From Natrinema halophilum (lineage in GTDB: Archaea > Halobacteriota > Halobacteria > Halobacteriales > Natrialbaceae), in contig NZ_CP058601.1 of the NCBI RefSeq assembly GCF_013402815.2, positions 4,030,001 through 4,094,000 of the forward strand: a stretch of DNA of 64,000 bases. The letters run 5' to 3'. Under the pieces are notes generated by a model. The model did not search any database. It was not told where the DNA came from and worked only from the letters and a program-made list of their open reading frames with translations. The translations under genes and the position numbers were made by a program. This document shows positions 1 through 64,000 of the stretch, piece after piece (the stretch's first letter is position 1; every line of letters starts with the position of its first letter).

Positions 1-1145
1 ATCGGAAAGCCGCCGCGGGCGTAATCCTCGCCGTAGGCCAGTGCGAGGTTGTAGAAGTGCGCCGGCGTCCAGAGGAAGATGACGCCCGCGAGTGCGAGTC
101 CCGGCCAACCGATTTCGTTCGTCACGGCGGCCCAGCCGATGAGCGCGGGGAGGGCGCCTGCCGCACCACCGATGACCGTGTTCTGGACCGTATTCGGCTT
201 GAGGAGGAGGGTATAGACGACGCTGTAGAAGAGGATCGCGGCCAATCCAAGCGCCGCGGCGAGCCTGTTGATCGTCAAGAAGGCAGCCAACGACGCTGCG
301 GTCAATGCGAATCCGAACGCCAGTGCGTTCCGGACCGGAATCAGGTCGACCGCCAGCGGTCGGTCGGCGGTACGGGACATCTTTTGGTCGACGTCGCGCT
401 CGAGAACGTGGTTGAACGTCCCGCTCGCGCCGATGGCAAGGACGCCGCCGCCGAGGGTCGCGATGATCGTGGCGATATCGAGTCCGGGTCCCGCAGCGAG
501 TGCCATCCCCGCGGCGGCGACGAGACAGAGCAACCACATCAACCGCGGTTTCATCATCTGGAAGTAGGCGAAGACGGTCAGCCTGGCGCGTGCCAGGCGA
601 CTCGTCGGGAGCTGCCGTTCGGTCGCGGATGGAACGTCCGCCTCGAACGGCTCCGGCGAATCGATGGCGTCGTCTTCACGACCGGTTGCGAGTTCGAGGT
701 CCCAGGCGAGGGCGAAGACGATCGCCGTAAAGATCACGAGACCGAGTGCAAGGTGCAGTCCCGGGAGGATCGCGGCGGGACCGACCGTGGCGGTAATGGC
801 CCCGACGCCGATCTGGACGACGTAGAGGATGGCTGCGACGACGAGGGTCGCTCGGACCCGACTCGAGACCTCGCCGAGGATCGCGGCGAGTGCCGTCACG
901 GCGACGAGCAGGCCGACTGCGACGGCCGCAAGCCGGTGGCCCCAGGCGATCGCGAGTTCGGTCTGGTTCAGCGGATCCACCGGCGCGTGACAGGTCGGCC
1001 ACGTCGAACACGACGCGGCTGCGTTCGTCAGCGAGGTCGTCGCGCCGACGATCAGGAGTAGATAGACGCCGAGCGCTGTCGTTGCAAGCAGTGCGGAGAA
1101 CCGACGGCGTGTGCCGATCGGGCGGGGAAAGGACTCAGTTGCCAC
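1..1145 (-). CDS. ctaB: Haem O synthase (protoheme IX farnesyltransferase) with CtaA-like N-terminus, partial
   Basis: This membrane enzyme transfers a farnesyl group to protohaem IX to make haem O for terminal oxidases. The first ~100 residues are CtaA/COX15-like, with a CxxxxxC pair (SCSTWPTCHAP) and a WGHR histidine. The UbiA-type domain follows, with the prenyl-diphosphate site FNHVLERDVDQKMSRTADRP at about residues 240-258 and the late motif WTPAHFYNLAL. The frame is still open at base 1, so the C-terminus is missing. I chose a GTG start at 1143-1145 (VATESFPRP) because it precedes the first membrane helix. The AT-rich sequence at 1172-1183 lies about 30 bases upstream and suits a leaderless transcript. 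The two-domain architecture is common in haloarchaea as I recall it. The divergent zinc-finger gene at 1342 is its usual type of neighbour. Confidence 0.93.
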   Translation of the reverse strand, partial: MATESFPRPIGTRRRFSALLATTALGVYLLLIVGATTSLTNAAASCSTWPTCHAPVDPLNQTELAIAWGHRLAAVAVGLLVAVTALAAILGEVSSRVRATLVVAAILYVVQIGVGAITATVGPAAILPGLHLALGLVIFTAIVFALAWDLELATGREDDAIDSPEPFEADVPSATERQLPTSRLARARLTVFAYFQMMKPRLMWLLCLVAAAGMALAAGPGLDIATIIATLGGGVLAIGASGTFNHVLERDVDQKMSRTADRPLAVDLIPVRNALAFGFALTAASLAAFLTINRLAAALGLAAILFYSVVYTLLLKPNTVQNTVIGGAAGALPALIGWAAVTNEIGWPGLALAGVIFLWTPAHFYNLALAYGEDYARGGFP

Positions 1146-1341
1146 GGCTATTCTCGTCTACACCCTTCGACTCCGCGTATTTATGGCTCCCGCTTCTTCC
1201 CGCTTTCGGGGATTCGTATCCGACCGTAACGACGGAGTATGGGCTGCCGTAACCGCCGGTACGGCGGCTCGTCGTTCGCTCTCACCGCACCGCTCGAGAG
1301 GCGACCGAAAAGCAATTACGCTGGTTAGCGTAGCTGTCATC

Positions 1342-1665
1342 GTGCCCGGCGAATTCCGCGGTCGATCGCCGTCGGTCGATGACTCAGCCACCTCGAGTGG
1401 GGTCTCTGAAGCTGCGTTCGACGGTTGCAGCGAGGAGCCGCCCGCTCGCTGTCCGTATTGCGACCGACCGTTTCGGCAAGACCGGTACGAATCGCTTCAT
1501 CGGGGCCTCGCACACTCCGAGCGCCTCACCGACCGCGAACGCGCCACGTTCGAGCGCGTCCGCAGCGAGGAATACCCGGCGATTCGTCGCGTTCGACTGT
1601 ACGCGCTTTTCGTCCTCGTCCTGTTGTACTTCGGTCTACTGATCCTCGCCGCCTTCGTCGTCTGA
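1342..1665 (+). CDS. Small C2H2-type zinc-finger protein with C-terminal membrane anchor (DUF7410-like)
   Basis: The 107-residue product has CPYCDRPFRQDRYESLHRGLAH near residues 33-54, a CxxC plus two histidines as in a C2H2 finger, and one hydrophobic helix at the C-terminus (YALFVLVLLYFGLLILAAF). The finger should therefore face the cytoplasm on a membrane-anchored protein. The GTG start at 1342 was chosen because the frame upstream of it looks non-coding, and an AT-rich box (1311-1317) sits about 27 bases before it. I recall similar proteins next to haem and cytochrome oxidase genes in haloarchaea. A role in oxidase or haem biogenesis is inferred from position only. Confidence 0.72.
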   Translation: MPGEFRGRSPSVDDSATSSGVSEAAFDGCSEEPPARCPYCDRPFRQDRYESLHRGLAHSERLTDRERATFERVRSEEYPAIRRVRLYALFVLVLLYFGLLILAAFVV

Positions 1666-1668
1666 TCG

Positions 1669-1968
1669 TCACATTCCCATGTCCTCGGCCGCCGCCGGAA
1701 TCGGGAGGTCGTGGGGCGAGACGCCGAGCAGCTCTCCGGCGTGGTCGAGCGCCATGTCGAATCCGTAATATCGCTCGAGTTCGTCCCCGTCCGCCGTTTG
1801 CCGCACTTTCAACATCGCGTATCCCTCGATATTCTGGACGATCGCGGCCGTTCCGCTCGACCCCTGCGGGCCTGACCCGTCTCGACTGAACGTGAGGATA
1901 CGCTCCGTTTCGGTTTCGTCGTACGTCGCCCTGATGCCGCCCGCTTCCGCCGTCCGATCGTCGGTCAT
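1669..1968 (-). CDS. Conserved haloarchaeal protein of unknown function (~99 aa)
   Basis: A 99-residue acidic soluble protein with no signal or membrane segment. It contains AAIVQNIEGYAMLKVR, then ELERYYGFDMALDHAGELLG, and ends LPIPAAAEDMGM. I recognise the general type as a haloarchaeal family without known function, but assign none. The start ATG at 1966-1968 (MTDDRTAEAGG) was preferred over an upstream ATG in the same frame, because the added residues look unlike the family. Its 3' end lies 3 bases from the end of the convergent zinc-finger gene. Confidence 0.7.
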   Translation of the reverse strand: MTDDRTAEAGGIRATYDETETERILTFSRDGSGPQGSSGTAAIVQNIEGYAMLKVRQTADGDELERYYGFDMALDHAGELLGVSPHDLPIPAAAEDMGM

Positions 1969-2133
1969 ACTCGGTATTCGCGGATCGATCACCGCGAAGC
2001 TGTCGGTTTCGAACAGCGACTCGATCGGCTCGTTCGCGGCAGAAACGCGTCCGTTCTCCCGTGACGTACGGTCCCAGGCGAGGACGACGTCGAACATCGA
2101 CACCGACTTTTCGGTCGCCTTCGAGGTACACTC

Positions 2134-3060
2134 GTGAGCCGTTCGGATCTCGATCCGGCCAGCCCGCCGCTCGCGTCATTTCGATTCACCCGGGTGGTCG
2201 CCATCCAGTGGGTCGTCGGTTCGGCCGTGGGATTTTTCGCCTTTGCCTACTGCTTCGGGCACGTCTACGCCTGGATTCGCGGCGTTTCACTCGAGCCGAT
2301 CGTGATCGCCGCGTCGTCGCCGCCCACGACCTTCGGCTGGCTGGCCGTCTTGCTGGGGCTGCTCGTCTGTGTTATCGTTCCGCACGAACTGCTTCACGGT
2401 GCAGTTATGGCGTACTATGGCGGCTCTCCGTCGTACGGCGTCGGAGTTTCGCATTTCGTGGTGCCATACGCCTACGCCGAAACCGACGGCAGGAGGTACA
2501 CTCGAAATCAGCTACTTGTGGCTCTGCTAGCGCCGTTCGTCGGTCTGACGGCACTCGGCTTTGCCATCATGGTCATCGTCCCTTCACCGCTGCTCGTCGT
2601 TCCGCTGGCGGCGAACGCGGCCGGTTCGATCGGCGACCTCTGGATGGCCGCTATCCTCTGTCAGTATCCTGCCGACGTCCGCGTGGGAGGACTTCTCGAC
2701 GATGGTGACCGCGGGTTCGGCATTTACGGCTCGAGGGATCGTCCCACGACCCGCATTCCCGGCACGGTTCTCCTGTCCCGGTTCGTTACAGGTAGCGTCG
2801 GAACCCTCGCTTTGATCGCGACGTACGCGCTCGTCGCCATATTGCTCTCGCTCGCGTTCGGCTCTGGCGACGTCGTTCTCGGCGATCCCGATGCCGGCTG
2901 GCTCTTTTTCCGCCACGACCGTCGGGCCGACGGCAGTGCCCTCCTCGAGATCGGGGACGGACCGCTGCTCGCCGCGGCCGCCCTCGGCGGGCTGGCGTGG
3001 ACGTCGGTCACGATTGTCCGCCGTCGATTCGAGGGCGAACACGACGGGATGCGAAAGTAA
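2134..3060 (+). CDS. DUF3267 family membrane protein, putative zincin peptidase
   Basis: A 308-residue protein with about five hydrophobic segments. H84-E85-L-L-H88 (PHELLHG) is an HExxH zinc-peptidase signature at the start of a membrane region, the hallmark of DUF3267, a family described as putative zincins. A conserved-looking GGSPSYGVGVSHFVVPYAYA follows. The start is GTG at 2134, with a T-rich box (2108-2112) about 25 bases upstream. Proteolysis is inferred from the motif; no substrate can be named. It stands alone, 56 bases before a PadR-type gene. Confidence 0.75.
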   Translation: MSRSDLDPASPPLASFRFTRVVAIQWVVGSAVGFFAFAYCFGHVYAWIRGVSLEPIVIAASSPPTTFGWLAVLLGLLVCVIVPHELLHGAVMAYYGGSPSYGVGVSHFVVPYAYAETDGRRYTRNQLLVALLAPFVGLTALGFAIMVIVPSPLLVVPLAANAAGSIGDLWMAAILCQYPADVRVGGLLDDGDRGFGIYGSRDRPTTRIPGTVLLSRFVTGSVGTLALIATYALVAILLSLAFGSGDVVLGDPDAGWLFFRHDRRADGSALLEIGDGPLLAAAALGGLAWTSVTIVRRRFEGEHDGMRK

Positions 3061-3116
3061 GCAGGGCTCGCTCGGAAACCGTAACGCTCGAACGGGTGCC
3101 CCGCCGACACCGTCCC

Positions 3117-3413
3117 ATGACCAAGTGGCTCCGAAGCGGTCGCCGCCGAGACATCTGTTTCCTGCTCGCGGGCGCGGAGGACGGAGAACTACGCGGCCAG
3201 CAGCTAAAATCCGAACTCGAGTCACACTACGAGGACCGGATCGAGCCGAAGTCGTTCTACGGCTCGGTCTCGGCGCTGGTCGACGCCGGTTTCGTCGAGA
3301 AACGAACCGCGGGGCTCCACGACGTGTACGCGCTTACTGAATCCGGCAAACAACGAACGCGCGAGCACTTCGCGTGGGTTCGGACCTGTCTCGAGGCCAA
3401 TAGTAGTCGTTGA
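3117..3413 (+). CDS. PadR-family winged-helix transcriptional regulator
   Basis: A 98-residue DNA-binding protein. SGRRRDICFLLAG, RGQQLKSELESHY, SFYGSVSALVDAGFVE and YALTESGKQRTREHF are the helix, recognition and wing segments of PadR/PhiH1-like regulators. The ATG at 3117 was chosen over an upstream in-frame ATG because MTKWLRSGRRRD is the usual N-terminus. The last codons (ANSSR and the TGA) are supplied by the inverted-repeat element that begins at 3399, so the natural C-terminus has probably been replaced. The target genes are not evident. Confidence 0.78.
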   Translation: MTKWLRSGRRRDICFLLAGAEDGELRGQQLKSELESHYEDRIEPKSFYGSVSALVDAGFVEKRTAGLHDVYALTESGKQRTREHFAWVRTCLEANSSR

Positions 3414-3511
3414 AACGATGTCCCCACCGCCCGCACTGCTGCGGTCAGCGAGTACTCGCTGACCGCGAATTCGAGAGCTGGGTGTGCAGTGACGTTCAAC
3501 GACTACAATAG
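3399..3511. repeat. Dispersed inverted-repeat element, copy 1 (MITE-like)
   Basis: A 113-base element with terminal inverted repeats: TAGTCGTTGAA at the left and TTCAACGACTA at the right. A perfect 26-base palindrome lies at 3441-3466, centred on GAGTACTC. The 25 bases at 3406-3430 recur exactly, in reverse, at the right end of copy 2 (6155-6268). It sits between the convergent PadR and acyl-CoA dehydrogenase genes and overlaps the PadR stop codon. It encodes nothing, so it is either a non-autonomous mobile element or a transcribed hairpin. Confidence 0.8.
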
Positions 3512-3566
3512 CAGCCGCCTCGGGCGGCGGTGATCGACGTTCGATTCCACGATCGCGGTTCGTGCG

Positions 3567-4712
3567 TTATCCCTCGAGCAACTGGTCGCCGATCGTGTTG
3601 CGCAGGACTTCGCTCGTGCCCTCGTAGATCTCGTTGAGCTTGGCGTCGCGGTAGAACCGCTGTGCGGCGAAATCCTTGGTGTAGCCGTAGCCGCCGTGGA
3701 TCTGAATGCCCTCGTTTGCGACCTCGCGGCTTACTTCCGAGGCGTAGAGCTTCGCCTGGGAGGCGTCTTTGATGTAGTCCTCGCCGCGGATCTTCTTATC
3801 GGCGGCTTTGTGCATGAGCATTCGAGCCGCCTGGATTTTCGTGTCCATGTCCGCCAGTTTGTGCTTGATCGACTGGAACTCGCCGATCGGCTGCCCGAAC
3901 TGCTCGCGCTCGGTGGCGTAGTCGCGCGCCTCTTCGAAGGCCGCGCGGGCGATACCGACGCCGCGGGCCGCGATCGTGATCCGGCCGCCGTTGAGCGTCT
4001 TCAGCGCGTGGACGAAGCCGTCGCCCTCGTCGCCGAGTCGGCGGCTCTCGGGAATGCGAAGATCGTCGAACCGAAGTTCCGCCGTGGGACAGCCCTTATC
4101 TCCGAGTTTTTCCTCCGTGCCTTCGACGATGAAGCCGTCGTCCTCCTCTGGTCTGACGACGAACGACGAGATCCCCTTGTTCCCCGCATCGGGATCGGTC
4201 TTCGCGAAGAGGGTCACCGTGTCGGCGACCGAGCCGTTCGAAATCCAGAGTTTGCCACCGTTGATGACGTACTCGTCGCCGGTTCGTTCCGCAGTGGTTT
4301 CCATCGCGGGCACGTCGCTTCCTGCTCCCGCCTCCGAGAGCGCGAACGCGCCCACGTCTTCGCCCGCGGCCAGCGGCGTCAGGTACTCCTCCTTCTGGTC
4401 CTCGTCACCGAACTCGTAGAGCATGTTTCCTGCCAACGACGTGTGGGCGGCGACGACCGTTCCGAGGCCGCCGGACCCGCGGGCGATCTCCTCGAGTCCG
4501 ATCGCATAGGAATGATAGTCCAGCCCGGCTCCGCCGTATTCTTCGGGAAACGGCATTCCCATCAGCCCCAGTTCAGCCATATCGTCCACGAGGTCCCGGG
4601 GGAACTCGTCTTCGTGGTCGATTTCGTCGGCGACGGGAACGACCTCCTCGTCGACGAACTCCGACACCATGTCTCGGATCTGTTGTTGCTCAGCCGAAAG
4701 TGCAAAGTCCAT
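3567..4712 (-). CDS. Acyl-CoA dehydrogenase
   Basis: A 381-residue FAD-dependent enzyme that introduces the alpha,beta double bond in acyl-CoA during fatty or branched-chain acid breakdown. The N-terminal helical domain (FALSAEQQQIRDMV), the signature AFALSEAGAGSD, WISNGSVADT, and the C-terminal QIHGGYGYTKD and NEIYEGTSEVLR are all present. The glutamate of YEGTSE is the expected catalytic base. Length is full for the family and the start MDFALS is typical. The AT-rich run at 4736-4745 is the likely TATA box. The acyl chain specificity cannot be read from sequence. Confidence 0.95.
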   Translation of the reverse strand: MDFALSAEQQQIRDMVSEFVDEEVVPVADEIDHEDEFPRDLVDDMAELGLMGMPFPEEYGGAGLDYHSYAIGLEEIARGSGGLGTVVAAHTSLAGNMLYEFGDEDQKEEYLTPLAAGEDVGAFALSEAGAGSDVPAMETTAERTGDEYVINGGKLWISNGSVADTVTLFAKTDPDAGNKGISSFVVRPEEDDGFIVEGTEEKLGDKGCPTAELRFDDLRIPESRRLGDEGDGFVHALKTLNGGRITIAARGVGIARAAFEEARDYATEREQFGQPIGEFQSIKHKLADMDTKIQAARMLMHKAADKKIRGEDYIKDASQAKLYASEVSREVANEGIQIHGGYGYTKDFAAQRFYRDAKLNEIYEGTSEVLRNTIGDQLLEG

Positions 4713-5037
4713 GGTCGATGGTTGGAGTCTTCTCTTCTTTATAGTTCTTCTTTGCCGATCCGATCGCTAATACATTCGAGTAACCGGACTGCGCGTCCGT
4801 TCGAAGAGAGCAATCGTCTCCCAATCGGCACTGCAATAAGCCTCCCCAGAGAGCTCACATGTGAGTTAGCCAAGCAAGTTAGCCGAGCGATATCGCGTGT
4901 ATATCGTCACTCCGGTCGATATCCGGGTGTTTTACTCCCTGTCTCTCCCGTTTCTGTAACAGACACGAAACGGTGCCGGCACAGAATTCGTGGTCTCCGA
5001 AATACCCATGATGGTCGACCTCCCAGTTGGATATTGT

Positions 5038-5157
5038 ATGGTCCGCTATGCCGAAGAGCGCTGTGCCAACTGCACGGGGAAACAGATCGAACGGACCGAC
5101 GGATCCGTGTGGTGTCCGAACTGCGCACTGTTCGATTCCCATCAAAAAGCCACGTAA
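5038..5157 (+). CDS. Zinc-ribbon microprotein (two CxxC motifs, 39 aa)
   Basis: A 39-residue protein, MVRYAEERCANC then VWCPNCALF, with two CxxC knuckles that should bind one zinc ion. Haloarchaea have many such small zinc-finger proteins. In-frame ATGs at 5008 and 5011 would add ten residues; I prefer 5038 because the knuckle then starts close to the N-terminus. The stop codon TAA forms the loop of a perfect hairpin (5145-5167), so coding end and terminator overlap. No operon partner is apparent; the cupin gene follows 131 bases later. Confidence 0.62.
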   Translation: MVRYAEERCANCTGKQIERTDGSVWCPNCALFDSHQKAT

Positions 5158-5167
5158 CGTGGCTTTT
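5145..5167 (+). terminator. Hairpin terminator overlapping the microprotein stop codon
   Basis: A perfect 10-base stem, AAAAGCCACG pairing with CGTGGCTTTT, encloses the loop TAA, which is the stop codon of the zinc-ribbon microprotein. The T run on the plus strand suits termination of that gene. The symmetry could also stop transcription from the other side. Confidence 0.6.
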
Positions 5168-5257
5168 CGCGGTGTCTACCCCGGCTTCGCACACGAAAGC
5201 GGAATCGCATCTCTGTTCGGTGTCGGAATCGATCCGTTACCGGACCGCGGCCAACAG

Positions 5258-5266
5258 TATATTAAC
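5258..5266 (+). promoter_or_regulatory. TATA box of the cupin gene
   Basis: TATATTAAC is centred about 27 bases before the ATG at 5289. No Shine-Dalgarno is present, so the transcript is probably leaderless. Confidence 0.55.
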
Positions 5267-5288
5267 CCGTTCGGTTTGACCTCCTTCT

Positions 5289-5756
5289 ATGAAACGAGTC
5301 AGCGTCGACGATGTCGATCAGTGGATGAGTCCGGCGCGGAGCAAACGATCACTATCTAACGCACTCGGTGCCGAACACCTCGCGATGAATCATTACGTTC
5401 TCGATCCCGACGAGAGCTTCGGCTTCGGCTATCACCGACACGCCGACCAGGAAGAAATCTTCTACGTGCTCGAGGGAACGGCCACGTTCGAGACGGAGGA
5501 CGGTGACGTAGCCGTCAGCGCAGGGGAAGCGATCCGATTTGCACCCGGCGAATGGCAACTCGGCCGCAACGAAACTGACGAGCAAGTCGTCGCGCTCGCA
5601 CTCGGTGCACCAGCCGAAACTGACGAAATAGACGTCCTTCGGACGTGTCCCGACTGCGGTGAACGCCGGTCCGTTCGGATCGAACCGACCCCCGACCGTG
5701 ACGCGCTCGTCGCCATTTGCGAGGATTGCGGTGCGGAGACGGTACGACATTCCTGA
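5289..5756 (+). CDS. Cupin-domain protein with C-terminal zinc ribbon
   Basis: A 155-residue protein. Residues ~30-110 form a cupin barrel: GYHRHADQEEIFYVLEGTA carries the metal-binding HxH...E residues, and GEAIRFAPGEWQ belongs to the second motif. A zinc ribbon follows, with CPDCG at C120/C123 and CEDCG at C144/C147. The cupin fold binds a metal and small ligand; the ribbon adds a structural or nucleic-acid-binding element. I know no function for this combination. The leaderless promoter is at 5258-5266. Confidence 0.82.
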   Translation: MKRVSVDDVDQWMSPARSKRSLSNALGAEHLAMNHYVLDPDESFGFGYHRHADQEEIFYVLEGTATFETEDGDVAVSAGEAIRFAPGEWQLGRNETDEQVVALALGAPAETDEIDVLRTCPDCGERRSVRIEPTPDRDALVAICEDCGAETVRHS

Positions 5757-6154
5757 ATCGCACGTCGATCCGAGTACCGAGTCGTCCGTTCCTGTTACGC
5801 GCTCGTAGTGCCTGTACGCGAGTAGTTGGTGGCACGTTACTGACATTAATCGCGAGCGACCGTTACTCGGGCTGCGGTCACTCGGGCCGTCGATCCGCAA
5901 CGTAGCGGAGATGACTGCGGTCCTCCTGCGAATCGGTGACGATGGGTTCCAGACCGACGTGGACGATCGATGCAGGCTGCCGGACCTCGAGGAGGCCCAC
6001 GCATCAGCGGCGAGGATGCGATCGGGTCGGTACCGTGATGATCGCCCTCGCGACCTTCGACCTGATACCCGCAGCGCGGATCGTGATCGAAGTCAGGCGC
6101 TGCGGTATGGATCGTGGACGAACCTGGACACTGTCGTTTCGCGCTCGGATCGAT
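5757..6154. other. Intergenic region without recognisable gene
   Basis: About 400 bases between the cupin gene and repeat copy 2. Frames exist on both strands, but none gives a product I recognise and their composition looks like chance coding. It may hold the remains of an old gene. Confidence 0.4.
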
Positions 6155-6268
6155 CTATAGTAGCCGTTGAACGTCATTATATACCCCGCTCGCGAATTCG
6201 CGGCCAGTGAGTTATCGCTGGTCGCAGTAGCGCAAGCGGTGGGGACATCGTTTCAACGACTCCTATAG
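6155..6268. repeat. Dispersed inverted-repeat element, copy 2 (MITE-like)
   Basis: The most complete copy, 114 bases, bounded by CTATAGTAGCCGTTGAA and TTCAACGACTCCTATAG, which pair at 15 of 17 positions. Inside lies an imperfect hairpin (CCAGTGA...TCGCTGG). It is inverted relative to copy 1 and shares a 25-base exact match with it. It lies 190 bases before the squalene/phytoene synthase gene. Confidence 0.8.
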
Positions 6269-6458
6269 TACCACCCGCGATTGGCAGTCGCTGCCACACA
6301 AACTCGTTACCTCGCCGTCGTCTCACAATTATCTATATATTCGAACGTACAATTAACAGAACGAGTCCGAGATCGACTGTGTACGACCGCCACCGATCGG
6401 AAGAGTACGCCGCGACCGCGGCGTTTTTCCCGGATGGTAACCAAACTAACTCGAGTAG

Positions 6459-7505
6459 ATGACCACGGGCCAGCCCGAACCCCCCACTGACGCCGATCTA
6501 GAGTGGTGTTACGACGCGGTTCACGGCGTTTCGCGGACTTTTTCGATCACGGTCGATCGGCTTGAAGAGCCGATGGCGAGACACATCTGTCTCGGCTATC
6601 TCCTGTGTAGAATAGCCGATACGATCGAGGATGCGGGACACATCCCACCGGAAACCCAGACCGAACTGCTCGAGGAGTACGACCGCCTGCTCGATCCGAC
6701 CGCGGACGGTTCCGTCTCGGCGTTCATGAACGACGTCGAGCCCTGGATCCCCGACGAACGGTCCGACGACTGGGACGTCGTCGCCGAAACACCGCGTGTC
6801 GTACAAACCTTCGAATCGCTCGACGAAGACCCACGCGAGATCATGCGCGAACCGGTTCGTGAACTCGTCGACGGAATGGCGATGTTTACCGATCGGTACG
6901 CCACTGAGGGCGGACTTCGCCTTCAAACCGTCGAAGAACTCGAGGAATACTGCTGGTACGCCGCCGGCACCGTCGGCACCCTGATCACCGGTTTGGTCGC
7001 CCGCGGAACGTCCCAGGAGCGAGCCGACGAGATGCGCCAGAACGCGCGTTCGTTCGCGCTCTTGCTCCAGTTAGTCAATATCGCAAAAGACGTCGAGTCG
7101 GACTATCACGACGAAAACAACGTCTACCTCCCTGCCGAATGGCTCGCAGCAGAGGACGTCGACGTCGAATCTGTCACCGACGAGGCCCACCACGGGGGCG
7201 TTACCAACGTCATCAAGCGGGTTACCGGACGCGCCGAACGCTACCTCGACGACGCCCAGCGCTACCTCGAGGTCGTCCCGGAACACCACGGCAATCGGCT
7301 CTCTGCGTGGGCGATTCCCTACCTGCTCGCGGTGGGAACCCTCCGAGAGCTTCGTGAACGGCCGGAGGACGTCGTTCGCGAGGGAGACGTCAAGGTGTCT
7401 CGCGCGGAAGTGTACGCGCTCTTGCAACAGTTCGAAGACGGCGTCCCCCGATCGCGTCTCGACGACCTTCGCAAAAAGATGTCGAAGCAGCCGCTCCACC
7501 AGTGA
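6459..7505 (+). CDS. Squalene/phytoene synthase family protein
   Basis: A 348-residue head-to-head prenyl synthase. The first aspartate-rich motif is LCRIADTIED (about residues 49-58), and the second is LLLQLVNIAKDVESDY, which binds the Mg-diphosphates of two isoprenoid chains. YCWYAAGTVG between them is typical of the family. Length and the second motif resemble haloarchaeal squalene synthases somewhat more than carotenoid CrtB, but I cannot separate the two by reading. It is monocistronic. Squalene and carotenoids are membrane lipids of haloarchaea. Confidence 0.87.
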   Translation: MTTGQPEPPTDADLEWCYDAVHGVSRTFSITVDRLEEPMARHICLGYLLCRIADTIEDAGHIPPETQTELLEEYDRLLDPTADGSVSAFMNDVEPWIPDERSDDWDVVAETPRVVQTFESLDEDPREIMREPVRELVDGMAMFTDRYATEGGLRLQTVEELEEYCWYAAGTVGTLITGLVARGTSQERADEMRQNARSFALLLQLVNIAKDVESDYHDENNVYLPAEWLAAEDVDVESVTDEAHHGGVTNVIKRVTGRAERYLDDAQRYLEVVPEHHGNRLSAWAIPYLLAVGTLRELRERPEDVVREGDVKVSRAEVYALLQQFEDGVPRSRLDDLRKKMSKQPLHQ

Positions 7506-7888
7506 CGGCCGCGGTGAGATGGCGGGATGTTCGGATTGTAAACGGTTTCGACGACGAGTGGGAACTGACCTGAGCCGTGGTCGTCTCGAGGAGGCACCAC
7601 GGTCGTCGGAGCGCCCGTCCAACGAGGACGGTACTCGAATTCGGAAGTACCCGAGTAGTACTCCGGCCGATGATCGAACCACTACTCTCTCGGCCCGAAC
7701 GGGGGAGCCTGTCTCTGTCGTATTCCGTGCCGTTGCCCCATCACCGTCGTGTTCCCCGCAGTTACCACACGGTCGAACGCGTTCACGGTACGAGACACAA
7801 TACGTATAATTGATACCTGATAAGTTGAGGAAAACCGCCGTCGGTTTCGGACGTAACCGAACGAACCGCTGGCTTGCTACCGTCGCCC
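7506..7888. other. Intergenic region with one hairpin
   Basis: About 380 bases without a convincing gene. A stem of CCGTGGT and ACCACGG (about 7576-7602) with a 14-base loop follows the synthase gene and could be its terminator. The AT-rich sequence near 7803-7815 precedes the HTTM gene by some 75 bases. Confidence 0.4.
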
Positions 7889-9568
7889 ATGACCACTACC
7901 GATTCGATTTTCACAAGCGTCGAGGCCGTTCGTGACCGCGCTCGCGACGCACTCGAACGACGGTTCGGTATCGACAGGCGTGGGCTAGCGGCCTTCCGAA
8001 TCGCTCTCGGGTCTATTCTGCTGTTCGATGTCGCACACCGGTCACGGGCTGTCGTCGCGTTCTACACCGACGACGGCGTGTTACCACGCACACTACTTTT
8101 CGATCAGTCTGCGGTTGGTAGATACTCGATTCACGCGCTCTCGGGTGAGTTGTGGGTACAGGGCATCCTGTTCGGTTGTGCGGCAATTCTCGCGGTCGCG
8201 GTGCTCGCCGGATACCGAACGAAAACCGCAACGATCCTCTCGCTTTTTCTGCTTCTCTCGGTTCAGTTTCGCAATCCGTTCGCGCTGAACGCCGCAGACA
8301 GATTACTCCGTGTACTGGTCCTTCTTGGCGTATTCGTACCGCTGGGCGAGCGCTGGGGGATCGATGCGTTGTGCGACGCTGACGGTAATGCGGACCTCGA
8401 GCGAAAGGAGGGTCCCAGCGCTCGAACCAAGACCAGCGCTCGAACCGAAGCCGAGGCTCGTAGCGGGCCCAGCACTCAATCGGAAAGCGAAACCAGGATC
8501 ACGACGCCGGCGACTGCGGCGATTCTCGTCTCCATCGTCGTCGTATTCGCCGATAATGCGCTTCTCAAGGCCGTCGGTGAGACGTGGCACAACGGCGAGG
8601 CGCTCCGCTACGCGCTCAGACAGGATCACCTGACCATCCTGCTCGGGGATGTCATCGCGAACTACCCGATTGCCCTCGAGATCGGAACCTACGTCTGGAC
8701 GGGGCTGGTGTCCGGCGCACCGTTCATGCTCTTGCTCACCGGCCGGCTTCGGACTGCGTACGTCTCCGCGTTCCTCATCGCGGTTACCGGGATGGCACTC
8801 TCGATGGCCGTCGGCCTCTTCCCGCCCGTTCTAGCAGCCGCGTTCATCCTGTTTCTTCCGCCGCGGGTCTGGGACGCAGTCGAACGCGCTACCACCCGAA
8901 CGATCGACCGAGTGGTCCTTCTCGAGCGGTTCGAGGCGGCGTGTCGGGGCGGGGTCGATCGTCTGCCCCGTCCGCAGCCAGTCGGTTCCTTGCTTTCGGA
9001 TCCAACCCGCGGGCGACTGCGGCGATGCTGGTCGCTCGTCCTCACCGCCGTTCTGACCGTCGTCATTCTGTGGAGCGTCGCATTGCTCGGAACCGCGGCT
9101 TCGTTGGAGCCGGTCGACGCGTTGGAGCCGGTCGACGCGTTGGAGCCGGGTGATCACCGGTGGCGAATGTTCGCTCCGGATCCGAGTACGAGCGACGGCT
9201 GGTACCTGGTCACTGCTCACGTCGACGAGGGGGAGGACTTCGCCGTCCTCCGAGAGGGGGACTCCGCAGCCGATCGACTGCCGGACCCATCCGAATCGGT
9301 TCCGTCGTTCCGGTGGCGCAAATACACGAGTTCGACGTTCGACGACTCGGAACCCGCCGGTGAACGTGCCACGCGGTTCGCAGCGTATATGTGTGAACGC
9401 GCGCGCTCTCAGACCGATGTACCCGTCGAAACAGTCACCGTCACCTACACCGAACAGCGGATCGTGCTCGAGGGCGAAGCGCCGCCACCGAAGACGGTCG
9501 AGGTGGTCGAGCGATCGTGTTCGAACGACCGGAACGCTGAATTACGGGTGGTCCCAACTGTCGGCTAA
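7889..9568 (+). CDS. HTTM-domain multi-pass membrane protein
   Basis: A 559-residue integral membrane protein. The HTTM (vitamin-K-carboxylase-like) domain covers roughly residues 25-340: FRIALGSILLFDVAHRS, FLLLSVQFRNPFALNAADRLLR and LDVLL-like helices continue to FILFLPPRVWD. A polar linker rich in Ser/Thr/Glu interrupts the helices near residues 170-205. The C-terminal third is a soluble domain after a last helix. An 18-base tandem repeat (9103-9149) encodes ALEPVD copies. I chose ATG 7889 over TTG 7874. The DCC gene begins 3 bases after the stop, so the two form an operon. The reaction is unknown. Confidence 0.83.
   Translation: MTTTDSIFTSVEAVRDRARDALERRFGIDRRGLAAFRIALGSILLFDVAHRSRAVVAFYTDDGVLPRTLLFDQSAVGRYSIHALSGELWVQGILFGCAAILAVAVLAGYRTKTATILSLFLLLSVQFRNPFALNAADRLLRVLVLLGVFVPLGERWGIDALCDADGNADLERKEGPSARTKTSARTEAEARSGPSTQSESETRITTPATAAILVSIVVVFADNALLKAVGETWHNGEALRYALRQDHLTILLGDVIANYPIALEIGTYVWTGLVSGAPFMLLLTGRLRTAYVSAFLIAVTGMALSMAVGLFPPVLAAAFILFLPPRVWDAVERATTRTIDRVVLLERFEAACRGGVDRLPRPQPVGSLLSDPTRGRLRRCWSLVLTAVLTVVILWSVALLGTAASLEPVDALEPVDALEPGDHRWRMFAPDPSTSDGWYLVTAHVDEGEDFAVLREGDSAADRLPDPSESVPSFRWRKYTSSTFDDSEPAGERATRFAAYMCERARSQTDVPVETVTVTYTEQRIVLEGEAPPPKTVEVVERSCSNDRNAELRVVPTVG
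9103..9149 (+). repeat. 18-base tandem repeat inside the HTTM gene
   Basis: Two exact copies of GTTGGAGCCGGTCGACGC and a partial third encode repeats of LEPVDA between the last helix and the soluble domain. The period is a multiple of three, so length change keeps the frame. Confidence 0.85.
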
Positions 9569-9571
9569 CCA

Positions 9572-9994
9572 ATGAGCGAAGCCACTGTGGACGACAATCC
9601 GGTTATCCTCTTCGACGGCGTCTGCAACCTCTGTAACGGGTTCGTCCAGTTCATCCTCCCGCGAGATACGGACGGCATCTTTCGCTTCGCATCACTCCAG
9701 TCAGACGTCGGCACGGAACTGCTGGCCGAACACGGACTACCGACGGACGAACTCGAGTCCATCGTTCTGATCGAAGGCGACGACCATTACGTGAAGTCGG
9801 ACGCCGTCATCAGAATCGCTCGGCTCCTCGGTGGAGTGTACACGCTGATGGGCCCGTTCCGGTACGTCCCGAGAGCGATCCGCGATAGAGCGTACGACTT
9901 CGTCGCCGCTCGACGGTACCGCTGGTTCGGAAAGAAAGAGCAGTGTGCCATGCCGCCGCAGAACGTCGACGTCGGTGCCCGGTTTCTCGAGTAG
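9572..9994 (+). CDS. Thiol-disulfide oxidoreductase of the DCC family
   Basis: A 140-residue thioredoxin-fold-like protein. The defining DCC signature is VILFDGVCNLCNGFV near residues 11-25, with the CxxC pair. YVPRAIRDRAYDFVAARRYRWFG and a late cysteine (EQCAMP) also match the family. It is co-transcribed with the HTTM membrane protein. HTTM and DCC domains are often adjacent or fused, which suggests that this protein supplies or removes electrons for the membrane partner; that link is inference. Confidence 0.88.
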   Translation: MSEATVDDNPVILFDGVCNLCNGFVQFILPRDTDGIFRFASLQSDVGTELLAEHGLPTDELESIVLIEGDDHYVKSDAVIRIARLLGGVYTLMGPFRYVPRAIRDRAYDFVAARRYRWFGKKEQCAMPPQNVDVGARFLE

Positions 9995-10028
9995 TCGAGC
10001 GAACCCAGCAGCGACGAAGGGTTCGCGG

Positions 10029-11018
10029 TCACGACAGCGACAGTCCGCGTATCTCGACCGAATTACCCTCTGTGACGTGGCCGATGATCCGTCCGTCGGT
10101 GTCGGCGGCTAGGTCCTTCGCACCGTCTTCGGGAAGCGCGACGACGAACCCGGTCCCCATGTTGAACGTCCGGTGCATCTCGTCGGCCGTCACGTTCCCC
10201 GCATCCTGTACGAATTCGAAGATCGGCTGCGCCGGAAGCGGCTCGTCGATCACGTACTCGTAGTCACCCATCCGGAGCAGGTTCGTCCAGCCGCCACCCG
10301 TCACGTGAGCTGCCGCGTGGACGCCGTGAACGCGCATCGGCTCGAGGAGATCCGTATAGATCCGGGTCGGCCGAAGCAGCTCTTCGCCGATCGTCCGTTC
10401 CGGACCCAGCGGAAATTCGTCGGTGTACTCGTGGTCGCGGGTCACCGCCTCGCGGGCCAGAGTCAGTCCGTTCGAGTGGATCCCGTTCGAGGGGAAACCT
10501 ACGAGCACGTCACCGACCTGGGCCTCCCCCTCGAAGATGTCGCCTTTTTCCGCGAGTCCGACGCACGTTCCCGCCAGATCGAACCCCGTTACGACCTCCG
10601 GCATGACGGCCGTCTCGCCGCCGAGCATGGTGAGGTCGGCCTGCTCCAGGCCGACTGCGAGGCCTTCCCCGATCTCGTTGGTCAGTTCCTCGTCGGGGTC
10701 GTCGACCGCGAGATAGTCGACGAACGCGACGGGTTCGACGCCCGCAGCGACGAGGTCGTTGGCATTCATCGCGATGCAATCGATGCCGATCGTCGAAAAG
10801 TCGGCTATCGCCTCCGCGACGAGGAGTTTCGTCCCGACGCCGTCGGTCGCCAGCGCGAGATACCGGTCACCGATGTCTAGTAGCCCGGCGTACTCGGTTC
10901 GCAGGTTGCTGCCGAAAGCCTCGAGGAGCGCCGCGGTCGCGTCCTCGCTGGCCTCGATGTCGACGCCGGTCTCGGCGTACGTGAGCCGCTCCTCGTCTGC
11001 GTCGTCCGTCTCGGTCAT
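10029..11018 (-). CDS. purM: Phosphoribosylformylglycinamidine cyclo-ligase
   Basis: A 329-residue PurM that closes the imidazole ring to make aminoimidazole ribotide in purine synthesis, using ATP. Motifs: YAETGVDI at the N-terminus, ALATDGVGTKLL, NDLVAAGVEP, MLGGETAVMPE and GFPSNGIHSNGLTLAR, then HVTGGGWTNLLR. The start MTETDDADEER at 11016-11018 was preferred to an upstream in-frame ATG lacking family similarity. Length and gene order are normal. The gene upstream on the same strand ends 53 bases before it, so it may have its own promoter. Confidence 0.96.
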   Translation of the reverse strand: MTETDDADEERLTYAETGVDIEASEDATAALLEAFGSNLRTEYAGLLDIGDRYLALATDGVGTKLLVAEAIADFSTIGIDCIAMNANDLVAAGVEPVAFVDYLAVDDPDEELTNEIGEGLAVGLEQADLTMLGGETAVMPEVVTGFDLAGTCVGLAEKGDIFEGEAQVGDVLVGFPSNGIHSNGLTLAREAVTRDHEYTDEFPLGPERTIGEELLRPTRIYTDLLEPMRVHGVHAAAHVTGGGWTNLLRMGDYEYVIDEPLPAQPIFEFVQDAGNVTADEMHRTFNMGTGFVVALPEDGAKDLAADTDGRIIGHVTEGNSVEIRGLSLS

Positions 11019-11071
11019 ACTCGAACGGCCTCTCGGCGCGAGCAAAAGGCCACCGGTCCCGCCGTGGCGAG

Positions 11072-11371
11072 TCACTCGGAGCCGTCTCTCTCGAGTTGGT
11101 CGAGCAGGGTTTCGAGCGTGTCGACGTGGGCTTCGAACGTTTCGCGTCCGTTCGGGGACAGTTCGTAGGTCGTCCGGGGCCGACGGTCGACGAATCGTTT
11201 CTCGACGACGACAGCATCGGCGTCCTCCATTCGCTGCAGGTGCGCAGAGAGGTTTCCGTCAGTGACGTCGAGCTCGTCCCGAAGTTCCGAGAAGGTGGTT
11301 TGGCCGTGCCGATAGAGATACGCAAAGAGCTGCAACCGAATCGGCTGGTGAACGAGTTTGTCGAATTCCAT
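11072..11371 (-). CDS. Winged-helix transcriptional regulator of the ABC exporter operon
   Basis: A 99-residue one-domain winged-helix protein: IRLQLFAYLYRHGQTTFSEL, DVTDGNLSAHLQRMEDA and TTYELSPNGRETFEAHV give the helix-turn-helix and wing. It belongs to the MarR-like HTH group common as small regulators in archaea. Its start lies 7 bases beyond the stop of the membrane protein at 11379, so it is the last gene of the exporter operon and probably controls it. The signal sensed is unknown. Confidence 0.85.
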   Translation of the reverse strand: MEFDKLVHQPIRLQLFAYLYRHGQTTFSELRDELDVTDGNLSAHLQRMEDADAVVVEKRFVDRRPRTTYELSPNGRETFEAHVDTLETLLDQLERDGSE

Positions 11372-11378
11372 GCGAGGA

Positions 11379-12113
11379 TCAGTTCGTCGTCGAGCGGACC
11401 GTCAACAGGTAGTACGTCCCTGCGCCGTGGACGAAAAAAAGCGTTCCGAACAGCCCGTACCCGTAATACTGGAGCCAGTCGACGTACGGCATCAGGAGCG
11501 CGAACGTCAGGATCCATGCACCGTTGACGTAGAACGGATACCTGTCGAGTGCGCGAATCCGAGCGGCTCGCAGGATCGACCCGGCGAGGAGATAGCCCAT
11601 TCCGAGGACGGTAAAGGCGAGACTGAAGAAGTACGCGCCCTGAAGTACGTTCTCGACGTCGGCGAATACGGGATTGACGATCGCGGTCAGTACGAACAGT
11701 CCGACGGCGAGCGTCCCGAAGACGATCGTCCAGTTCGGCCCGGGATCGGGATTTCTGGTACCAGAATCGGCACTGGTGACCGTGTGCCACTGCGTGAGTC
11801 CGATCAGTGCGAACACGAGCAGCCAGATGAGGACGTAGGCGTACTCCGGCCACGGGCGGACGAACGCGATGTTGGTTGTGATGCCGGCAATACCGACGAG
11901 CGCGCCGTGGACGAGCCACAGCCGTCGCTGGCCGGGATACCGTTCCTCGATCGCCATCGCAGACTTGATCCGCTCGAGATCCTCGCGTAATGCCTCGACG
12001 TCCGGCTCGTCGATTTCGGACGGATCGTCCACGCGGTCGACGTTCTCGGACGGATCGTCCGCGCGGTCGACGTTCTCGGACAGATCGTCCGCGCGGTCGA
12101 CGTTGCTCGTCAT
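11379..12113 (-). CDS. Membrane protein of ABC exporter operon, unknown function
   Basis: A 244-residue protein. Residues 1-35 are acidic repeats of VDRADDPSEN encoded by a 30-base DNA repeat. A short helix (REDLERIKSAMAIEER) follows, then about five membrane segments (LVHGALVGIAGITT through LFGTLFFVHGAGTYYLL). The ATG overlaps the end of the ATPase gene by four bases, and the regulator gene follows at once, so all four genes are one transcript. It may be a regulatory or accessory part of the exporter. I do not recognise a family. Confidence 0.78.
   Translation of the reverse strand: MTSNVDRADDLSENVDRADDPSENVDRVDDPSEIDEPDVEALREDLERIKSAMAIEERYPGQRRLWLVHGALVGIAGITTNIAFVRPWPEYAYVLIWLLVFALIGLTQWHTVTSADSGTRNPDPGPNWTIVFGTLAVGLFVLTAIVNPVFADVENVLQGAYFFSLAFTVLGMGYLLAGSILRAARIRALDRYPFYVNGAWILTFALLMPYVDWLQYYGYGLFGTLFFVHGAGTYYLLTVRSTTN
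12012..12110 (-). repeat. 30-base tandem repeat in the N-terminal coding part of the membrane protein
   Basis: Units at 12031-12060 and 12061-12090, with partial units on each side, differ at two or three positions. Each encodes ten acidic residues (VDRADDPSEN or a close variant). Confidence 0.85.
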
Positions 12114-13129
12114 CGTTCCGTTCCTTCGGCCCGCTCGCTGATCGTCCGGTTGCTCTCGCTCGAAGCAGCGTTCGACGAATCGCCTCGAGCCGGCTGTACG
12201 TACGTGTAGTAGTTGAACAGGTCAGTGTACGACGGTGGGTCTCGGTCGACGGTCACGCGATCGTCGCTCGACTCTACGACCGATTCGATCGACTCGAGGT
12301 CGTCGTCCGACGACAGGAACCCGCGAACTTCATCGCCTCGCTGGAACACTCTGTCGCCCAGGAACTGCGATTCGGGCGGGACATCGCCGCGAACTCGAGC
12401 GACGGGCGGAAGTCGATCGAGCAACGTCGTCGGCCGGTCCGTTGCGACGGTCCGACCGTCCCGGACGAACGCGATTCGGTCGGCGATTCGGGCGTCGAGC
12501 GGCGCGTGGCTCGTAACGAGGATCGTCGCGCCGGCGTCGCGATATTCGAGCAGGAGATCGTGGACGACCTGAATCATCGCCAGATCCAGTTCGGCGGTCG
12601 GTTCGTCTAACAGGTAGAGGTCGGCGTCGACGCTGAGTGCGATCGCCAGCTCGAGTTTGCGTTTCATCCCTCCGGAGTACTCCCGGGCCGGCCGGTCGAT
12701 GTCGGCCGCGAGTTCGAGACGCTCGACGAGGGCCTGCCAATCGTCGGTCGCACGAGGATGGAGGTCGCCGTAGAACTGGAGGTTCTCGCGCCCGGAAAGG
12801 TCCGGATCGATCGTGTCCCCCTGAAGTACCACGCTGACGTCGGGTCGCGCCGCGGCCGGCGATCGACCGTCGAACAACCCGATCTCGCCGGCGTCGGGTT
12901 CAGTGCTGCCGGCCAGACACGACAGTAGCACCGATTTTCCGACTCCGTTCGGCCCCATCAGGGTGAGGAGTTCTCCCCTCTCGACGGACAGGTCGAGTCC
13001 CGTGAGGACCTGTCCGTCGCCGAATCCCTTTTCGACACCCCGTACCTCGAGCACCGAGTTCGTTGTCGGGTTTTCCGTCGCAGTCCTCGTCGGCTCCTCC
13101 GTCTCCGCGACCGATCGTTCAGAAGCCAT
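12110..13129 (-). CDS. ABC transporter ATP-binding protein
   Basis: A 339-residue ATPase for the ABC-2 exporter. Walker A is LMGPNGVGKS, the signature is REYSGGMKRKLELA, Walker B is LYLLDEPTAELD, and SHAPLDARIAD contains the switch histidine. A ~40-residue acidic N-terminus and ~110-residue tail flank the domain. The start MASERSVAE at 13127-13129 lies 2 bases after the permease stop. The frame stays open far upstream through the permease gene, but that is a shadow. The substrate is unknown. Confidence 0.93.
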   Translation of the reverse strand: MASERSVAETEEPTRTATENPTTNSVLEVRGVEKGFGDGQVLTGLDLSVERGELLTLMGPNGVGKSVLLSCLAGSTEPDAGEIGLFDGRSPAAARPDVSVVLQGDTIDPDLSGRENLQFYGDLHPRATDDWQALVERLELAADIDRPAREYSGGMKRKLELAIALSVDADLYLLDEPTAELDLAMIQVVHDLLLEYRDAGATILVTSHAPLDARIADRIAFVRDGRTVATDRPTTLLDRLPPVARVRGDVPPESQFLGDRVFQRGDEVRGFLSSDDDLESIESVVESSDDRVTVDRDPPSYTDLFNYYTYVQPARGDSSNAASSESNRTISERAEGTER

Positions 13130-13131
13130 GG

Positions 13132-13965
13132 TTACGGTGCACCTCCGTACGCGAATCGTTTCATGATGCCGACCGCGACGGCACAGAGGCCGATGGCGTA
13201 GCCGATCAGGAGCCCCACGTACGTGATCGAAGTCGGGGCCTCCGGCGGCGTCATAAACGCGACGTTCTCGGTACCCGCCCAGGCGGCGATCTGCATGCGC
13301 GTTGCCAGCGAATTCGGCAAGTAGTTGACGAACGTCGGATCGTCGGCGATCATTCCCGGCGAGACTCCGTTGAACCCGGTCAGGTAAAATGCCATCAGAA
13401 CGACGACGACCGCGATCGTCGTCATGTGCTCGGGCTTGGGGATCACCAGCGCCAGCAGCATCGCGAGCGCCATCGCAATAATACAGAACAGGACAAACGA
13501 TAGCCCGAGTATTGCGATCGAAGCCGGGCTGATGTTTCCAATTTCGAACGTTCCGCCGTGTACCGCTGCGGCGAGGATCGTCACGACGTACGAACCTGCG
13601 CCGAGGACCGTACCGGCAGTGAACCGGCCAGCGAGATCCGCTGTCGGCGAGACCGGCATCGCCCGAAGTTTCCGGTAGCGGTCGCTCTCGAGGTCTCTGG
13701 CGAATTCCCCGGCGAAAACCGCGACGGTGACGGTAAACGCGCCGAACAGTCCGTACGTGATCCCGTTCGCTGCCTTGACGTATCCGAGCCGATCGGGATC
13801 CGGGTCCTGTATGAACACCGTCATCGTCAGGAAGTACCACAACACCGGCCAGCCAACCGCGAGGAAAATGATCAGTTTGTTCCGACGGAGTTGCTGCAAC
13901 TGACGTCGTGTGAACGTTCGCGCCTGTCCTGTCCAGGGGACCGCTCGAGGTGGTGTTTCGATCAT
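13132..13965 (-). CDS. ABC-2 type transporter permease
   Basis: A 277-residue membrane protein with six hydrophobic segments. RQLQQLRRNKLIIFLAVGWP is the usual start of ABC-2 permeases, and FARDLESDRYRKLRAMPVSP is the conserved cytoplasmic loop. It is the first gene of a four-gene operon: permease, ATPase, membrane protein, regulator. The start MIETPPRAVP at 13963-13965 was chosen because further upstream the frame runs into repeat copy 3. Drugs, lipids or bacteriocin-like substrates are possible. Confidence 0.9.
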   Translation of the reverse strand: MIETPPRAVPWTGQARTFTRRQLQQLRRNKLIIFLAVGWPVLWYFLTMTVFIQDPDPDRLGYVKAANGITYGLFGAFTVTVAVFAGEFARDLESDRYRKLRAMPVSPTADLAGRFTAGTVLGAGSYVVTILAAAVHGGTFEIGNISPASIAILGLSFVLFCIIAMALAMLLALVIPKPEHMTTIAVVVVLMAFYLTGFNGVSPGMIADDPTFVNYLPNSLATRMQIAAWAGTENVAFMTPPEAPTSITYVGLLIGYAIGLCAVAVGIMKRFAYGGAP

Positions 13966-14010
13966 GAGTATCACATCCTTGAGTACCGTCGATTGCGACG
14001 ATGCTGAGGC

Positions 14011-14089
14011 ATAGTAGTCGTCGAAATGATTTCCCCCCGATCGCAAATTCGCGAGCGGGGCGTGCGATGACTTTCACCGACCACCATAG
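14011..14089. repeat. Dispersed inverted-repeat element, copy 3 (short form)
   Basis: A 79-base copy with the same outer parts (left ATAGTAGTCGTCGAAATGAT, right TTTCACCGACCACCATAG) but without the inner hairpin. More mismatches than copies 1 and 2 suggest greater age. It lies just upstream of the exporter operon, 46 bases before the permease start, and could carry or disturb its promoter. Confidence 0.65.
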
Positions 14090-14270
14090 CTTGCGTATGC
14101 CAGTCGTCTCTCTACTCATTCAAATTGTTTGTGGCTTAGATCACTTTATCTAACAAAGCAGCAAAAGGTTTTAGTACTAGGCCTCATTCTCGAGGCCAGT
14201 CCGAGATACGACGGCTCAACTACTGATCGAAGGGGCGATGAAAACGACGGGTCCAGAGTACCCAAGCGTT

Positions 14271-14894
14271 TCAGAACGGGCCGAACATAACGAACGCGGC
14301 CAGCACCACGCTGGGGACGAAAATAAGCGCAAAGATACCCTTGTGCCAGTCGAAGACGGATTTCCCGTCGAGCGGACCGAAGGGGATCATGTTGAACGCG
14401 GCCAGAAAGAGGTTGATCCAGACGCCCATGTTTCCGATCGTTCGAAGCGGCTCTGGAAAGATGACCAGCGGCAAAAAGAGTACCGCGAGGAGGAGATTCG
14501 TTACTGGCCCGGCGAGTGCGATCAAGGCGTTTTCCCGCTGGGTCACTCGGCCGCGATGGTAGACCGCACCGGGCGCAGCGAAGAGGAAACCCACCAGCGC
14601 CCCCATGATCGCCAGAAAGAGCATCTGATAGTCGGCCCGGAACTCTGCGATCTGGCCGTGTTCGATCGCGACCACCTTGTGTGCTATTTCGTGGAGGAGA
14701 AACGCGACTCCAACGGTAAAGAGACTCAACACGACCCATCTGATGAAATCAGCGATGCTGCCGCCGGATTGGATCGGTACGAACAACAGCGCGAACGCGA
14801 CGCTGAGGATGACCCAGGCAACCGCAAGGTCGCGCAGTTCTCTGTCGCTGAACGTCAGTTCAGGACTGGTGGTTCGATCGGTACGATGACTCAT
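14271..14894 (-). CDS. Site-2 protease-like M50 metallopeptidase
   Basis: A 207-residue integral membrane zinc protease. HEIAHK in FLLHEIAHKVVAIEHG is the HExxH zinc site inside a membrane helix, and NMIPFGPLDGKSVFDWHKG contains the NxxPxxxLDG aspartate, the third zinc ligand. Six hydrophobic segments are visible. It begins with one base of overlap with the TraB-like gene upstream, so the two are co-transcribed. This family cuts membrane-embedded substrates; the target here is unknown. Confidence 0.92.
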   Translation of the reverse strand: MSHRTDRTTSPELTFSDRELRDLAVAWVILSVAFALLFVPIQSGGSIADFIRWVVLSLFTVGVAFLLHEIAHKVVAIEHGQIAEFRADYQMLFLAIMGALVGFLFAAPGAVYHRGRVTQRENALIALAGPVTNLLLAVLFLPLVIFPEPLRTIGNMGVWINLFLAAFNMIPFGPLDGKSVFDWHKGIFALIFVPSVVLAAFVMFGPF

Positions 14895-16663
14895 CAGAGC
14901 AGCCCCCGAAACAGTTCGAGGCTATTCTGTGCTCCCTGGAGGAGCTCTCCCATCAAGGCGTCGACGCCGCCGATCTCGGGTGCAAGCCACGGGAGGACGA
15001 CGAACGGGAACAGCCCTGTCGCGATCATGCTCCCGATGTTCGTAAGCGCGACGATCATGATGAGTCGGAACAGGGGGACTGCAAACATCGCCTGAATGGC
15101 CTCCCCGATCGGCCGTTCGGTGTCGTCGACGATTTCGTTTAGCGTCTGGATGTCGCGGACGTTGACCGGCCGGTGCTTGAGTTCGACGTACCCGGCGAAC
15201 CAGCCGGGTGCGAGCAGGGGATTGATACTCGTCAACCAGGCCACCGCACCGCCGACGCCCGCACTGGTCCAGCGCGCACCGGCTAGCCGTGCCAGCGTGA
15301 ACGCGAAAATCCCGTTGAACAGGAACCAGGCGACGAATAGCTTCAGCAAGAACGCGTTCCTGACCCCCGCCATGATCAACAGGAAGAAGAAGGCCAGAAA
15401 GCCGACCATGATCAGATAGCCGACGATTTTCATCGGGGAAAACCGGCTGCTCGAGGCAGTTCCGGTCAGCGACTCGAGCGACGGAATGTCCGCCGGGTTC
15501 TGGAGGTGGCGTTCGATGCCCGCTCTGTGACCGGCGCCGACGACGGCGAGGACGTCGTAGCCCTGTTCCCGGAGTTCGTGGAGGTTGTGGGCGATATAGG
15601 CGTCGCGCTCGTCGATCAGCGCGTTCGCGCCATGCGGACTGAATTGACGGAATTCCTCCATCATGGCGCTAACGACGTCGCCGTCGGTGAGTTCCTCGAT
15701 GTCGATTTCGTCGATTTCTTCGACGTCGCCATGGAGCGTATCGAGGACGAGTCCGAGGACGGTACCGACGGTGACGCCGACGCCGAGACCAGCGAGTACC
15801 CCAGCCGTTCCGCGAACTGCGTAGGTGCCGGCACTCTCAGCGGTCATCGCCGAGAACGGTCCGACGAACGTCTCGGTTGCGACCAGCGTGAGGCCGCCGA
15901 TGGTGCCGAGGAGGACGCCTGCGATAATGCGCATCGAGAACCCAGAGAGGGCCCCGCCTGCGTACTGTCCGGCAGACTCGAGGGAGGGTAGAAAGATGAG
16001 GCCGGCGAACGCACCGACGAGTGCACCGACCGCCCCGCCGCCGACGTACTGTAGCGCCGTGGGACCGACGGCGCCGATCAACAGGATATCGCCGAATCCG
16101 AGCAGCGGGGCGAGAAACACGGCAGCGAGGAGGCCGAAAACCATCCCGCCGATTGCTCCGAAGGTGAGCCCGATCGTTCGGGGATCGGTGATGCCCAGTG
16201 CGAGTCCCCCGATCATTTTTAGTTTCTCGGTGACTGAAAGTCGACTCCAGAACCGTTGTATCGTCACCTGGATGTCTCGGTCGACCAGGGCGACGCCGCT
16301 TCCGGTTTCTTCGGCGGCTTCGATGCCTGCTCGCATGTCGGCGCCGGGTTCGATGTCGAACTGATCGCCAAGCCGCGACTGAACGTACGACAGCATCCAG
16401 TAGGCGAGAAACTGGAAGACGGTGTTGCCCGAAAGGAGGTCTTCCGCTTCGATGTCGTCGGGTGTCCCGCCCTGCATCTGGCGGTAGCGTCCCTCGTCGA
16501 GTTCGACGGCGACGACGTCGGGTTGTTCTCGTTCGATCGTGTTGCGAACCTCGTCGACGCTCGCTTGCGAGACGTGTGCCGTCCCGAGAACCTGAACGGA
16601 ACCGCGCTCGCGGTCAGGTGGTGCTGGTGGCTCCGGCACGTCGGCCTCGCCTGCATCGCTCAT
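14894..16663 (-). CDS. TraB/PrgY-family membrane protein
   Basis: A 589-residue protein. The N-terminal TraB domain contains VQVLGTAHVSQASVDEV and VVAVELDEGRYRQM, with the GTAHVS and E-x-x-R residues shared with TIKI-type metalloproteases. Glycine-rich membrane helices at about residues 170-330 are inserted in the middle, AVVGAGHRAGIERHL marks the end of the domain, and four or five more helices follow. TraB proteins are implicated in pheromone inactivation in bacteria; the archaeal role is unknown. Start MSDAGEADVPEPP at 16663. It shares an operon with the M50 protease, which suggests a common proteolytic role. Confidence 0.88.
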   Translation of the reverse strand: MSDAGEADVPEPPAPPDRERGSVQVLGTAHVSQASVDEVRNTIEREQPDVVAVELDEGRYRQMQGGTPDDIEAEDLLSGNTVFQFLAYWMLSYVQSRLGDQFDIEPGADMRAGIEAAEETGSGVALVDRDIQVTIQRFWSRLSVTEKLKMIGGLALGITDPRTIGLTFGAIGGMVFGLLAAVFLAPLLGFGDILLIGAVGPTALQYVGGGAVGALVGAFAGLIFLPSLESAGQYAGGALSGFSMRIIAGVLLGTIGGLTLVATETFVGPFSAMTAESAGTYAVRGTAGVLAGLGVGVTVGTVLGLVLDTLHGDVEEIDEIDIEELTDGDVVSAMMEEFRQFSPHGANALIDERDAYIAHNLHELREQGYDVLAVVGAGHRAGIERHLQNPADIPSLESLTGTASSSRFSPMKIVGYLIMVGFLAFFFLLIMAGVRNAFLLKLFVAWFLFNGIFAFTLARLAGARWTSAGVGGAVAWLTSINPLLAPGWFAGYVELKHRPVNVRDIQTLNEIVDDTERPIGEAIQAMFAVPLFRLIMIVALTNIGSMIATGLFPFVVLPWLAPEIGGVDALMGELLQGAQNSLELFRGLL

Positions 16664-16772
16664 TACTGCTCCCAAATCGGCGGTGACTTTTACCAGTATC
16701 GGACCGCGAAAGGAGGAGACCGTATCTGCGAGTTGGGAATTTCCGGCCCGGTCTGTACGATCTATCGGCTCG

Positions 16773-17000
16773 TCACTTGGTGTCGATATCCCGCGACCGT
16801 GGATCACGGTCTTTGACTTCATCGACGACGCCTTCCAGCGTTCCGCGAGTTTCGGCGACGGTCGCACCTACCAGTCCGCCGATCGCACCCCCGGTACTCG
16901 CGGCGTTTCGGCTGAACAGTCCCCCGATTGCCGCGCCGACCGCGGCACCGATCGCTGCGTATCGGGCGCGGAGCAACACCGGTTTGATTCGCTCTTTCAT
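16773..17000 (-). CDS. Small glycine-zipper protein
   Basis: A 75-residue protein with an AIGAAVGAAIGGLFS segment and a second GGAIGGLVGATVAET segment, both spaced as glycine zippers, followed by a charged tail. It probably forms membrane hairpins or packs on a membrane. The ATG at 17000 gives MKERIKPVLLRARY. It is separate from TraB by 109 bases. No function is known to me. Confidence 0.65.
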   Translation of the reverse strand: MKERIKPVLLRARYAAIGAAVGAAIGGLFSRNAASTGGAIGGLVGATVAETRGTLEGVVDEVKDRDPRSRDIDTK

Positions 17001-17108
17001 GTGTCGTCCATCGTGACAGTGGCGGATAAATATGTCTCTCGAGTGCAGGCGATGAGAGGTGAATGCAATGGAGTAGCCGACACGGCGGGACGAACGATCA
17101 CCGCTCGG

Positions 17109-17888
17109 TCAGAGGAGCGTGTCGACCGCGGCAAGCGATTCGAGAACGTGATCCGGCTCGGTATCCGCCGACGCGAGGGCCGCACGATCGGTGACGCCGG
17201 TGAGAACGAGGGCCGTTTCCATGCCGGCCCGGTTACCGAGCGCGATGTCAGTGTCGAGTCGGTCGCCGACGACGAGGGTTTTCTCGGAATCGGTATCCAA
17301 CCTGTCCATCGCGGCCGTGGCTGCGATCGCGGACGGCTTGCCGAGTATTGCATCCGGCTCGCGGTCGGCGACGGCAGCCATCGCGGCGAGGATCGCGCCG
17401 GAGCCCGGGATCTCTCCGTCGTCGACCGGGATCGTCGCATCAGGATCGGTGCCGTAGAAGGGAACGTCTCCCTCGAGGGCTCGCAAGGCCTCCCAGAGCG
17501 TTCCGAACGAGAAGTTCGAATCGAACGATCCGAGGACGACCTCGGCCGCGTCGGGGTCGGCCGTTATCTCGACGGCCGCGTCCTCGAGGATCACCTCGAG
17601 TCGCTCCCCGCCGACAAGGAAAACCTGCTCGCCGTCGTGAGTCGCGGCGAGGTACTCGGCGGAAATGGTTGCGGACGTGAGGACAGCGGCCGGATCGACG
17701 TCGATCCCGTGAGGTGAGAGTTTCTCGCCGTAGTGATCGCTTCCGCGCGTCGGATTGTTTGAGAATAACAAGCGCGAACAGCCCGCCGCCTCGAGCGCGC
17801 GCAGGCCGTCGGTCGCGCCGGGGAGCACCGTTTCGCCACGGACGATCGTCCCGTCGACGTCGAGGATCGCCGCCTCGTAGTCGGTCAT
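17109..17888 (-). CDS. HAD-superfamily phosphatase, NagD-like (class IIA)
   Basis: A 259-residue hydrolase. Motif I is AAILDVDGTIVRG with the nucleophilic aspartate, motif II LLFSNNPTR, motif III lysine is in ILGKPS, and motif IV is LVVGDRLDTDIALGNRAGM. The order and the cap between motifs II and III fit the NagD/4-nitrophenylphosphatase type. Start MTDYEAAILD at 17888. Substrate cannot be read; the family acts on sugar phosphates or nucleotides. It is divergent to the gene at 18291. Confidence 0.9.
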   Translation of the reverse strand: MTDYEAAILDVDGTIVRGETVLPGATDGLRALEAAGCSRLLFSNNPTRGSDHYGEKLSPHGIDVDPAAVLTSATISAEYLAATHDGEQVFLVGGERLEVILEDAAVEITADPDAAEVVLGSFDSNFSFGTLWEALRALEGDVPFYGTDPDATIPVDDGEIPGSGAILAAMAAVADREPDAILGKPSAIAATAAMDRLDTDSEKTLVVGDRLDTDIALGNRAGMETALVLTGVTDRAALASADTEPDHVLESLAAVDTLL

Positions 17889-18290
17889 CGGAAACCGGTA
17901 CGGTCGGCCGGCGATTGAGTGTTGGGATCGCCGACTGTCCCGCCGCGAGCCATCGTTCTCCTCGCGGGTAACTCCACCCTCGTGTCGGTCGTGTGGTCGA
18001 TTATGCTGCTCGGCGTTGGAATTCCCGATCTGTCGATGCTCCGCGGACCACAGGACCTCGCCGACTGCGATGCCGTGGTCGATCCCGGTGCGCGGGCTGC
18101 GACGCCCGAGGGAGAGAAATCCGGATACTCCTGGAAGCAACGGCGTCCGGAAGCAGCAGTCAAATCGCACCAGCTGGAGAGACGTCCGCCGGTGGTCGCT
18201 GCATGGTCACCGCGCAACGACCGACCGTCGCTAGCAGGTGCTGGCCGCGAGGTGGGAATTCTTATCCGCCGACCTTCCGTACGACCGTCC
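17889..18290. other. Divergent intergenic region
   Basis: About 400 bases between the HAD gene and the gene at 18291. A plus-strand frame runs through, but its product is unlike any family I know and its composition is not coding-like. The end of the region holds the TATA box (18259-18266) of the next gene. Confidence 0.4.
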
Positions 18291-18761
18291 ATGTCACTCG
18301 AGGTCGAACCGCCCGAGCCGCCGGAACTGGAGTTCGTCGATCCGAACGAGTACGAGGACGCCACTATCAGCGCTGACGCCACCGAGGAAATCGACTACCG
18401 TCGGGAAGAACTACAGGCGTTTCTCGAGGAAGGAGCATGGGAGGAAGCGTTCGACGAGTGGCGCGTCGACACCGATCTCGAGGAACGCGAGTACGGGATC
18501 GCCCGCGATCTGGATCTCTTTGCCGGGTTCGATTTTTTCTGGGACGATTTCGCTGACCGCGTCGGGTACCACGCGCCCGGAATTCCGGAAGACTGGCAAG
18601 CCAGGGAGTACCACCCCGAACTCGACACCTGGGGGACGGTTTCCGCCATCAACGCGGAACTCACGGAGTTCGGCCAGATCGTCTCCGTGACTCTCAAAGA
18701 GGAGTACGTCGACTGGGAGGCAGCGTACGAACCGCCGGAAGATCTGCCCGATTTCGACTGA
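18291..18761 (+). CDS. Conserved haloarchaeal protein of unknown function
   Basis: A 156-residue very acidic soluble protein, rich in Trp and aromatic residues: ELEFVDPNEYEDATISADAT near the start, LDLFAGFDFFWDDFADRVGY in the middle, and EEYVDWEAAYEPPEDLPDF at the end. I recognise the pattern as a widespread haloarchaeal family without known function. TATA-like TTCTTATC at 18259-18266 is about 28 bases before the ATG, so the transcript is probably leaderless. Codon usage is normal. Confidence 0.78.
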   Translation: MSLEVEPPEPPELEFVDPNEYEDATISADATEEIDYRREELQAFLEEGAWEEAFDEWRVDTDLEEREYGIARDLDLFAGFDFFWDDFADRVGYHAPGIPEDWQAREYHPELDTWGTVSAINAELTEFGQIVSVTLKEEYVDWEAAYEPPEDLPDFD

Positions 18762-18794
18762 TCATCGCTACCACGAGTCCTGTGCAACTGCTCG

Positions 18795-18983
18795 TTATCC
18801 GGTCCACTCGCCCGCGAGGTCACCGGCGATGTTCTCCCGCCATTGATCGAACCCATCCTCGCAGTCGGCGTTGTCGTGAATGTGATCGATGAAGCCCGCA
18901 CCCGGCGATGCGAGTTCGTCTCCGCAAAACGGGCAGGTAACCGGATCGACCCAGTCTGTTGTCGTGTTAGCGGCCATTGTCAT
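18795..18983 (-). CDS. Small zinc-finger protein (DUF7501-like)
   Basis: A 62-residue protein. CPFCGDELASPGAGFIDHIH with a later cysteine (NADCEDGF) provides a CxxC...H...C zinc site. The end DGFDQWRENIAGDLAGEW is conserved as I recall it. Two in-frame ATGs, 18983 and 18977; the TATA-like box ATCATATAAGT (19002-19012, read on the minus strand) fits a leaderless start near 18983. The family name is from memory and unverified. Confidence 0.7.
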   Translation of the reverse strand: MTMAANTTTDWVDPVTCPFCGDELASPGAGFIDHIHDNADCEDGFDQWRENIAGDLAGEWTG

Positions 18984-19158
18984 CGAAGTCTATCAGGAAC
19001 TATCATATAAGTCTCGTCCGTTAAGATCTATTACAATTGATTTGCCATATAATGGCAATATTATTCCGGGTGGAGAGTCGGTGCGTGCCGAGCATGCTCG
19101 GGGCGGCAGCGTTTTTACAACGGAAAGAGTTACTACCGTTCGAGTGGAATGAGAACAC

Positions 19159-19290
19159 ATGACACTCGAGGCCCAACGCGAGTACGAGTGCCTGCAGTGT
19201 GGCCGGCGGGAGATGACCGGCGACGCGCTCATAAGCACCTGCCGGCGGTGTGGGGGTGAGATGCGCAACGTCGAATTGGTCAAAGATTAA
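19159..19290 (+). CDS. Rubrerythrin-like zinc-ribbon microprotein (43 aa)
   Basis: A 43-residue protein: YECLQCGRREM and TCRRCGGEMRNVELV contain two CxxC knuckles separated by ~15 residues, as in rubredoxin or rubrerythrin ribbons. Such short proteins are frequent in haloarchaea. They bind zinc or iron. It lies between two minus-strand genes and has its own promoter; a T-rich box (19110-19116) is upstream. No partner is visible. Confidence 0.72.
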   Translation: MTLEAQREYECLQCGRREMTGDALISTCRRCGGEMRNVELVKD

Positions 19291-19397
19291 TCGAGAACGT
19301 GCTGTCGGCACGACGTTTCACGTGGTGACGAACTGGTAATTTGTTTTCGGACGGTTCGACCCGGTAGTCTCGATGGGAAGCCGGCCCCAGGCTCGCG

Positions 19398-22298
19398 TCA
19401 CCGATCGAGGAAAAGGGAGACGCCGATCAACACGAATCCAACGACGGCCGCCCCGCCGCCGACTGCCACATCGCCCGTAAGGGCAGCGATGCAGCCGGCG
19501 ACGACGCCTGCACCGCCGCCCCCGCCGATAATCGCCGACGATAGCGATGGTGACGCCATCGCATCGGCTCTAATTACCTCGAGTTCGGTTCGGACTCCTT
19601 CGATCACTTCGCCTGGTGGATTCTGCTGTTCGAGTTCACCGAGGCGTCCGTCGATCGTTTCGACCTGCTGTTCGAGGTTCGTGTGCCCCTCCACGACCGC
19701 CGTTACTCGTTCGTCGAGTTCATCGACGGTAGCATCGAGCGTCCGTACCTCTTCGAGCGCCTGAACCGCCGACTCGTCGGGACCGCTGTCGGCGGCCCGG
19801 TCGAGTTCGTCGTACTCCGTGCGAAGCGATTCGAAGCGGTTGGCGATTTCTGAGACGTCGTCCTCGAGTCTCGCAACGTCGTTTTCGAGCGCCACAACGG
19901 CGTCGCTGCTGGGGGCGTCGTCCAGTTCGTCGACTTTCCGCTCGATCGCCTCGAGTTCCGCCGTGATCCCGTCGATGTCGTCGGTCACCACGTCGATCAT
20001 CTCGTCGGTTTCGGCGACCGATTCACGCAGCGCCTCCAGGTCGTCGTCCATGACGATCTCATCGTCGAGTTCGTCGAGGTCAGCTTCCAGTCCGGCGACT
20101 ACTTCGGAGCGTTCCGTCTCAAGATCGGTAATTGCATCGTCGATCCGTTGCTCGAATCTCTCTTCGAGGACGCGAAGATCCGATTCGATTGCTTCCAGGT
20201 TCGACTCGACGGTCCCGATGGTGTCGGCGAGTTCGTCGACCGTCTCCGTGCTGGCCGTCCGCGCGGCGACGTCGTCGAGTCGCTCTGTCGCACCAGCAAT
20301 TGCCTGTTCGATGTCTTCGACCGCCGTTTCGAGGTCGGACAGATTGTCTTCGACTGCATCGACTCGGTCGCGACTTACGGCCGCAGTTTCGAGCGCCTCG
20401 ATCGTGTCTCGAGCCGTTTCGAGACGCTGCTCGAGCGACTCGGCGCGAGCGCTCAGCGTCTTGTTGACGGCAGTTAGCTCTTCGTCGACGGCGTCGAGCG
20501 TCGCCTCGATGGCGTCCGCTCGCTCGTCGGACCGTTCGAACTCCTCCTCGAGATGCCCTGAAACGTCGTCGATACGGGTGGCTAGTTCTTCGAGTCGGCC
20601 CGCGAACCCCTCGACTCGGGTCTCGGTCCGATCGACGGTCGCTTCGAGTTCCTCGAGATCGTTCGTTAGCCGTGAGACGGTCTCCTCGACCTCCTCGAGT
20701 GCAGATTCGGCCGCGGCATCCGCTTCGAGTTGCTCGAGCGCCGCCGACAGTGCTGCGAGGTCGTCGTCGAGCGTTTCAGTTCGGGCATCGATCTCCTCGA
20801 GATCACCAGCCAGGTCGCCCAGACGGTCCTCGAGGATGGCTCGTTCGTCTGCGGCGTCTGTTTCGACGGCCTCGAGTGCAGTGTCGACCTCGTCGACGTC
20901 GTCTTCTAACTCCGCCAGTGCGTCCGAGAGGTTTGCGAGGTCGTCGTCGAGAATCTCGACGTCCTCGTTGCTCGCATGAGTTTCGCTCTCAGCCTCGAGG
21001 TCGGCCAGTTCGTCGGCGAAGGTTTCGAGTCTGTCGTCGAGACCCTCGACGTCGTCGGCCGCGGCCATCCGCTCTTCGACGTACTCGAGATCCGCAAAAA
21101 GATCCTCGAGGTCCTCGCGGACGGACTGTATCTCGCTGTCACGGGTCGCGAGTCGATCGAACAGTTGCTCGATCGCCGTGTCGGATTGAGCAGCTATTGT
21201 ATCGTCGATTGCAGAATCGTCGAACGTGAGTTCAGTACCCACGTCCTCGGTGGAACTCTCGGGACCGCTGGAACCGCCGTCTGCGTCGTCGCGTTGGTCC
21301 GCGCCGTCGGGCCGGGTGATCGTCTTGTCAGCCTCGACGTTGGCCCTGGCTGCAGCGAGAGCGCCTCTGGCGGCGCTTTCTTCGGGAGCGTCTGCAAGTC
21401 GGACACCCCGAATAGAAAACGGGAGGTTGGCCGAGTCGAACCGGCCGCCGAAGAGAAATTCGATCCCCTGAATCGCGCCTTCACCGGCGATCGCGAGCGG
21501 AACTGACAGTCCCTGTTGGATGTCGCTTTCGTCGGCTTCGTCCCGGACCGTTTCGATCAGGTCGGCTATCAGGTCATCGTACGCTTCTGCGATCCCGCTC
21601 TCGATCCCGTCCGCCGGCGCATCGGGATCGAGCGTGAAGTCTTCGAGTACACCGGCGACCTGTGTCGCCGCGTGGCCGGTTTCACCCGCCGTTCGTTCGA
21701 CGATCCACTCGCGGCCCTTCCCGATCGTGACGGCCATCGCCGGGACGCCGTAGTATGCGAGCGTGACGCTCGTGGTCTGCGCTTCGAGACAGACGCCGAG
21801 GCCCGTGTAGTTGTCGGCGCCGAACTGATCGTAGACGACAGCAAAGCCCTTGCTGATCGGCGTCGCGTCGAGTCCGCGATGTGCGACGACGGACTCGATC
21901 GCCTCGCGGTATGCGTCGGCCGACTCCGTCACGTCGACCAGCGAACCGGGCGTCGTATAACAGAGCCGTCCGCCGGTCGCCTCGCCCAGTAGCTCGTCGA
22001 CGAGCGTTTCCAGCGCGGCCGTCGTGGGCGCGTCCGCCGCCGTCTCGAGACGGCCGTTCGCAAACAGCAACTGAGGGTCCTCGCCGGCCGCATCGGCGAC
22101 TGCTTGAGCGGCATTCCCGACAGCATACGTCGTTCCGGTCGCCCGAACGATGGCGCCATCCCTGGAGAGCCCCGTTTCCTCGAGCGCATCGTCGTCGGCC
22201 GGCTGAACGATCGGCGGGGCCGACTGAATCGCTCGACCGTCGCCCGTATCGGTGGCGGCCCGGATCGACCCCGGTCCGATGTCGAGACCGTAGTTCAT
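19398..22298 (-). CDS. Actin-like head, coiled-coil stalk and membrane-tail protein
   Basis: A 966-residue protein. Residues 1-~330 resemble the actin/MreB/Hsp70 ATPase fold: YGLDIGPGSIRAA is a phosphate-1 motif (D6, G8), GLGVCLEAQTTSVTLAYYG looks like phosphate-2 with altered residues, and PLAIAGEGAIQGIEF is adenosine-loop-like. About 40 disordered residues follow. Residues ~380-905 are almost pure heptads (LEDLFADLEYVEERM, LEELEATVDRTETRVEG), an SMC-like coiled coil. Two hydrophobic segments end the protein (AGVVAGCIAALTG, AAVVGFVLIGVSLFLDR). ATG at 22298 was chosen; GTG 22319 is an alternative. No operon partner. A membrane-anchored cytoskeletal or tethering role is inference. Confidence 0.75.
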   Translation of the reverse strand: MNYGLDIGPGSIRAATDTGDGRAIQSAPPIVQPADDDALEETGLSRDGAIVRATGTTYAVGNAAQAVADAAGEDPQLLFANGRLETAADAPTTAALETLVDELLGEATGGRLCYTTPGSLVDVTESADAYREAIESVVAHRGLDATPISKGFAVVYDQFGADNYTGLGVCLEAQTTSVTLAYYGVPAMAVTIGKGREWIVERTAGETGHAATQVAGVLEDFTLDPDAPADGIESGIAEAYDDLIADLIETVRDEADESDIQQGLSVPLAIAGEGAIQGIEFLFGGRFDSANLPFSIRGVRLADAPEESAARGALAAARANVEADKTITRPDGADQRDDADGGSSGPESSTEDVGTELTFDDSAIDDTIAAQSDTAIEQLFDRLATRDSEIQSVREDLEDLFADLEYVEERMAAADDVEGLDDRLETFADELADLEAESETHASNEDVEILDDDLANLSDALAELEDDVDEVDTALEAVETDAADERAILEDRLGDLAGDLEEIDARTETLDDDLAALSAALEQLEADAAAESALEEVEETVSRLTNDLEELEATVDRTETRVEGFAGRLEELATRIDDVSGHLEEEFERSDERADAIEATLDAVDEELTAVNKTLSARAESLEQRLETARDTIEALETAAVSRDRVDAVEDNLSDLETAVEDIEQAIAGATERLDDVAARTASTETVDELADTIGTVESNLEAIESDLRVLEERFEQRIDDAITDLETERSEVVAGLEADLDELDDEIVMDDDLEALRESVAETDEMIDVVTDDIDGITAELEAIERKVDELDDAPSSDAVVALENDVARLEDDVSEIANRFESLRTEYDELDRAADSGPDESAVQALEEVRTLDATVDELDERVTAVVEGHTNLEQQVETIDGRLGELEQQNPPGEVIEGVRTELEVIRADAMASPSLSSAIIGGGGGAGVVAGCIAALTGDVAVGGGAAVVGFVLIGVSLFLDR

Positions 22299-22555
22299 GC
22301 ACACGGCAAGTCGAAGCACCCTATTGGAAGTTCCCCCCGAAGTACCAGATGTGAAAATCAGCTCCGTTCACACGGATCGAGATCCGCGCCCGCGATGAGA
22401 ATTATCTCATATCTGAATACTTGTGCTGGTGCAACACACGAGCTATCCGACGAAAATCGAAACCCGGAGATAATCGCACTTCAAAGGATATGGGCGCCAT
22501 ATGATGGCAAGCAAATGGGTAGTATATAGCACACGCAGAGAGGAATCCTCACGTT
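22299..22555. other. Intergenic region with small palindromes upstream of pckA
   Basis: An AT-rich region between divergent genes. It holds CGGATC-GA-GATCCG (about 22374-22387) and ATATGG-GCG-CCATAT (about 22489-22503). Either could be an operator for pckA or the actin-like gene, but neither is near enough to a start to be assigned. Confidence 0.35.
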
Positions 22556-22564
22556 TATTTATCA
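22556..22564 (+). promoter_or_regulatory. TATA box of pckA
   Basis: TTTATTTAT is centred about 26 bases before the ATG at 22586, giving a leaderless or near-leaderless transcript. Confidence 0.6.
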
Positions 22565-22585
22565 GGATGATGGTGGATTAGGTAT

Positions 22586-24097
22586 ATGTCTGAAACCGGG
22601 ACGGAGACCCATCCGCTGGTCCGACAGCTTCCCGATCCACGGACAGCACCTCACGTCCGCTACAATCCGTCTCTCGAGGAATTGCGCGAACTCGCCGCCC
22701 CCGACGAGACGACGACCGAGTTCGGGTCGGCGTCGTACGTCAGCGAGTTCCGCTCTCGGAGCGCCGATCGGACGAAAAACACCGTCGACGACGAATTCAC
22801 CGACCGTGATTACGATCTGGTCGAGGACGCCACCGATCGCACAGCCAGCACCGAATTGCTTTGTATCGATCGGCTCATGGGCCGTCATCCGGATGCAACG
22901 TTCTGTTGCCGGCTATTCGTCCCGATCGAACACGCTCGGATCGCGTACGCGTGGGCGTCGCTCTTCGAGCTAGCTGACGGACAGGATCCCGATCTCTACA
23001 CCGTCCAGTTGCCCGACTACGACGAGACCGCGATTCGAGTCCTTCCGGACACCGGCTTCACCGCCGTACTGGGCACCGATTACACCGGCGAGGCGAAGAA
23101 GTCGTTTCTTCGACTGTTCATGTATCGACTCAAACAACAGGGTGGACTCGGTCTCCACGCGGGCAGCAAGCGCGTCAACGCCCGAACTGACGATGGCGAC
23201 GTTCGGACCGTCGGTCAGGTGTTCATGGGCCTCTCTGCGACCGGCAAATCGACCCTGACCTCACACGGATGCTGGCTCGAGAACCCGGAGGACGCAGCCA
23301 TGCTTCAGGACGACGTCTGTGGGCTCCTTCCGGACGGCTCCGTCGCTGGCAGCGAAGGTAAGGGACTGTTCATCAAGACAATCGGCCTCGGCGAAGACGA
23401 GCAGCCGGAACTCTACGAAGCTGCGACCGACGAGTCCGCGATCCTCGAGAACGTCGCCGTCGACGACGATGGAACCGTCCACTTCGACGAAGACCGATAC
23501 ACGTCGAACTCCCGGGCGATCGTCCAGCGCGACGAACTCGAGAGCGCCGACGAGGAGATCGACCTCGGGCGGATGGATCAGGTCTTCTTCATCACTCGAA
23601 ATCCGCTGATGCCGCCGGTCGCCAAACTCGACGAGGAGCAGGCGGCGGTCGCCTTCATGCTCGGCGAGTCGATCGAGACGAGTGCGGGCGACCCGACTCG
23701 AGCCGGCGAGTCGATCCGCGTCGTCGGCACGAACCCGTTCATCGTGGGCCCGGAAGGCGAAGAAGGAAACATTTTCCACGAGCTCATCGACATCCTCGAC
23801 GTCGACTGCTACGTCATCAATACGGGCTATCTCGGCGAGGAAGCCGTGGATATCGGCGTGACCGAATCCGTCACTATCCTCACTGAGGCGGCCCGCGGGA
23901 CCATCGAGTGGACCCACGACGATCGGATGGGCCTAACGATCCCTGAGACTGTTCCCGGACTCGATATCGAGGACTACTACGTTCCGGATTACGTCGACGA
24001 TTACGACGAGGCGCTCGCGGATCTGCGCACTGAGCGACGCGAGTACCTATCGCAGTTCGACGACCTTCGCGACCAGATCAAAGCTGCTGTCTACTGA
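22586..24097 (+). CDS. pckA: Phosphoenolpyruvate carboxykinase (ATP)
   Basis: A 503-residue enzyme that converts oxaloacetate and ATP to phosphoenolpyruvate, the entry step of gluconeogenesis. Motifs: GLHAGSKRVNAR substrate region, the P-loop FMGLSATGKSTLT, the metal-binding LQDDVCGLLPDG, GLFIKTIGL, and GVTESVTILTEAARG for the nucleotide base. It is slightly shorter than bacterial ATP-type enzymes (~530). Its own promoter (22556-22564) and single-gene layout suggest independent control by carbon source. Confidence 0.94.
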   Translation: MSETGTETHPLVRQLPDPRTAPHVRYNPSLEELRELAAPDETTTEFGSASYVSEFRSRSADRTKNTVDDEFTDRDYDLVEDATDRTASTELLCIDRLMGRHPDATFCCRLFVPIEHARIAYAWASLFELADGQDPDLYTVQLPDYDETAIRVLPDTGFTAVLGTDYTGEAKKSFLRLFMYRLKQQGGLGLHAGSKRVNARTDDGDVRTVGQVFMGLSATGKSTLTSHGCWLENPEDAAMLQDDVCGLLPDGSVAGSEGKGLFIKTIGLGEDEQPELYEAATDESAILENVAVDDDGTVHFDEDRYTSNSRAIVQRDELESADEEIDLGRMDQVFFITRNPLMPPVAKLDEEQAAVAFMLGESIETSAGDPTRAGESIRVVGTNPFIVGPEGEEGNIFHELIDILDVDCYVINTGYLGEEAVDIGVTESVTILTEAARGTIEWTHDDRMGLTIPETVPGLDIEDYYVPDYVDDYDEALADLRTERREYLSQFDDLRDQIKAAVY

Positions 24098-24257
24098 TCC
24101 AACCTGCATCAGTAGTTCGACTCGATCTGTTACGATGGTCGTCACCACCGTCGAACCACGACGTCGACGCAGATTGGAAACGGAACGCCATCGCCGGAAT
24201 TGAGGGTCGAATCCCACAGCTAGCGGAACTGGACGCTGATCACCGCACACGAATACT

Positions 24258-24265
24258 GTTATATG
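24258..24265 (+). promoter_or_regulatory. TATA box of the HEWD gene
   Basis: GTTATATG is centred about 28 bases before the ATG at 24289, as expected for a leaderless transcript. Confidence 0.55.
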
Positions 24266-24288
24266 TGTCGAGTTCCCATGATTGGGTA

Positions 24289-24480
24289 ATGAGCGCACAG
24301 GTACGAAAACCGACCGCCAGACTGTGCGAGCAATGCGGTCGAGCCGAAGTATGGGACGAAGACCTCGAAGCGTGGCAACTCGCCCGCGAAGACGGCGTGA
24401 AACAGGTAGGCAACCCCCACTGCATTCACGAGTGGGACATTAACGGGACGTTCAATCCGGTCGATAACCCCGATAGCTAG
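24289..24480 (+). CDS. HEWD family protein (63 aa)
   Basis: A 63-residue haloarchaeal protein. CEQCGRAEVWDED gives one CxxC, and NPHCIHEWDINGTFNPV contains the HEWD sequence after which the family is named, with a further Cys and His. These could form one zinc site. Start MSAQVRKPTA at 24289 is supported by the TATA box. An upstream in-frame ATG exists but lies ahead of the expected transcription start. Function unknown. Confidence 0.8.
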   Translation: MSAQVRKPTARLCEQCGRAEVWDEDLEAWQLAREDGVKQVGNPHCIHEWDINGTFNPVDNPDS

Positions 24481-24558
24481 CGACGCCGTCTTCACAACCC
24501 GGCGTCGGTCCCCGGACGTGACGGTGTTCTTTTCCCCACCTCTACCGTAGTCGATGCT

Positions 24559-24861
24559 ATGCCGACCGTATACATCACCGCCCCTCCCGACGCCGCCGAC
24601 GAAATCGCCGAGACGCTCGTTGCGGAGCGACTGGCCGCGTGCGTCAACCGGCTATCCACGACCTCGACGTATCGCTGGGAGGGCGACGTTCACCGCGACG
24701 AGGAGGTGATCTTGCTGGCCAAAACCACGGACGATGCGTACGACGACGTCGTCGCACGTGTGACGGAAATCCACCCGTACGACGTCCCCTGTCTCGAGCG
24801 GTTCGACGAACGGGACGTCCTCGAGTCGTTCGCCGAGTGGCGAGCCGAAAGCGTCGAATGA
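24559..24861 (+). CDS. cutA: Divalent-cation tolerance protein CutA
   Basis: A 100-residue CutA1 trimer protein. VYITAPPDAADEIAETLVAERLAACVN, YRWEGDVHRDEEVILLAKT and EIHPYDVPCLERF are the family motifs, with the ACVN cysteine and HPYDVP loop. CutA binds divalent copper in bacteria; in archaea its role is unclear. Full length. A T-rich box (24524-24533) is about 30 bases upstream of the ATG. Confidence 0.94.
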   Translation: MPTVYITAPPDAADEIAETLVAERLAACVNRLSTTSTYRWEGDVHRDEEVILLAKTTDDAYDDVVARVTEIHPYDVPCLERFDERDVLESFAEWRAESVE

Positions 24862-24968
24862 CGAGCCGCCGACGATGAGTAGCGGGCGGGGAACGTCGAG
24901 CAGTACAGCGCGGGATCGGCGGAGGTACGTCAGCTGTTCACAGCCGAGGACTGCGCGAAAAAGCAACC

Positions 24969-24976
24969 CTTAAAAC
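24969..24976 (+). promoter_or_regulatory. TATA box of rpl11
   Basis: CTTAAAAC is centred about 27 bases before the ATG at 24999; no Shine-Dalgarno is seen, so rpl11 appears leaderless. Confidence 0.55.
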
Positions 24977-24998
24977 TCGCGCACGGGTTGTGACGGGT

Positions 24999-25487
24999 AT
25001 GGCTGGAACCATCGAAGTGCTCGTTCCGGGCGGCCAGGCCAACCCTGGCCCGCCGCTCGGTCCCGAGCTCGGACCGACGCCCGTCGACGTGCAGGCTGTC
25101 GTAGAAGAGATCAACGATCAAACCGCAGCTTTCGACGGAACGGAAGTTCCCGTCACCGTCGATTACGAGGACGACGGGTCTTTCGAGATAGACGTCGGTG
25201 TCCCGCCGACGGCGGCGCTCATCAAGGATGAGGCCGGTTTCGAAACCGGAAGCGGCGAACCGCAGGCGGACTTCGTCGCCGATCTTTCCGTCGAACAGGT
25301 CAAGACAATCGCCGAACAGAAACACCCCGACTTGCTCGCCTACGATACGATAAACGCTGCGAAGGAAGTCGTCGGCACCTGCGCCTCGATGGGCGTTACG
25401 ATCGAGGGCAACGACGCCCGAGAATTCAAAGAATTGGTCGACGGCGGCGAGTACGACGACGTGCTCGCGGGCGAAGCAGAAGCGTAA
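24999..25487 (+). CDS. rpl11: Ribosomal protein L11
   Basis: A 162-residue large-subunit protein of the GTPase-associated centre. IEVLVPGGQANPGPPLGPEL is the classic proline-rich N-terminus, VPPTAALIKDEAG the central region, and KEVVGTCASMGVTIEG the rRNA-binding C-terminal domain. The start MAGTIEVLV at 24999 was preferred over a GTG-like start nine bases earlier. It is separated from rpl1 by a membrane-protein gene on the other strand, so it is transcribed apart from the stalk operon. Confidence 0.97.
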   Translation: MAGTIEVLVPGGQANPGPPLGPELGPTPVDVQAVVEEINDQTAAFDGTEVPVTVDYEDDGSFEIDVGVPPTAALIKDEAGFETGSGEPQADFVADLSVEQVKTIAEQKHPDLLAYDTINAAKEVVGTCASMGVTIEGNDAREFKELVDGGEYDDVLAGEAEA

Positions 25488-25492
25488 TTCAC

Positions 25493-25511
25493 ACGCGCTC
25501 GTCACGCGAGC
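25493..25511 (+). terminator. Possible hairpin terminator after rpl11
   Basis: CGCGCTCG and CGCGAGCG pair closely around a short loop just after the rpl11 stop; a TATTTTGTC T-rich stretch follows some 25 bases on. Moderate support only. Confidence 0.35.
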
Positions 25512-25743
25512 GGGAGCATTACTTGCTTTCGTATTTTGTCGGACGGGACGAGTCGTTCCTCGTCGGCCGAACTGAGGGGAGGATCTGAAAGACGCGTCCG
25601 GCGGGTTCAGATAACGTTGCCTGACGGCCGGTACCGAACCCGAGGAACGGATCTCGAGTATCGGTTACGGCCGCACGAGAAGCGAAGCGACGAGATTCAG
25701 CGAGGTACACCTGCCGGTTGAATCGACGGGCGGCTCGGACGCG

Positions 25744-26328
25744 TCAAATCTTGTTTGCAGGCGGGATCGTTCGATCGTCCGGCCGCGCCGCGCCGACGCC
25801 ATCAAACAGGACGCGAACGCTTGCACCGATTCCGAGTGCGCCGGCAAGACCAGTGAAAACGACGGCCGTCGGAAACGCAAGTCCGGCGAGTCCGCTCAAA
25901 AACGCGCCGACGAAGACACCTGCCCACAGGCGATCGACGCGGAATCGTGAGGTGAGGGTTTGGCCGATCGCTGTGAATCCGATCGCCGTCACCGGAGGGA
26001 GAACCGTTACACCGAATATGACCAGTGGAATCGCAAAGAAGCTCCCGACGCTCGTGTCTACGATCAGAATCCCCGTACTCGCAAGACCTGCGACAACGAG
26101 CAGACTCGGAAGGCCAATGCTGAAAGAAATAACGGGACTGCGGCGGGATTTCGCTACCGCGCGCGTCGCATCACTCTGGAGCAGTCCGAGCACGACGACC
26201 GCGACGAACAACGTCCCGGCAAACTGAACGCCTGCCCGGAGGTGCGGTTCGAGCGATCGATACGCCTCGAGACTGCCACCGTGTCCCCCCATGGAGGCGG
26301 CCGTATCGAACGCCGGCACAGCGATCAT
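25744..26328 (-). CDS. Multi-pass membrane protein of unknown function
   Basis: A 194-residue protein with about five hydrophobic segments, from LRAGVQFAGTLFVAVVVLGL to AVVFTGLAGALGIGASV, and a short polar tail. I recognise no catalytic motif. The ATG at 26328 gives MIAVPAFDTA; an AT-rich TATA candidate (26331-26339) lies immediately next to it, which makes the internal ATG at 26292 (MGGHGGSLEAYR) a real alternative start. It sits between rpl11 and rpl1 on the opposite strand, and is unlikely to be connected with translation. Confidence 0.6.
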   Translation of the reverse strand: MIAVPAFDTAASMGGHGGSLEAYRSLEPHLRAGVQFAGTLFVAVVVLGLLQSDATRAVAKSRRSPVISFSIGLPSLLVVAGLASTGILIVDTSVGSFFAIPLVIFGVTVLPPVTAIGFTAIGQTLTSRFRVDRLWAGVFVGAFLSGLAGLAFPTAVVFTGLAGALGIGASVRVLFDGVGAARPDDRTIPPANKI

Positions 26329-26532
26329 TGTATATATTTCTACTGGCCACATACGTGTGTGATACACAATAACGAATTATAGAACTTCCGGTCATCGAAC
26401 AGGAATGCGGATCGGACGACTCTCGGAGAATACGACGTCGGTCGGTACCGATCGTTTCGACCAGAGACCACTCCGTTCCGGGAGCGAAGTGCCGACCGTC
26501 GTCGTGAGATGGGTCTGCGCCGGTTCGACGGG

Positions 26533-26625
26533 TTTAAGTTCGGCATGGCACTTGGTTCAAGGGAGACAGGCATCGCCTGTTTCACTGACCCGTAGGAGCA
26601 GTCCTGCGTACTACGGAGGTGAACG
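26533..26625 (+). promoter_or_regulatory. Promoter and structured leader of the rpl1-rpl10-rpl12 operon (likely L1 autoregulation site)
   Basis: TATA-like TTTAAG at 26533-26538 predicts a start near 26562 and a leader of about 64 bases. A hairpin ACAGGC-ATC-GCCTGT lies at 26566-26580, then AGGA-GCAG-TCCT near 26594-26605, and GGAGGT (26615-26620) is a strong Shine-Dalgarno five bases before the ATG. L1 is known to repress its own operon in archaea by binding a leader or early-coding site that mimics 23S rRNA; assigning this hairpin as that site is inference. Confidence 0.6.
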
Positions 26626-27258
26626 ATGGCAGATTCGGATATTGAAACAGCAGTAGCCCGCGCACTCGAGGATTCCCCTAATCGGAACTTTACCGAGACA
26701 GTGGACCTCGCGATTAATCTGCGCGACTTAGACCTTAACGAACCGTCGAACCGCGTTGACGAGTCGATCGTCCTGCCGTCCGGAACCGGCCAGGAGACTC
26801 GCATCGTCGTCATCGCCGAGGGAGAGACCGCAGTCCGCGCCGAAGAGGTGGCAGACGAGGTTCTCTCGGAAGACGACGTGGCCGATCTGGACGACGACGA
26901 CGCCAAAGACATGGCCGACGAGACGGACTTCTTCATCGCCGAAGAGGCGATGATGCAAGACATCGCCCGGTACCTGGGTACCATTCTCGGTCCCCGTGGG
27001 AAGATGCCGGACCCGCTCTCGCCCGACGACGACGTCGTCGAAACCGTCAACCGGCTGAAAAACACCGTGCAGCTTCGCTCCGGCGACCGACGAACCTTTC
27101 ATACCCTCGTCGGTGCCGAAGACATGGATGCCGAGCAGATAGCCGATAACATCGACGTTATTCTGCGACGCCTGCACGCCGACCTCGAGAAGGGGCCCCA
27201 GAACATCGATGCCGTCTACGTAAAGACGACGATGGGGCCGTCCGTGGAGGTGGCCTAA
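26626..27258 (+). CDS. rpl1: Ribosomal protein L1
   Basis: A 210-residue two-domain protein of the L1 stalk, which binds 23S rRNA near the tRNA exit. [20 protein letters not shown] at the N-terminus, [14 protein letters not shown] in domain II, and [11 protein letters not shown] at the C-terminus are diagnostic. It begins with a strong Shine-Dalgarno, unlike most genes here. It heads a three-gene operon with rpl10 (1-base gap) and rpl12. L1 proteins also act as translational repressors. Confidence 0.97.
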
Positions 27259-27259
27259 C

Positions 27260-28297
27260 ATGAGCGCACAGGCCGAACGCAAAACCGAGAATCTTCCGCA
27301 GTGGAAACGTGAGGAGGTCGACGAACTCGAGTCCCTCATCGAGGACTACGAGAGCATCGGCGTCGTCGGCATTGCCGGCATTCCGAGCAAACAACTCCAG
27401 GACATGCGCCGCGAACTGCACGGTACCGCCGTGTTGCGCGTTAGCCGCAACACGTTGCAGACGCGGGCGCTGGAGGACGCCGGACTCGACGGCCTCGTCG
27501 ATCAGGTCGAAGGGCAGGTGGGTCTCGTCGCAACGAACGAGAATCCCTTCTCACTCTACAAGGAACTCGAGGCCTCGAAGACGCCCGCCCCGATCAACGA
27601 GGGCGAAGTAGCGCCGAACGACATCGTCATCCCCGAAGGGGATACCGGTGTCGATCCGGGGCCGTTCGTCGGCGAACTTCAGCAGATCGGTGCGAACGCC
27701 CGGATCGAAGAGGGCTCGATTCAGGTCATGGAAGACTCGACGGTCCTCGAGGCCGGCGAGGAAGTGTCGGCTGATCTATCGAACGTCCTCAGTGAACTGG
27801 GTATCGAGCCGAAAGAGGTCGGTCTCGACCTGCGTGCCGTCATCGCGGACGGCGTCGCGTTCGATCCCGAAGACCTCGACATCGACATCGAGGCGTACCA
27901 GAGCGACGTCTCGACGGCGGCCGCCCGCGCACGGAACCTCGCGGTCAACGCGAGTTTCCCGACCGCGGCGACGGCCTCGACGCTCATCGCCAAGGCTACG
28001 GGCGAGGCCAAGAGCCTCGGTCTGCAGGCCGCAATCGAGGACGAAGCCCTCATGCCCGACCTCGTCAGCAAGGCCGACGCACAGTTGCGTGCGCTCGCAG
28101 GCCAGATCGACGACGACGAAGCGCTGCCTGACGAGCTCCAGGAAATCGAGGTGCCCGCCGAACCGGCGGAGACGGACGAAGCGGAATCGACGGACGAACA
28201 AGAAGACACCGAGGCTGCGACCGACGAAGACGAAGAGGAGGACGACGACGATGACGACGGCGATGGCGCGGCCGGTCTCGGCGAAATGTTCGGCTAA
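27260..28297 (+). CDS. rpl10: Ribosomal protein L10 (acidic P0 stalk base)
   Basis: A 345-residue archaeal L10/P0. The rRNA-binding head has [17 protein letters not shown] and [16 protein letters not shown]. The insertion domain follows, then the helical spine for L12 dimers ([12 protein letters not shown]-like region, [17 protein letters not shown]). A very acidic hinge ([14 protein letters not shown]) leads to the terminal GLGEMFG, the factor-binding tail shared with L12. The ATG begins one base after the rpl1 stop. Confidence 0.97.
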
Positions 28298-28318
28298 TAA
28301 CTATCGGAGGAACTTACA

Positions 28319-28666
28319 ATGGAATACGTATACGCTGCACTCATCCTGAACGAATCGGACGAAGAGATCAACGAAGAAAACCTGACGAACGTACTCGACG
28401 CTGCCGGCGTCGACGTCGAAGAGTCTCGCGTAAAGGCGCTCGTCGCCGCACTCGAGGACGTCGACATCGACGAGGCAGTCTCGGAAGCCGCAGCAGTCCC
28501 CGCTGGTGGCGCCGCCGCAGGCGCTAGCGCAGGTGGCGAGGCTGCAAGCGACGAAGCGGAAGAGGAAGAAGTCGAAGAGACCAGCGACGTGCCGGACACG
28601 ACGGACGAAGACGACGAGGAAGACGAAGAGGCCAGCGGCGAGGGTCTCGGCGAACTCTTCGGATAA
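28319..28666 (+). CDS. rpl12: Ribosomal protein L12 (P1)
   Basis: A 115-residue acidic stalk protein that recruits translation factors. The dimerisation domain is [12 protein letters not shown]...[14 protein letters not shown], then an Ala/Gly hinge, an acidic stretch, and the terminal GLGELFG identical in type to that of L10. GGAGG at 28306-28310 is its Shine-Dalgarno. It closes the stalk operon, followed by a terminator hairpin. Confidence 0.97.
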
Positions 28667-28674
28667 CTCCGTTC

Positions 28675-28716
28675 CGTCGATTCGGTTTCGACGAACAAAC
28701 ACTGTCGATTTTTATT
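28675..28716 (+). terminator. Terminator after the ribosomal stalk operon
   Basis: CGTCGA pairs with TCGACG around a 7-base loop at 28675-28693; a T run (GATTTTTATT) follows at 28707-28716, right after the rpl12 stop. Confidence 0.5.
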
Positions 28717-28807
28717 GCGTCGGACGGTGACCGATGCCTCCATCGAGCCGATAGTTCGATCGGTTGGCGCATGACACGACGAGTCTCGCCCCTCTGAGTC
28801 CGAGGGC

Positions 28808-28815
28808 CTATAAAC
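28808..28815 (+). promoter_or_regulatory. TATA box of the TctA-like permease gene
   Basis: CTATAAAC is centred about 27 bases before the ATG at 28838. Confidence 0.6.
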
Positions 28816-28837
28816 CAGTGGGCGGCCAGAAGGGCCG

Positions 28838-30076
28838 ATGGCCGCTTCAGTCGAGTTCGTCTCCCAGCCGTCGGTGACTATGCAGTTGCTCGCGTGGATC
28901 CTCGCCGGATCGCTACTCGGTAGCTGTAGTGGCCTCGTGCCTGGGCTTCACGCGAACAATTTCGCACTTTTGCTGGCGGGGATCGCACCGTCGGTTCCCG
29001 GCCCACCGCTGTTCGTCGGTTGCGCGATGCTCTCGGCAGGCGTCGTTCATACCTTTCTCAACGCTGTTCCTGCGATGGCCCTTGGCGTCCCCGACGCAGA
29101 GATGGCCGTCACAGCGCTGCCGGGTCATCGATTGGTTCTCGCCGGGCGAGGCTACGAGGCGATCCGTCTCTCCGCACTCGGTAGCCTTCTCGCCGTTCTC
29201 GCAGCGGTTCCGCTTGCTGTACCCGTAACGTGGGCTATAACGTCCGTGTATCCGACAATTCGATCCCACCTCTCGCTTCTCCTCGCGACGGTCGTCGTCG
29301 CGTTGATCGCATCGGAGCGTACGAGGCGTCGGCGATTCGGTGGGGTTCTGTCCTTTACGCTCGCGGCCACCCTCGGTGCATTCGCGCTCGATCTCTCGAC
29401 GGATGCGCCCCTCGAGGCGGGTGGTACGCTCGCCCCGTTGTTCGCTGGCCTGTTCGGTGCACCAGTGTTGATCGAGGCGATCCGTGGGAACGGCATCCCT
29501 CGCCAGACCGGCCACGACGTCGCGATGTCGCGAGGCCTCGTCGGACTTACAGCGGTAGCCGGCACGCTCGCCGGTGCTGCAGTCGGTTATTTGCCCGGTA
29601 TCACAGCAGCAACCGCTGCTGTCGCGGTCCTGACCGTCGTTCCAGAACGGGCCAGCGACCGAGGCTACATCGTCGCGACGAGCGGCGTTGACACTGCAAA
29701 TACGATCTTCGCGCTCTTCGCACTGGTTGCAATCGACCAGCCTCGAACAGGCGTCATGGTCGCCTTCCAACGGGTGAACGCGCCACTCGAGCTGCCGATA
29801 TTGGTCGCGGGCGTCGTTATATCGGGAGTAGTCGGTTTTGTCCTCGTGATCGTCATCGGGGACGCGTATCTCGACCTCGTCGGCCGACTGGCGTACTGGA
29901 AGATTTCGGCCGCTGTTCTCGCTGTATTGCTCGGCCTTTCGTTCCTCTTTTCCGGTCCGATCGGCATCGCAATCTTCGTTGCAGCGACCGCCGTCGGACT
30001 CGTACCGGTTCGATTGCACGCCCGTCGCATTCACCTGATGGGCGTTCTCATCGGACCGCTGCTATTCGGTTTATGA
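28838..30076 (+). CDS. TctA-like tripartite tricarboxylate transporter permease
   Basis: A 412-residue protein with 10-12 membrane segments. GSLLGSCSGLVPGLHANNFA is the conserved TctA (DUF112) glycine/proline motif, repeated in the second half as GAAVGYLPGITAATAAVAVL. TctA is the large permease of Na-coupled citrate-type carriers, but the small TctB and binding-protein partners are absent here, as often in haloarchaea. The substrate is unknown. Its stop codon TGA coincides with the end of the IS200/IS605-type element at 30074, so its natural C-terminus may have been altered. Confidence 0.87.
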   Translation: MAASVEFVSQPSVTMQLLAWILAGSLLGSCSGLVPGLHANNFALLLAGIAPSVPGPPLFVGCAMLSAGVVHTFLNAVPAMALGVPDAEMAVTALPGHRLVLAGRGYEAIRLSALGSLLAVLAAVPLAVPVTWAITSVYPTIRSHLSLLLATVVVALIASERTRRRRFGGVLSFTLAATLGAFALDLSTDAPLEAGGTLAPLFAGLFGAPVLIEAIRGNGIPRQTGHDVAMSRGLVGLTAVAGTLAGAAVGYLPGITAATAAVAVLTVVPERASDRGYIVATSGVDTANTIFALFALVAIDQPRTGVMVAFQRVNAPLELPILVAGVVISGVVGFVLVIVIGDAYLDLVGRLAYWKISAAVLAVLLGLSFLFSGPIGIAIFVAATAVGLVPVRLHARRIHLMGVLIGPLLFGL

Positions 30077-30250
30077 CATCCTCCCCGGCGTGAACGCCGG
30101 GGTTTCCTCCGTGGAAGTCCCAGCCGGTCTACGACTCGCCGGAGGCAACATTCCCGTCATGGTGGACGGTACTCGGGTCTGTGCGCTGTTCTTTGGGACG
30201 TTCGTGGGGGTGTGGTGTCCCCGACCAGTCGTGGTCGTCCCACTCGAATC
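30074..30250 (-). ncRNA. Candidate omega-RNA (guide RNA of TnpB) at the element's right end
   Basis: TnpB proteins use an RNA transcribed from the 3' end of tnpB through the transposon's right end, with the flanking DNA as guide. Here that places it on the minus strand over the end of tnpB and the terminal hairpin at 30083-30102. Limits are inferred from family knowledge; the guide would be the end of the TctA gene. Confidence 0.3.
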
Positions 30251-30255
30251 GTGCT

Positions 30256-30329
30256 CGAAAACGCTGCGCGTTTTCGGCATTGCGGGATCGAAGATCCCGC
30301 TTGCAGTCAGAAATCGACTGATTTCTGAC
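30256..30329. repeat. Three consecutive small hairpins inside tnpB (C-terminal part)
   Basis: Three perfect hairpins in a row: CGAAAACGC/GCGTTTTCG (30256-30276), GCGGGATC/GATCCCGC (30282-30300) and GTCAGAAATC/GATTTCTGAC (30306-30329). They lie between the RuvC-III region and FEWDDHDW, where I expect no extra sequence, and keep the reading frame. Confidence 0.8.
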
Positions 30330-31456
30330 GACATCCCGGAACTCTTTGATTTCCGAGGACACGGGCCGTGCCATCGGCCTGACTGCCTGTTCTGTGTGCC
30401 GCTTCAGGAACGTTTCTGACGCTGTGAGATCGGCGTGCCCCTCAAACCCACACGGACAGGTGAGCGTGTCCTGATGCCGTGTCGGTCGGTCTGTGCCGCC
30501 ACACTGCGGGCACTCTTGGCTGGTCCACGCTTCCGACCGGACTTCGACCGAGATACCGTATTCCTCGGCGGTACAGACCAGTCGCTCGGTGAATTTCTTG
30601 AACGACCAGAAGTTGTGGGTCTTGGCGTTGGTCTCGACCGACCAGTGCGTGTCCAGCACGTCGGTCAGGCCACCGATATACACTGTGTCCACGCCCTCCT
30701 CGTACAGTCGTTCCAGCAGGTCACGACACAACGCTTCTTGAGCGTGGTCGCGGCGACGGGTTCGCTTCCGATACAGTCGCCGGATACGCCCGCTGCTGTA
30801 TTGGCCTTCTTCGAGTTTCGACTGCAACCGGGCGATTTCTCGCGTCGTCTCGCGGAACCGCTGGAACAACTCACGGCCCTCGTACAGGTATTGCTCGCCG
30901 GTCGTCGTGGTACAGGCGACGAGATTGTTCGCACCAATGTCCAGAGCGGCCGTCTCTGCGGCCAGTGGAGTTGCCCGTGCATCGTCAGAAACAGTCACGG
31001 GTTGCGAAGCCCTGAACGTGCAATCAGTCTCGTCGTCCCACAGGTCCAACCGGCCCTGTTTCTCGTAGTCGGGCCAAGTCGGGTCGCCAGCGATCTCCAA
31101 GCGGAGACGCCCGGTGTGGTCGTATCGGTCTTTCAACTCACTCCCAACCAGTATCTCAAGTCGGGAGCGGTCGCCCCATTCGACGGTGTACGACGTGTTG
31201 CGAATGACGGTTTTGAGTTGTCGCCCATCGTCCTCGTTACCACGGAATCCCGGCGGTTCCGGGTGGTCCGTGATGGACGTGTTCGACTCGTCGTGATACT
31301 GGTCTTTCAGCCGGAAGAACCCGCGCCACGCTTCGCTGTTCTTTCGTATCACCTGTTGGGCAGTGGACGCACCAAGAACACCTTTGTACTTGCCTTCGAG
31401 GCTGCCGGTGTCGGCGTCCCACACATCGCCCTCAAAGCCGTCCTCGTCGTTATCAA

Positions 31457-31497
31457 GCAAATCGTAGATTTGCGGACATCGCGGAGCGTTGCTCCGC
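31457..31497. repeat. Two small hairpins at the tnpB frameshift
   Basis: GCAAATC-GTA-GATTTGC (31457-31473) and GCGGAGC-GTT-GCTCCGC (31481-31497) are perfect stems separated by 7 bases. The inserted block seems to be about 49 bases, not a multiple of three, and accounts for the frameshift. Confidence 0.8.
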
Positions 31498-31673
31498 TCA
31501 GTACCGCATGAGGCGCTGATAGTTGACCTGGTTCCAGAGAGCGGCGGAAGCGTCCAACAGATCCCGTAGCAGTTGCTCTCCACTGTCGGAGAGTGGTCGC
31601 ACGGTGAACGTGTTGGTACGCTTCATACCACAATCGTTATCACGTCTTCGCGTCAAATAAGTCTTGTGAGACA

Positions 31674-31817
31674 ATGCGACCAGCAATAGATATTTCGTAT
31701 GGACTCCACGGACGGGTGAAAGACTACGCCGAAGCAACCGACCAGTCGCTCGATGAAGCGTATATCGAGGTGCTAGAAACAGGACTTGACACGTTGGAGA
31801 CTCCAGATCAGCAGTAA
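31674..31817 (+). CDS. Small RHH-like protein divergent from tnpB (47 aa)
   Basis: A 47-residue protein starting MRPAIDISYGLHGRVKDYAE. A beta strand followed by two helices (HGRVKDYAEATD, SLDEAYIEVLETGLDTL) resembles a ribbon-helix-helix or antitoxin fold. It lies within the element, 47 bases from the tnpB start and divergent, so the two may share a control region. I recall similar small genes beside haloarchaeal tnpB. It could repress tnpB; this is inference. Confidence 0.62.
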   Translation: MRPAIDISYGLHGRVKDYAEATDQSLDEAYIEVLETGLDTLETPDQQ

Positions 31818-32019
31818 CGCGGTGGTTTCACACAGGAGTTACCGCGATTCACGCCCGCCCTGTTCGGTCCTCGGTTCCGACAGAACGTCGGAACACTCGT
31901 CCCTCACGGGAAGGGCAGGACTCTCTCGCTGTTACAGGTAGCCTTCGTTCGACACTCGTATCGACCGATCACGCCCGGTCCCACACAACTCATCTTACGT
32001 ACCCTCATTAGCACACCAG

Positions 32020-32877
32020 TCACTCGAGTTCGGGACTCGAATCTCCGTTGATCGAATCTTGAACCGTCGCCACGAGATCTGCGACGCGCTCTGCGGAGAT
32101 CGGATTCGCCGCCTCGTCATCCATTTTGAGCGCTGTTCCGACGATGATGCCGTCCGCACCGGCCTCGAGGCAGTTATTTGCAGTGTCGCTGGTTACGCCA
32201 CTGCCGACGAATACAGGAGCGCGTTTGTGTCCTCGGTCGGCGAGCGCTTCCGAGACGCGTTCGATTTCCGCGAGCGGGGTCTCGACGCCCGTCTCCGGTC
32301 CTGAGACGATCACGCCGTCCGCCCGCCCGCGCTCGATCGTTTCGAGGGCTGCACGGTCGATGTCACGCTCGCCGATCGGACTCGCGTGTTTGACGTGAAC
32401 GTCCGCGAGGAGTCCGACGTCTGCCTCGAGCCGGTCTCGAAGTCGAAGCGTCTCGTGGGCCCGCCCCTCGAGGAGCCCTTGATCGGTCGCGGCGGTACCG
32501 ACGTGGACGTTGATGCGGACGAACGCGGCATCGGCGGCTGCGGCTATCGAAATCGCTGCCGCGGCGTCGTTGCGCAACACGTTGATCCCGACGGGCACGT
32601 CGACAGCGTCGGTCAGCGTCGACGCGAGAGCCGTCATTTCTGCGACGACGTGTTTCGGCACGTCCTCCGGATAGAACGGCGCATCGCCGAAGTTCTCGAC
32701 GATGAGTCCGTCGATGCCGCCGGCTTCGAGGCGACGAGCATCCTCGAGCGCACGGGTTCGGACGGCGTCGCGGTCGCCGTCGAAAGCCGGCGCGCCGGGC
32801 AGTGCCGGGAGGTGAACCATACCGACGACGGGATGGTCCGCATCGAAGCGCTCGAGGATGGTCGTATCCCTGACCAT
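32020..32877 (-). CDS. BtpA/SgcQ-family TIM-barrel protein
   Basis: A 285-residue protein. VVGMVHLPALPGAPAF opens the barrel, IDGLIVENFGDAPFYPEDVP is the signature, VPVGINVLRNDA, FVRINVHVGTAATDQGLLEG and LADVHVKHASPI follow. BtpA was named for photosystem I assembly in cyanobacteria, but in archaea the family is thought to act on a small metabolite. A phosphate-binding end (VGSGVT, GIIVGTALK) suggests a phosphorylated sugar or nucleotide. Full length. It is monocistronic. Confidence 0.9.
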   Translation of the reverse strand: MVRDTTILERFDADHPVVGMVHLPALPGAPAFDGDRDAVRTRALEDARRLEAGGIDGLIVENFGDAPFYPEDVPKHVVAEMTALASTLTDAVDVPVGINVLRNDAAAAISIAAAADAAFVRINVHVGTAATDQGLLEGRAHETLRLRDRLEADVGLLADVHVKHASPIGERDIDRAALETIERGRADGVIVSGPETGVETPLAEIERVSEALADRGHKRAPVFVGSGVTSDTANNCLEAGADGIIVGTALKMDDEAANPISAERVADLVATVQDSINGDSSPELE

Positions 32878-33010
32878 GCCGCTTCTGAGTGCGCGATCGG
32901 AATAAGTTGGATGGCACTCGGGGTCGAGAACGGTTTCGACTGAAACCTCGAGTCGGCAATCGCTGCTCCATCCTGAGTCGTTTTCTCCCCGCCGTCGCTA
33001 CGTCCGATCG

Positions 33011-34111
33011 ATGCCTGATGCGCTTTCTCCGTTATCGCTGCGAGGCGTGACGAGTCCGAATCGAATCGCCGTTTCGCCGATGTGTCAGTACTCGTGCGCA
33101 CCGGACGGGCTTCCGACCGAGTGGCATCGTGTCCACCTCGGGAGTCGCGCCGTCGGCGGTGCCGGTATCGTGATGACCGAAGCGACCGCCGTCGATCCGA
33201 TCGGTCGAATCACGCCCTCGGATCTGGGGATCTGGAGTGACGACCACGCGGCCGCGCTCGAGCCGATTACCGATTTCGTTCGCAACCAGGGCGCGGTCCC
33301 GGGGATCCAACTTGCCCACGCCGGCCACAAGGCCAGCAAGAAGCGGCCGTGGGAAGGAAATGTTCCGATTCAGCCCGATAACGGCGGCTGGGAGGTCCTC
33401 TCGCCGTCGCCCGAGGCGTACCCGCCGTTCGACGGGGACCGCCCGGCGATGCGGAAGGCCGATGGAGACGACATCCAGAACGTGATAGACGCCTACCGGG
33501 ACGCGGCCGAGCGCTCGCTTGCCGCCGGGTTCGAAATCGCCGAGGTTCACGCGGCCCACGGGTACTTGTTCCACGAGTTTCTTTCGCCGGTCACGAATCG
33601 CCGCGCCGACGACTACGGCGGCAGCTTCGAGAACCGAACGCGATTGCTCCGTGACGTCGTCACGGCCGTTCGCGAGGTATGGCCGAACGACCAACCGGTC
33701 TTCGTCCGCATCTCGGGGACCGACGGGCTAAACGATCGCGAGTCGTGGGACATCGACCAGTCGGTGCGGCTGGCCGACGACCTTGCCGGACTGGGGGTCG
33801 ATCTGGTCGACGTCAGTTCCGGCGGTATTCACCCGGAACAAGCGATCTCGGGAGGTCCGAACTTTCAGGTTCCGCTGGCCGAACGTGTTCGCGATGGAGC
33901 CGACGTCGCGGTCGGCGCGGTCGGCGGCGTCACTGAACCCGAACAGGCAGATGCGCTGGTTCGAAACGGGCGAGCCGACCTCGTCCTGGTCGGTCGGGAG
34001 TTCCTCCGGGACCCGTATTTCGGCCTGCGCGCAGCGGGTGACCTCGAGGGCGATTCCGATACCGTCACCGAACGATGGCCGGTTCAGTATCGACGAGCCG
34101 TCCCCAGGTAA
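33011..34111 (+). CDS. NADH:flavin oxidoreductase (old yellow enzyme, YqjM-type)
   Basis: A 366-residue FMN-dependent ene-reductase. C25 in VSPMCQYSC is the redox-tuning cysteine of the thermophilic/YqjM class. VHAAHGYLFHEFLSPVTNRR and DDYGGSFENRTRLL hold the substrate and FMN sites, and VGAVGGVTEPEQAD and LVLVGREFLRDPYF bind the phosphate. It reduces activated C=C bonds with NAD(P)H; the physiological substrate is unknown. Start MPDALSPLSL at 33011. Confidence 0.95.
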   Translation: MPDALSPLSLRGVTSPNRIAVSPMCQYSCAPDGLPTEWHRVHLGSRAVGGAGIVMTEATAVDPIGRITPSDLGIWSDDHAAALEPITDFVRNQGAVPGIQLAHAGHKASKKRPWEGNVPIQPDNGGWEVLSPSPEAYPPFDGDRPAMRKADGDDIQNVIDAYRDAAERSLAAGFEIAEVHAAHGYLFHEFLSPVTNRRADDYGGSFENRTRLLRDVVTAVREVWPNDQPVFVRISGTDGLNDRESWDIDQSVRLADDLAGLGVDLVDVSSGGIHPEQAISGGPNFQVPLAERVRDGADVAVGAVGGVTEPEQADALVRNGRADLVLVGREFLRDPYFGLRAAGDLEGDSDTVTERWPVQYRRAVPR

Positions 34112-34131
34112 TCCACTGGTTCTCGGATCAG

Positions 34132-34920
34132 TTACGCTTCGTCGTATTCGGCCAGCCACTCGTCGACGGACGACTGAAGTGCGCCCGTCGTCGTGCCGAT
34201 GTTCAGTAGTTGGTAGCCGTTTTCGGCCTTCTCGTTGACGTCGTCCATACCGAATCCGAGCCCGCCGACGGGGACGTCCGCGTCGACGGCGGCCGATCGA
34301 ATCGTTTCGACAGCTTCCTCGACCTCAGGATGGTCGAACTCGCCTGGATGGCCCAGCGAAACCGAAAGGTCGAGCGGCCCGATGAAGACGAATCCGAGTT
34401 CTGACACCTCGAGAATCGCGTCGAGGTCGTCGAGTGCGTCTCTGGTCTCGACGGTGACGCCGACGACGACTGACTCGTCTTCGCTCGTCACGTAGTCGTC
34501 GCTCAGACCCCAGCGGCCCGCTCGTGGGGACGCCATACCGCGCCGTCCCGGTTCCCCCTCGTACTCGAACCGACCGGCTCGTACCGCGGCCCGGAGTTCC
34601 TCGGCGCTGCCGACCCGCGGAAGGAACACGTTCCGAACGCCGACGTCGAGTGCCTTCCGGACCACCGTCGGATCGCTGTCCGGGACGCGCACCAGCAATT
34701 CGGTGGTAGTGCTGTCCACTGCACGGAGAAGTTCCTCCAGTCGACCGGCATCCCACGGGCTCGGCCCGCCGTGTTCGAGGTCGATCCAGACGAAATCGAC
34801 GCCCATCGTGGCGTAGAGTTCGACGACGGTCGGACTGTACGTGGTATCGAGGATGCCGAGTGAAACCTCGCCGGCCTCGAGCGACTCGCGGATCGCGTTC
34901 CCTCGTGGACTGTGACCCAT
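34132..34920 (-). CDS. HpcH/HpaI-family aldolase
   Basis: A 262-residue TIM-barrel enzyme, metal-dependent class II aldolase of 2-oxo-acid type. GVDFVWIDLEHGGPSPWDA is the signature with the catalytic histidine region, LLVRVPDSDPTVVRKALDVG binds the phosphate-like part, VGVTVETRDALDD carries the metal-binding glutamate, and FVFIGPLDLSVSLGHPG the aspartate. It cleaves 4-hydroxy-2-oxo acids to pyruvate and an aldehyde in the known members. It is convergent with the OYE gene. Confidence 0.92.
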   Translation of the reverse strand: MGHSPRGNAIRESLEAGEVSLGILDTTYSPTVVELYATMGVDFVWIDLEHGGPSPWDAGRLEELLRAVDSTTTELLVRVPDSDPTVVRKALDVGVRNVFLPRVGSAEELRAAVRAGRFEYEGEPGRRGMASPRAGRWGLSDDYVTSEDESVVVGVTVETRDALDDLDAILEVSELGFVFIGPLDLSVSLGHPGEFDHPEVEEAVETIRSAAVDADVPVGGLGFGMDDVNEKAENGYQLLNIGTTTGALQSSVDEWLAEYDEA

Positions 34921-34998
34921 GCCCTGCGTACCACGGCTACCACTAAAACCGCGTGTCCGTCCGTCGCTACCGGTGACGTTCTTCGACTCGAGGGCGTC

Positions 34999-35610
34999 TT
35001 ACGTGTCTTTCCATTTGATCGAACACCCGCGAGACGGCTGCCACTCGAGGCCGACGTCCTCTCCCGCGAGGACGGCTTCGATCGCTTCGCGGATGTGATA
35101 CCGGGTCGGCTCGTCGTCCGGATTGAGGGCGTCGTCGAGTCGACCCTGATAAACCAGCCGGAACTCCCCGTCTGCGTCACCCGACTCCGTTGCTCGACCC
35201 TCTGGGTCGCGTTGCGACGTCCGCCGTTCGAAGAGGAACGGGTCCGGCGTACAGACCGCACCGTACGCGCGGGCCACGTCCTGGCTGTCGTCGCGCAGGT
35301 AGGCGTCGTAGTCTACTTTCCCCTCAGAGACGAATTCCTGCATCATTTCGAACGAATCCTCGGGATATGCTTCGGCGTCGTTTGGGTTGATACCGACGAC
35401 CGCTACGTCGTCGTACTCTGTGGCAAGTTCGTTCAACAGATCGAACTTCGCCTGCGCGTACGGACAATGGTTGCACGTAAAGACGAGTAACAGCGCTTCG
35501 GCGTCCGCGAACGATTCGAGCGAATAGGTATCTCCGTCAACACCCTCGAGTTCGAAGTCGGGTGGGGTATCGCCGGCTTCGAGTTCCGAGTCTGATTCCA
35601 TCGTGACCAT
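34999..35610 (-). CDS. Thioredoxin-family (redoxin) protein
   Basis: A 203-residue AhpC/TSA-like protein. LLLVFTCNHCPYAQAKFDLL has the CNHC active site, and YGAVCTPDPFLFE the cis-proline region with an additional cysteine. This group is often annotated as thioredoxin-like or peroxiredoxin and probably acts in thiol-disulfide exchange. The ATG at 35610 agrees with an AT-rich box (35634-35640) 25-30 bases upstream, so I kept it rather than the internal ATG at 35601. Confidence 0.85.
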   Translation of the reverse strand: MVTMESDSELEAGDTPPDFELEGVDGDTYSLESFADAEALLLVFTCNHCPYAQAKFDLLNELATEYDDVAVVGINPNDAEAYPEDSFEMMQEFVSEGKVDYDAYLRDDSQDVARAYGAVCTPDPFLFERRTSQRDPEGRATESGDADGEFRLVYQGRLDDALNPDDEPTRYHIREAIEAVLAGEDVGLEWQPSRGCSIKWKDT

Positions 35611-35765
35611 ACCGAAGATACCATTCGTTCGTCCTTAATCGTCACGTTCGCCACGACTGCCCGCTCGAGTCGAACGCCAGAATCGGGGATCAGATCCCGT
35701 GGAATTCGCCGCTCTGCCCCGGTTCGAGTACGATTCGATCCGACTGTTCGGATGGTTGTAACAAC

Positions 35766-35774
35766 GTATTATCC
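35766..35774 (+). promoter_or_regulatory. TATA box of the PNPOx-like gene
   Basis: GTATTATCC is centred about 28 bases before the ATG at 35798. Confidence 0.5.
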
Positions 35775-35797
35775 CTTTTCGCCTCGTCAATTGGACT

Positions 35798-36247
35798 ATG
35801 CAAGGGCTTCGCTGGCTCCAGATGACAGACGAAGAGATGGCCGAGTTCCTCGGACGGGGTGGAACGGGAGTGATCTCGTTTGCACAGGATCCAAGTGATC
35901 CACCGGTCTCGATACCGGTGTCGTATGGATTCAATCAGGATGAACAGCTGTTTTATTACCAGCTGTCGTTTCCCCGGGATAGTAGAAAGGGGGAGCTAGT
36001 CGAAAAACCCGTTTCCTTCGTCACCTACGACGAGACGGACCGTGGGTGGCAAAGCGTCATCGCAACTGGCACGCTGGAGGACCTCGAGGACAAACCGTAC
36101 GAATCCGCGACGATTCAGGGAATGTGGGCCATTCAGATTCCGAGAGTCGACATCTTCGAGCGGCCTCGAGAGGAGGTGACGTTTCGGTTCTTCAGCCTCG
36201 ATCCCGAAATGTTGTCGGGACGAAAGGAAGTGCCGTCTCGCTCGTGA
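35798..36247 (+). CDS. Pyridoxamine 5'-phosphate oxidase-like (split-barrel flavin) protein
   Basis: A 149-residue split-beta-barrel protein. MTDEEMAEFLGRGGTGVISF, PPVSIPVSYGF and KPVSFVTYDETDRGWQSVIA are typical of the PNPOx-like/nitroimidazole-resistance group, which bind FMN, F420 or haem. The reaction is unknown. It starts at 35798 with a leaderless promoter. Confidence 0.83.
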   Translation: MQGLRWLQMTDEEMAEFLGRGGTGVISFAQDPSDPPVSIPVSYGFNQDEQLFYYQLSFPRDSRKGELVEKPVSFVTYDETDRGWQSVIATGTLEDLEDKPYESATIQGMWAIQIPRVDIFERPREEVTFRFFSLDPEMLSGRKEVPSRS

Positions 36248-36288
36248 CCGAGAATCGCCCTCCAGTCTGGCGATTGCTCGACCCGATC

Positions 36289-36515
36289 TCAACCGCCTAA
36301 TTCTGCGATCGCAAGCAGTATACCGGGGACGACTATGAGGGCGAACCCCCCGGCGTTCAGGAGTAGTGGAACGACGAGCAATCCCATGTCGGTCGCCAGC
36401 CACAGGCCGAGCCAGCAAGGATCGCGAGTACGCCCACTAACCGGATGAGCTACACGAACGCACCCTCGAGTTCCGAGTCGGCGACTGCGTCGACGAGTTC
36501 GAGAACGTCGTCCAT
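36289..36515 (-). pseudogene. Broken gene for a small membrane protein
   Basis: From ATG 36513-36515 the frame reads MDDVLELVDAVADSELEGAF, then a TAG, then LIRLVGVLAILAGS in the same frame. The sequence continues in another frame as LWLATDMGLLVVPLLLNAGG and LIVVPGILLAIAELGG up to the stop at 36289. Together this is a plausible ~75-residue protein with two membrane segments, disrupted by one nonsense change (TGG to TAG, position ~36450) and one frameshift near 36418. I do not know the function of the family. Confidence 0.6.
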
Positions 36516-36730
36516 ATTCGGGAAGGGTTACCGTCCGAAGCCCTGTAGTATCGGCGGTGTTCGGCCGCCAGCGGCCCGTGGGACTTTCCGTCCGCAATCG
36601 ATCGAGATGAACGAAAATCATTTCGCGAACAATGTGAGCGAAACTATTCCGAAACCGCAGTTTCAGCCCCGAACGATTGCATCATCGGCTCACTAACTGA
36701 CCCAAGTAGGGACGAGCAGGCACGACTCAC

Positions 36731-36740
36731 ATATTTGTAC
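36731..36740 (+). promoter_or_regulatory. TATA box of the acidic protein gene at 36762
   Basis: ATATTTGTAC is centred about 27 bases before ATG 36762. Confidence 0.5.
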
Positions 36741-36761
36741 CCTCGGCATAATCGACGGGGT

Positions 36762-37427
36762 ATGCAAACACTCGAGGTCACCGACGAACAGTACGCGTTC
36801 ATCCAGCACCTCCGAGAGGAGATTTCGGAATCGGTCGTCGGCAAGTACGGATTCGTTCGCGAACAGGACGCCGTCCAGTTTCTGATAGACAATCTCGACG
36901 AAGACGTCGAGGTTGCCGCCGACGGAGACTTCGATTCCTCGGCGACGGATGACGTGTCCGCGTCCGTCGTCGCTGCCATCGACGACGACGCCGATCCAGA
37001 CGAATTCGAGGAGGTGTCCTACATCGAAGACGAGTCGGTCAACACTGACAGAACACCGGACGAGAACCCTGACGACCGCGAGTCAGAATCGGACGGCTCG
37101 GATGATTCAGAGGCGGACGGTTCAGCCGAAGATGGCGGCAGTGCAGACGACGAGGAGGCAACGAGCGATGCTGACGGCGACGATACCGGCACTTCCGACG
37201 ACGACGGCTCGGCCGACGACGATACCGGCACTTCCAACGACGACGGCTCAGCCGACGACGACGATATGTTAGACGAGATGATGAGCCTGCTCGAGACCTA
37301 CGACGACAAGTGGGAGGAGTCGGATTCCGCGGACTACCGGTACGCCGTCGAACTCCCCGACGGATCGACCGACCAGGTCCAGACGAAAGACGACGTGCGG
37401 GCGCTGCTGTTCAAGAACTATCGATAA
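36762..37427 (+). CDS. Highly acidic haloarchaeal protein, two conserved ends joined by a variable linker
   Basis: A 221-residue protein. The N-terminal ~50 residues (MQTLEVTDEQYAFIQHLREE, GFVREQDAVQFLIDNLDE) look like a small helical DNA- or protein-binding module. The C-terminal ~55 residues (DEMMSLLETYDDKWEE, VELPDGSTDQVQTKDDVR) form a second module. The linker between is Asp/Ser/Glu-rich with a 39-base tandem repeat (37182-37259). Function unknown. Start MQTLEV at 36762. Confidence 0.75.
   Translation: MQTLEVTDEQYAFIQHLREEISESVVGKYGFVREQDAVQFLIDNLDEDVEVAADGDFDSSATDDVSASVVAAIDDDADPDEFEEVSYIEDESVNTDRTPDENPDDRESESDGSDDSEADGSAEDGGSADDEEATSDADGDDTGTSDDDGSADDDTGTSNDDGSADDDDMLDEMMSLLETYDDKWEESDSADYRYAVELPDGSTDQVQTKDDVRALLFKNYR
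37182..37259 (+). repeat. 39-base tandem repeat in the acidic linker
   Basis: Two near-identical 39-base units, starting GATACCGGCACTTCC, encode copies of the 13-residue DTGTSDDDGSADD. The period keeps frame. Confidence 0.85.
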
Positions 37428-37571
37428 GTTGCCGACGCAGGACCGTCGAACTCGGTTCGGACTCTTCGGTTCCCGTATCGATGCGTCGCCGGGTCTTTGT
37501 TACGCGGGCAATCGTTGCTCGCTCTGGCGGGACTCTGTCGCTTACGCGAGACCGATACAAGAACGTTAGAA

Positions 37572-37577
37572 CTTTAC
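37572..37577 (+). promoter_or_regulatory. TATA box of the Lrp-type regulator
   Basis: CTTTAC is centred about 27 bases before ATG 37601; the region upstream is not coding. Confidence 0.5.
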
Positions 37578-37600
37578 TCGCGCTCGCGCTTCCAAGCGGT

Positions 37601-38086
37601 ATGAGCGAACGCGAGGTGCTCGAGTTGCTTCGTGAGAACGCGCGATACTCCGCTGCAGATATCGCGCGAATGACCGACCTCGAGGAACGAGAGGTCGAGG
37701 CAGCCATCGAGGAACTCGAGGCAGCAGGCCTCGTCCGTGGCTATCAGGCAGTCGTCGACTGGGACCGACTCGAAGACGAGCGCGTCCGGGCCGAAGTCGA
37801 GTTGAACGTCCGTCTCGACCGCGAAACGGGCTACGACGACATCGCAGAGCGCCTTGCGCGGTTCCCGCAGGTGAAAGCCCTGCGCCTGGTCAGCGGCGAC
37901 TACGACTTCGACATGGAAGTCGAGGGGGACTCTATCCGCGAGGTGTCCCAGTTTATTAGCGAAAAGGTCGCTCCCGTCCCCGAGATCACTCAGACGGTCA
38001 CCCATTACGTCATGACCTCGTACAAGGAAAACGGGATCGAACTGGGCGACGGGGAAGACGACGATCGGCTCTCGTTCTCACCCTGA
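37601..38086 (+). CDS. Lrp/AsnC-family transcriptional regulator
   Basis: A 161-residue regulator. The N-terminal winged helix has EVLELLRENARYSAADIARM and VEAAIEELEAAGLVRGYQAV; the C-terminal RAM-type ligand domain has DIAERLARFPQVKALRLVSG and FISEKVAPVPEIT. Start MSEREVLELL at 37601. An aminotransferase follows after 2 bases, so this regulator probably senses an amino acid and controls that enzyme's operon. Confidence 0.93.
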   Translation: MSEREVLELLRENARYSAADIARMTDLEEREVEAAIEELEAAGLVRGYQAVVDWDRLEDERVRAEVELNVRLDRETGYDDIAERLARFPQVKALRLVSGDYDFDMEVEGDSIREVSQFISEKVAPVPEITQTVTHYVMTSYKENGIELGDGEDDDRLSFSP

Positions 38087-38088
38087 CC

Positions 38089-39246
38089 ATGACGTTCGAA
38101 CTGTCAGACCGCGTGCAAGCGGTTCCGCCGTCGGGAATCCGACGGTTCTTCGAGATCGCCGAAGAACGCGACGAAGTCATCTCACTGGGCGTCGGGGAAC
38201 CGGACTTCGCGACGCCGTGGGCGGCCCGCGACGCCGCGATAACGTCGCTCGAGCAAGGAAAAACCTCCTACACGGCGAACAGGGGCAAGCGCGAACTCCG
38301 CGAGGCGATCGCCGATTACGTCGCCGACCGATTCGACCTGGGATACGCTCCCGACGAGGAAATCCTCGTCACCGCCGGTGCGAGCGAAGCCGTCGATCTC
38401 GCCTTCCGAGCGTTCGTCGACCCCGGTGACACGGTTGCGATCGCTCAGCCGTCGTACATTTCGTACGAACCCGGCGTGATCTTCGCCGGCGGAGACGTAT
38501 TGCCGGTCCCGACGAGAGAGGAAGACGACTTTCGGCTTACCGTCGAGGGCTTAGAGCAGGCCGGTGCGGCCGAAGCGGACGTGCTGGTCCTCTGCTATCC
38601 GAACAATCCGACGGGTGCGATCATGCCCGCCGACGACCTCGAGCCAATAGCCGAGTTCGCCTGCGAGCACGATCTGATGGTGCTCTCGGACGAAATTTAC
38701 GCGGAGCTAACGTACGACGGCGACCATACCTCGATCGCGAGTTTCGATGGGATGCGCGAACGGACCATCGTTTTCAACGGCTTCTCGAAGGCCCACGCGA
38801 TGACCGGCCTTCGACTCGGGTACGCACTCGGACCTGCCGACGCCATCGGTGCGATGAACAAGATTCACCAGTACACGATGCTCTCGGCTCCGACGACGGC
38901 ACAGTACGCCGCGATCGAAGCGCTTGACTCCTGTGCGAGCGATGTTCAGGAGATGGTAGACCAGTACGACCGTCGTCGACGGTTCGTCCTCTCGCGGTTC
39001 CGAGAGATCGGAATGGACGTCTTCGAGGCGAAAGGGGCGTTCTACTGCTTCCCCGAGGTGCCTGAGGGCTTTACAGCGGAAGAATTCGCCGAGGAAGTCC
39101 TTCGGGAACAGGGCGTCGCCGTCGTTCCGGGCGACGTCTTCGGCGAGGGCGGCGCAGGTCACCTGCGGATCTCGTACGCGACCGGCCTCGAGGACCTTCG
39201 AAACGCGTTAAACCGGATCGAGGCGTTCGTTGGGAACCGGAACTGA
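38089..39246 (+). CDS. PLP-dependent aminotransferase (class I/II)
   Basis: A 385-residue fold-type I aminotransferase. ISLGVGEPDFATPWAARDAA, YTANRGKRELREAIADYV, VLCYPNNPTGAIMP, LSDEIYAELTYD, and FNGFSKAHAMTGLRLGYA with PLP lysine K234 are present. The pattern fits aspartate/aromatic-type transaminases, but the amino acid is not determined. It is co-transcribed with the Lrp-like gene before it, an arrangement I recall as conserved in haloarchaea. Confidence 0.95.
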   Translation: MTFELSDRVQAVPPSGIRRFFEIAEERDEVISLGVGEPDFATPWAARDAAITSLEQGKTSYTANRGKRELREAIADYVADRFDLGYAPDEEILVTAGASEAVDLAFRAFVDPGDTVAIAQPSYISYEPGVIFAGGDVLPVPTREEDDFRLTVEGLEQAGAAEADVLVLCYPNNPTGAIMPADDLEPIAEFACEHDLMVLSDEIYAELTYDGDHTSIASFDGMRERTIVFNGFSKAHAMTGLRLGYALGPADAIGAMNKIHQYTMLSAPTTAQYAAIEALDSCASDVQEMVDQYDRRRRFVLSRFREIGMDVFEAKGAFYCFPEVPEGFTAEEFAEEVLREQGVAVVPGDVFGEGGAGHLRISYATGLEDLRNALNRIEAFVGNRN

Positions 39247-39340
39247 ACCGTCTTCGTCTTCGTTTTCGTCGCCGGCACCGCCGACGCTGGCGCCATGATC
39301 GATTGTCCGATGCCAATAGTCGTCTTCTCAAGGAGTCGTC

Positions 39341-39691
39341 TCAGGACTCGAGTGCTTCTTCTTCGAGCCAGGTGGTGGCCCAACACTCGATTTCGTCGAA
39401 GACCGGTGCGAGCGATTCGCCCTTGTCGGTGAGGCTGTAGAAGGTGGCGATAGGGGCGTCCTCTTCGATGCGACGTTCGACGAATCCCATCTCGCCGAGA
39501 TCGTCGAGGACGCGCGAGAGGGTGCGCGCGTTCGCGCCGGTCGATCGTTTGAGTTCGTTGAATCGTTGCTCACCGTCTAGCAGTTCGTGAAGGACTGCGA
39601 GTCGCCACCGGGACCCGATCTGCTCGAGGGAGGCGATGACAGGACAGGCATCCGCGCTTCCGTCGCGGGATTTTGTTTGTGGAGATGACAT
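39341..39691 (-). CDS. HxlR-family transcriptional regulator
   Basis: A 116-residue winged-helix protein. ACPVIASLEQIGSRWRLAVL (with the N-terminal cysteine), FNELKRSTGANARTLSRVLD and ATFYSLTDKGESLAPVFDEI are typical of HxlR. Many members sense electrophiles or redox through the cysteine in ACPV. An inverted repeat GATAAC-AGGAT-GTTATC lies at 39750-39766, about 60 bases upstream of the start, and may be an operator. Confidence 0.92.
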   Translation of the reverse strand: MSSPQTKSRDGSADACPVIASLEQIGSRWRLAVLHELLDGEQRFNELKRSTGANARTLSRVLDDLGEMGFVERRIEEDAPIATFYSLTDKGESLAPVFDEIECWATTWLEEEALES

Positions 39692-40001
39692 CGGGACGTG
39701 CTGTCGACGGCTACGTTGCGGACGGGTTTAGTAGTTCGTATCAGAACCAGATAACAGGATGTTATCTCCGGCCGGTCGCCCCGGACTCCGAGTTACAGTC
39801 AGGGCGATTCGACGGCATTCTCGCAACCGGAACGATCGTCGGCGATCGACTCACCGGCGACTCACGGCCCCACGAGGCGCTGGTGATCGACTGCAGGTCT
39901 CTCGAGTGATCCTTCGGGACCGATGGCTCCGAACCCGCTCGCAGTTCACCATGGCAAACTATCACGTCACCGGGCCACATGAGACGTCCGACCCGGTCCT
40001 T
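39692..40001. other. Divergent intergenic region between HxlR gene and PAS kinase
   Basis: About 310 bases without a recognisable gene. It holds the perfect inverted repeat GATAAC-AGGAT-GTTATC (39750-39766). A plus-strand frame ending at 39909 (SGRFDGILATGTIVGDRL) has fair composition but no family I know; it could be a gene remnant. Confidence 0.4.
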
Positions 40002-40029
40002 ATACAAGTCGATGACGTTTGACTTGTAT
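40002..40029 (+). promoter_or_regulatory. Inverted repeat spanning promoter and start of the PAS histidine kinase
   Basis: ATACAAGTC (40002-40010) and GACTTGTAT (40021-40029) are perfect inverted arms with a 10-base spacer. The left arm overlaps the TATA position (CTTATAC at 39999-40005, about 27 bases before ATG), and the right arm runs into the start codon, so a bound dimer or hairpin would block expression. Confidence 0.6.
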
Positions 40030-43000
40030 GAGCGATCGAGTCGGGGACACCGACTTGGAACTATTGGCGGGTGCAGGCGATTCCGATGCCCACCGGCGAT
40101 GTCGCGCACTGCTATCCGCTATCGATGACGGAATCGCGATCGCCGACACAGACGGTGATCTGACGGACGTAAACGAGCGAGCCGAGGATATCCTCGGGAG
40201 ACCTCGAGAAGCGCTTGTCGGTTCCTCATCCGACGATTCGCGCTGGCACCTCCTTGACCGAAACGGCGAGCGACTCGAGGCGAACGATACCCCGTTCGAT
40301 CGAATTTTCGAGCGGAAGAAGCCGATATACGACCAGACGATTGGTCTTCGCCGTCCATCCGGGGAGCGCGTCTGGCTGTCGGTCAACGGGGCACCGCGGT
40401 GGACCGGGAACGACGAATTCGACGGCGCCGTTTTCGTTTTCGAAGACGTGACCGGGAAACGAGACGTCGATATAGAACTCGAAGAAATTCTCGGACGGAT
40501 AACCGACGGCTTCTACGCCCTCGACGAGGAGTTTCGGTTCACGCACGTCAACGAACGGGCCGAGGAACTGCTCGAGTCGACCGAGGACGAACTCCTCGGA
40601 GAGAATCTGTGGGAGCAGTTCCCTGAGGCTGCCGAAATCGACGTTGTGAGGCACGCCTTCGATTCGGCGATGGAAACGCAAGAGTCCCAGAGTTACGAAC
40701 TCTACTACGCTCCACTCGACTTCTGGGTCAAGGCGACCATCTATCCCTCCCGGACCGGCGTGTCGGCGTATTTTCGAGACGTTACTGAGCGCAAGGAACG
40801 CGAATTCGAACGTGAGGGGATGTTTCGAGACTTGCAAGAAAGCGAAGAGCGGTTACGTCTCGCACTCGAGGCCGGGGAGATGGGGACGTGGGAACTCGAC
40901 CTGGAAACCGAGGAATCGCCGGTCCGGTCGCCCGAACACGACCGCATTTTCGGCTACGAGGAACCGCGGGAGGACTGGAGCTTCGAGGCCTTTCTCGATC
41001 ACGTCCATCCGGACGACCGCGAGAACGTAGAACGGAGCTTCGAGGATGCATTCGAGACGGGGACGTGGGATGTCGAGTGTCGAATCATCCGAGCAGACGG
41101 CGAGCAACGGACGATCGCGGCCAGGGGAGAATTTCATTTCGACGGCGAGGAGGACCCGGTTCGTACAGTGGGTGTGGTCCGAGATGTCACCGAACGGACG
41201 GAACGTGAACGCTATCTGGAGGAGGCGAAGGCGCAACTCGAAGCCGCGACCGAAGCCGGCGCGGTCAGTACCTGGGAGTGGCACATACCGGAGAATTCGT
41301 TCGTCACCGGGGCCTCCTTTGCTCGAACGTTCGACATCGATCCGGACGCGGCACGCAACGGGGTCCCAATCGAACGATTGCTGACGTCGATCCACGAGGA
41401 CGACCGCACCCGTGTCGAAGACCAGATCGAAGCGGCCCTCGAAACCTGTGGGGAATACGAATCCGAGTATCGAGTCTGGAACGCAAACGACGAGCCCCGG
41501 TGGGTCATCGCACGCGGACACGTCGAGTGTGACGACGATGGCAACGCCGAGCGATTCCCCGGGGCGCTTACCGACATCACGGAGCGAAAGCGAGCCGAAC
41601 TCGAACTCGAGAAACAGTCGCGGGAACTCGAGACGCTGTTTCGAGTGCTCCCCGTTGGCGTCGTCGTCGCGAACGCGGACGGCTCACTGCGCAGAGCGAA
41701 CGACACCGCCAGGGAAATCTGGGGCGGCGACGTCTTCGATGCGGAATCGGTAGAGGAGTACGAAAAGTATTCCGCGGTGTGGGCGGACTCCGGTGACCTG
41801 GTCGGACCGAGAGACTGGACGATGGCGCAGGTGCTCGAAGGCGAGGAAGTGACGGACCCGAACGTCTACCAAATCGAGACGTTCGACGACGAACGGCGAA
41901 TCATCATGGAGCACGGAATGCCGGTCCGAGACGGACGCGGCGATGTGAGCCGTGCGGTCGTTACGCTCACAGACATCACCGAACGTCGGGATTACGAACA
42001 GGCCCTCGAGGAACGCGAACGCCAGCTGTCGACGCTGATGGAAAACGTTCCGGGAATGGTCTATCGCTGTCGCAACGAACGAGGCTGGCCAATGGAATTC
42101 GTCAGCGATGCTTGCCGTGAGATCACCGGGTACACATCGGAGGCTCTGGAAACGGGGGAGGTATCCTACGGTGACGACATCATGCTGGAAGCGGATCGCG
42201 ACGAGGTGTGGGAGGACGTCCAGCAACCAACGGGCGACCGCGATACCTATTCGCTCAGTTATCGGATCGAAACCGACGACGGCGAACGCAAGTGGGTTCG
42301 ATCGTACGGCCGCCGTCTCTTCGACGACGATGAGACCGTCGTCGCCCTCGAGGGAATACTCTCCGACATCAGCGAGCGAAAACGTCTGGAGACCGAACTC
42401 AAAGAGTCGAACCGCCGACTCGAGCAATTTGCTTACGCCGCTTCCCACGACTTACAAGAGCCGCTTCGTATGATTACGAGCTATCTGCAGTTGCTCGAGA
42501 CGCGATACGGTGACACGTTCGACGAGGACGGCCAGGAATTTCTCGACTATGCCGTCGACGGAGCCGAACGGATGCGCGAGATGATCGATGCACTGCTTAC
42601 GTACTCGCGTGTCGACACGCGCGGTGATCCGTTCGAACCGGTCGATTTAGACGCCGTGCTCGACGACGTCCGGGAGGATCTGCAGATGCGAATCGACGAA
42701 AGCGACGCTTACATCTCGTCAGGTTCCCTTCCTCGAGTGGCGGGCGACGTCAGCCAGTTGCGTCAGGTCTTTCAGAACCTCCTGCGAAATGCGATCGAAT
42801 ACAGCGGCGATGAACCACCGCGGATCGACGTCACCGCCGAGCGGGACGGCACCGACTGGATCGTCTCGGTCCGCGACGAGGGAGTCGGAATCGATTCGGA
42901 CGACACGGATCGTATTTTCGAGGTGTTTCAGCGGCTGCATACGCACGAGGAACATCCCGGTACCGGCATCGGACTCGCGCTCTGCCGACGCATCGTCGAT

Positions 43001-43081
43001 CGTCACGGCGGTGAGATCTGGGTCGACACGGAACCGGGCGACGGTGCGACGTTCTCGTTTACGCTGCCCGCCGACACGTGA
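40028..43081 (+). CDS. Multi-PAS sensor histidine kinase
   Basis: A 1017-residue soluble kinase with no membrane segment. Six PAS units, each closed by a PAC motif such as FEDVTGKRD, YFRDVTERKE, VVRDVTERTE, ALTDITERKR, LTDITERRD and LSDISERKR, fill residues ~20-790. HisKA has H807 in YAASHDLQEPLRM. The ATPase domain has NLLRNAIEYSG (N box), VRDEGVGID (G1) and GTGIGLALCRRIV (G2). No response regulator or HTH is adjacent. It probably senses light, redox or small ligands inside the cell; the signal cannot be determined. The ATG at 40028 lies within an inverted repeat. Confidence 0.95.
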   Translation: MSDRVGDTDLELLAGAGDSDAHRRCRALLSAIDDGIAIADTDGDLTDVNERAEDILGRPREALVGSSSDDSRWHLLDRNGERLEANDTPFDRIFERKKPIYDQTIGLRRPSGERVWLSVNGAPRWTGNDEFDGAVFVFEDVTGKRDVDIELEEILGRITDGFYALDEEFRFTHVNERAEELLESTEDELLGENLWEQFPEAAEIDVVRHAFDSAMETQESQSYELYYAPLDFWVKATIYPSRTGVSAYFRDVTERKEREFEREGMFRDLQESEERLRLALEAGEMGTWELDLETEESPVRSPEHDRIFGYEEPREDWSFEAFLDHVHPDDRENVERSFEDAFETGTWDVECRIIRADGEQRTIAARGEFHFDGEEDPVRTVGVVRDVTERTERERYLEEAKAQLEAATEAGAVSTWEWHIPENSFVTGASFARTFDIDPDAARNGVPIERLLTSIHEDDRTRVEDQIEAALETCGEYESEYRVWNANDEPRWVIARGHVECDDDGNAERFPGALTDITERKRAELELEKQSRELETLFRVLPVGVVVANADGSLRRANDTAREIWGGDVFDAESVEEYEKYSAVWADSGDLVGPRDWTMAQVLEGEEVTDPNVYQIETFDDERRIIMEHGMPVRDGRGDVSRAVVTLTDITERRDYEQALEERERQLSTLMENVPGMVYRCRNERGWPMEFVSDACREITGYTSEALETGEVSYGDDIMLEADRDEVWEDVQQPTGDRDTYSLSYRIETDDGERKWVRSYGRRLFDDDETVVALEGILSDISERKRLETELKESNRRLEQFAYAASHDLQEPLRMITSYLQLLETRYGDTFDEDGQEFLDYAVDGAERMREMIDALLTYSRVDTRGDPFEPVDLDAVLDDVREDLQMRIDESDAYISSGSLPRVAGDVSQLRQVFQNLLRNAIEYSGDEPPRIDVTAERDGTDWIVSVRDEGVGIDSDDTDRIFEVFQRLHTHEEHPGTGIGLALCRRIVDRHGGEIWVDTEPGDGATFSFTLPADT

Positions 43082-43240
43082 GGGAACTGTCCAGGGCATA
43101 CCCGGATTCGCTTCGGCACTCTTCGTCCCCACAACGGTTCCCCTTCAGACGGTCTGAGGAGAGGTACGAGTAACGAAGGGATGCGTTAGATCCGACCACC
43201 GTCGGCGCAGTTCTCACTGGTCACGAACGCTCGCCGCATC

Positions 43241-43364
43241 GCTCTCGATCCGTCTCTTCGCTCTCGATCCGTCTCTTCGCTCTCGATCCGTCTCTTCGCT
43301 CTCGGTCCGTCTCTTCGCTCTCGGTCCGTCTCATCGCTCTCGGCCCGTCTCTTCGCTCTCGAGC
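43241..43364. repeat. 19-base minisatellite (six units and a partial)
   Basis: Six units of GCTCTCGATCCGTCTCTTC or close variants at 43241-43354, then a partial unit. Units 4-6 differ by one or two bases. The period of 19 is not a multiple of three, so a reading frame passing through rotates. The last units overlap the 3' end of the SRPBCC gene. Confidence 0.9.
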
Positions 43365-43756
43365 AATGCCTCGAGGCGCTCGAGGGACCGCAAACTGATG
43401 GGTGCGTATCCTGACTGGTGGATCGGGAGTTCGAACGCGATCCGGCAGCGGCCGTCGCGGAGGTCGTCGACGCGGTGGGCGGCGGCCGGAATCCCCGAAA
43501 CGCGCCAGGTCCACCGTCGGTCCGTACAGGAGGTGATCCGAAACGGGACCCAGACGCCGGGGAGTCTCACCCGACCGGTGGTCCCGGTTCGAATTCGGCG
43601 GTCGGTCGTCTCGACGCCGAGAACGATCGGTGACCACTCCTGCCATCGCCTCGTATCGACGATTGCATCCCAGGCGTCGGCTGCGGGGGCGGACAGAACG
43701 GTTGAGACCTCGAGGCGGCGACCGTCCGGCGTTTGCGTAGTCCGGACTCGAGTCAT
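43331..43756 (-). CDS. SRPBCC (START-like) family protein
   Basis: A 141-residue lipid/polyketide-binding fold. VSTVLSAPAADAWDAIVDTR and WQEWSPIVLGVE form the start of the fold, FRITSCTDRRWTWRVSG the middle, and a C-terminal helix (ISLRSLERLEALLESEE) closes it. The last residues ESEETGRER and the stop come from the 19-base minisatellite at 43241, so the C-terminus has been remodelled by repeats. Ligand unknown. Confidence 0.8.
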   Translation of the reverse strand: MTRVRTTQTPDGRRLEVSTVLSAPAADAWDAIVDTRRWQEWSPIVLGVETTDRRIRTGTTGRVRLPGVWVPFRITSCTDRRWTWRVSGIPAAAHRVDDLRDGRCRIAFELPIHQSGYAPISLRSLERLEALLESEETGRER

Positions 43757-43894
43757 CAGGAGATCCTACGCGGCCCGTCACCATGGGGATTTGGACTGGG
43801 GTGCTGGCGAGACGGTCGACACGGCGATGTCAATACAGTGACTATCAGTGGCCGCTAGCTTTTACTGGAGTGGCTCCCTCGGTCGCGCTATCCA

Positions 43895-44815
43895 ATGGCG
43901 ATACTCGAAGTGGATGGCTTTCGGAAGGAGTACGACGGCTTCGTCGCCGTCGAGGGGAACTCCTTTACGATCGAGCGCGGAGAGGTTTTCGGCGTCGTCG
44001 GGCCGAACGGCGCTGGGAAGACGACGACGCTGAAGATGCTGGCAGGGTTGATCGAACCCTCCGCGGGCACGGCCGTCGTCGCAGGCCACACCCCGGGGGA
44101 GCCTGCGATGCAGCGTCGGCTCGGCTTTCTCCCCGAAGAGTCGCCGCTGTACGAGGAAATGACCGCGGTCGACTACCTCGAGTTCTTCGCCGACCTGTAC
44201 GACGTTCCCGGCGACGTCGCCCGCGAGCGAATCCACGACTTGCTGGATCGACTCGACCTCGAGCACCGCGACAGGCAGATCGGGAACATGTCGAAGGGGA
44301 TGCAACGGAAGGTCGCCATCGCGCGAGCGCTGGTAAACGATCCAGACGTTCTGATCTTCGACGAACCGGCGTCGGGACTGGATCCGTTGACGACCAACTA
44401 CATCATCGAGTTCACCCGCGAACTGAGCGACGAGGGAAAGACGATCGTCTTCAGCGCGCACAACCTCTTTCACGTCGAGAGCATCTGCGATCGGATCGTC
44501 ATCATGAACGACGGCCGGATCGTCGCCCGCGGGACGCTCGAGGCGATCAGGGACGCCCACGGCGGAACCGAGTACCACGTTTCTGCGACGGTCGACGGGA
44601 GTGACGGTCTCGAAGCGACGGCGAGGCTGATCGACGTGACTCGTGAAAACGGCAGGGTTCGCCACGTGGTCGGCGATATAACCGCCGTCGACCAGATACG
44701 GGAAGCCGTCGAGGAAGCGGGCGGCCGCGTGACCGACATCCAGACGAAGACGCCGAGCCTCGAGGAAATCTTCCTCGAGGTGGCACGCGAACCGGACACG
44801 GAGGCCGAGGCGTGA
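43895..44815 (+). CDS. ABC transporter ATP-binding protein (NatA-like)
   Basis: A 306-residue ATPase. Walker A VVGPNGAGKTTTLKM, signature IGNMSKGMQRKVAIAR, Walker B VLIFDEPASGLDP and switch SAHNLFHVESI are present. The C-terminal ~80-residue domain is typical of ABC-2 exporters. The next gene starts inside this one (4-base overlap at 44812), and a third gene follows, so three genes form an exporter operon. Sodium or antibiotic efflux are possible substrates by family. Confidence 0.94.
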   Translation: MAILEVDGFRKEYDGFVAVEGNSFTIERGEVFGVVGPNGAGKTTTLKMLAGLIEPSAGTAVVAGHTPGEPAMQRRLGFLPEESPLYEEMTAVDYLEFFADLYDVPGDVARERIHDLLDRLDLEHRDRQIGNMSKGMQRKVAIARALVNDPDVLIFDEPASGLDPLTTNYIIEFTRELSDEGKTIVFSAHNLFHVESICDRIVIMNDGRIVARGTLEAIRDAHGGTEYHVSATVDGSDGLEATARLIDVTRENGRVRHVVGDITAVDQIREAVEEAGGRVTDIQTKTPSLEEIFLEVAREPDTEAEA

Positions 44816-46713
44816 CCGAGGACGGTGACAGTATCGATCCCGAGTCGGCCGGGATGGGCCCAGTCCGAGACAGTCCGGTGCGCTCGATCAGTGCCTACAT
44901 CGGCGGCGTCAGCTCACGTACGGCTCGCATTGCCCGCTGGGAGGTGTCCAGAAGCGCCGGCACCGTCGATCGGAAGACGGCGGTCGCACTCGTCGTGATC
45001 GTCTTCGTCGTCGGGACCGCGGGATTCTCGGCCGCCGACGCGGGACTCGGATTGGAACAGGAGATTTACGTCGTCGGCGTCGACGGTGACAGCCGGTATT
45101 ACGATGCCGCCGTTTACAGCGAGCAGTTCCGGCCGGTCCCGCTCGAGACGATCGATACCGATGCCGACGCGGGTTCGACCGTCGACGTAGTAGTCAGTCG
45201 AAACGGCCGGCTCGAGCCCGTGGGAGATAACGGCAAGGCCGCTGCCGACGAGTTTCGCGGGGCAGTCGAGGCCTACAACGCGAAGCTGATGAACGAGGAA
45301 TCCGATCGGGACGCAGCCTATCCCGTCCTCGTCTCGCTCGAATACCAGGATCGGGATCTGGACGGGGCGACGGTTTCCAGTGGGGGGAGCGAAAGCAACG
45401 GCGGGGCGGACAGTGCCGGGGATGGAACCACGAGTCGCTCGGACGGAACCGCCGGTGACGGAAGCGAGACCGGACGTGACGGCAAAGGCGCACTCGACGG
45501 TGACGACTCGGACGGTCGGCTTCAGGTTCCCGGCGTCGGTGGCAGCTCGACGACGGGGACGGCACCGGGGACGCCCGGGACGATCGCACCGCCATTTCCG
45601 TTCGAGTCGCTCGTGCTTGCGTTCCTGTTCGTCGTTCCAATGAACTTCGTCATACAGGCATACGGAAGCACGATCATGGACGAGCGGATCAATCGGCGGG
45701 GTGAACTGTTGCTGGTCTCTCCGGCGTCACGACACGAGATCGTCGCTGGGAAGACCCTGCCATATCTGTGCGGGCTCGTCGGCATCGTGGTGGCGATTGC
45801 GATCGCGATCGGCGGCGGACCACTCGCCGTCGCAGCGGTGCTTCCGATCGCGTTGCTCTTTCTGGCCTCGATGTTCGTCGGTGCGATGCTCGCACGCTCG
45901 TTCAAGGAACTCACGTTCGTGACGGTGACGATCAGCGTCTCGTTGACGACGTATACGTTCATTCCGGCGGTCTTTACCGACGTCCACTCCATCGCGCTGA
46001 TATCGCCGTTGACGCTGGTCGTAATGGACCTTCAGGACGAATCGGTCCGGATCGGCGAATATCTGTTTTCGACCGCGCCTTTCTACCTCAGTGCAGCCGT
46101 CTGTTTCCTCATCGGTGTCGGCGTGTACCGCGAGGAAGACATGTTCACACAGAAGCCGATTCCGACGAAGGTCGTCGACGCGATCGCGAGCCGTATCCAC
46201 GGCCGTCGGAGTATTCCGTTGCTATCGATTCTTTTTATCCCGTTCGTCTTCGCGAGTCAACTGCTCGCCGTCGCCTTACTGTTCGTCGTCCCGCGGTTTA
46301 TCGCGGTGCCTCTGATCATCGTCGTGGCTGCAACCGTCGAGGAATTCGCAAAGAGCATTCACGTCTACGCTGGCTTCGCGCGATCGAGATTCGACGCGAC
46401 GCTCCGGACTGCCGCAGTAGTCGGCGCACTTTCCGGCGGGGGCTTTTTCGTCGGCGAGAAACTCACCCACGTCGTCCAATTCGTCGGCTTACGCGAATTA
46501 CCGGTCGGCACAGCAGCATTCGGCCCTCCAGTCTCGAGCGATCCCCTCGTCGCCCTCGCGGTATTACTCGCGCCCCTCGCCTTGCACGTCGTGACGGCCG
46601 TTATCTCGGCGCTCGGAGCGATTCGCGGGCGGACGGGGTACGCCGCGGGTTTGCTCGTCGCGACGCTGGTTCACGCGGCCTACAATCTGGGGGTGGTCCT
46701 CTTTGTCGCGTGA
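44812..46713 (+). CDS. ABC-2 permease fused to a PrsW-like intramembrane metalloprotease domain
   Basis: A 633-residue protein. N-terminal half: a helix at ~55-75, an extracellular ABC-2 loop with a Gly/Ser/Asp-rich stretch, and a six-helix core (FVVPMNFVIQAYGSTIMDER, RRGELLLVSPASRHEIVAGK). C-terminal ~150 residues carry PrsW motifs: E510-E511-x-x-K514 (TVEEFAKSI), F545-x-x-x-E549 (GFFVGEKL), H592-x-x-T595 (LHVVTA) and H621 (HAAYN). PrsW is a zinc intramembrane protease. A fused exporter/protease is unusual; the substrate is unknown. Overlaps both neighbours. Confidence 0.85.
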   Translation: MTEDGDSIDPESAGMGPVRDSPVRSISAYIGGVSSRTARIARWEVSRSAGTVDRKTAVALVVIVFVVGTAGFSAADAGLGLEQEIYVVGVDGDSRYYDAAVYSEQFRPVPLETIDTDADAGSTVDVVVSRNGRLEPVGDNGKAAADEFRGAVEAYNAKLMNEESDRDAAYPVLVSLEYQDRDLDGATVSSGGSESNGGADSAGDGTTSRSDGTAGDGSETGRDGKGALDGDDSDGRLQVPGVGGSSTTGTAPGTPGTIAPPFPFESLVLAFLFVVPMNFVIQAYGSTIMDERINRRGELLLVSPASRHEIVAGKTLPYLCGLVGIVVAIAIAIGGGPLAVAAVLPIALLFLASMFVGAMLARSFKELTFVTVTISVSLTTYTFIPAVFTDVHSIALISPLTLVVMDLQDESVRIGEYLFSTAPFYLSAAVCFLIGVGVYREEDMFTQKPIPTKVVDAIASRIHGRRSIPLLSILFIPFVFASQLLAVALLFVVPRFIAVPLIIVVAATVEEFAKSIHVYAGFARSRFDATLRTAAVVGALSGGGFFVGEKLTHVVQFVGLRELPVGTAAFGPPVSSDPLVALAVLLAPLALHVVTAVISALGAIRGRTGYAAGLLVATLVHAAYNLGVVLFVA

Positions 46714-47890
46714 AGACGTTCGCGACCGGCCTGATGAGCCAAACCGGCTCCGTAGCGACACCGATTCCGATAACTCGAGTCACCGAGGTCCGAACCCGCC
46801 GGCGCGCTCGGACGGCGGTACCGAATCGGGTTCCTGGCGGGCGCGCTGGGCCGTCGCTCGGCGCGAACTTGGCTCGCTGCGTTCCGAGAAGACGATCATT
46901 CTCGCGCTAGCGATCCAGTTGTTCATCGCGGCGTTCTCCTCGTTTCTGGTCGTCGGCCTCGTCTCGTTGTACGATCCCGGCGCGGTCAATAACTATCAAA
47001 CAGCAGTTGCCGTTACCGGTGAGGACGCCGACACCCTGCTCGCGGTCGCAAACGAACGGGACGGAATCACCGCCGAGCACTACGGGGACCGCGGGGCCGC
47101 CTACGAGAGCTTCGAAGCCGGCGGGGTATCCGCCGTCCTCGATGCGCACAGAAACGACGACGGCCGACTCAGCGTCAGGGTCACCGCACCCGAAGAAGGA
47201 ATCCGGACGACGCTCCTCGTCGTGCAACTCCGCGATACGCTGGAGCACGTCGAGCGCGTCGAACGCGAACGAAACGCCGAGGCCGGTCGGCTCGAGCGGG
47301 CACCGTTGCCGGTTCCTGCCGAAGTCGGAGCGAGTCCGTACGTCGGCTTTACGTACACCGTTTTGCTTCCGCTGTTGTGTTTCCTTCCGGTGTTCATCAG
47401 CGGGTCGATCGTCGTCGACTCGCTGATCGAGGAGCGCCAGCGGGGCACCCTCGAACTCCTTCGGGTCGCGCCGCTTTCGCTCGCCGACGTTGTCGACGCG
47501 AAGTTGTTGACGATGGCCGCGCTCGCACCCGTACAGGCGATCGCCTGGTTCCTCCTGCTGACGATCAACGGTACCTCGATCGCGGTGCCTGCTGCACTGG
47601 TCGTACTGGTGGCCACACTGGCACTGCTAGTCGTTACCGTCGGGGTCGCAGTCGCACTGGTCGCTCCGGACCGGCGGCAGGCCCAGTTAGTCTATTCAGT
47701 CGCCACCGTCGGTGCGCTGGTCGTCTCGACCGTTCTTCCCGAACATCCCGCCAACACGGTCGCGAAATTCGCGATCGGCAATCCGACGAGGACGACCTGG
47801 GGTCTGCTTGCCACGTACTGTCTGCTTGCAGTTGGCGCGTTCCTCGCCGTCAGATGGAGTATCGGTCGGCTCGACCCTGATTCGCTTTGA
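46703..47890 (+). CDS. ABC-2 type transporter permease
   Basis: A 395-residue membrane protein. A ~45-residue charged tail, one helix (ILALAIQLFIAAFSSFLVVG), a large external loop (~150 residues) and a five-helix domain (FTYTVLLPLLCFLPVFISG, IEERQRGTLELLRVAPLS) are as in NatB-like exporters. It starts at TTG 46703, 11 bases before the end of the preceding gene, with no ATG nearby. It completes the exporter operon; the permeases probably form a heterodimer. Confidence 0.9.
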   Translation: MSREDVRDRPDEPNRLRSDTDSDNSSHRGPNPPARSDGGTESGSWRARWAVARRELGSLRSEKTIILALAIQLFIAAFSSFLVVGLVSLYDPGAVNNYQTAVAVTGEDADTLLAVANERDGITAEHYGDRGAAYESFEAGGVSAVLDAHRNDDGRLSVRVTAPEEGIRTTLLVVQLRDTLEHVERVERERNAEAGRLERAPLPVPAEVGASPYVGFTYTVLLPLLCFLPVFISGSIVVDSLIEERQRGTLELLRVAPLSLADVVDAKLLTMAALAPVQAIAWFLLLTINGTSIAVPAALVVLVATLALLVVTVGVAVALVAPDRRQAQLVYSVATVGALVVSTVLPEHPANTVAKFAIGNPTRTTWGLLATYCLLAVGAFLAVRWSIGRLDPDSL

Positions 47891-48068
47891 GGGGGCGGGC
47901 GAGTGGTGCGGTTGAATTTGGGGCCGTTCTCGCGGCTCGCGAACGGGGCTGCTCGTATCGTATCGGATCATACAAGTAATTTCGAATCGGATTGTCGCTG
48001 ATGGCGACTGTAATGCGATATTATAACAGCTACTTAGCGCGCCGACGCGTTATGATCTCTATCCGTCG

Positions 48069-49940
48069 ATGAGTGATCGCGATCCACCCGACCAGCGTCG
48101 AGTGAAACACGATTCGTCCGACCAGCACCGAGAAGATCACCGTTCGACCGGTCAGGAACCGGTCCGAGAGGCAGTCGAGCGCTCCAGAAGCGGCGCACCG
48201 GCGGTCGGTGCGGTCGTTCGCGATCGGTTCTCCTCCGACGAAATCTTCCAGCGGATCGTCGCCGCGGCCGACGAGGAGATCACTGCCGGAAGTCGCGAAC
48301 TCTTCTTTAGCGGCCTCGCCGGCGGTTTCGCGATCACCATCACGTTTCTTCTCTACGCATCGCTGACGGCGTCGACCGGCGCCGATCCGATCCTGAGCAC
48401 GCTTCTGTATCCGCTCGGTTTCATCTACATCATCATCGGCGGCTACCAGCTCTATACGGAGAACACGCTTCCGCCCGTTGCCCTGACCCTCGAGCGACTC
48501 GCCAGCGTCCCCGCGTTGTTGCGACACTGGACGATCGTTCTGGCGGGCAACTTCACCGGCGGCGGCCTCGGTGCGATTGCCCTCTCCTGGGGCGGTGTCT
48601 TCAACGACGAGGCGGCAGCCGCCGCCCTGAAACTGGCCGAAAAAGGGGTCGCGACGCCGTGGTGGTCGCTGTTCTCCAAGGCGGCGTTCGCAGGTCTGAT
48701 CGTTGCGGGCGTCGTCTGGATCGTCTACGCGTCCCGGGATACTATTTCGCGATTCGTCGCCGTTTACATGGCCTTCCTCGCCATCCCACTGGGGGACCTG
48801 TTTCACGTCGTCGTCTCCTTTACCGAGATGGTCTATATGGTACTGGCCGGCGAACTCGCCGTTTTCGTCGGCATCACCGAGTTCGTACTGCCGGTTCTGC
48901 TCGGGAATACGATCGGCGGAATCGTGTTGGTCACCGTCGTCAACTACTTCCAGACGAGCGAGCGCCGTCTCGAGTCGGCCCGTTTCGAGGGGGCCGATCG
49001 ACAACTGACGATTCGGGAGTGGCTGCTCGGGGGCTACGTGGGTCGTTCGTACGTTCCACTGATCGACACCGCCGAAACCCGTGCGGGCGACGATCACGCA
49101 TATCGCATCCTCGTTCCGCTCTCGAACCCGCGAACCGAGTCGGCGATCGTCGATTTTGCCTGCACGCTTGCCAGCGGTCGCGAGAACGCGATCGTTCACG
49201 CCGTCCACGTCGTCCAAATTCCCAGCCGAGCGTCCATGCGATACGACGCCAGGCGGACGGAACGGATCGTCACCGAATCCGACGAACGGATGGCGGGAGT
49301 CCGACAACGGGCCGACGCCTACGACGTCGATTGCGAGACATCGACAGTCGTCTCCCATCGCTCGTTCGAGGATGTCTTCGCCACGGCGGAGCGCGAACAG
49401 ACCGATCTCGTGCTACTGGGTTGGGGGGGCGACCGACCGTGGAGCACCGGTCGTGCCGAGCGTCGTATCGACGAGTTGACCCGCGACCTCCCCTGTGACT
49501 TTCTCATCCTCAAGGACCGAGATCTGGACACGTCACGGGTGCTCCTTCCGACGGCCGGCGGGCCGGACTCAGACCTGAGTGCTGAAGTTGCGCGGACGCT
49601 GCAAGTAAAATCCGGTGCCGACGTCACTCTCTTGCACGTCGTCGAAAACCGGGACGACCGCGAGTCTGGCGAGCAGTTCCTCGCCGAATGGGCTGGGGAA
49701 CACGACCTCGAGGGCGCGACGATCACCGTCGACGATTCCGGCGACGTCGAAGGCGCCATTTGCCGCGCGGCAGCGGATCACCCGCTCGTTCTCATCGGTG
49801 CGACCGAAGAGGGCGTGCTATCACGACTCTTGAGAGACTCGCTTCACATGGATGTTGTCAACGAAGTCGACAGTTCAGTCTTGCTTGCCGAGCGACCGAC
49901 CGACCGCTCAGTCCTCGACCGACTGTTCGGTCGCTGGTAG
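48069..49940 (+). CDS. Formate/nitrite transporter-family channel fused to universal stress domains
   Basis: A 623-residue fusion. After a ~65-residue charged leader, residues ~70-310 form an FNT channel: LFFSGLAGGFAITITFLLY, LYTENTLPPVALTLERL, LAGNFTGGGLGAIALSW and LLGNTIGGIVLVTVVNYFQ. The remainder has two USP-like domains; the first contains RILVPLSNPRTESAIVDFAC and LVLLGWGGD, the second VLLPTAGGPDSDLSAEVA and LVLIGATEEG. USP domains bind ATP or small nucleotides, so they may gate the channel. The substrate (formate, nitrite, HS or other) is not determinable. Confidence 0.9.
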   Translation: MSDRDPPDQRRVKHDSSDQHREDHRSTGQEPVREAVERSRSGAPAVGAVVRDRFSSDEIFQRIVAAADEEITAGSRELFFSGLAGGFAITITFLLYASLTASTGADPILSTLLYPLGFIYIIIGGYQLYTENTLPPVALTLERLASVPALLRHWTIVLAGNFTGGGLGAIALSWGGVFNDEAAAAALKLAEKGVATPWWSLFSKAAFAGLIVAGVVWIVYASRDTISRFVAVYMAFLAIPLGDLFHVVVSFTEMVYMVLAGELAVFVGITEFVLPVLLGNTIGGIVLVTVVNYFQTSERRLESARFEGADRQLTIREWLLGGYVGRSYVPLIDTAETRAGDDHAYRILVPLSNPRTESAIVDFACTLASGRENAIVHAVHVVQIPSRASMRYDARRTERIVTESDERMAGVRQRADAYDVDCETSTVVSHRSFEDVFATAEREQTDLVLLGWGGDRPWSTGRAERRIDELTRDLPCDFLILKDRDLDTSRVLLPTAGGPDSDLSAEVARTLQVKSGADVTLLHVVENRDDRESGEQFLAEWAGEHDLEGATITVDDSGDVEGAICRAAADHPLVLIGATEEGVLSRLLRDSLHMDVVNEVDSSVLLAERPTDRSVLDRLFGRW

Positions 49941-50037
49941 GGAGCCGTCCCGTCCGGTCGCTAATTTCGGGACGTGAACTGACAGTACTACGGGTACGAA
50001 AAATTGGTAGCGAACGAAACGGCGGATAGTGCCGCAC

Positions 50038-50127
50038 TTAACCGCGACTGAACACGTTCTTGATACGCGAGACGATACCACTGTCCTCGGTTCGCTTCGC
50101 GTCTCGGTCGTTGTGTTCGTCTGGCAT
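50038..50127 (-). CDS. Putative 29-residue microprotein
   Basis: MPDEHNDRDAKRTEDSGIVS followed by RIKNVFSRG. A hydrophilic acidic start and an amphipathic basic helix at the end. It has haloarchaeal codon usage. An AT-rich box (50141-50147, minus strand) lies roughly 20 bases upstream. I do not recognise a family; it may be a real short gene or chance. Confidence 0.4.
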   Translation of the reverse strand: MPDEHNDRDAKRTEDSGIVSRIKNVFSRG

Positions 50128-50208
50128 ATCCAGTCGGATATACATCCTATTGTCCCTAAAATTTGACGGTTAATACATGTGCACTGTCGGCCGGAACACC
50201 AGGTACCG

Positions 50209-50215
50209 TTTTTTT
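50209..50215 (+). promoter_or_regulatory. TATA-like box of the aldo/keto reductase gene
   Basis: A run of seven T (after CCG) is centred about 25 bases before ATG 50237; no Shine-Dalgarno. Confidence 0.4.
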
Positions 50216-50236
50216 GGGGGCCTGTGTACGGCCAGT

Positions 50237-51211
50237 ATGGAGTATACGACACTCGGTTCGACCGGAATGAACGTCAGCCGCATCTGCCTGGGTTGCATGA
50301 GCTTCGGCTCGAGCGACTGGCGCGAGTGGGTACTCGACGAAGCAGAGAGTCGGGAAATCATCGACCGCGCGATCGATCTCGGGATCAACTTCTTCGATAC
50401 GGCGAACATGTACTCGAGGGGCGAGTCGGAACGTGTGCTGGGTAAGGCACTCGAGGGTCACCGAGAGGAGTCGGTCGTCGCAACGAAGGGGTTCTTTCGA
50501 ATGCGCGAGGGCGACCCAAACTCGGGAGGCCTCTCTCGGAAGGCGATCGAACAGGAACTGGCCGCTAGTCGCGAGCGACTCGGGATGGAGACGATCGACC
50601 TCTACCAGATCCATCGGCTGGATCACAAGACGCCGATCGAGACGACGCTCCGGGCGCTCGACGATGCGGTCCGGCGGGGTCACGTCCGATACGTCGGTGC
50701 CTCCTCGATGTGGGCCTATCAGTTCGCGAACGCGTTACACACGAGCGACTCGCTGGGTCTCGAGCGGTTCGCCACGATGCAGAACCACTACAATCTGGTG
50801 TATCGGGAGGAGGAACGTGAAATGCTCCCCCTCTGTCAGAACGAAGACGTCGGCGTCCTCCCGTGGTCGCCGCTGGCCCGAGGTTATCTCACACGCCCGC
50901 ACGAGGAGATCGACGCGACGACCCGCGGCGAGACGGAAGAGCGCATGTACGACCATCCCTATCGCGAGGGCGGCGGAGCGACGATAAACGAACGCGTCGC
51001 CGAACTGGCCGACGACAGGGGCGTCACGATGGCACAGATCGCGCTCTCGTGGCTGCTACACAAGGACTGGGTCGACGCTCCGATCGTCGGTACCACCAGC
51101 GTCGAACACTTAGAACAGGCAGTCGAGGCTCTCGATATCACGCTGTCCGATTCAGATATCAAGTATCTCGAGGAGCCGTACGACCCGGTTCCGGTGTCCG
51201 GCCACGACTGA
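50237..51211 (+). CDS. Aldo/keto reductase
   Basis: A 324-residue NAD(P)H-dependent (beta/alpha)8 reductase. MEYTTLGSTGMNVSRICLGC opens the barrel, INFFDTANMYSRGESERVLG has the catalytic D and Y, VATKGFF the K, and DLYQIHRLDH the H of the tetrad. VLPWSPLARGYLTRP and MAQIALSWLL contact the cofactor. It resembles the YajO/YdhF-like subgroup. Physiological substrate unknown. Start at 50237, with leaderless promoter. Confidence 0.94.
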   Translation: MEYTTLGSTGMNVSRICLGCMSFGSSDWREWVLDEAESREIIDRAIDLGINFFDTANMYSRGESERVLGKALEGHREESVVATKGFFRMREGDPNSGGLSRKAIEQELAASRERLGMETIDLYQIHRLDHKTPIETTLRALDDAVRRGHVRYVGASSMWAYQFANALHTSDSLGLERFATMQNHYNLVYREEEREMLPLCQNEDVGVLPWSPLARGYLTRPHEEIDATTRGETEERMYDHPYREGGGATINERVAELADDRGVTMAQIALSWLLHKDWVDAPIVGTTSVEHLEQAVEALDITLSDSDIKYLEEPYDPVPVSGHD

Positions 51212-51261
51212 CTCTACCGCGGCCAGCTCTGACACACAATCGCCTTACTGCACTGTGTGGC

Positions 51262-51495
51262 TTACTCGCATCGTTTTCGAGAACAGGAATTGCCCTCGGT
51301 CGTATCGATCCCCAGTAGGAAGTTTCCGCCGCAAAACTGCGTTACTGCGTTTATCAGTAAGCCGATTCCCGCGACTGCCGTCGTCACGGCAGTGATGCGT
51401 CGCCCGGACATCACCGCTGTGGCGGCGACGACGAGCAACCAGGTTCCCAGGACGCCCCTGACGATTCGGTCCAGTCCGCCAACGTTTCGGTTCAC
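51262..51495 (-). CDS. DUF2892 (YgaP-type) small membrane protein
   Basis: A 77-residue protein. NRNVGGLDRIVRGVLGTWLL opens it, two membrane segments follow, and GGNFLLGIDT near the end is typical of DUF2892, a two-helix domain found at the end of YgaP rhodaneses. Start: GTG at 51493-51495, because the TATA box AATAAATA (51522-51529, read on the minus strand) predicts transcription from about 51499; the earlier GTG at 51507 and ATG 51591 would lie before it. Confidence 0.75.
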   Translation of the reverse strand: MNRNVGGLDRIVRGVLGTWLLVVAATAVMSGRRITAVTTAVAGIGLLINAVTQFCGGNFLLGIDTTEGNSCSRKRCE

Positions 51496-51876
51496 GTTCG
51501 AACGCACGGACCACGAGCGGGAATAAATACAGCCGAATCTCTCGGGTGCATTTTTACCGTCGACGAGGCCGAGTCCGCTGGTCGACGGCATCGGGTCCCG
51601 GAGGTCGTTCGAAACGGCTCGGCCGTCTCGGACCGACGCGAGTCAGTTTCTCTCGTGAACCACTCGTCTTCGGCGCGAGTTATAGCAGTCGTTGAACGTC
51701 ATTGCACACCCTGCTCGCGAATTCGCGGCCAACCAGTGCTCGCTGGTCGCACCAGCGAAAGCGGTAGGGACATCGATATTCCTGATCGCTGCTCGCATTC
51801 GTTTCGCCCGCTCCTGACGGCGACGATGGTCTATTCGGAGCGAGCGTTTTTTGGGTCACTCTCCGAATTTCCGGCC
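51496..51876. other. Intergenic region carrying repeat copy 4
   Basis: A divergent promoter region of about 380 bases. It contains the TATA box of the DUF2892 gene (51522-51529), the truncated inverted-repeat element at 51681-51775, and a T-rich TATA box (51846-51852) for the HTH gene at 51877. Confidence 0.5.
51681..51775. repeat. Dispersed inverted-repeat element, copy 4 (right end missing)
   Basis: TATAGCAGTCGTTGAACGTC at the left matches copy 2 at 17-18 of 20 positions; the inner hairpin CCAGTGCTCGCTGG and the segment AGCGGTAGGGACATCG follow. The right terminal repeat TTCAACGAC is absent, so the copy is truncated or decayed. It lies about 100 bases before the HTH gene. Confidence 0.72.
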
Positions 51877-52533
51877 ATGAAACGGGTCCGCATAACGCTT
51901 CGTCCACGCGGCGCGTATGCGCCGCCGATTTACGAACGGATCGCTGGCGGAGCGAGCTACCTCGAACGAGCACGAATCGTCAACTGGAACGTCTCGAGTC
52001 CGCCCACAGGATTTCTGTTTCGGCTCGAGGGGACGTATCGACGCTTCGAACGCGAACTCGCCGAGAGCCCGATGGTCTCAGACTACGAAGTGATTCCGGT
52101 CACGGACCGCGAGTGCTACTGCTTTCTCGAGGGAGACGTATCGGCGGCCGCGCGGTCGCTGTTCGAGAACTTCACCCGCGGAAGCCTGATGACGGTGCCA
52201 CCGATCGAGTGCAACGATGACGGGACCAACACGTTCACTATTGTCGGAACGGAGACCGACATTCAGTCCGCAGTCGACGGCGTCCCCGACGGTGTCGGTG
52301 TCACCGTCGAACAGGTCGGCGGCAAACGCGTCGCCGCCGACAGCGTCGTTGGGCGACTGTCCGATCGGCAACGAGAGGCAGTGGCGACCGCTCTGGAACT
52401 GGGCTATTACGACGTGCCCAAGACGGCAACGAGTGCAGATGTCGCCCGGGAACTGGGGTGTGCGACGGCGACCGCGGCGGAACACCTCCAGAAAGCCGAG
52501 TCGACAGTGTTCGAGTCCTTGATCGGAGAGTGA
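51877..52533 (+). CDS. Bacterio-opsin-activator-type HTH regulator
   Basis: A 218-residue regulator. The N-terminal sensory part (MKRVRITLRPRGAYAPPIYE, ERARIVNWNVSSPPTGFLF) belongs to the Bat-like family. The C-terminal HTH_10 domain is LSDRQREAVATALELGYYDV followed by TSADVARELGCATATAAEHL. Bat proteins control bacterio-opsin and other genes; this one lacks PAS/GAF domains. The ATG at 51877 fits a TATA box 28 bases before it (51846-51852). Targets unknown. Confidence 0.88.
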   Translation: MKRVRITLRPRGAYAPPIYERIAGGASYLERARIVNWNVSSPPTGFLFRLEGTYRRFERELAESPMVSDYEVIPVTDRECYCFLEGDVSAAARSLFENFTRGSLMTVPPIECNDDGTNTFTIVGTETDIQSAVDGVPDGVGVTVEQVGGKRVAADSVVGRLSDRQREAVATALELGYYDVPKTATSADVARELGCATATAAEHLQKAESTVFESLIGE

Positions 52534-52546
52534 CCGCTGGCCCCGT

Positions 52547-52604
52547 CTCGGTCGACGATCGGATTCACGGAAGCGCTCGGTCGACGATCGGATTCACGGA
52601 AGCG
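52547..52604. repeat. 29-base exact tandem duplication at a gene end
   Basis: The 29 bases at 52547-52575 recur exactly at 52576-52604, each beginning CTCGGTCGACGATCGGATTC. The second copy contains the stop codon of the minus-strand gene at 52594; the first lies outside it. Confidence 0.9.
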
Positions 52605-53142
52605 TTTCGGTCGCGTCGATCAGTTCTGCTTCGGTCTCCCACGGGTACAGTCGCCCTTCCTTCTCGAGCAACTCGAAGACCCCGTCTTGCATCCAGTCGA
52701 AAGACCGATCGTCGCCCTCGTACTCTCGTTTGAGGACGTAGCTCTTCGAGAAGTATTCGGTCGTGCCCGCGAGCAACCCCTGCTCGACGAGGAAGCCGCT
52801 GGGTTCTTTCTCGGCGACGCCGACGATGTGGGTGACCAGATCCGCGAGCAGACAGAACTTCTGAATGCCGTTTTCCCACTCGCCGCGGACGTCGACCATC
52901 CGAAAAGCGTAGGCGTCCGAGCGACGGTTCAGTCGATCGACGACCAGGTTTACACGACGGATGGGTTCGCGGTCGTAGTTCCCCAGGACGAAATACGAGC
53001 GGTCGGTCTGGTAGATTGGACGGAGTTCGCTGAGCGCGTGGAGAATTTCCTCGTTCTCTGCGAGCGTCAGCTCCTCGGCCTCGAGTCGCTCGCTCGCACT
53101 CGTGAGGATGTCGTCTGGGACCGGCGGATCGTCGTCTCTCAT
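52594..53142 (-). CDS. Conserved haloarchaeal protein of unknown function
   Basis: A 182-residue acidic soluble protein. EILHALSELRPIYQTDRSYF, GNYDREPIRRVNLVVDRLNR, KFCLLADLVTHIVGVAEKEP and FLVEQGLLAGTTEYFSKSYV are visible, with a tail YPWETEAELIDATETLP. I recognise no domain. It ends inside a 29-base tandem duplication. Starts at ATG 53142. Confidence 0.75.
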   Translation of the reverse strand: MRDDDPPVPDDILTSASERLEAEELTLAENEEILHALSELRPIYQTDRSYFVLGNYDREPIRRVNLVVDRLNRRSDAYAFRMVDVRGEWENGIQKFCLLADLVTHIVGVAEKEPSGFLVEQGLLAGTTEYFSKSYVLKREYEGDDRSFDWMQDGVFELLEKEGRLYPWETEAELIDATETLP

Positions 53143-53228
53143 ACGCGTCTGGTTATCGCGAATTAGGGATAGTCGTTACCGTGTCGTTTCCGTTTCCGAT
53201 ATCCATCGGAGAGTTCCTGACCCACCGG

Positions 53229-53288
53229 GTGATTCGCGTATGGGTAATTCACTCTAGAGTAGTTCACTCCAGGGTAAATTACTTGGTG
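53229..53288 (+). promoter_or_regulatory. Four 15-base direct repeats over the promoter of the winged-helix gene
   Basis: Units GTGATTCGCGTATGG, GTAATTCACTCTAGA, GTAGTTCACTCCAGG and GTAAATTACTTGGTG run head to tail at 53229-53288. The last contains the TATA-like AAATTAC (53276-53282) about 30 bases before ATG 53310. A 15-base spacing puts successive sites about 1.5 helical turns apart, which suits cooperative binding of a regulator, probably the gene's own product. Confidence 0.6.
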
Positions 53289-53309
53289 GTCCGGCCCGTA
53301 GGCGACCGT

Positions 53310-53726
53310 ATGAGTACTGACGTGGGGACTCCCGAGGGGGCGAACGCGCGCGAACTCGTCCATTTCGTCACCCAGCGAACGCGATTCGCGCTCTTGTCCA
53401 ACATTCTCCAGCATCCCGAGCAACTCCCGTCGATGTACGAACTCGAGCAACTGAATCCGAGCGTGAGCGAGGCGACGGTCTACAAACACGTCCAGAAGTT
53501 GATCGACGCCGGCGTCGTCGAAGCGGTTTCGCTCCCCGAGGACGAGCGCCGACAGGGCTTGCCCTGGAAGTTTTATCGGCTGACCGACGAGGGTCGGGCG
53601 TTTCTCGACGACCACAATCTGCTCGAGGCCGAGGAAACGCTCCAGCGAATCTACGAGACGATTTCCGATAAATCCGACAAGATGGTCAGATACGAGAATG
53701 CTCCCCGTCCAGATAGGCACCGATAA
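53310..53726 (+). CDS. Winged-helix transcriptional regulator (MarR/PadR-like)
   Basis: A 138-residue DNA-binding protein. ELVHFVTQRTRFALLSNILQ, LPSMYELEQLNPSVSEATVY, KHVQKLIDAGVVEAVSLP and FYRLTDEGRAFLDDHNLLEA form the winged helix with a C-terminal helix. The ATG at 53310 (MSTDVGTPEG) was chosen since residues before it are translated repeats of the promoter iterons. Autoregulation is inferred from the four 15-base repeats. Confidence 0.85.
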   Translation: MSTDVGTPEGANARELVHFVTQRTRFALLSNILQHPEQLPSMYELEQLNPSVSEATVYKHVQKLIDAGVVEAVSLPEDERRQGLPWKFYRLTDEGRAFLDDHNLLEAEETLQRIYETISDKSDKMVRYENAPRPDRHR

Positions 53727-53730
53727 TTTC

Positions 53731-53970
53731 TCACACCGCAACGAGAGTGACGAATAAACAGCAGTGCCAGACGACGATAGCGGCGGAATATCGAAGTTCT
53801 TCCGACGGAACTGGTGGATTTCGGATTATCGCGTCCCAGAGGAAAATCGTTGCGAGGAGCGATCCGCCGAAGAGCCCGGTCAGAAATGGAATCACCGAAA
53901 AGTAACCGAGCAGGAACCCTGCCAGTAACGACGCGAACATTCCGCCGAGAACCCGGTCAAAGTGATCCAT
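53731..53970 (-). CDS. Small membrane protein of unknown function
   Basis: A 79-residue protein with three hydrophobic segments: VLGGMFASLLAGFLLGYFSV, GLFGGSLLATIFLW and AAIVVWHCCLFVTLVAV. Start MDHFDRVLGG at 53968-53970 is preferred over an upstream ATG whose frame is unlike a membrane protein. It is convergent with the regulator (4-base gap). No family recognised. Confidence 0.6.
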   Translation of the reverse strand: MDHFDRVLGGMFASLLAGFLLGYFSVIPFLTGLFGGSLLATIFLWDAIIRNPPVPSEELRYSAAIVVWHCCLFVTLVAV

Positions 53971-54132
53971 CGTCCTATTGGAGCTACGTGGTCCAGCACG
54001 AAAAATCCCTTCAGTGGGTCCCAATTCCCCAGAGTGAGCGTCCATCGCTACTGGTCCCAAACCGACGGCGAATACTGCTCGAGCGAAATCCCGGCGGCCC
54101 TGCAGAACGCGGATCGAGGTACGGAGCGACGG

Positions 54133-54672
54133 TCAGGATAGCCGTGCGGCGATGTCTGCCTCGGTGATAATCCCGACGGTTTCGCCGGCTTCGGTGATCA
54201 TCACGGCCTTGTAGTGTTCGAGCAGGTTGCCGATCTCGTCGACCGTGGCGTCTTTCGAGACGGTCGGGAAACTTTCGCTCATGTGTTCTTCGACTGGTTC
54301 GTCTCGGTCCTCGGAGTCGAGGTGGACGAGATCTGTCTGACTGATCGAACCGACCGGAATGCCGTCCTGAATGACCGCCAACTGCGAGTAGGCTTCTTCT
54401 TCCATCTTTCGGGCGGCTTCGCTGACGGAGTCGTCAGGGCCAACGCTGACGACGGCTTCGTTCATCAGATCGCTGGCGCGGATAACGTCGCTCTCGGCTT
54501 TCTCGAGGGCGTTGACGATCCGTCGGAGCGTCGATAGGCGAGGATCGACGTCACCGCCCTCGATACGGGCAATCAGCGGCTGGGAGACGTCCGCCTTCTC
54601 GGCAAGTTCGCTCTGGGTGAGCTCGAGTTCGGTCCGGCGCTGTCTGAGATCAGCAGGTGTCGGGAGTTCCAT
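54133..54672 (-). CDS. XRE-type HTH protein with two CBS domains
   Basis: A 179-residue regulator. Residues 1-60 are a Cro/CI-like HTH (TPADLRQRRTELELTQSELA, ADVSQPLIARIEGGDVDPRL). Two CBS domains follow (ASDLMNEAVVSVGPDDSVSE; HMSESFPTVSKDATVDEIG). CBS pairs bind adenosine nucleotides, so it may switch transcription by energy charge. This architecture is widely conserved in archaea. It follows the disrupted DUF555 gene by 72 bases on the same strand. Confidence 0.93.
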   Translation of the reverse strand: MELPTPADLRQRRTELELTQSELAEKADVSQPLIARIEGGDVDPRLSTLRRIVNALEKAESDVIRASDLMNEAVVSVGPDDSVSEAARKMEEEAYSQLAVIQDGIPVGSISQTDLVHLDSEDRDEPVEEHMSESFPTVSKDATVDEIGNLLEHYKAVMITEAGETVGIITEADIAARLS

Positions 54673-54744
54673 ATTCTACAATAACTACGGGTTATAGAAA
54701 GTCTTTGGGTGACGGACGATTCCCGCTCGAATCAGCGGGCTCGT

Positions 54745-55093
54745 TTACTCGTCTTCGGGTACCTCGGCGATTTCGACGACTGACAACGGGACGTCCCGCA
54801 GCGCCAACCTCACTTTTCGCGATGCGAGAGGCGTGTTCTTCGCTGTCGGCGTTGAACACCTCCATCTCGAGTCCGAGTCCGACGAGCGCAGTGTCGGCCG
54901 CGATAAAGGCGGAGTCGAACGGCTCGCCGCAGGCGGGACAGCCGGTCGCGCCGACTTCGACTTCGACGTAGTCCATGTCTTCGCTGTTGAGTCGCTTCCC
55001 AGCCTCACTGACGGCGACGCCGATTGCGTCGTCGATCGCCTCGACGTCACGAACCAGCCATGCAGCTTCCATCGCGACGAGATAATTTCCCAT
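54745..55093 (-). pseudogene. DUF555 (UPF0212) gene with a frameshift
   Basis: From ATG 55091-55093 the frame reads [20 protein letters not shown], then [20 protein letters not shown] and [10 protein letters not shown], all typical of DUF555 with its CPxCG zinc knuckle. At about 54812-54818 the expected end ([19 protein letters not shown]) continues in another frame to a stop at 54745. The span of 349 bases shows a shift of +1 (or a lost 2 bases). Without it the protein would be ~116 residues, the family length. It could be a real mutation or a sequencing error. Confidence 0.78.
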
Positions 55094-55400
55094 ACGAACT
55101 GGTTGGTCCGGGGGGGTTTCCTGCTTTGCGGTTCGTCGGCGCGGGTTTGCTCACGGTCAGTTCCACCGACCCATAGTGCGCATGCGAATCGAATGATTCC
55201 GATAACTTATGAGAAATCACCGGGTCGATTCCTGCCTGCATAGCTGTACATCGATTCGAGTCCGCCCTCAATTGCATTCGTCGAAAGCGAACTTGAATCG
55301 CAGGACGGCGGCGACCTCTTCACACCATAACAATCGTTATGAACGTCATATTTCAAGAAGGCTTATATAGCCCCTCCGTCTGAGCCACGGCTGAACGCTG
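55094..55400. other. Intergenic region without recognisable gene
   Basis: About 305 bases with no convincing frame. The TATA-like GGCTTATATAGC (55361-55372) for the next gene lies at the end. I checked for a tRNA-like cloverleaf by eye and saw none. Confidence 0.4.
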
Positions 55401-55571
55401 ATGATATCCCGCGTGTACCGCGCGACGCTGTTCGCACTGTACCAGTTGTGCATTGTGACCGGTATCGTCGCAATGCCGCTTGCCATCGCCGCCCGTCAGG
55501 CTGGGCTCACTCTGCCAATCCACCGGCTCCTCGCTAACGTCGAGGAGGCCTACGAGGCTGCCCAACGCTAA
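55401..55571 (+). CDS. Small conserved membrane-associated protein (56 aa)
   Basis: A 56-residue protein. One hydrophobic stretch (LFALYQLCIVTGIVAMPLAI) follows a basic start (MISRVYRAT), and an amphipathic tail (HRLLANVEEAYEAAQR) follows. I recall homologues of this length in other haloarchaea. TATA-like TTATATAG (55363-55370) lies 30-38 bases upstream. Function unknown. The proteasome beta gene follows after 192 bases. Confidence 0.65.
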   Translation: MISRVYRATLFALYQLCIVTGIVAMPLAIAARQAGLTLPIHRLLANVEEAYEAAQR

Positions 55572-55731
55572 ACGGACTGGACCGCCGTTCCCTGACCGAC
55601 GAAGTTCCGACGACAAATTCTCCGATTAGTTGCTCGCCGAGCCGTCGCGATTGCGTGCGTTTTCACCGCTCCTCGAGCCGAACGGATCTCGGGGATGACG
55701 GAAGCGGAAACGACGGTGGTGACCGCCGGTG

Positions 55732-55739
55732 TTTTATAC
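55732..55739 (+). promoter_or_regulatory. TATA box of psmB
   Basis: TTTTATAC is centred about 28 bases before the ATG at 55764; leaderless. Confidence 0.6.
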
Positions 55740-55763
55740 CGTCCCGGTCGTACGTTTCCAGCA

Positions 55764-56495
55764 ATGCGAACGCCTACACATCACTCCGACTTCTCCCAGA
55801 CGGTCGACCAGTTGGCCGACGATCCGAATCCCTACGAGCCGGAGATCGGTTCGCTCCCTCAGAACGATCTGACGCGGGCCGACCTCGAGAACGTGAACAA
55901 GACCGGAACGACGACGATCGGAATCTCCACCGCTGACGGTGTCGTCATCGCGACGGACATGCGCGCGAGCCTCGGCGGTCGCTTCGTTTCGAACAAGAAC
56001 GTCCAGAAGGTCGAGCAGATCCACCCGACCGGCGCGCTCACGCTCGTCGGTAGCGTCGGTGGCGCACAGTCGTTTATTTCGACGCTCCGCGCGGAAGTCA
56101 ACCTCTACGAGGCGCGTCGCGGCGAACGGATGAACATCGACGCACTGGCGACGCTTGCGGGGAACTTCGCACGCGGCGGACCGTTCTTCGCCATCCACCC
56201 GATCCTGGGCGGTGTCGACGAAGAAGGAAGCCACGTTTACAGCATCGATCCCGCCGGCGGAGTCATGGAAGACGATTACACGGTCACCGGATCCGGGATG
56301 CAACTGGCATACGGTCATCTGGAACAGTCATACGAACCGGATATGTCCAACGAGGAGGCGAAAACAGTCGCCGTCCAGGGCATCAAGTCTGCCGTCGAGC
56401 GCGACACCGGCTCCGGAAACGGCGTCTTCCTCTGTGAAATCACCGAGGAAGGCGTCGACATTCACGGCCACCACGATTTCGACGACGTCCTGTAA
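55764..56495 (+). CDS. psmB: Proteasome beta subunit
   Basis: A 243-residue precursor of the catalytic 20S subunit. A 48-residue propeptide is removed before T49 (NVNKTG/TTTIGIS), which becomes the N-terminal nucleophile. ATDMRASLGGRFVSNKNVQK includes the conserved Asp and Lys, and GSGMQLAYGHLE and GNGVFLCEITEEG are typical. It forms the central rings of the archaeal proteasome with the alpha subunit, which is not in this window. Own leaderless promoter; the ATG at 55764 fits better than 55695. Confidence 0.96.
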   Translation: MRTPTHHSDFSQTVDQLADDPNPYEPEIGSLPQNDLTRADLENVNKTGTTTIGISTADGVVIATDMRASLGGRFVSNKNVQKVEQIHPTGALTLVGSVGGAQSFISTLRAEVNLYEARRGERMNIDALATLAGNFARGGPFFAIHPILGGVDEEGSHVYSIDPAGGVMEDDYTVTGSGMQLAYGHLEQSYEPDMSNEEAKTVAVQGIKSAVERDTGSGNGVFLCEITEEGVDIHGHHDFDDVL

Positions 56496-56663
56496 GCGTT
56501 CACTGGTTTTCATTTCAGTTTCTCGAGTATCTCGCTGCTCGTAGCTGCCCCCAGTCTCACCGCTCTCAACACCGTTTGATCGGCCCGTTGAACGCGACGG
56601 CTGATCGGAATCACGCGCGAGGGTATTCGACGGCGGTCAGAATACGGTCGGATAAAATCGGTT

Positions 56664-57104
56664 CTAGACCCGCTCGAGCGGCTCACAGCAGTCCGTACGT
56701 ATTCTCCGATGGAATTCTACGGAGACGTCAGTTGGTTCGCCATCGTACTCGAGGACGACGCGGAAGGAAACGTGGGAGAGAACCAGTATACAGACTCCGT
56801 TCCGCCTGTTCGTCGTCACTCGAACGACGTCACCGGACGGAGACGAGTCGATCCCGCTGACCTCGAGCGTGTGTCAGGGTGTCGGAAGCTGAGCCGACTC
56901 GACAATTTCGACGAGTCCGTCTCCGAGATGCTTGGTCCGATTTATATCGTCTTCAGGCCCCGCATCAACTGTAATCAGTTTCGGATCACCATCGTCACTC
57001 GTCTCGTCTGTCGAATCATATTCGTTTGCTGATGCAGTGCCCACGAGTGATGCACCTGTAAGAGTCGATGCGCCGATCGCTGTCAGGACCGCTCTTCGTT
57101 CCAT
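56664..57104 (-). pseudogene. Secreted-protein gene with in-frame TGA at a conserved cysteine
   Basis: From ATG 57102-57104, a twin-arginine-like signal (MERRAVLTAIGASTLTGASL) precedes DPKLITVDAGPEDD and DGLVEIVESAQLPTP, then TGA at 56874-56876. The frame continues with HTLEVSGIDSSPSGDVVRV, NGVCILVLSHVSFRVVLEY and ends at TAG 56664-56666. The neighbour at 57466 aligns along the whole length (PTPCHEVAVERI; LCVTSLAGVTYTVRLEYEAE), with Cys where this gene has TGA. Readthrough length (146) fits. Either a nonsense mutation of a duplicated gene or, less likely, recoding. Confidence 0.7.
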
Positions 57105-57465
57105 GCAAGTGTCCAAATCGGTGTTAGAATCAAAAACATCCTCCCATACAATTTTCAACAATTTATCCTTTGATTTTACTATTTAAGCAACAGTCGTCGA
57201 TATTCGGATCGGCTAGTCGTGGTACTCGACATCCTTCTGTGACAAATATCATCTCACGAAAGTAGGGGACATAGTACGGTTCCAGTAGCAACCGGAACGG
57301 TACTGGGACGGTGCTCTGTCAGTGGATGCGTCCTCTCGGTGGCCGTCGCCGTCTGACAAGCCGGGTACTGTGATTGCGCATTCACAGGTTCTTCGGATCG
57401 ACTCTCGGTTGCAACCGGTTGACCGCCGCCTGCCTTACCACGGCTGTGAACGGAACCGGGCCCTT
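57105..57465. other. AT-rich intergenic region between two paralogous secreted-protein genes
   Basis: About 360 bases. The part next to the broken gene (57110-57190) is AT-rich with TATA-like ATTTAAGC. I see no gene on either strand; the rest is of normal composition. Confidence 0.4.
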
Positions 57466-57876
57466 TCACACACCGTCTGGCACGCTAACGAACACGTCAG
57501 GAGTCTCGGCTTCGTACTCGAGACGCACGGTGTACGTAACGCCAGCGAGAGATGTTACACACAGTTTTGAATCGGAAACGAGCGAAAGGACGACTACGTC
57601 CCCCTCGCCCTGCGTCTGTATCCGTTCTACGGCAACTTCGTGACATGGGGTCGGTGCAACAGTCCGTCCCGTGATCTCGACCACACCGTCGTCGAGATAT
57701 TCGACGGTATAGTGATCGCTTCCCTGCGTGCTCCTGCCGACGGTTTCCGTTTCGACGGACACGACGGTTGGACCGTTTCCATCGCCGCTCCCATCGCCGG
57801 CAACCGACGACGCGAGGAGAGTCGTTCCCGCGAGTATCGATGAACCAGTCGCTTTCAGTGTTGCTCTGCGATTCAT
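57466..57876 (-). CDS. Secreted protein with two conserved cysteines, unknown function
   Basis: A 136-residue protein. MNRRATLKATGSSILAGTTL is a twin-arginine-like signal; after it comes a beta-rich domain: HYTVEYLDDGVVEITG, APTPCHEVAVERIQTQG, VLSLVSDSKLCVTSLAGVTY and VRLEYEAETPDVFVSVP. The two cysteines probably form a disulfide. Start M at 57876 was chosen over an ATG at 57894 because of the signal peptide. A disrupted paralogue lies next to it at 56664. I do not know the family. Confidence 0.72.
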   Translation of the reverse strand: MNRRATLKATGSSILAGTTLLASSVAGDGSGDGNGPTVVSVETETVGRSTQGSDHYTVEYLDDGVVEITGRTVAPTPCHEVAVERIQTQGEGDVVVLSLVSDSKLCVTSLAGVTYTVRLEYEAETPDVFVSVPDGV

Positions 57877-57999
57877 TCCGATGGATATTTCCATCCGCTA
57901 GGACAAAAAGATACCTACCTTTCTCTCCTGATACTATGCTCGGAGGCTTCCCGATAGCATATCGGAAGAATTTCAGGTTCGGTCCGTCATCTCGCGTCT

Positions 58000-58572
58000 G
58001 TGACCGACAGCGAGGAGTATACGCTCGACGATGAAATCGTCGCTCGAGCGCGGATTCACGCCCGCGAGGTCGTCAGCGAGAACGGGCTCGCGGTGGATCT
58101 CTCGTCGCTCGAGTGGGAGGTGTCGGCTCGAGCACAGCGGCGAGCGGGTGCGTGTCGCTGGCACGCGAATCGCGGGGTGGCGACCATCGTTCTCGCCCGC
58201 CGGGCGTACGAGCGGTACGAGTGGCCCGCCTTCGCCGGGGTCGTTCGACACGAACTCGTCCATGCCTGGGAGTTCCAGCAGTTCGGCGAGTCCGGGCACG
58301 GTGAGCGATTTCGCGAGCAGGCCGCCGCCCTCGAGGCTCCCCGATACTGCGAAGCGTTTACGGAGCCGCGATACGTCCTTCGGTGTCTCACGGCCGACTG
58401 CGACTGGCACGCAAAGCGCCATCGAGCCTCGAAACCGGTGAAATCACCAGATCAGTATCGCTGTGGGGTCTGCGGCGGATCGTACGAGGTCGAACACGCG
58501 GAAAGCGGTCGGACGTGGACGACGGCGAGTGGCTACGGCGGTGCGAAGGCCGCTCTCGCCGACGAGTGGTAG
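58000..58572 (+). CDS. SprT-like zinc metalloprotease-fold protein
   Basis: A 190-residue protein. H84-E85-L-V-H88 in VVRHELVHAWEFQQFGESGH is the HExxH zinc site with a third ligand histidine in GHGERF. The C-terminal zinc ribbon has CLTADCDWHAKRH and YRCGVCGGSYEVEH. The SprT/Spartan family cleaves DNA-protein crosslinks in eukaryotes; in archaea the function is untested. The GTG start at 58000 suits a TATA-like box (57967-57975) some 28 bases before it. Confidence 0.9.
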   Translation: MTDSEEYTLDDEIVARARIHAREVVSENGLAVDLSSLEWEVSARAQRRAGACRWHANRGVATIVLARRAYERYEWPAFAGVVRHELVHAWEFQQFGESGHGERFREQAAALEAPRYCEAFTEPRYVLRCLTADCDWHAKRHRASKPVKSPDQYRCGVCGGSYEVEHAESGRTWTTASGYGGAKAALADEW

Positions 58573-58783
58573 TACATGGTGAACTGACTCGGTGGACTGG
58601 ACAGCGGTTTCGTCGAGCCGTATCGGAACGTGCTCTACTCCCGTGTCGAGCTATTTCCCACCGGGAACAGACGGTATCTTTCAGGACGGTATTGGGACAG
58701 AACAACGAGTGCCATCCTCGCCAACGACGCCCGGTCGAGTCGACCGCGGAACACTTATTCGCCTCACCCTACCTGTTTCAAGT

Positions 58784-59323
58784 ATGGGACTACTCGAGTT
58801 GATGCTGGGGAAATCGGGCCCCGGCGAACAGGGTGTCGAAGGGAAATCGTACACGCTGCCGAAGGAGACCCACGACTTCGTCTACCCTATTGCGGTCCGC
58901 CGCGAAGAGGTCGAGGCGTTCGCCGACTTGCTCGAGGCGGAAGCCGAAGCCCCGTCGCTCGAAGCGGAGACCACCGATCTGGAGGGGGTCTTCGACGGCA
59001 TGACGGACGAACAGACGCCCGACATAGATACGGACGAACTGGCCGACCGGATGCAACGGCCTCGACGGGAGAGCGAACCAGTGATCGATACCTGGCTCGA
59101 GAGTATCGACCGGGACGTCGGCGTGGTCTACGTTCGTTCGAAGACCCCGGCGGGGCTCGTCGCATTCGTCAAGCGCTGCAAACACCGCGACGAAACCGAC
59201 GACGATCCGTTCGAACTCCCCGAGAATTTCTCGGCGGCCGCGGCGCTGCTCAAGCGTCTCGAGGAGGGGACAGACAGCCAGTACCGCGCTCTGGTTCACA
59301 CGGACCTGTTGCCGGACGAGTAA
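58784..59323 (+). CDS. Conserved haloarchaeal protein of unknown function
   Basis: A 179-residue acidic protein. MGLLELMLGKSGPGEQGVEG, YTLPKETHDFVYPIAVRREE, VIDTWLESIDRDVGVVYVRS and PENFSAAAALLKRLEEGTDS are visible. No membrane part. I do not recognise a domain. The ATG at 58784 fits TATA-like CTTATTC (58753-58759) about 28 bases upstream. It is convergent with the HAD gene. Confidence 0.72.
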   Translation: MGLLELMLGKSGPGEQGVEGKSYTLPKETHDFVYPIAVRREEVEAFADLLEAEAEAPSLEAETTDLEGVFDGMTDEQTPDIDTDELADRMQRPRRESEPVIDTWLESIDRDVGVVYVRSKTPAGLVAFVKRCKHRDETDDDPFELPENFSAAAALLKRLEEGTDSQYRALVHTDLLPDE

Positions 59324-59370
59324 CGCGCACAGATCGCCAGCACGACGACGCAGATTCGCGGTTGGGGTTC

Positions 59371-60045
59371 TCAAACGATCGTCGCGAGCGACTCGAGCGA
59401 CGCGAGTTCGTAGGTCGGTTCGTGGTCGTTCGGGCTGGTGTCGCGGCCGGGATCGAGCCAGGCCGAATCGAGCCCCATCGCGTTGGCACCCGCGATATCG
59501 GCGTGCAAGGAGTCGCCGACGTGGATCGCCGCGTCGGGTGCGACATCGAGTTCGCCAAGTGCGCGCTCGAACGGTGCAACGCTGGGTTTGGGGGAGATAC
59601 CGGCGCTCGGTTCGGTGAACACACGCACGTCGAAGGCGTCCTCGATACCAAGCGACCGAAGCTTCCGTGTTTGCATCGTTCGCCCCCCGTTCGTAATGAG
59701 GCCGACCTGCCCTCGATCGATGGCGTGATCGAGCGCCGCTTTCGCCCCCGGCCGAAACTGAACGGCAGTCGGGTCCTGTCGCTCGAGGTATTCCGAGGCC
59801 AGTGTCGGCGCGACGCTCGGGTCGACGTCGGCGCGCTGTGCGACTTCGGTAAAGAGTGCGTCGTAGAACTCGCGGGCCGTCTCGGTACTCGACAGGTCGG
59901 ATACGGCTGCTCGTAACTCTGCTGGCGTACAGAACTGTTCGCAGTCGGTGCCGTCGAACGTCGACTCGAGGAGATGCGCAGAATTCTGCGTCGATTCACA
60001 GAGTGTCATATCGAGATCAAAACATATCGCGTCGTATGCAGCCAT
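59371..60045 (-). CDS. HAD-superfamily hydrolase (phosphoglycolate phosphatase-like)
   Basis: A 224-residue phosphatase. Motif I is AICFDLDMTLCES, motif II VGLITNGGRT, motif III K in GISPKPSVAPFE, motif IV IHVGDSLHADIAGANAMGLD. A helical cap lies between motifs I and II (residues ~20-95). This resembles the HAD-IA group of phosphoglycolate phosphatases or 5'-nucleotidases. Start MAAYDAICFD at 60045. Substrate unknown. Confidence 0.9.
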   Translation of the reverse strand: MAAYDAICFDLDMTLCESTQNSAHLLESTFDGTDCEQFCTPAELRAAVSDLSSTETAREFYDALFTEVAQRADVDPSVAPTLASEYLERQDPTAVQFRPGAKAALDHAIDRGQVGLITNGGRTMQTRKLRSLGIEDAFDVRVFTEPSAGISPKPSVAPFERALGELDVAPDAAIHVGDSLHADIAGANAMGLDSAWLDPGRDTSPNDHEPTYELASLESLATIV

Positions 60046-60253
60046 CTGTGCTACCCTAAGGGCTCAGGTGTTCTCAACGTTTCGACGATCTCATCGCGTA
60101 TTCTCAGCGACGATCGCACGCACTACCATGACCGGTCCGAAAGGTGTCTCGGTGCGCTTCTCTGGTTTGGCTGCTGAAACACAGCCTGTTACTCGAGGGA
60201 ATAACTCGGTAACGAATTTCGACTCACGTCCCGAGCACAAAATCCACAGCAGT

Positions 60254-60260
60254 TATTTTC
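60254..60260 (+). promoter_or_regulatory. TATA box of the HFX_2341-type regulator gene
   Basis: TTATTTT is centred about 24-25 bases before ATG 60281. Confidence 0.45.
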
Positions 60261-60280
60261 ACAGACAATACCATTGATGT

Positions 60281-61162
60281 ATGGACGTCGTCAAGCGAGT
60301 CCACGTCGTTCCGCTGGGCTACGAGTTCGATCGGGTCATCGAACCGATCCGGGACCAGCGGGCAGATTTGGTCTACCTGCTCGAGGACGGCAGTGCCGCC
60401 GGTCACAGGCATCCAGACGGGAGCAAGCAGCAAGGCGAGAGCGATAGCAGAGACGGACAGGGAGAACGGAACGCGACCGCCCCCGCAAACTATCACGACG
60501 AGTTACGTGAGGAACTCGAGGCGATCGTCCCGGCGGTTCGGTCCTGGGAATGCGATCTCACGGACGTGTATGCGGTTCTCGGTGACGTGACGACGATCGC
60601 CGACGTGCACGCCAACGATCAGGTGTACGTCAACGTTTCGGGAGCCGGTACGATTCCTGCGATCGGTGCGACGATCGCGTGTATGGACGTTTCGACCGAC
60701 ACACATGCATATTACGTCGAGCCGTCGGAGTACGCTCACGACGGCACGACCGAGCCGATTTCGTTCGGTGTCGACGAAATCGAGCAGGTACCGACCTATC
60801 CTATCGAGTCGCCGACGCGAGATCAGGTCGCGATCATGGAGTTCCTATCCGACCCCGACGCGTGGGCCGGGTTCCACGACGACAGGACGGCGCCACCAAA
60901 AAAGAAAGACCTGATCGAGTACGCTCGAGACCACGACCTCTCCTTTATGGCCGATCGACGGTCACCCGACGAGCGCACCGTCGAGGACAAAGGTGCGTTT
61001 CGCGTCCTGGATACGCACGTTCTCGAGCCGCTCGCAGAAGACGGCTACGTCACGATCGAATCGGTCGGCAGACGGCGCGTAGTCGAGTTGACCGAACGTG
61101 GGGAAAACGCCTATCGGGCGTTTCGTCACAAACTCATGGACGAAGCCGGCGAAGTGCGGTAA
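60281..61162 (+). CDS. HFX_2341-family regulator (CARF-like N-terminal domain, winged helix)
   Basis: A 293-residue protein. The N-terminal half (VKRVHVVPLGYEFDRVIEPI, DVYAVLGDVTTIADVHAND, VYVNVSGAGTIPAIGATIA) has a Rossmann-like fold of the DUF6293 type, similar to CARF ligand-binding domains. The C-terminal part (RVLDTHVLEPLAEDGYVTI, RRVVELTERGENAYRAF) is a winged helix. A 35-residue polar insertion (about 38-75) is unusual. A nucleotide ligand is inferred from the CARF similarity. No CRISPR genes are nearby. Confidence 0.87.
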   Translation: MDVVKRVHVVPLGYEFDRVIEPIRDQRADLVYLLEDGSAAGHRHPDGSKQQGESDSRDGQGERNATAPANYHDELREELEAIVPAVRSWECDLTDVYAVLGDVTTIADVHANDQVYVNVSGAGTIPAIGATIACMDVSTDTHAYYVEPSEYAHDGTTEPISFGVDEIEQVPTYPIESPTRDQVAIMEFLSDPDAWAGFHDDRTAPPKKKDLIEYARDHDLSFMADRRSPDERTVEDKGAFRVLDTHVLEPLAEDGYVTIESVGRRRVVELTERGENAYRAFRHKLMDEAGEVR

Positions 61163-61200
61163 CCGGCGGTCGGCTGGTGGGGCGGTGAGCGTTCAACCGT

Positions 61201-61785
61201 TCAGTTGTCGTCGTGAATTCGCGAAAAGAGCGTCGTCCCGAGTCGAGCCAGTTGGTGGTCTTTCTCGAGTCGCTCGACGTGATCGCGAAGTGCCGCCGGT
61301 GACAGCCCCGGGTGTTCGCGGTCGGTACGGGAGTCGAGGTGGCTGCTCGCGCGAGCAAGGAGGAAGGGCGCGGCGTCAGCGAGGCGCGATCCCGGGAGCT
61401 GCGGGCCAGCGCCGCGACCGCGCTCGACTTCGGTGAGAACCTCCTGAGCCACAATTATCCGCCGTCGAAGCGAGCGGATCTCGTCGGCATCAGCGGGCGG
61501 GCTCAGGTGGCGTACGAACACGTCGTCCGCCAGAACGACGCGTTTCGGATCGACGTCGAACGCGGCCGCGAACTCCTCACGGTCGGGTTCGCCAACCCCG
61601 GTGCGTCGACATGCGAGACGAACGGCACCGAGCACGGCCACAGTCCGACCGCACTTGCGAGTTGCCTTCTCCCCGGCACAATCGAACGCCGCTCGAGCGA
61701 CGTCGACCACGGAGCTCACCTCTAGACGGCGTGTGGCACGATCGATCGTCGGTTCGGTCGTTGTTTCAAGGTGTCGCTGGCCCAT
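61201..61785 (-). CDS. Putative cyclin/TFB-fold-like haloarchaeal protein, unknown function
   Basis: A 194-residue protein. RATRRLEVSSVVDVARAAFD and RTVAVLGAVRLACRRTGVGE followed by EEFAAAFDVDPKRVV resemble one TFB (cyclin-like) repeat, but there is no zinc ribbon and only one such unit. The end (SPAALRDHVERLEKDHQLAR) looks like a short helical domain. An AT-rich box (61806-61816) is upstream of the ATG at 61785. The similarity is visual and weak. Confidence 0.6.
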   Translation of the reverse strand: MGQRHLETTTEPTIDRATRRLEVSSVVDVARAAFDCAGEKATRKCGRTVAVLGAVRLACRRTGVGEPDREEFAAAFDVDPKRVVLADDVFVRHLSPPADADEIRSLRRRIIVAQEVLTEVERGRGAGPQLPGSRLADAAPFLLARASSHLDSRTDREHPGLSPAALRDHVERLEKDHQLARLGTTLFSRIHDDN

Positions 61786-62005
61786 ATTATCTGTCCCGGC
61801 TGCTAATATATTATCAACTTATAAGAAAGTATCCTTACTAACGTAACTATACCTACTGTTCTGGGCGTATTACGATTCGAGTCCAGATGCACTTCGATGA
61901 GAGACGCGGCGATCAGTACGATATCGTTGGCCAGATCGACCCGCATCCCTAGCCGACCCTGCCCGATCCGCCACGTTCAAGCCGATCCCCTTCTACGAAC
62001 GATTT

Positions 62006-63190
62006 ATGACGCGAACTGTTTGGGTGAAAGCCGACGACGCGGTCGGCGACTGGGACGTCCGCCGGGCGCGGATCACCGCCGCACTCGAGGCGGGTGTAGA
62101 CTGGGTACTGGTCGACGAAGAAGACGTGGGACGCGTCCGCGAACTCGGCGACATCAACGTCGCCGCGTTTCGGACCGGCGGGGACGTGACCTTGGTCGAC
62201 GACGCCGAAAGCGACGACACAGAGCCGGCCGCACGGGCGGACGCGGTCGTCGTCGGGAAAGGCGGCGAAGGCGACGCCACCATCGACCTCCCGGAGGACT
62301 TCTCAGGATCGGCAGACCTCTCGACGCTGCGTCGTGACCGCGATTTCGATCGGGGTGCGTACGTCCGCATCCTCGGCAAAGAGTACGAACACTTCGCCGA
62401 AACCGCCGCCGAAGAAGCCGACCACACGATCGTCATCGGTGAGGACTGGACGATTATTCCTCTCGAGAATCTGATCGCCCGCATCGGCGAGGAAACCGAC
62501 CTCGTCGCTGGCGTGACCAACGCCGAAGAGGCGAAAACAGCCTTCGAAACGCTCGAAATCGGGGCTGACGCCGTCCTGTTGGATTCGGACGATCCGGACG
62601 AAATCCGGAAAACCGTCGAAGTCCGCGACGAGGCCGAACGCGAACGCCTCGATCTCGAGTACGCCGAGGTACTCGACGTCGAACGTGCCGGTAGCGCCGA
62701 CCGGGTCTGCGTCGACACCGGAAACCTCCTCGAACACGAGGAGGGTATGCTCGTCGGTTCGATGAGCCGCGGGCTGGTCTTCGTTCACGCAGAAACAGCC
62801 GAATCGCCGTACGTTGCTTCTCGGCCGTTCCGGGTCAACGCGGGGGCAGTCCACGCCTACGTCCGCACTCCCGACGGTGGCACGAAGTACCTCGCGGAAC
62901 TCCAGAGCGGCGACGAGGTCCAGGTCGTCGACCTCGAAGGGAACACCCGCGAGGCAATCGTCGGACGGGTCAAGATCGAAAAGCGGCCGATGTTCCGGGT
63001 CGCCCTCGAGACCGAAAGCGGTGACCGGGTCGAGACGCTACTGCAGAACGCGGAGACGATCAAAGTGGCTGCCACGGAGGGACGAAAGGCGGTGACCGAT
63101 CTCGAAACCGGCGACGAAATCCTGCTTTACTACGAGGACACGGCTCGACACTTCGGCGAGGCCGTCGAAGAGAGTATCATCGAGAAATAA
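62006..63190 (+). CDS. 3-dehydroquinate synthase II
   Basis: A 394-residue enzyme of the archaeal shikimate route that makes 3-dehydroquinate from 2-amino-3,7-dideoxy-D-threo-hept-6-ulosonate. MTRTVWVKADDAVGDWDVRR at the start, GVDWVLVDEEDVGRVRELG, IIPLENLIARIGEETDL, LLEHEEGMLVGSMSRGLVFV and FRVNAGAVHAYVRTPDGGT are conserved. Full length. Own promoter; no other shikimate gene in the window. Confidence 0.95.
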   Translation: MTRTVWVKADDAVGDWDVRRARITAALEAGVDWVLVDEEDVGRVRELGDINVAAFRTGGDVTLVDDAESDDTEPAARADAVVVGKGGEGDATIDLPEDFSGSADLSTLRRDRDFDRGAYVRILGKEYEHFAETAAEEADHTIVIGEDWTIIPLENLIARIGEETDLVAGVTNAEEAKTAFETLEIGADAVLLDSDDPDEIRKTVEVRDEAERERLDLEYAEVLDVERAGSADRVCVDTGNLLEHEEGMLVGSMSRGLVFVHAETAESPYVASRPFRVNAGAVHAYVRTPDGGTKYLAELQSGDEVQVVDLEGNTREAIVGRVKIEKRPMFRVALETESGDRVETLLQNAETIKVAATEGRKAVTDLETGDEILLYYEDTARHFGEAVEESIIEK

Positions 63191-63407
63191 CGGATTTCAT
63201 CTACCTCTCGCCCCGTTTACAGAGCTGGTTGGTAACGTATACCACGGCAGGCGCTGGGACCGAGTAGAAAACCACGGTCTTTCAACTCCTCAGTGGATTC
63301 TCTCTGACCGTTACACCTGGTCGGATGCTAACGTTCAATTTTTCTATTAATTTATGGAAACATTGTCCCCAACCTATGGTGGTCGCTGTCGTTTTTCCAG
63401 CCGGACC

Positions 63408-64000
63408 ATGAGCGTCACGCAAGACAAAGTCAGAGCGGTTGACACACCCGAGTACGCGGTGACGCTGCGCAATGCCGGCCTGGCAGGGGCAGGCGGTGCC
63501 GGCTTTCCGACGTACGCCAAGTGGGAACGACTCGAGGAAGTCGACTCGTTGCTCGTCAACCACCAGGAGAGCGAACCGAACTACTACATGGACAAGTGGC
63601 TGGGCCGTGAACGAGCCGACGAACTGGCGTCTCTGTTCGACGGGTTGCTCGGCCACGCCTTCGACCGAATCGTCATCAGTACAAAGCGGGCCGACCGAGA
63701 CGAGTGGCTTGGTGAACTCGAAACGGCGACCGACGCGAGGATCTACGAACCGGCTGACCTTCCGATCGATAGCGACGAAACGGGCATCGTAATCGCCTAC
63801 ACGGCGGACAAGTACGAGTTCGGAATGGAAAGCGTCCTCATGCGGATCGTCGCAGACGTCGTCATGCAAGGCGAGGAGTTGCCGATGGATCACGGTTGGA
63901 TCGTCCAGAATACGGAGACGCTTTTCAACGTGTACCGTGCGCTAGTCGACGGTGAGCCGACGACCGAGAAGTTCGTCCACGTCGACGGCCGGGTCCCGAC
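63408..64000 (+). CDS. RnfC/PduS-like NADH-electron transfer protein (Complex I 51-kDa-like), partial
   Basis: The first 197 codons of a gene that runs off the right edge. The glycine-rich loop RNAGLAGAGGAGFPTYAKW is the NADH/FMN-binding motif of the 51-kDa fold, followed by VNHQESEPNYYMDKW and, near the edge, WIVQNTETLFNVYRALVDGE, as in RnfC or PduS. The rest (FMN/SLBB and ferredoxin clusters) lies outside. It would carry electrons from NADH or a quinol. Start ATG 63408; nothing but non-coding sequence precedes it for 217 bases. Confidence 0.82.
   Translation, partial: MSVTQDKVRAVDTPEYAVTLRNAGLAGAGGAGFPTYAKWERLEEVDSLLVNHQESEPNYYMDKWLGRERADELASLFDGLLGHAFDRIVISTKRADRDEWLGELETATDARIYEPADLPIDSDETGIVIAYTADKYEFGMESVLMRIVADVVMQGEELPMDHGWIVQNTETLFNVYRALVDGEPTTEKFVHVDGRVP

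Follow-up and report, generated by a model that had tools for sequence, protein, structure and literature searches.

The gene at 19398..22298 (-) of the window, the 64,000-nucleotide stretch of haloarchaeal DNA that was analysed, encodes a 966-aa protein, taken from its frame, Pfam match and homologues to be a membrane-tethered volactin paralogue. The head of the protein belongs to the volactin family and has an actin fold; behind it come an acidic linker, a long stalk of coiled coil and, at the C-terminus, a pair of hydrophobic helices. Because head, stalk and hairpin are common to 50 distinct homologues, their combination is more than chance. No description of the tethered architecture was found in the literature searched, which took in few subscription papers or preprints; the volactin family of the head is already known. 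The view of the earlier note that no archaeal filament of this kind had been described holds for the whole architecture but not for the head, whose family was published in 2024 (PMC10869688). As to its role, it is quite possible, though far from assured, that the protein is a hydrolysis-dead, membrane-anchored volactin that holds or nucleates ordinary volactin filaments at the membrane.

Gene and reading frame

The open frame spans 19398-22319 (-), and translation from the ATG at 22298 to the stop at 19398 gives 966 aa. This ATG was favoured over the GTG at 22319 because the homologues begin at the same Met, and the 966-residue chain proposed earlier corresponds to a real reading frame with a shared start. 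In the window genome (4.84 Mb) the gene stands by itself, flanked by genes of opposite direction and without linkage to the volactin gene volA, and no conserved operon partner was found next to it across the homologue loci. The neighbouring genes pckA, cutA and that for ribosomal protein L11 were rejected as partners: they represent shared gene order in family f1, to which the window genome belongs, and are absent near the corresponding genes of families f7 and f10.

Volactin head with an actin fold

The head (residues 1-322; 21333..22298, -) matches Pfam PF25216 (Volactin) over residues 1-317 with an E value of 5.1e-125, at 418 bits against a curated cut-off of 35, and positions 1-321 of the 321 in the profile are covered. 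The AlphaFold2 (AF2) model of the head, built from a 61-sequence alignment, reached a pLDDT of 89.5 and a pTM of 0.90, and among solved structures it comes closest to MamK (Z 26.4 over 290 aligned residues, 3.2 A), BeeR (25.0) and MreB (~24). The PDB search with the head as a single sequence gave no convincing match; profile and fold searches were required.

An actin/MreB/Hsp70-like head had been suggested for this protein. The Pfam match, the AF2 model and the similarity to MamK support the actin fold, the structure prediction and fold search giving an actin-type fold rather than an unrelated one, but Hsp70 was rejected as the closest kin, the DnaK of the window genome being a separate gene (L132). 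An SMC-like protein was likewise rejected: models of SMC/Rad50 proteins match the coiled coil only, with scores of 82 vs a cut-off of 300 and 68 vs 567 bits, and the ABC ATPase head of the SMC/Rad50 type is absent from the tethered protein, whose head is the actin fold.

Mean identity within the set is 92% for the short volactins vs 51% for the long heads. The part of the long heads least similar to short volactin is subdomain IB (15% identity), and the invariant volactin residues are kept in both halves of the head.

Among known systems, volactin (VolA, PF25216) is the closest, its whole Pfam profile being matched by the tethered head at ~31-33% identity to the short volactins. Volactin is short and soluble (~340 aa) and has the catalytic Glu, whereas the tethered protein of 966 aa lacks this Glu and adds linker, stalk and hairpin. 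MamK, MreB and BeeR are the closest solved folds (Z 24-26), but their identity to the head is ~13-19% and they have no such stalk; MamK has both Glu143 and Asp161. FtsA resembles the tethered protein, by analogy of role only, in being an actin homologue through which cytoskeletal filaments are attached to the membrane; it ties the tubulin-like FtsZ through a short C-terminal helix, not a long stalk, and its sequence similarity to the tethered protein is low. RodZ links the membrane to the actin MreB through a membrane helix and an extended region, which is again a likeness of role only, since RodZ itself is no actin. Salactin of Halobacterium salinarum is another haloarchaeal actin, whose filaments have one end anchored at the cell pole, but salactin-like heads form a branch of the tree separate from the tethered head, and salactin was rejected as its kin.

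Active site and predicted loss of ATP hydrolysis

In the profile alignment with MamK, Glu152 of the short volactins pairs with Glu143, and Ser172 with the phosphate-2 Asp161. The catalytic-type Glu152 is present in 41/41 short volactins and in 0/50 long ones, which mostly have Lys, Arg, Thr, Ser or Gln at this position; the window protein has Lys150 (codon 21849..21851, -), and two long proteins of family f10 have an acidic residue shifted by one position from this site. The alignments also showed that the phosphate-2 loop GLGVCLEAQTTSV (residues 166-178; 21765..21803, -) is degenerate compared with GLGISFGAGMTNV of short volactin, the phosphate-2 Gly176 being retained in only 3 of the 45 f1 long heads. 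The adenine-side loop (residues 267-279; 21462..21500, -) is one Gly shorter than that of short volactin (PLAIAGEGAIQG vs PVVVTGGTSSPSG), and this Gly is missing from 45/45 f1 long heads. The phosphate-1 Asp is retained in 46/50 long proteins and Thr178 in nearly all.

Mutations of the Glu143 or Asp161 type are stated to abolish the ATPase activity and filament dynamics of actins (PMC5059902). Judged from the alignments, ATP hydrolysis by the tethered head is probably lost, because the catalytic Glu, an adenine-loop Gly and, in most long heads, a phosphate-2 Gly are lost. That hydrolysis may be lost had been suggested earlier from the motif GVCLEAQTTSV. The motif is present and the loss is probable, but as proof of lost hydrolysis the motif was rejected: it is weak evidence because the ordinary, dynamic volactin is also without the phosphate-2 Asp (the window protein has Cys170 at this site and 41/41 short volactins have Ser172), and the better evidence is the distribution of the Glu between short and long proteins.

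Linker and coiled-coil stalk

The head is followed by an acidic linker (residues 323-366; 21201..21332, -) of low conservation with a pLDDT of ~30, and then by the coiled-coil stalk (residues 367-913; 19560..21200, -), which comprises ~547 residues and would measure ~80 nm if extended. The stalk contains 33% Asp+Glu, almost no proline and little glycine, and its 3.5-residue hydrophobic period exceeds that of shuffles in 12 of 18 windows along it. In the full-length AF2 model residues 367-913 form a near-continuous helix; this model has modest confidence (mean pLDDT 69.8, pTM 0.42), so the stalk lengths and breaks are approximate. A conserved 'neck' helix, DTAIEQLFDRLATRDSEIQSVREDLEDL, lies at the start of the stalk (residues 373-400; 21099..21182, -), and its motif is common to f1 and was not seen in the f7 and f10 long proteins.

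The SMC-length heptad stalk described in the earlier note is borne out by the heptad period and the AF2 helices, and the coiled coil, looked for in the homologues, was not absent but present in 50/50 distinct long proteins. It has 160-848 residues (median ~550), corresponding to 24-126 nm if extended, and its length differs fivefold between species.

Predicted C-terminal membrane anchor

The first C-terminal helix (residues 921-941; 19476..19538, -) is hydrophobic and glycine-rich, with G926 and G928 nearly invariant and GGGGAGVVAG found in most members, and is followed by the second hydrophobic helix (residues 944-965; 19404..19469, -); both were delimited by hydropathy and the AF2 model. The hydrophobic pair closes all 50 long proteins, and none of the short ones has a hydrophobic tail. 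By Kyte-Doolittle hydropathy over the 50 long proteins, the second helix is strong (minimum 2.22, median 2.56) and the first borderline (median 1.58; ~1.5 in the window protein). Of the two membrane helices suggested earlier, the second is thus clearly transmembrane-like, but the first is only borderline. Head and stalk should be cytoplasmic, because the chain begins with the actin phosphate-1 strand and shows no apparent signal peptide.

Distribution and origin

The window genome also encodes an ordinary second volactin of 343 aa (C1:412068-413054). The long form was found in 86/121 f1 genomes, each accompanied by one or more additional volactin matches, and 2 of these 86 are fragments in incomplete genomes; of the remaining f1 genomes, 34/121 have the short form alone and 1/121 has no volactin. 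This co-occurrence of long and short forms means little within f1, since almost every genome of this family has ordinary volactin. Long forms were also found in 3 f7 and 2 f10 genomes, which belong to other haloarchaeal families, each beside a short one, and within the class the long tethered volactin was found only in f1, f7 and f10.

Outside the haloarchaea, volactin frames in a phylum-wide sample are ~326-371 aa and all short, and therefore the short form would most simply be ancestral and the tethered form derived. The tree, made by a quick method and with long branches, places the f1 long heads in one group with full support. The long forms of f1, f7 and f10 each form a tight group, and the tree fixes neither their mutual order nor a single origin.

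Further actin homologues were observed in the survey. Genome G106 has, besides two intact volactin copies at other places, a third one near a contig end that is split over two frames (L128:4391-5353, +). A viral contig (IMGVR_UViG_3300032053_000362; L133:4815-5831, +) encodes a 338-aa volactin (PF25216, E 2e-66) that retains the catalytic-type Glu (PINEGLALIY). Many genomes of f3 and f4, and some of f2 and f5, contain a salactin-like actin; the search of the window genome and of the tested genomes of f1, f7 and f10 yielded no true match. In the f4 genomes G009, G015, G006, G027, G011 and G072 the salactin-like match has one internal stop codon and is perhaps an inactivated copy.

Proposed role of the tethered volactin

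Volactin (VolA, HVO_2015), an actin homologue of Haloferax volcanii, forms dynamic filaments that are important for the disk shape of the cells, and these filaments reportedly contact the membrane only by their tips (PMC10869688). The gene volA is described as the only identified actin homologue in Haloferax volcanii (PMC7617734).

In the proposed mechanism, a duplicated, derived volactin paralogue would carry its head at the tip of a long coiled-coil stalk in the cytoplasm, and the C-terminal hydrophobic hairpin would fix this stalk in the cell membrane. The head would bind a subunit of ordinary volactin, and would most likely do so as an end-binding subunit; stalk and hairpin could thereby anchor, nucleate or cap volactin filaments tens of nanometres from the membrane. 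Computation backs the structural parts of this mechanism, and the binding is inferred. Such an anchor fits the reported tip-only membrane contact of volactin filaments, and the fast divergence of the long heads compared with short volactin fits partner binding rather than a self-polymerising filament. Against it, 34 f1 genomes contain volactin but no tethered form. The more specific proposal, that a dead actin subunit with a built-in tether caps, holds or nucleates the filaments of its active paralogue at ~25-125 nm from the membrane, is put forward more tentatively.

The tip contact of volactin in general cannot depend on the tethered protein, because Haloferax volcanii is described as having volA only and the long form was found only in f1, f7 and f10. 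The DUF7139 protein, a membrane protein of four helices, is a candidate partner or anchor of volactin and a strong competitor, the main one, for the role of anchor: in 40/41 loci its gene immediately precedes that of short volactin on the upstream side. At the locus of the ordinary volactin of the window genome, the DUF7139 gene (L002:2587-3504, -) has this upstream position and shares the strand of the volactin gene.

For the tethered protein itself, the chief rival is a cortical scaffold or adaptor with another partner, in which the head would be a pseudo-actin docking module (cf. its fold-mates FtsA and PilM) for a non-volactin protein and the coiled coils would form a membrane-bound scaffold. 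The lost catalytic residues, the fast evolution of the head with almost nothing of short volactin kept in subdomain IB, and the long, acidic coiled coil common to all members agree with this reading, which nevertheless appears rather unlikely: the head is still clearly volactin-like, the tethered form is always accompanied by ordinary volactin, and no linked partner gene was found. Alternatively, the heads might polymerise among themselves into a volactin-like filament that runs parallel to the membrane, the stalks serving as spacers. The actin fold is intact, and actin homologues such as Dr-FtsA are able to polymerise with little or no hydrolysis; but the poor conservation of the head (51% vs 92%), the loss of the catalytic Glu in all members and the bulky C-terminal stalk on each subunit make such a filament improbable. 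Least probable of all is an ATP/ADP-dependent switch, in which the nucleotide-binding head would serve as a slow sensor at the membrane and would have no filament partners, since the retained phosphate-1 Asp and Thr178 are set against altered phosphate-2 and adenine-side loops and a lost Glu152.

The reading of the tethered protein as an anchor of ordinary volactin filaments predicts that removal of the tethered gene would make these filaments lose or change their membrane contacts. If true, it would represent an actin-based anchor of actin that arose by duplication of the filament protein. The tethered volactin is a widespread candidate for attaching haloarchaeal actin filaments to the membrane.
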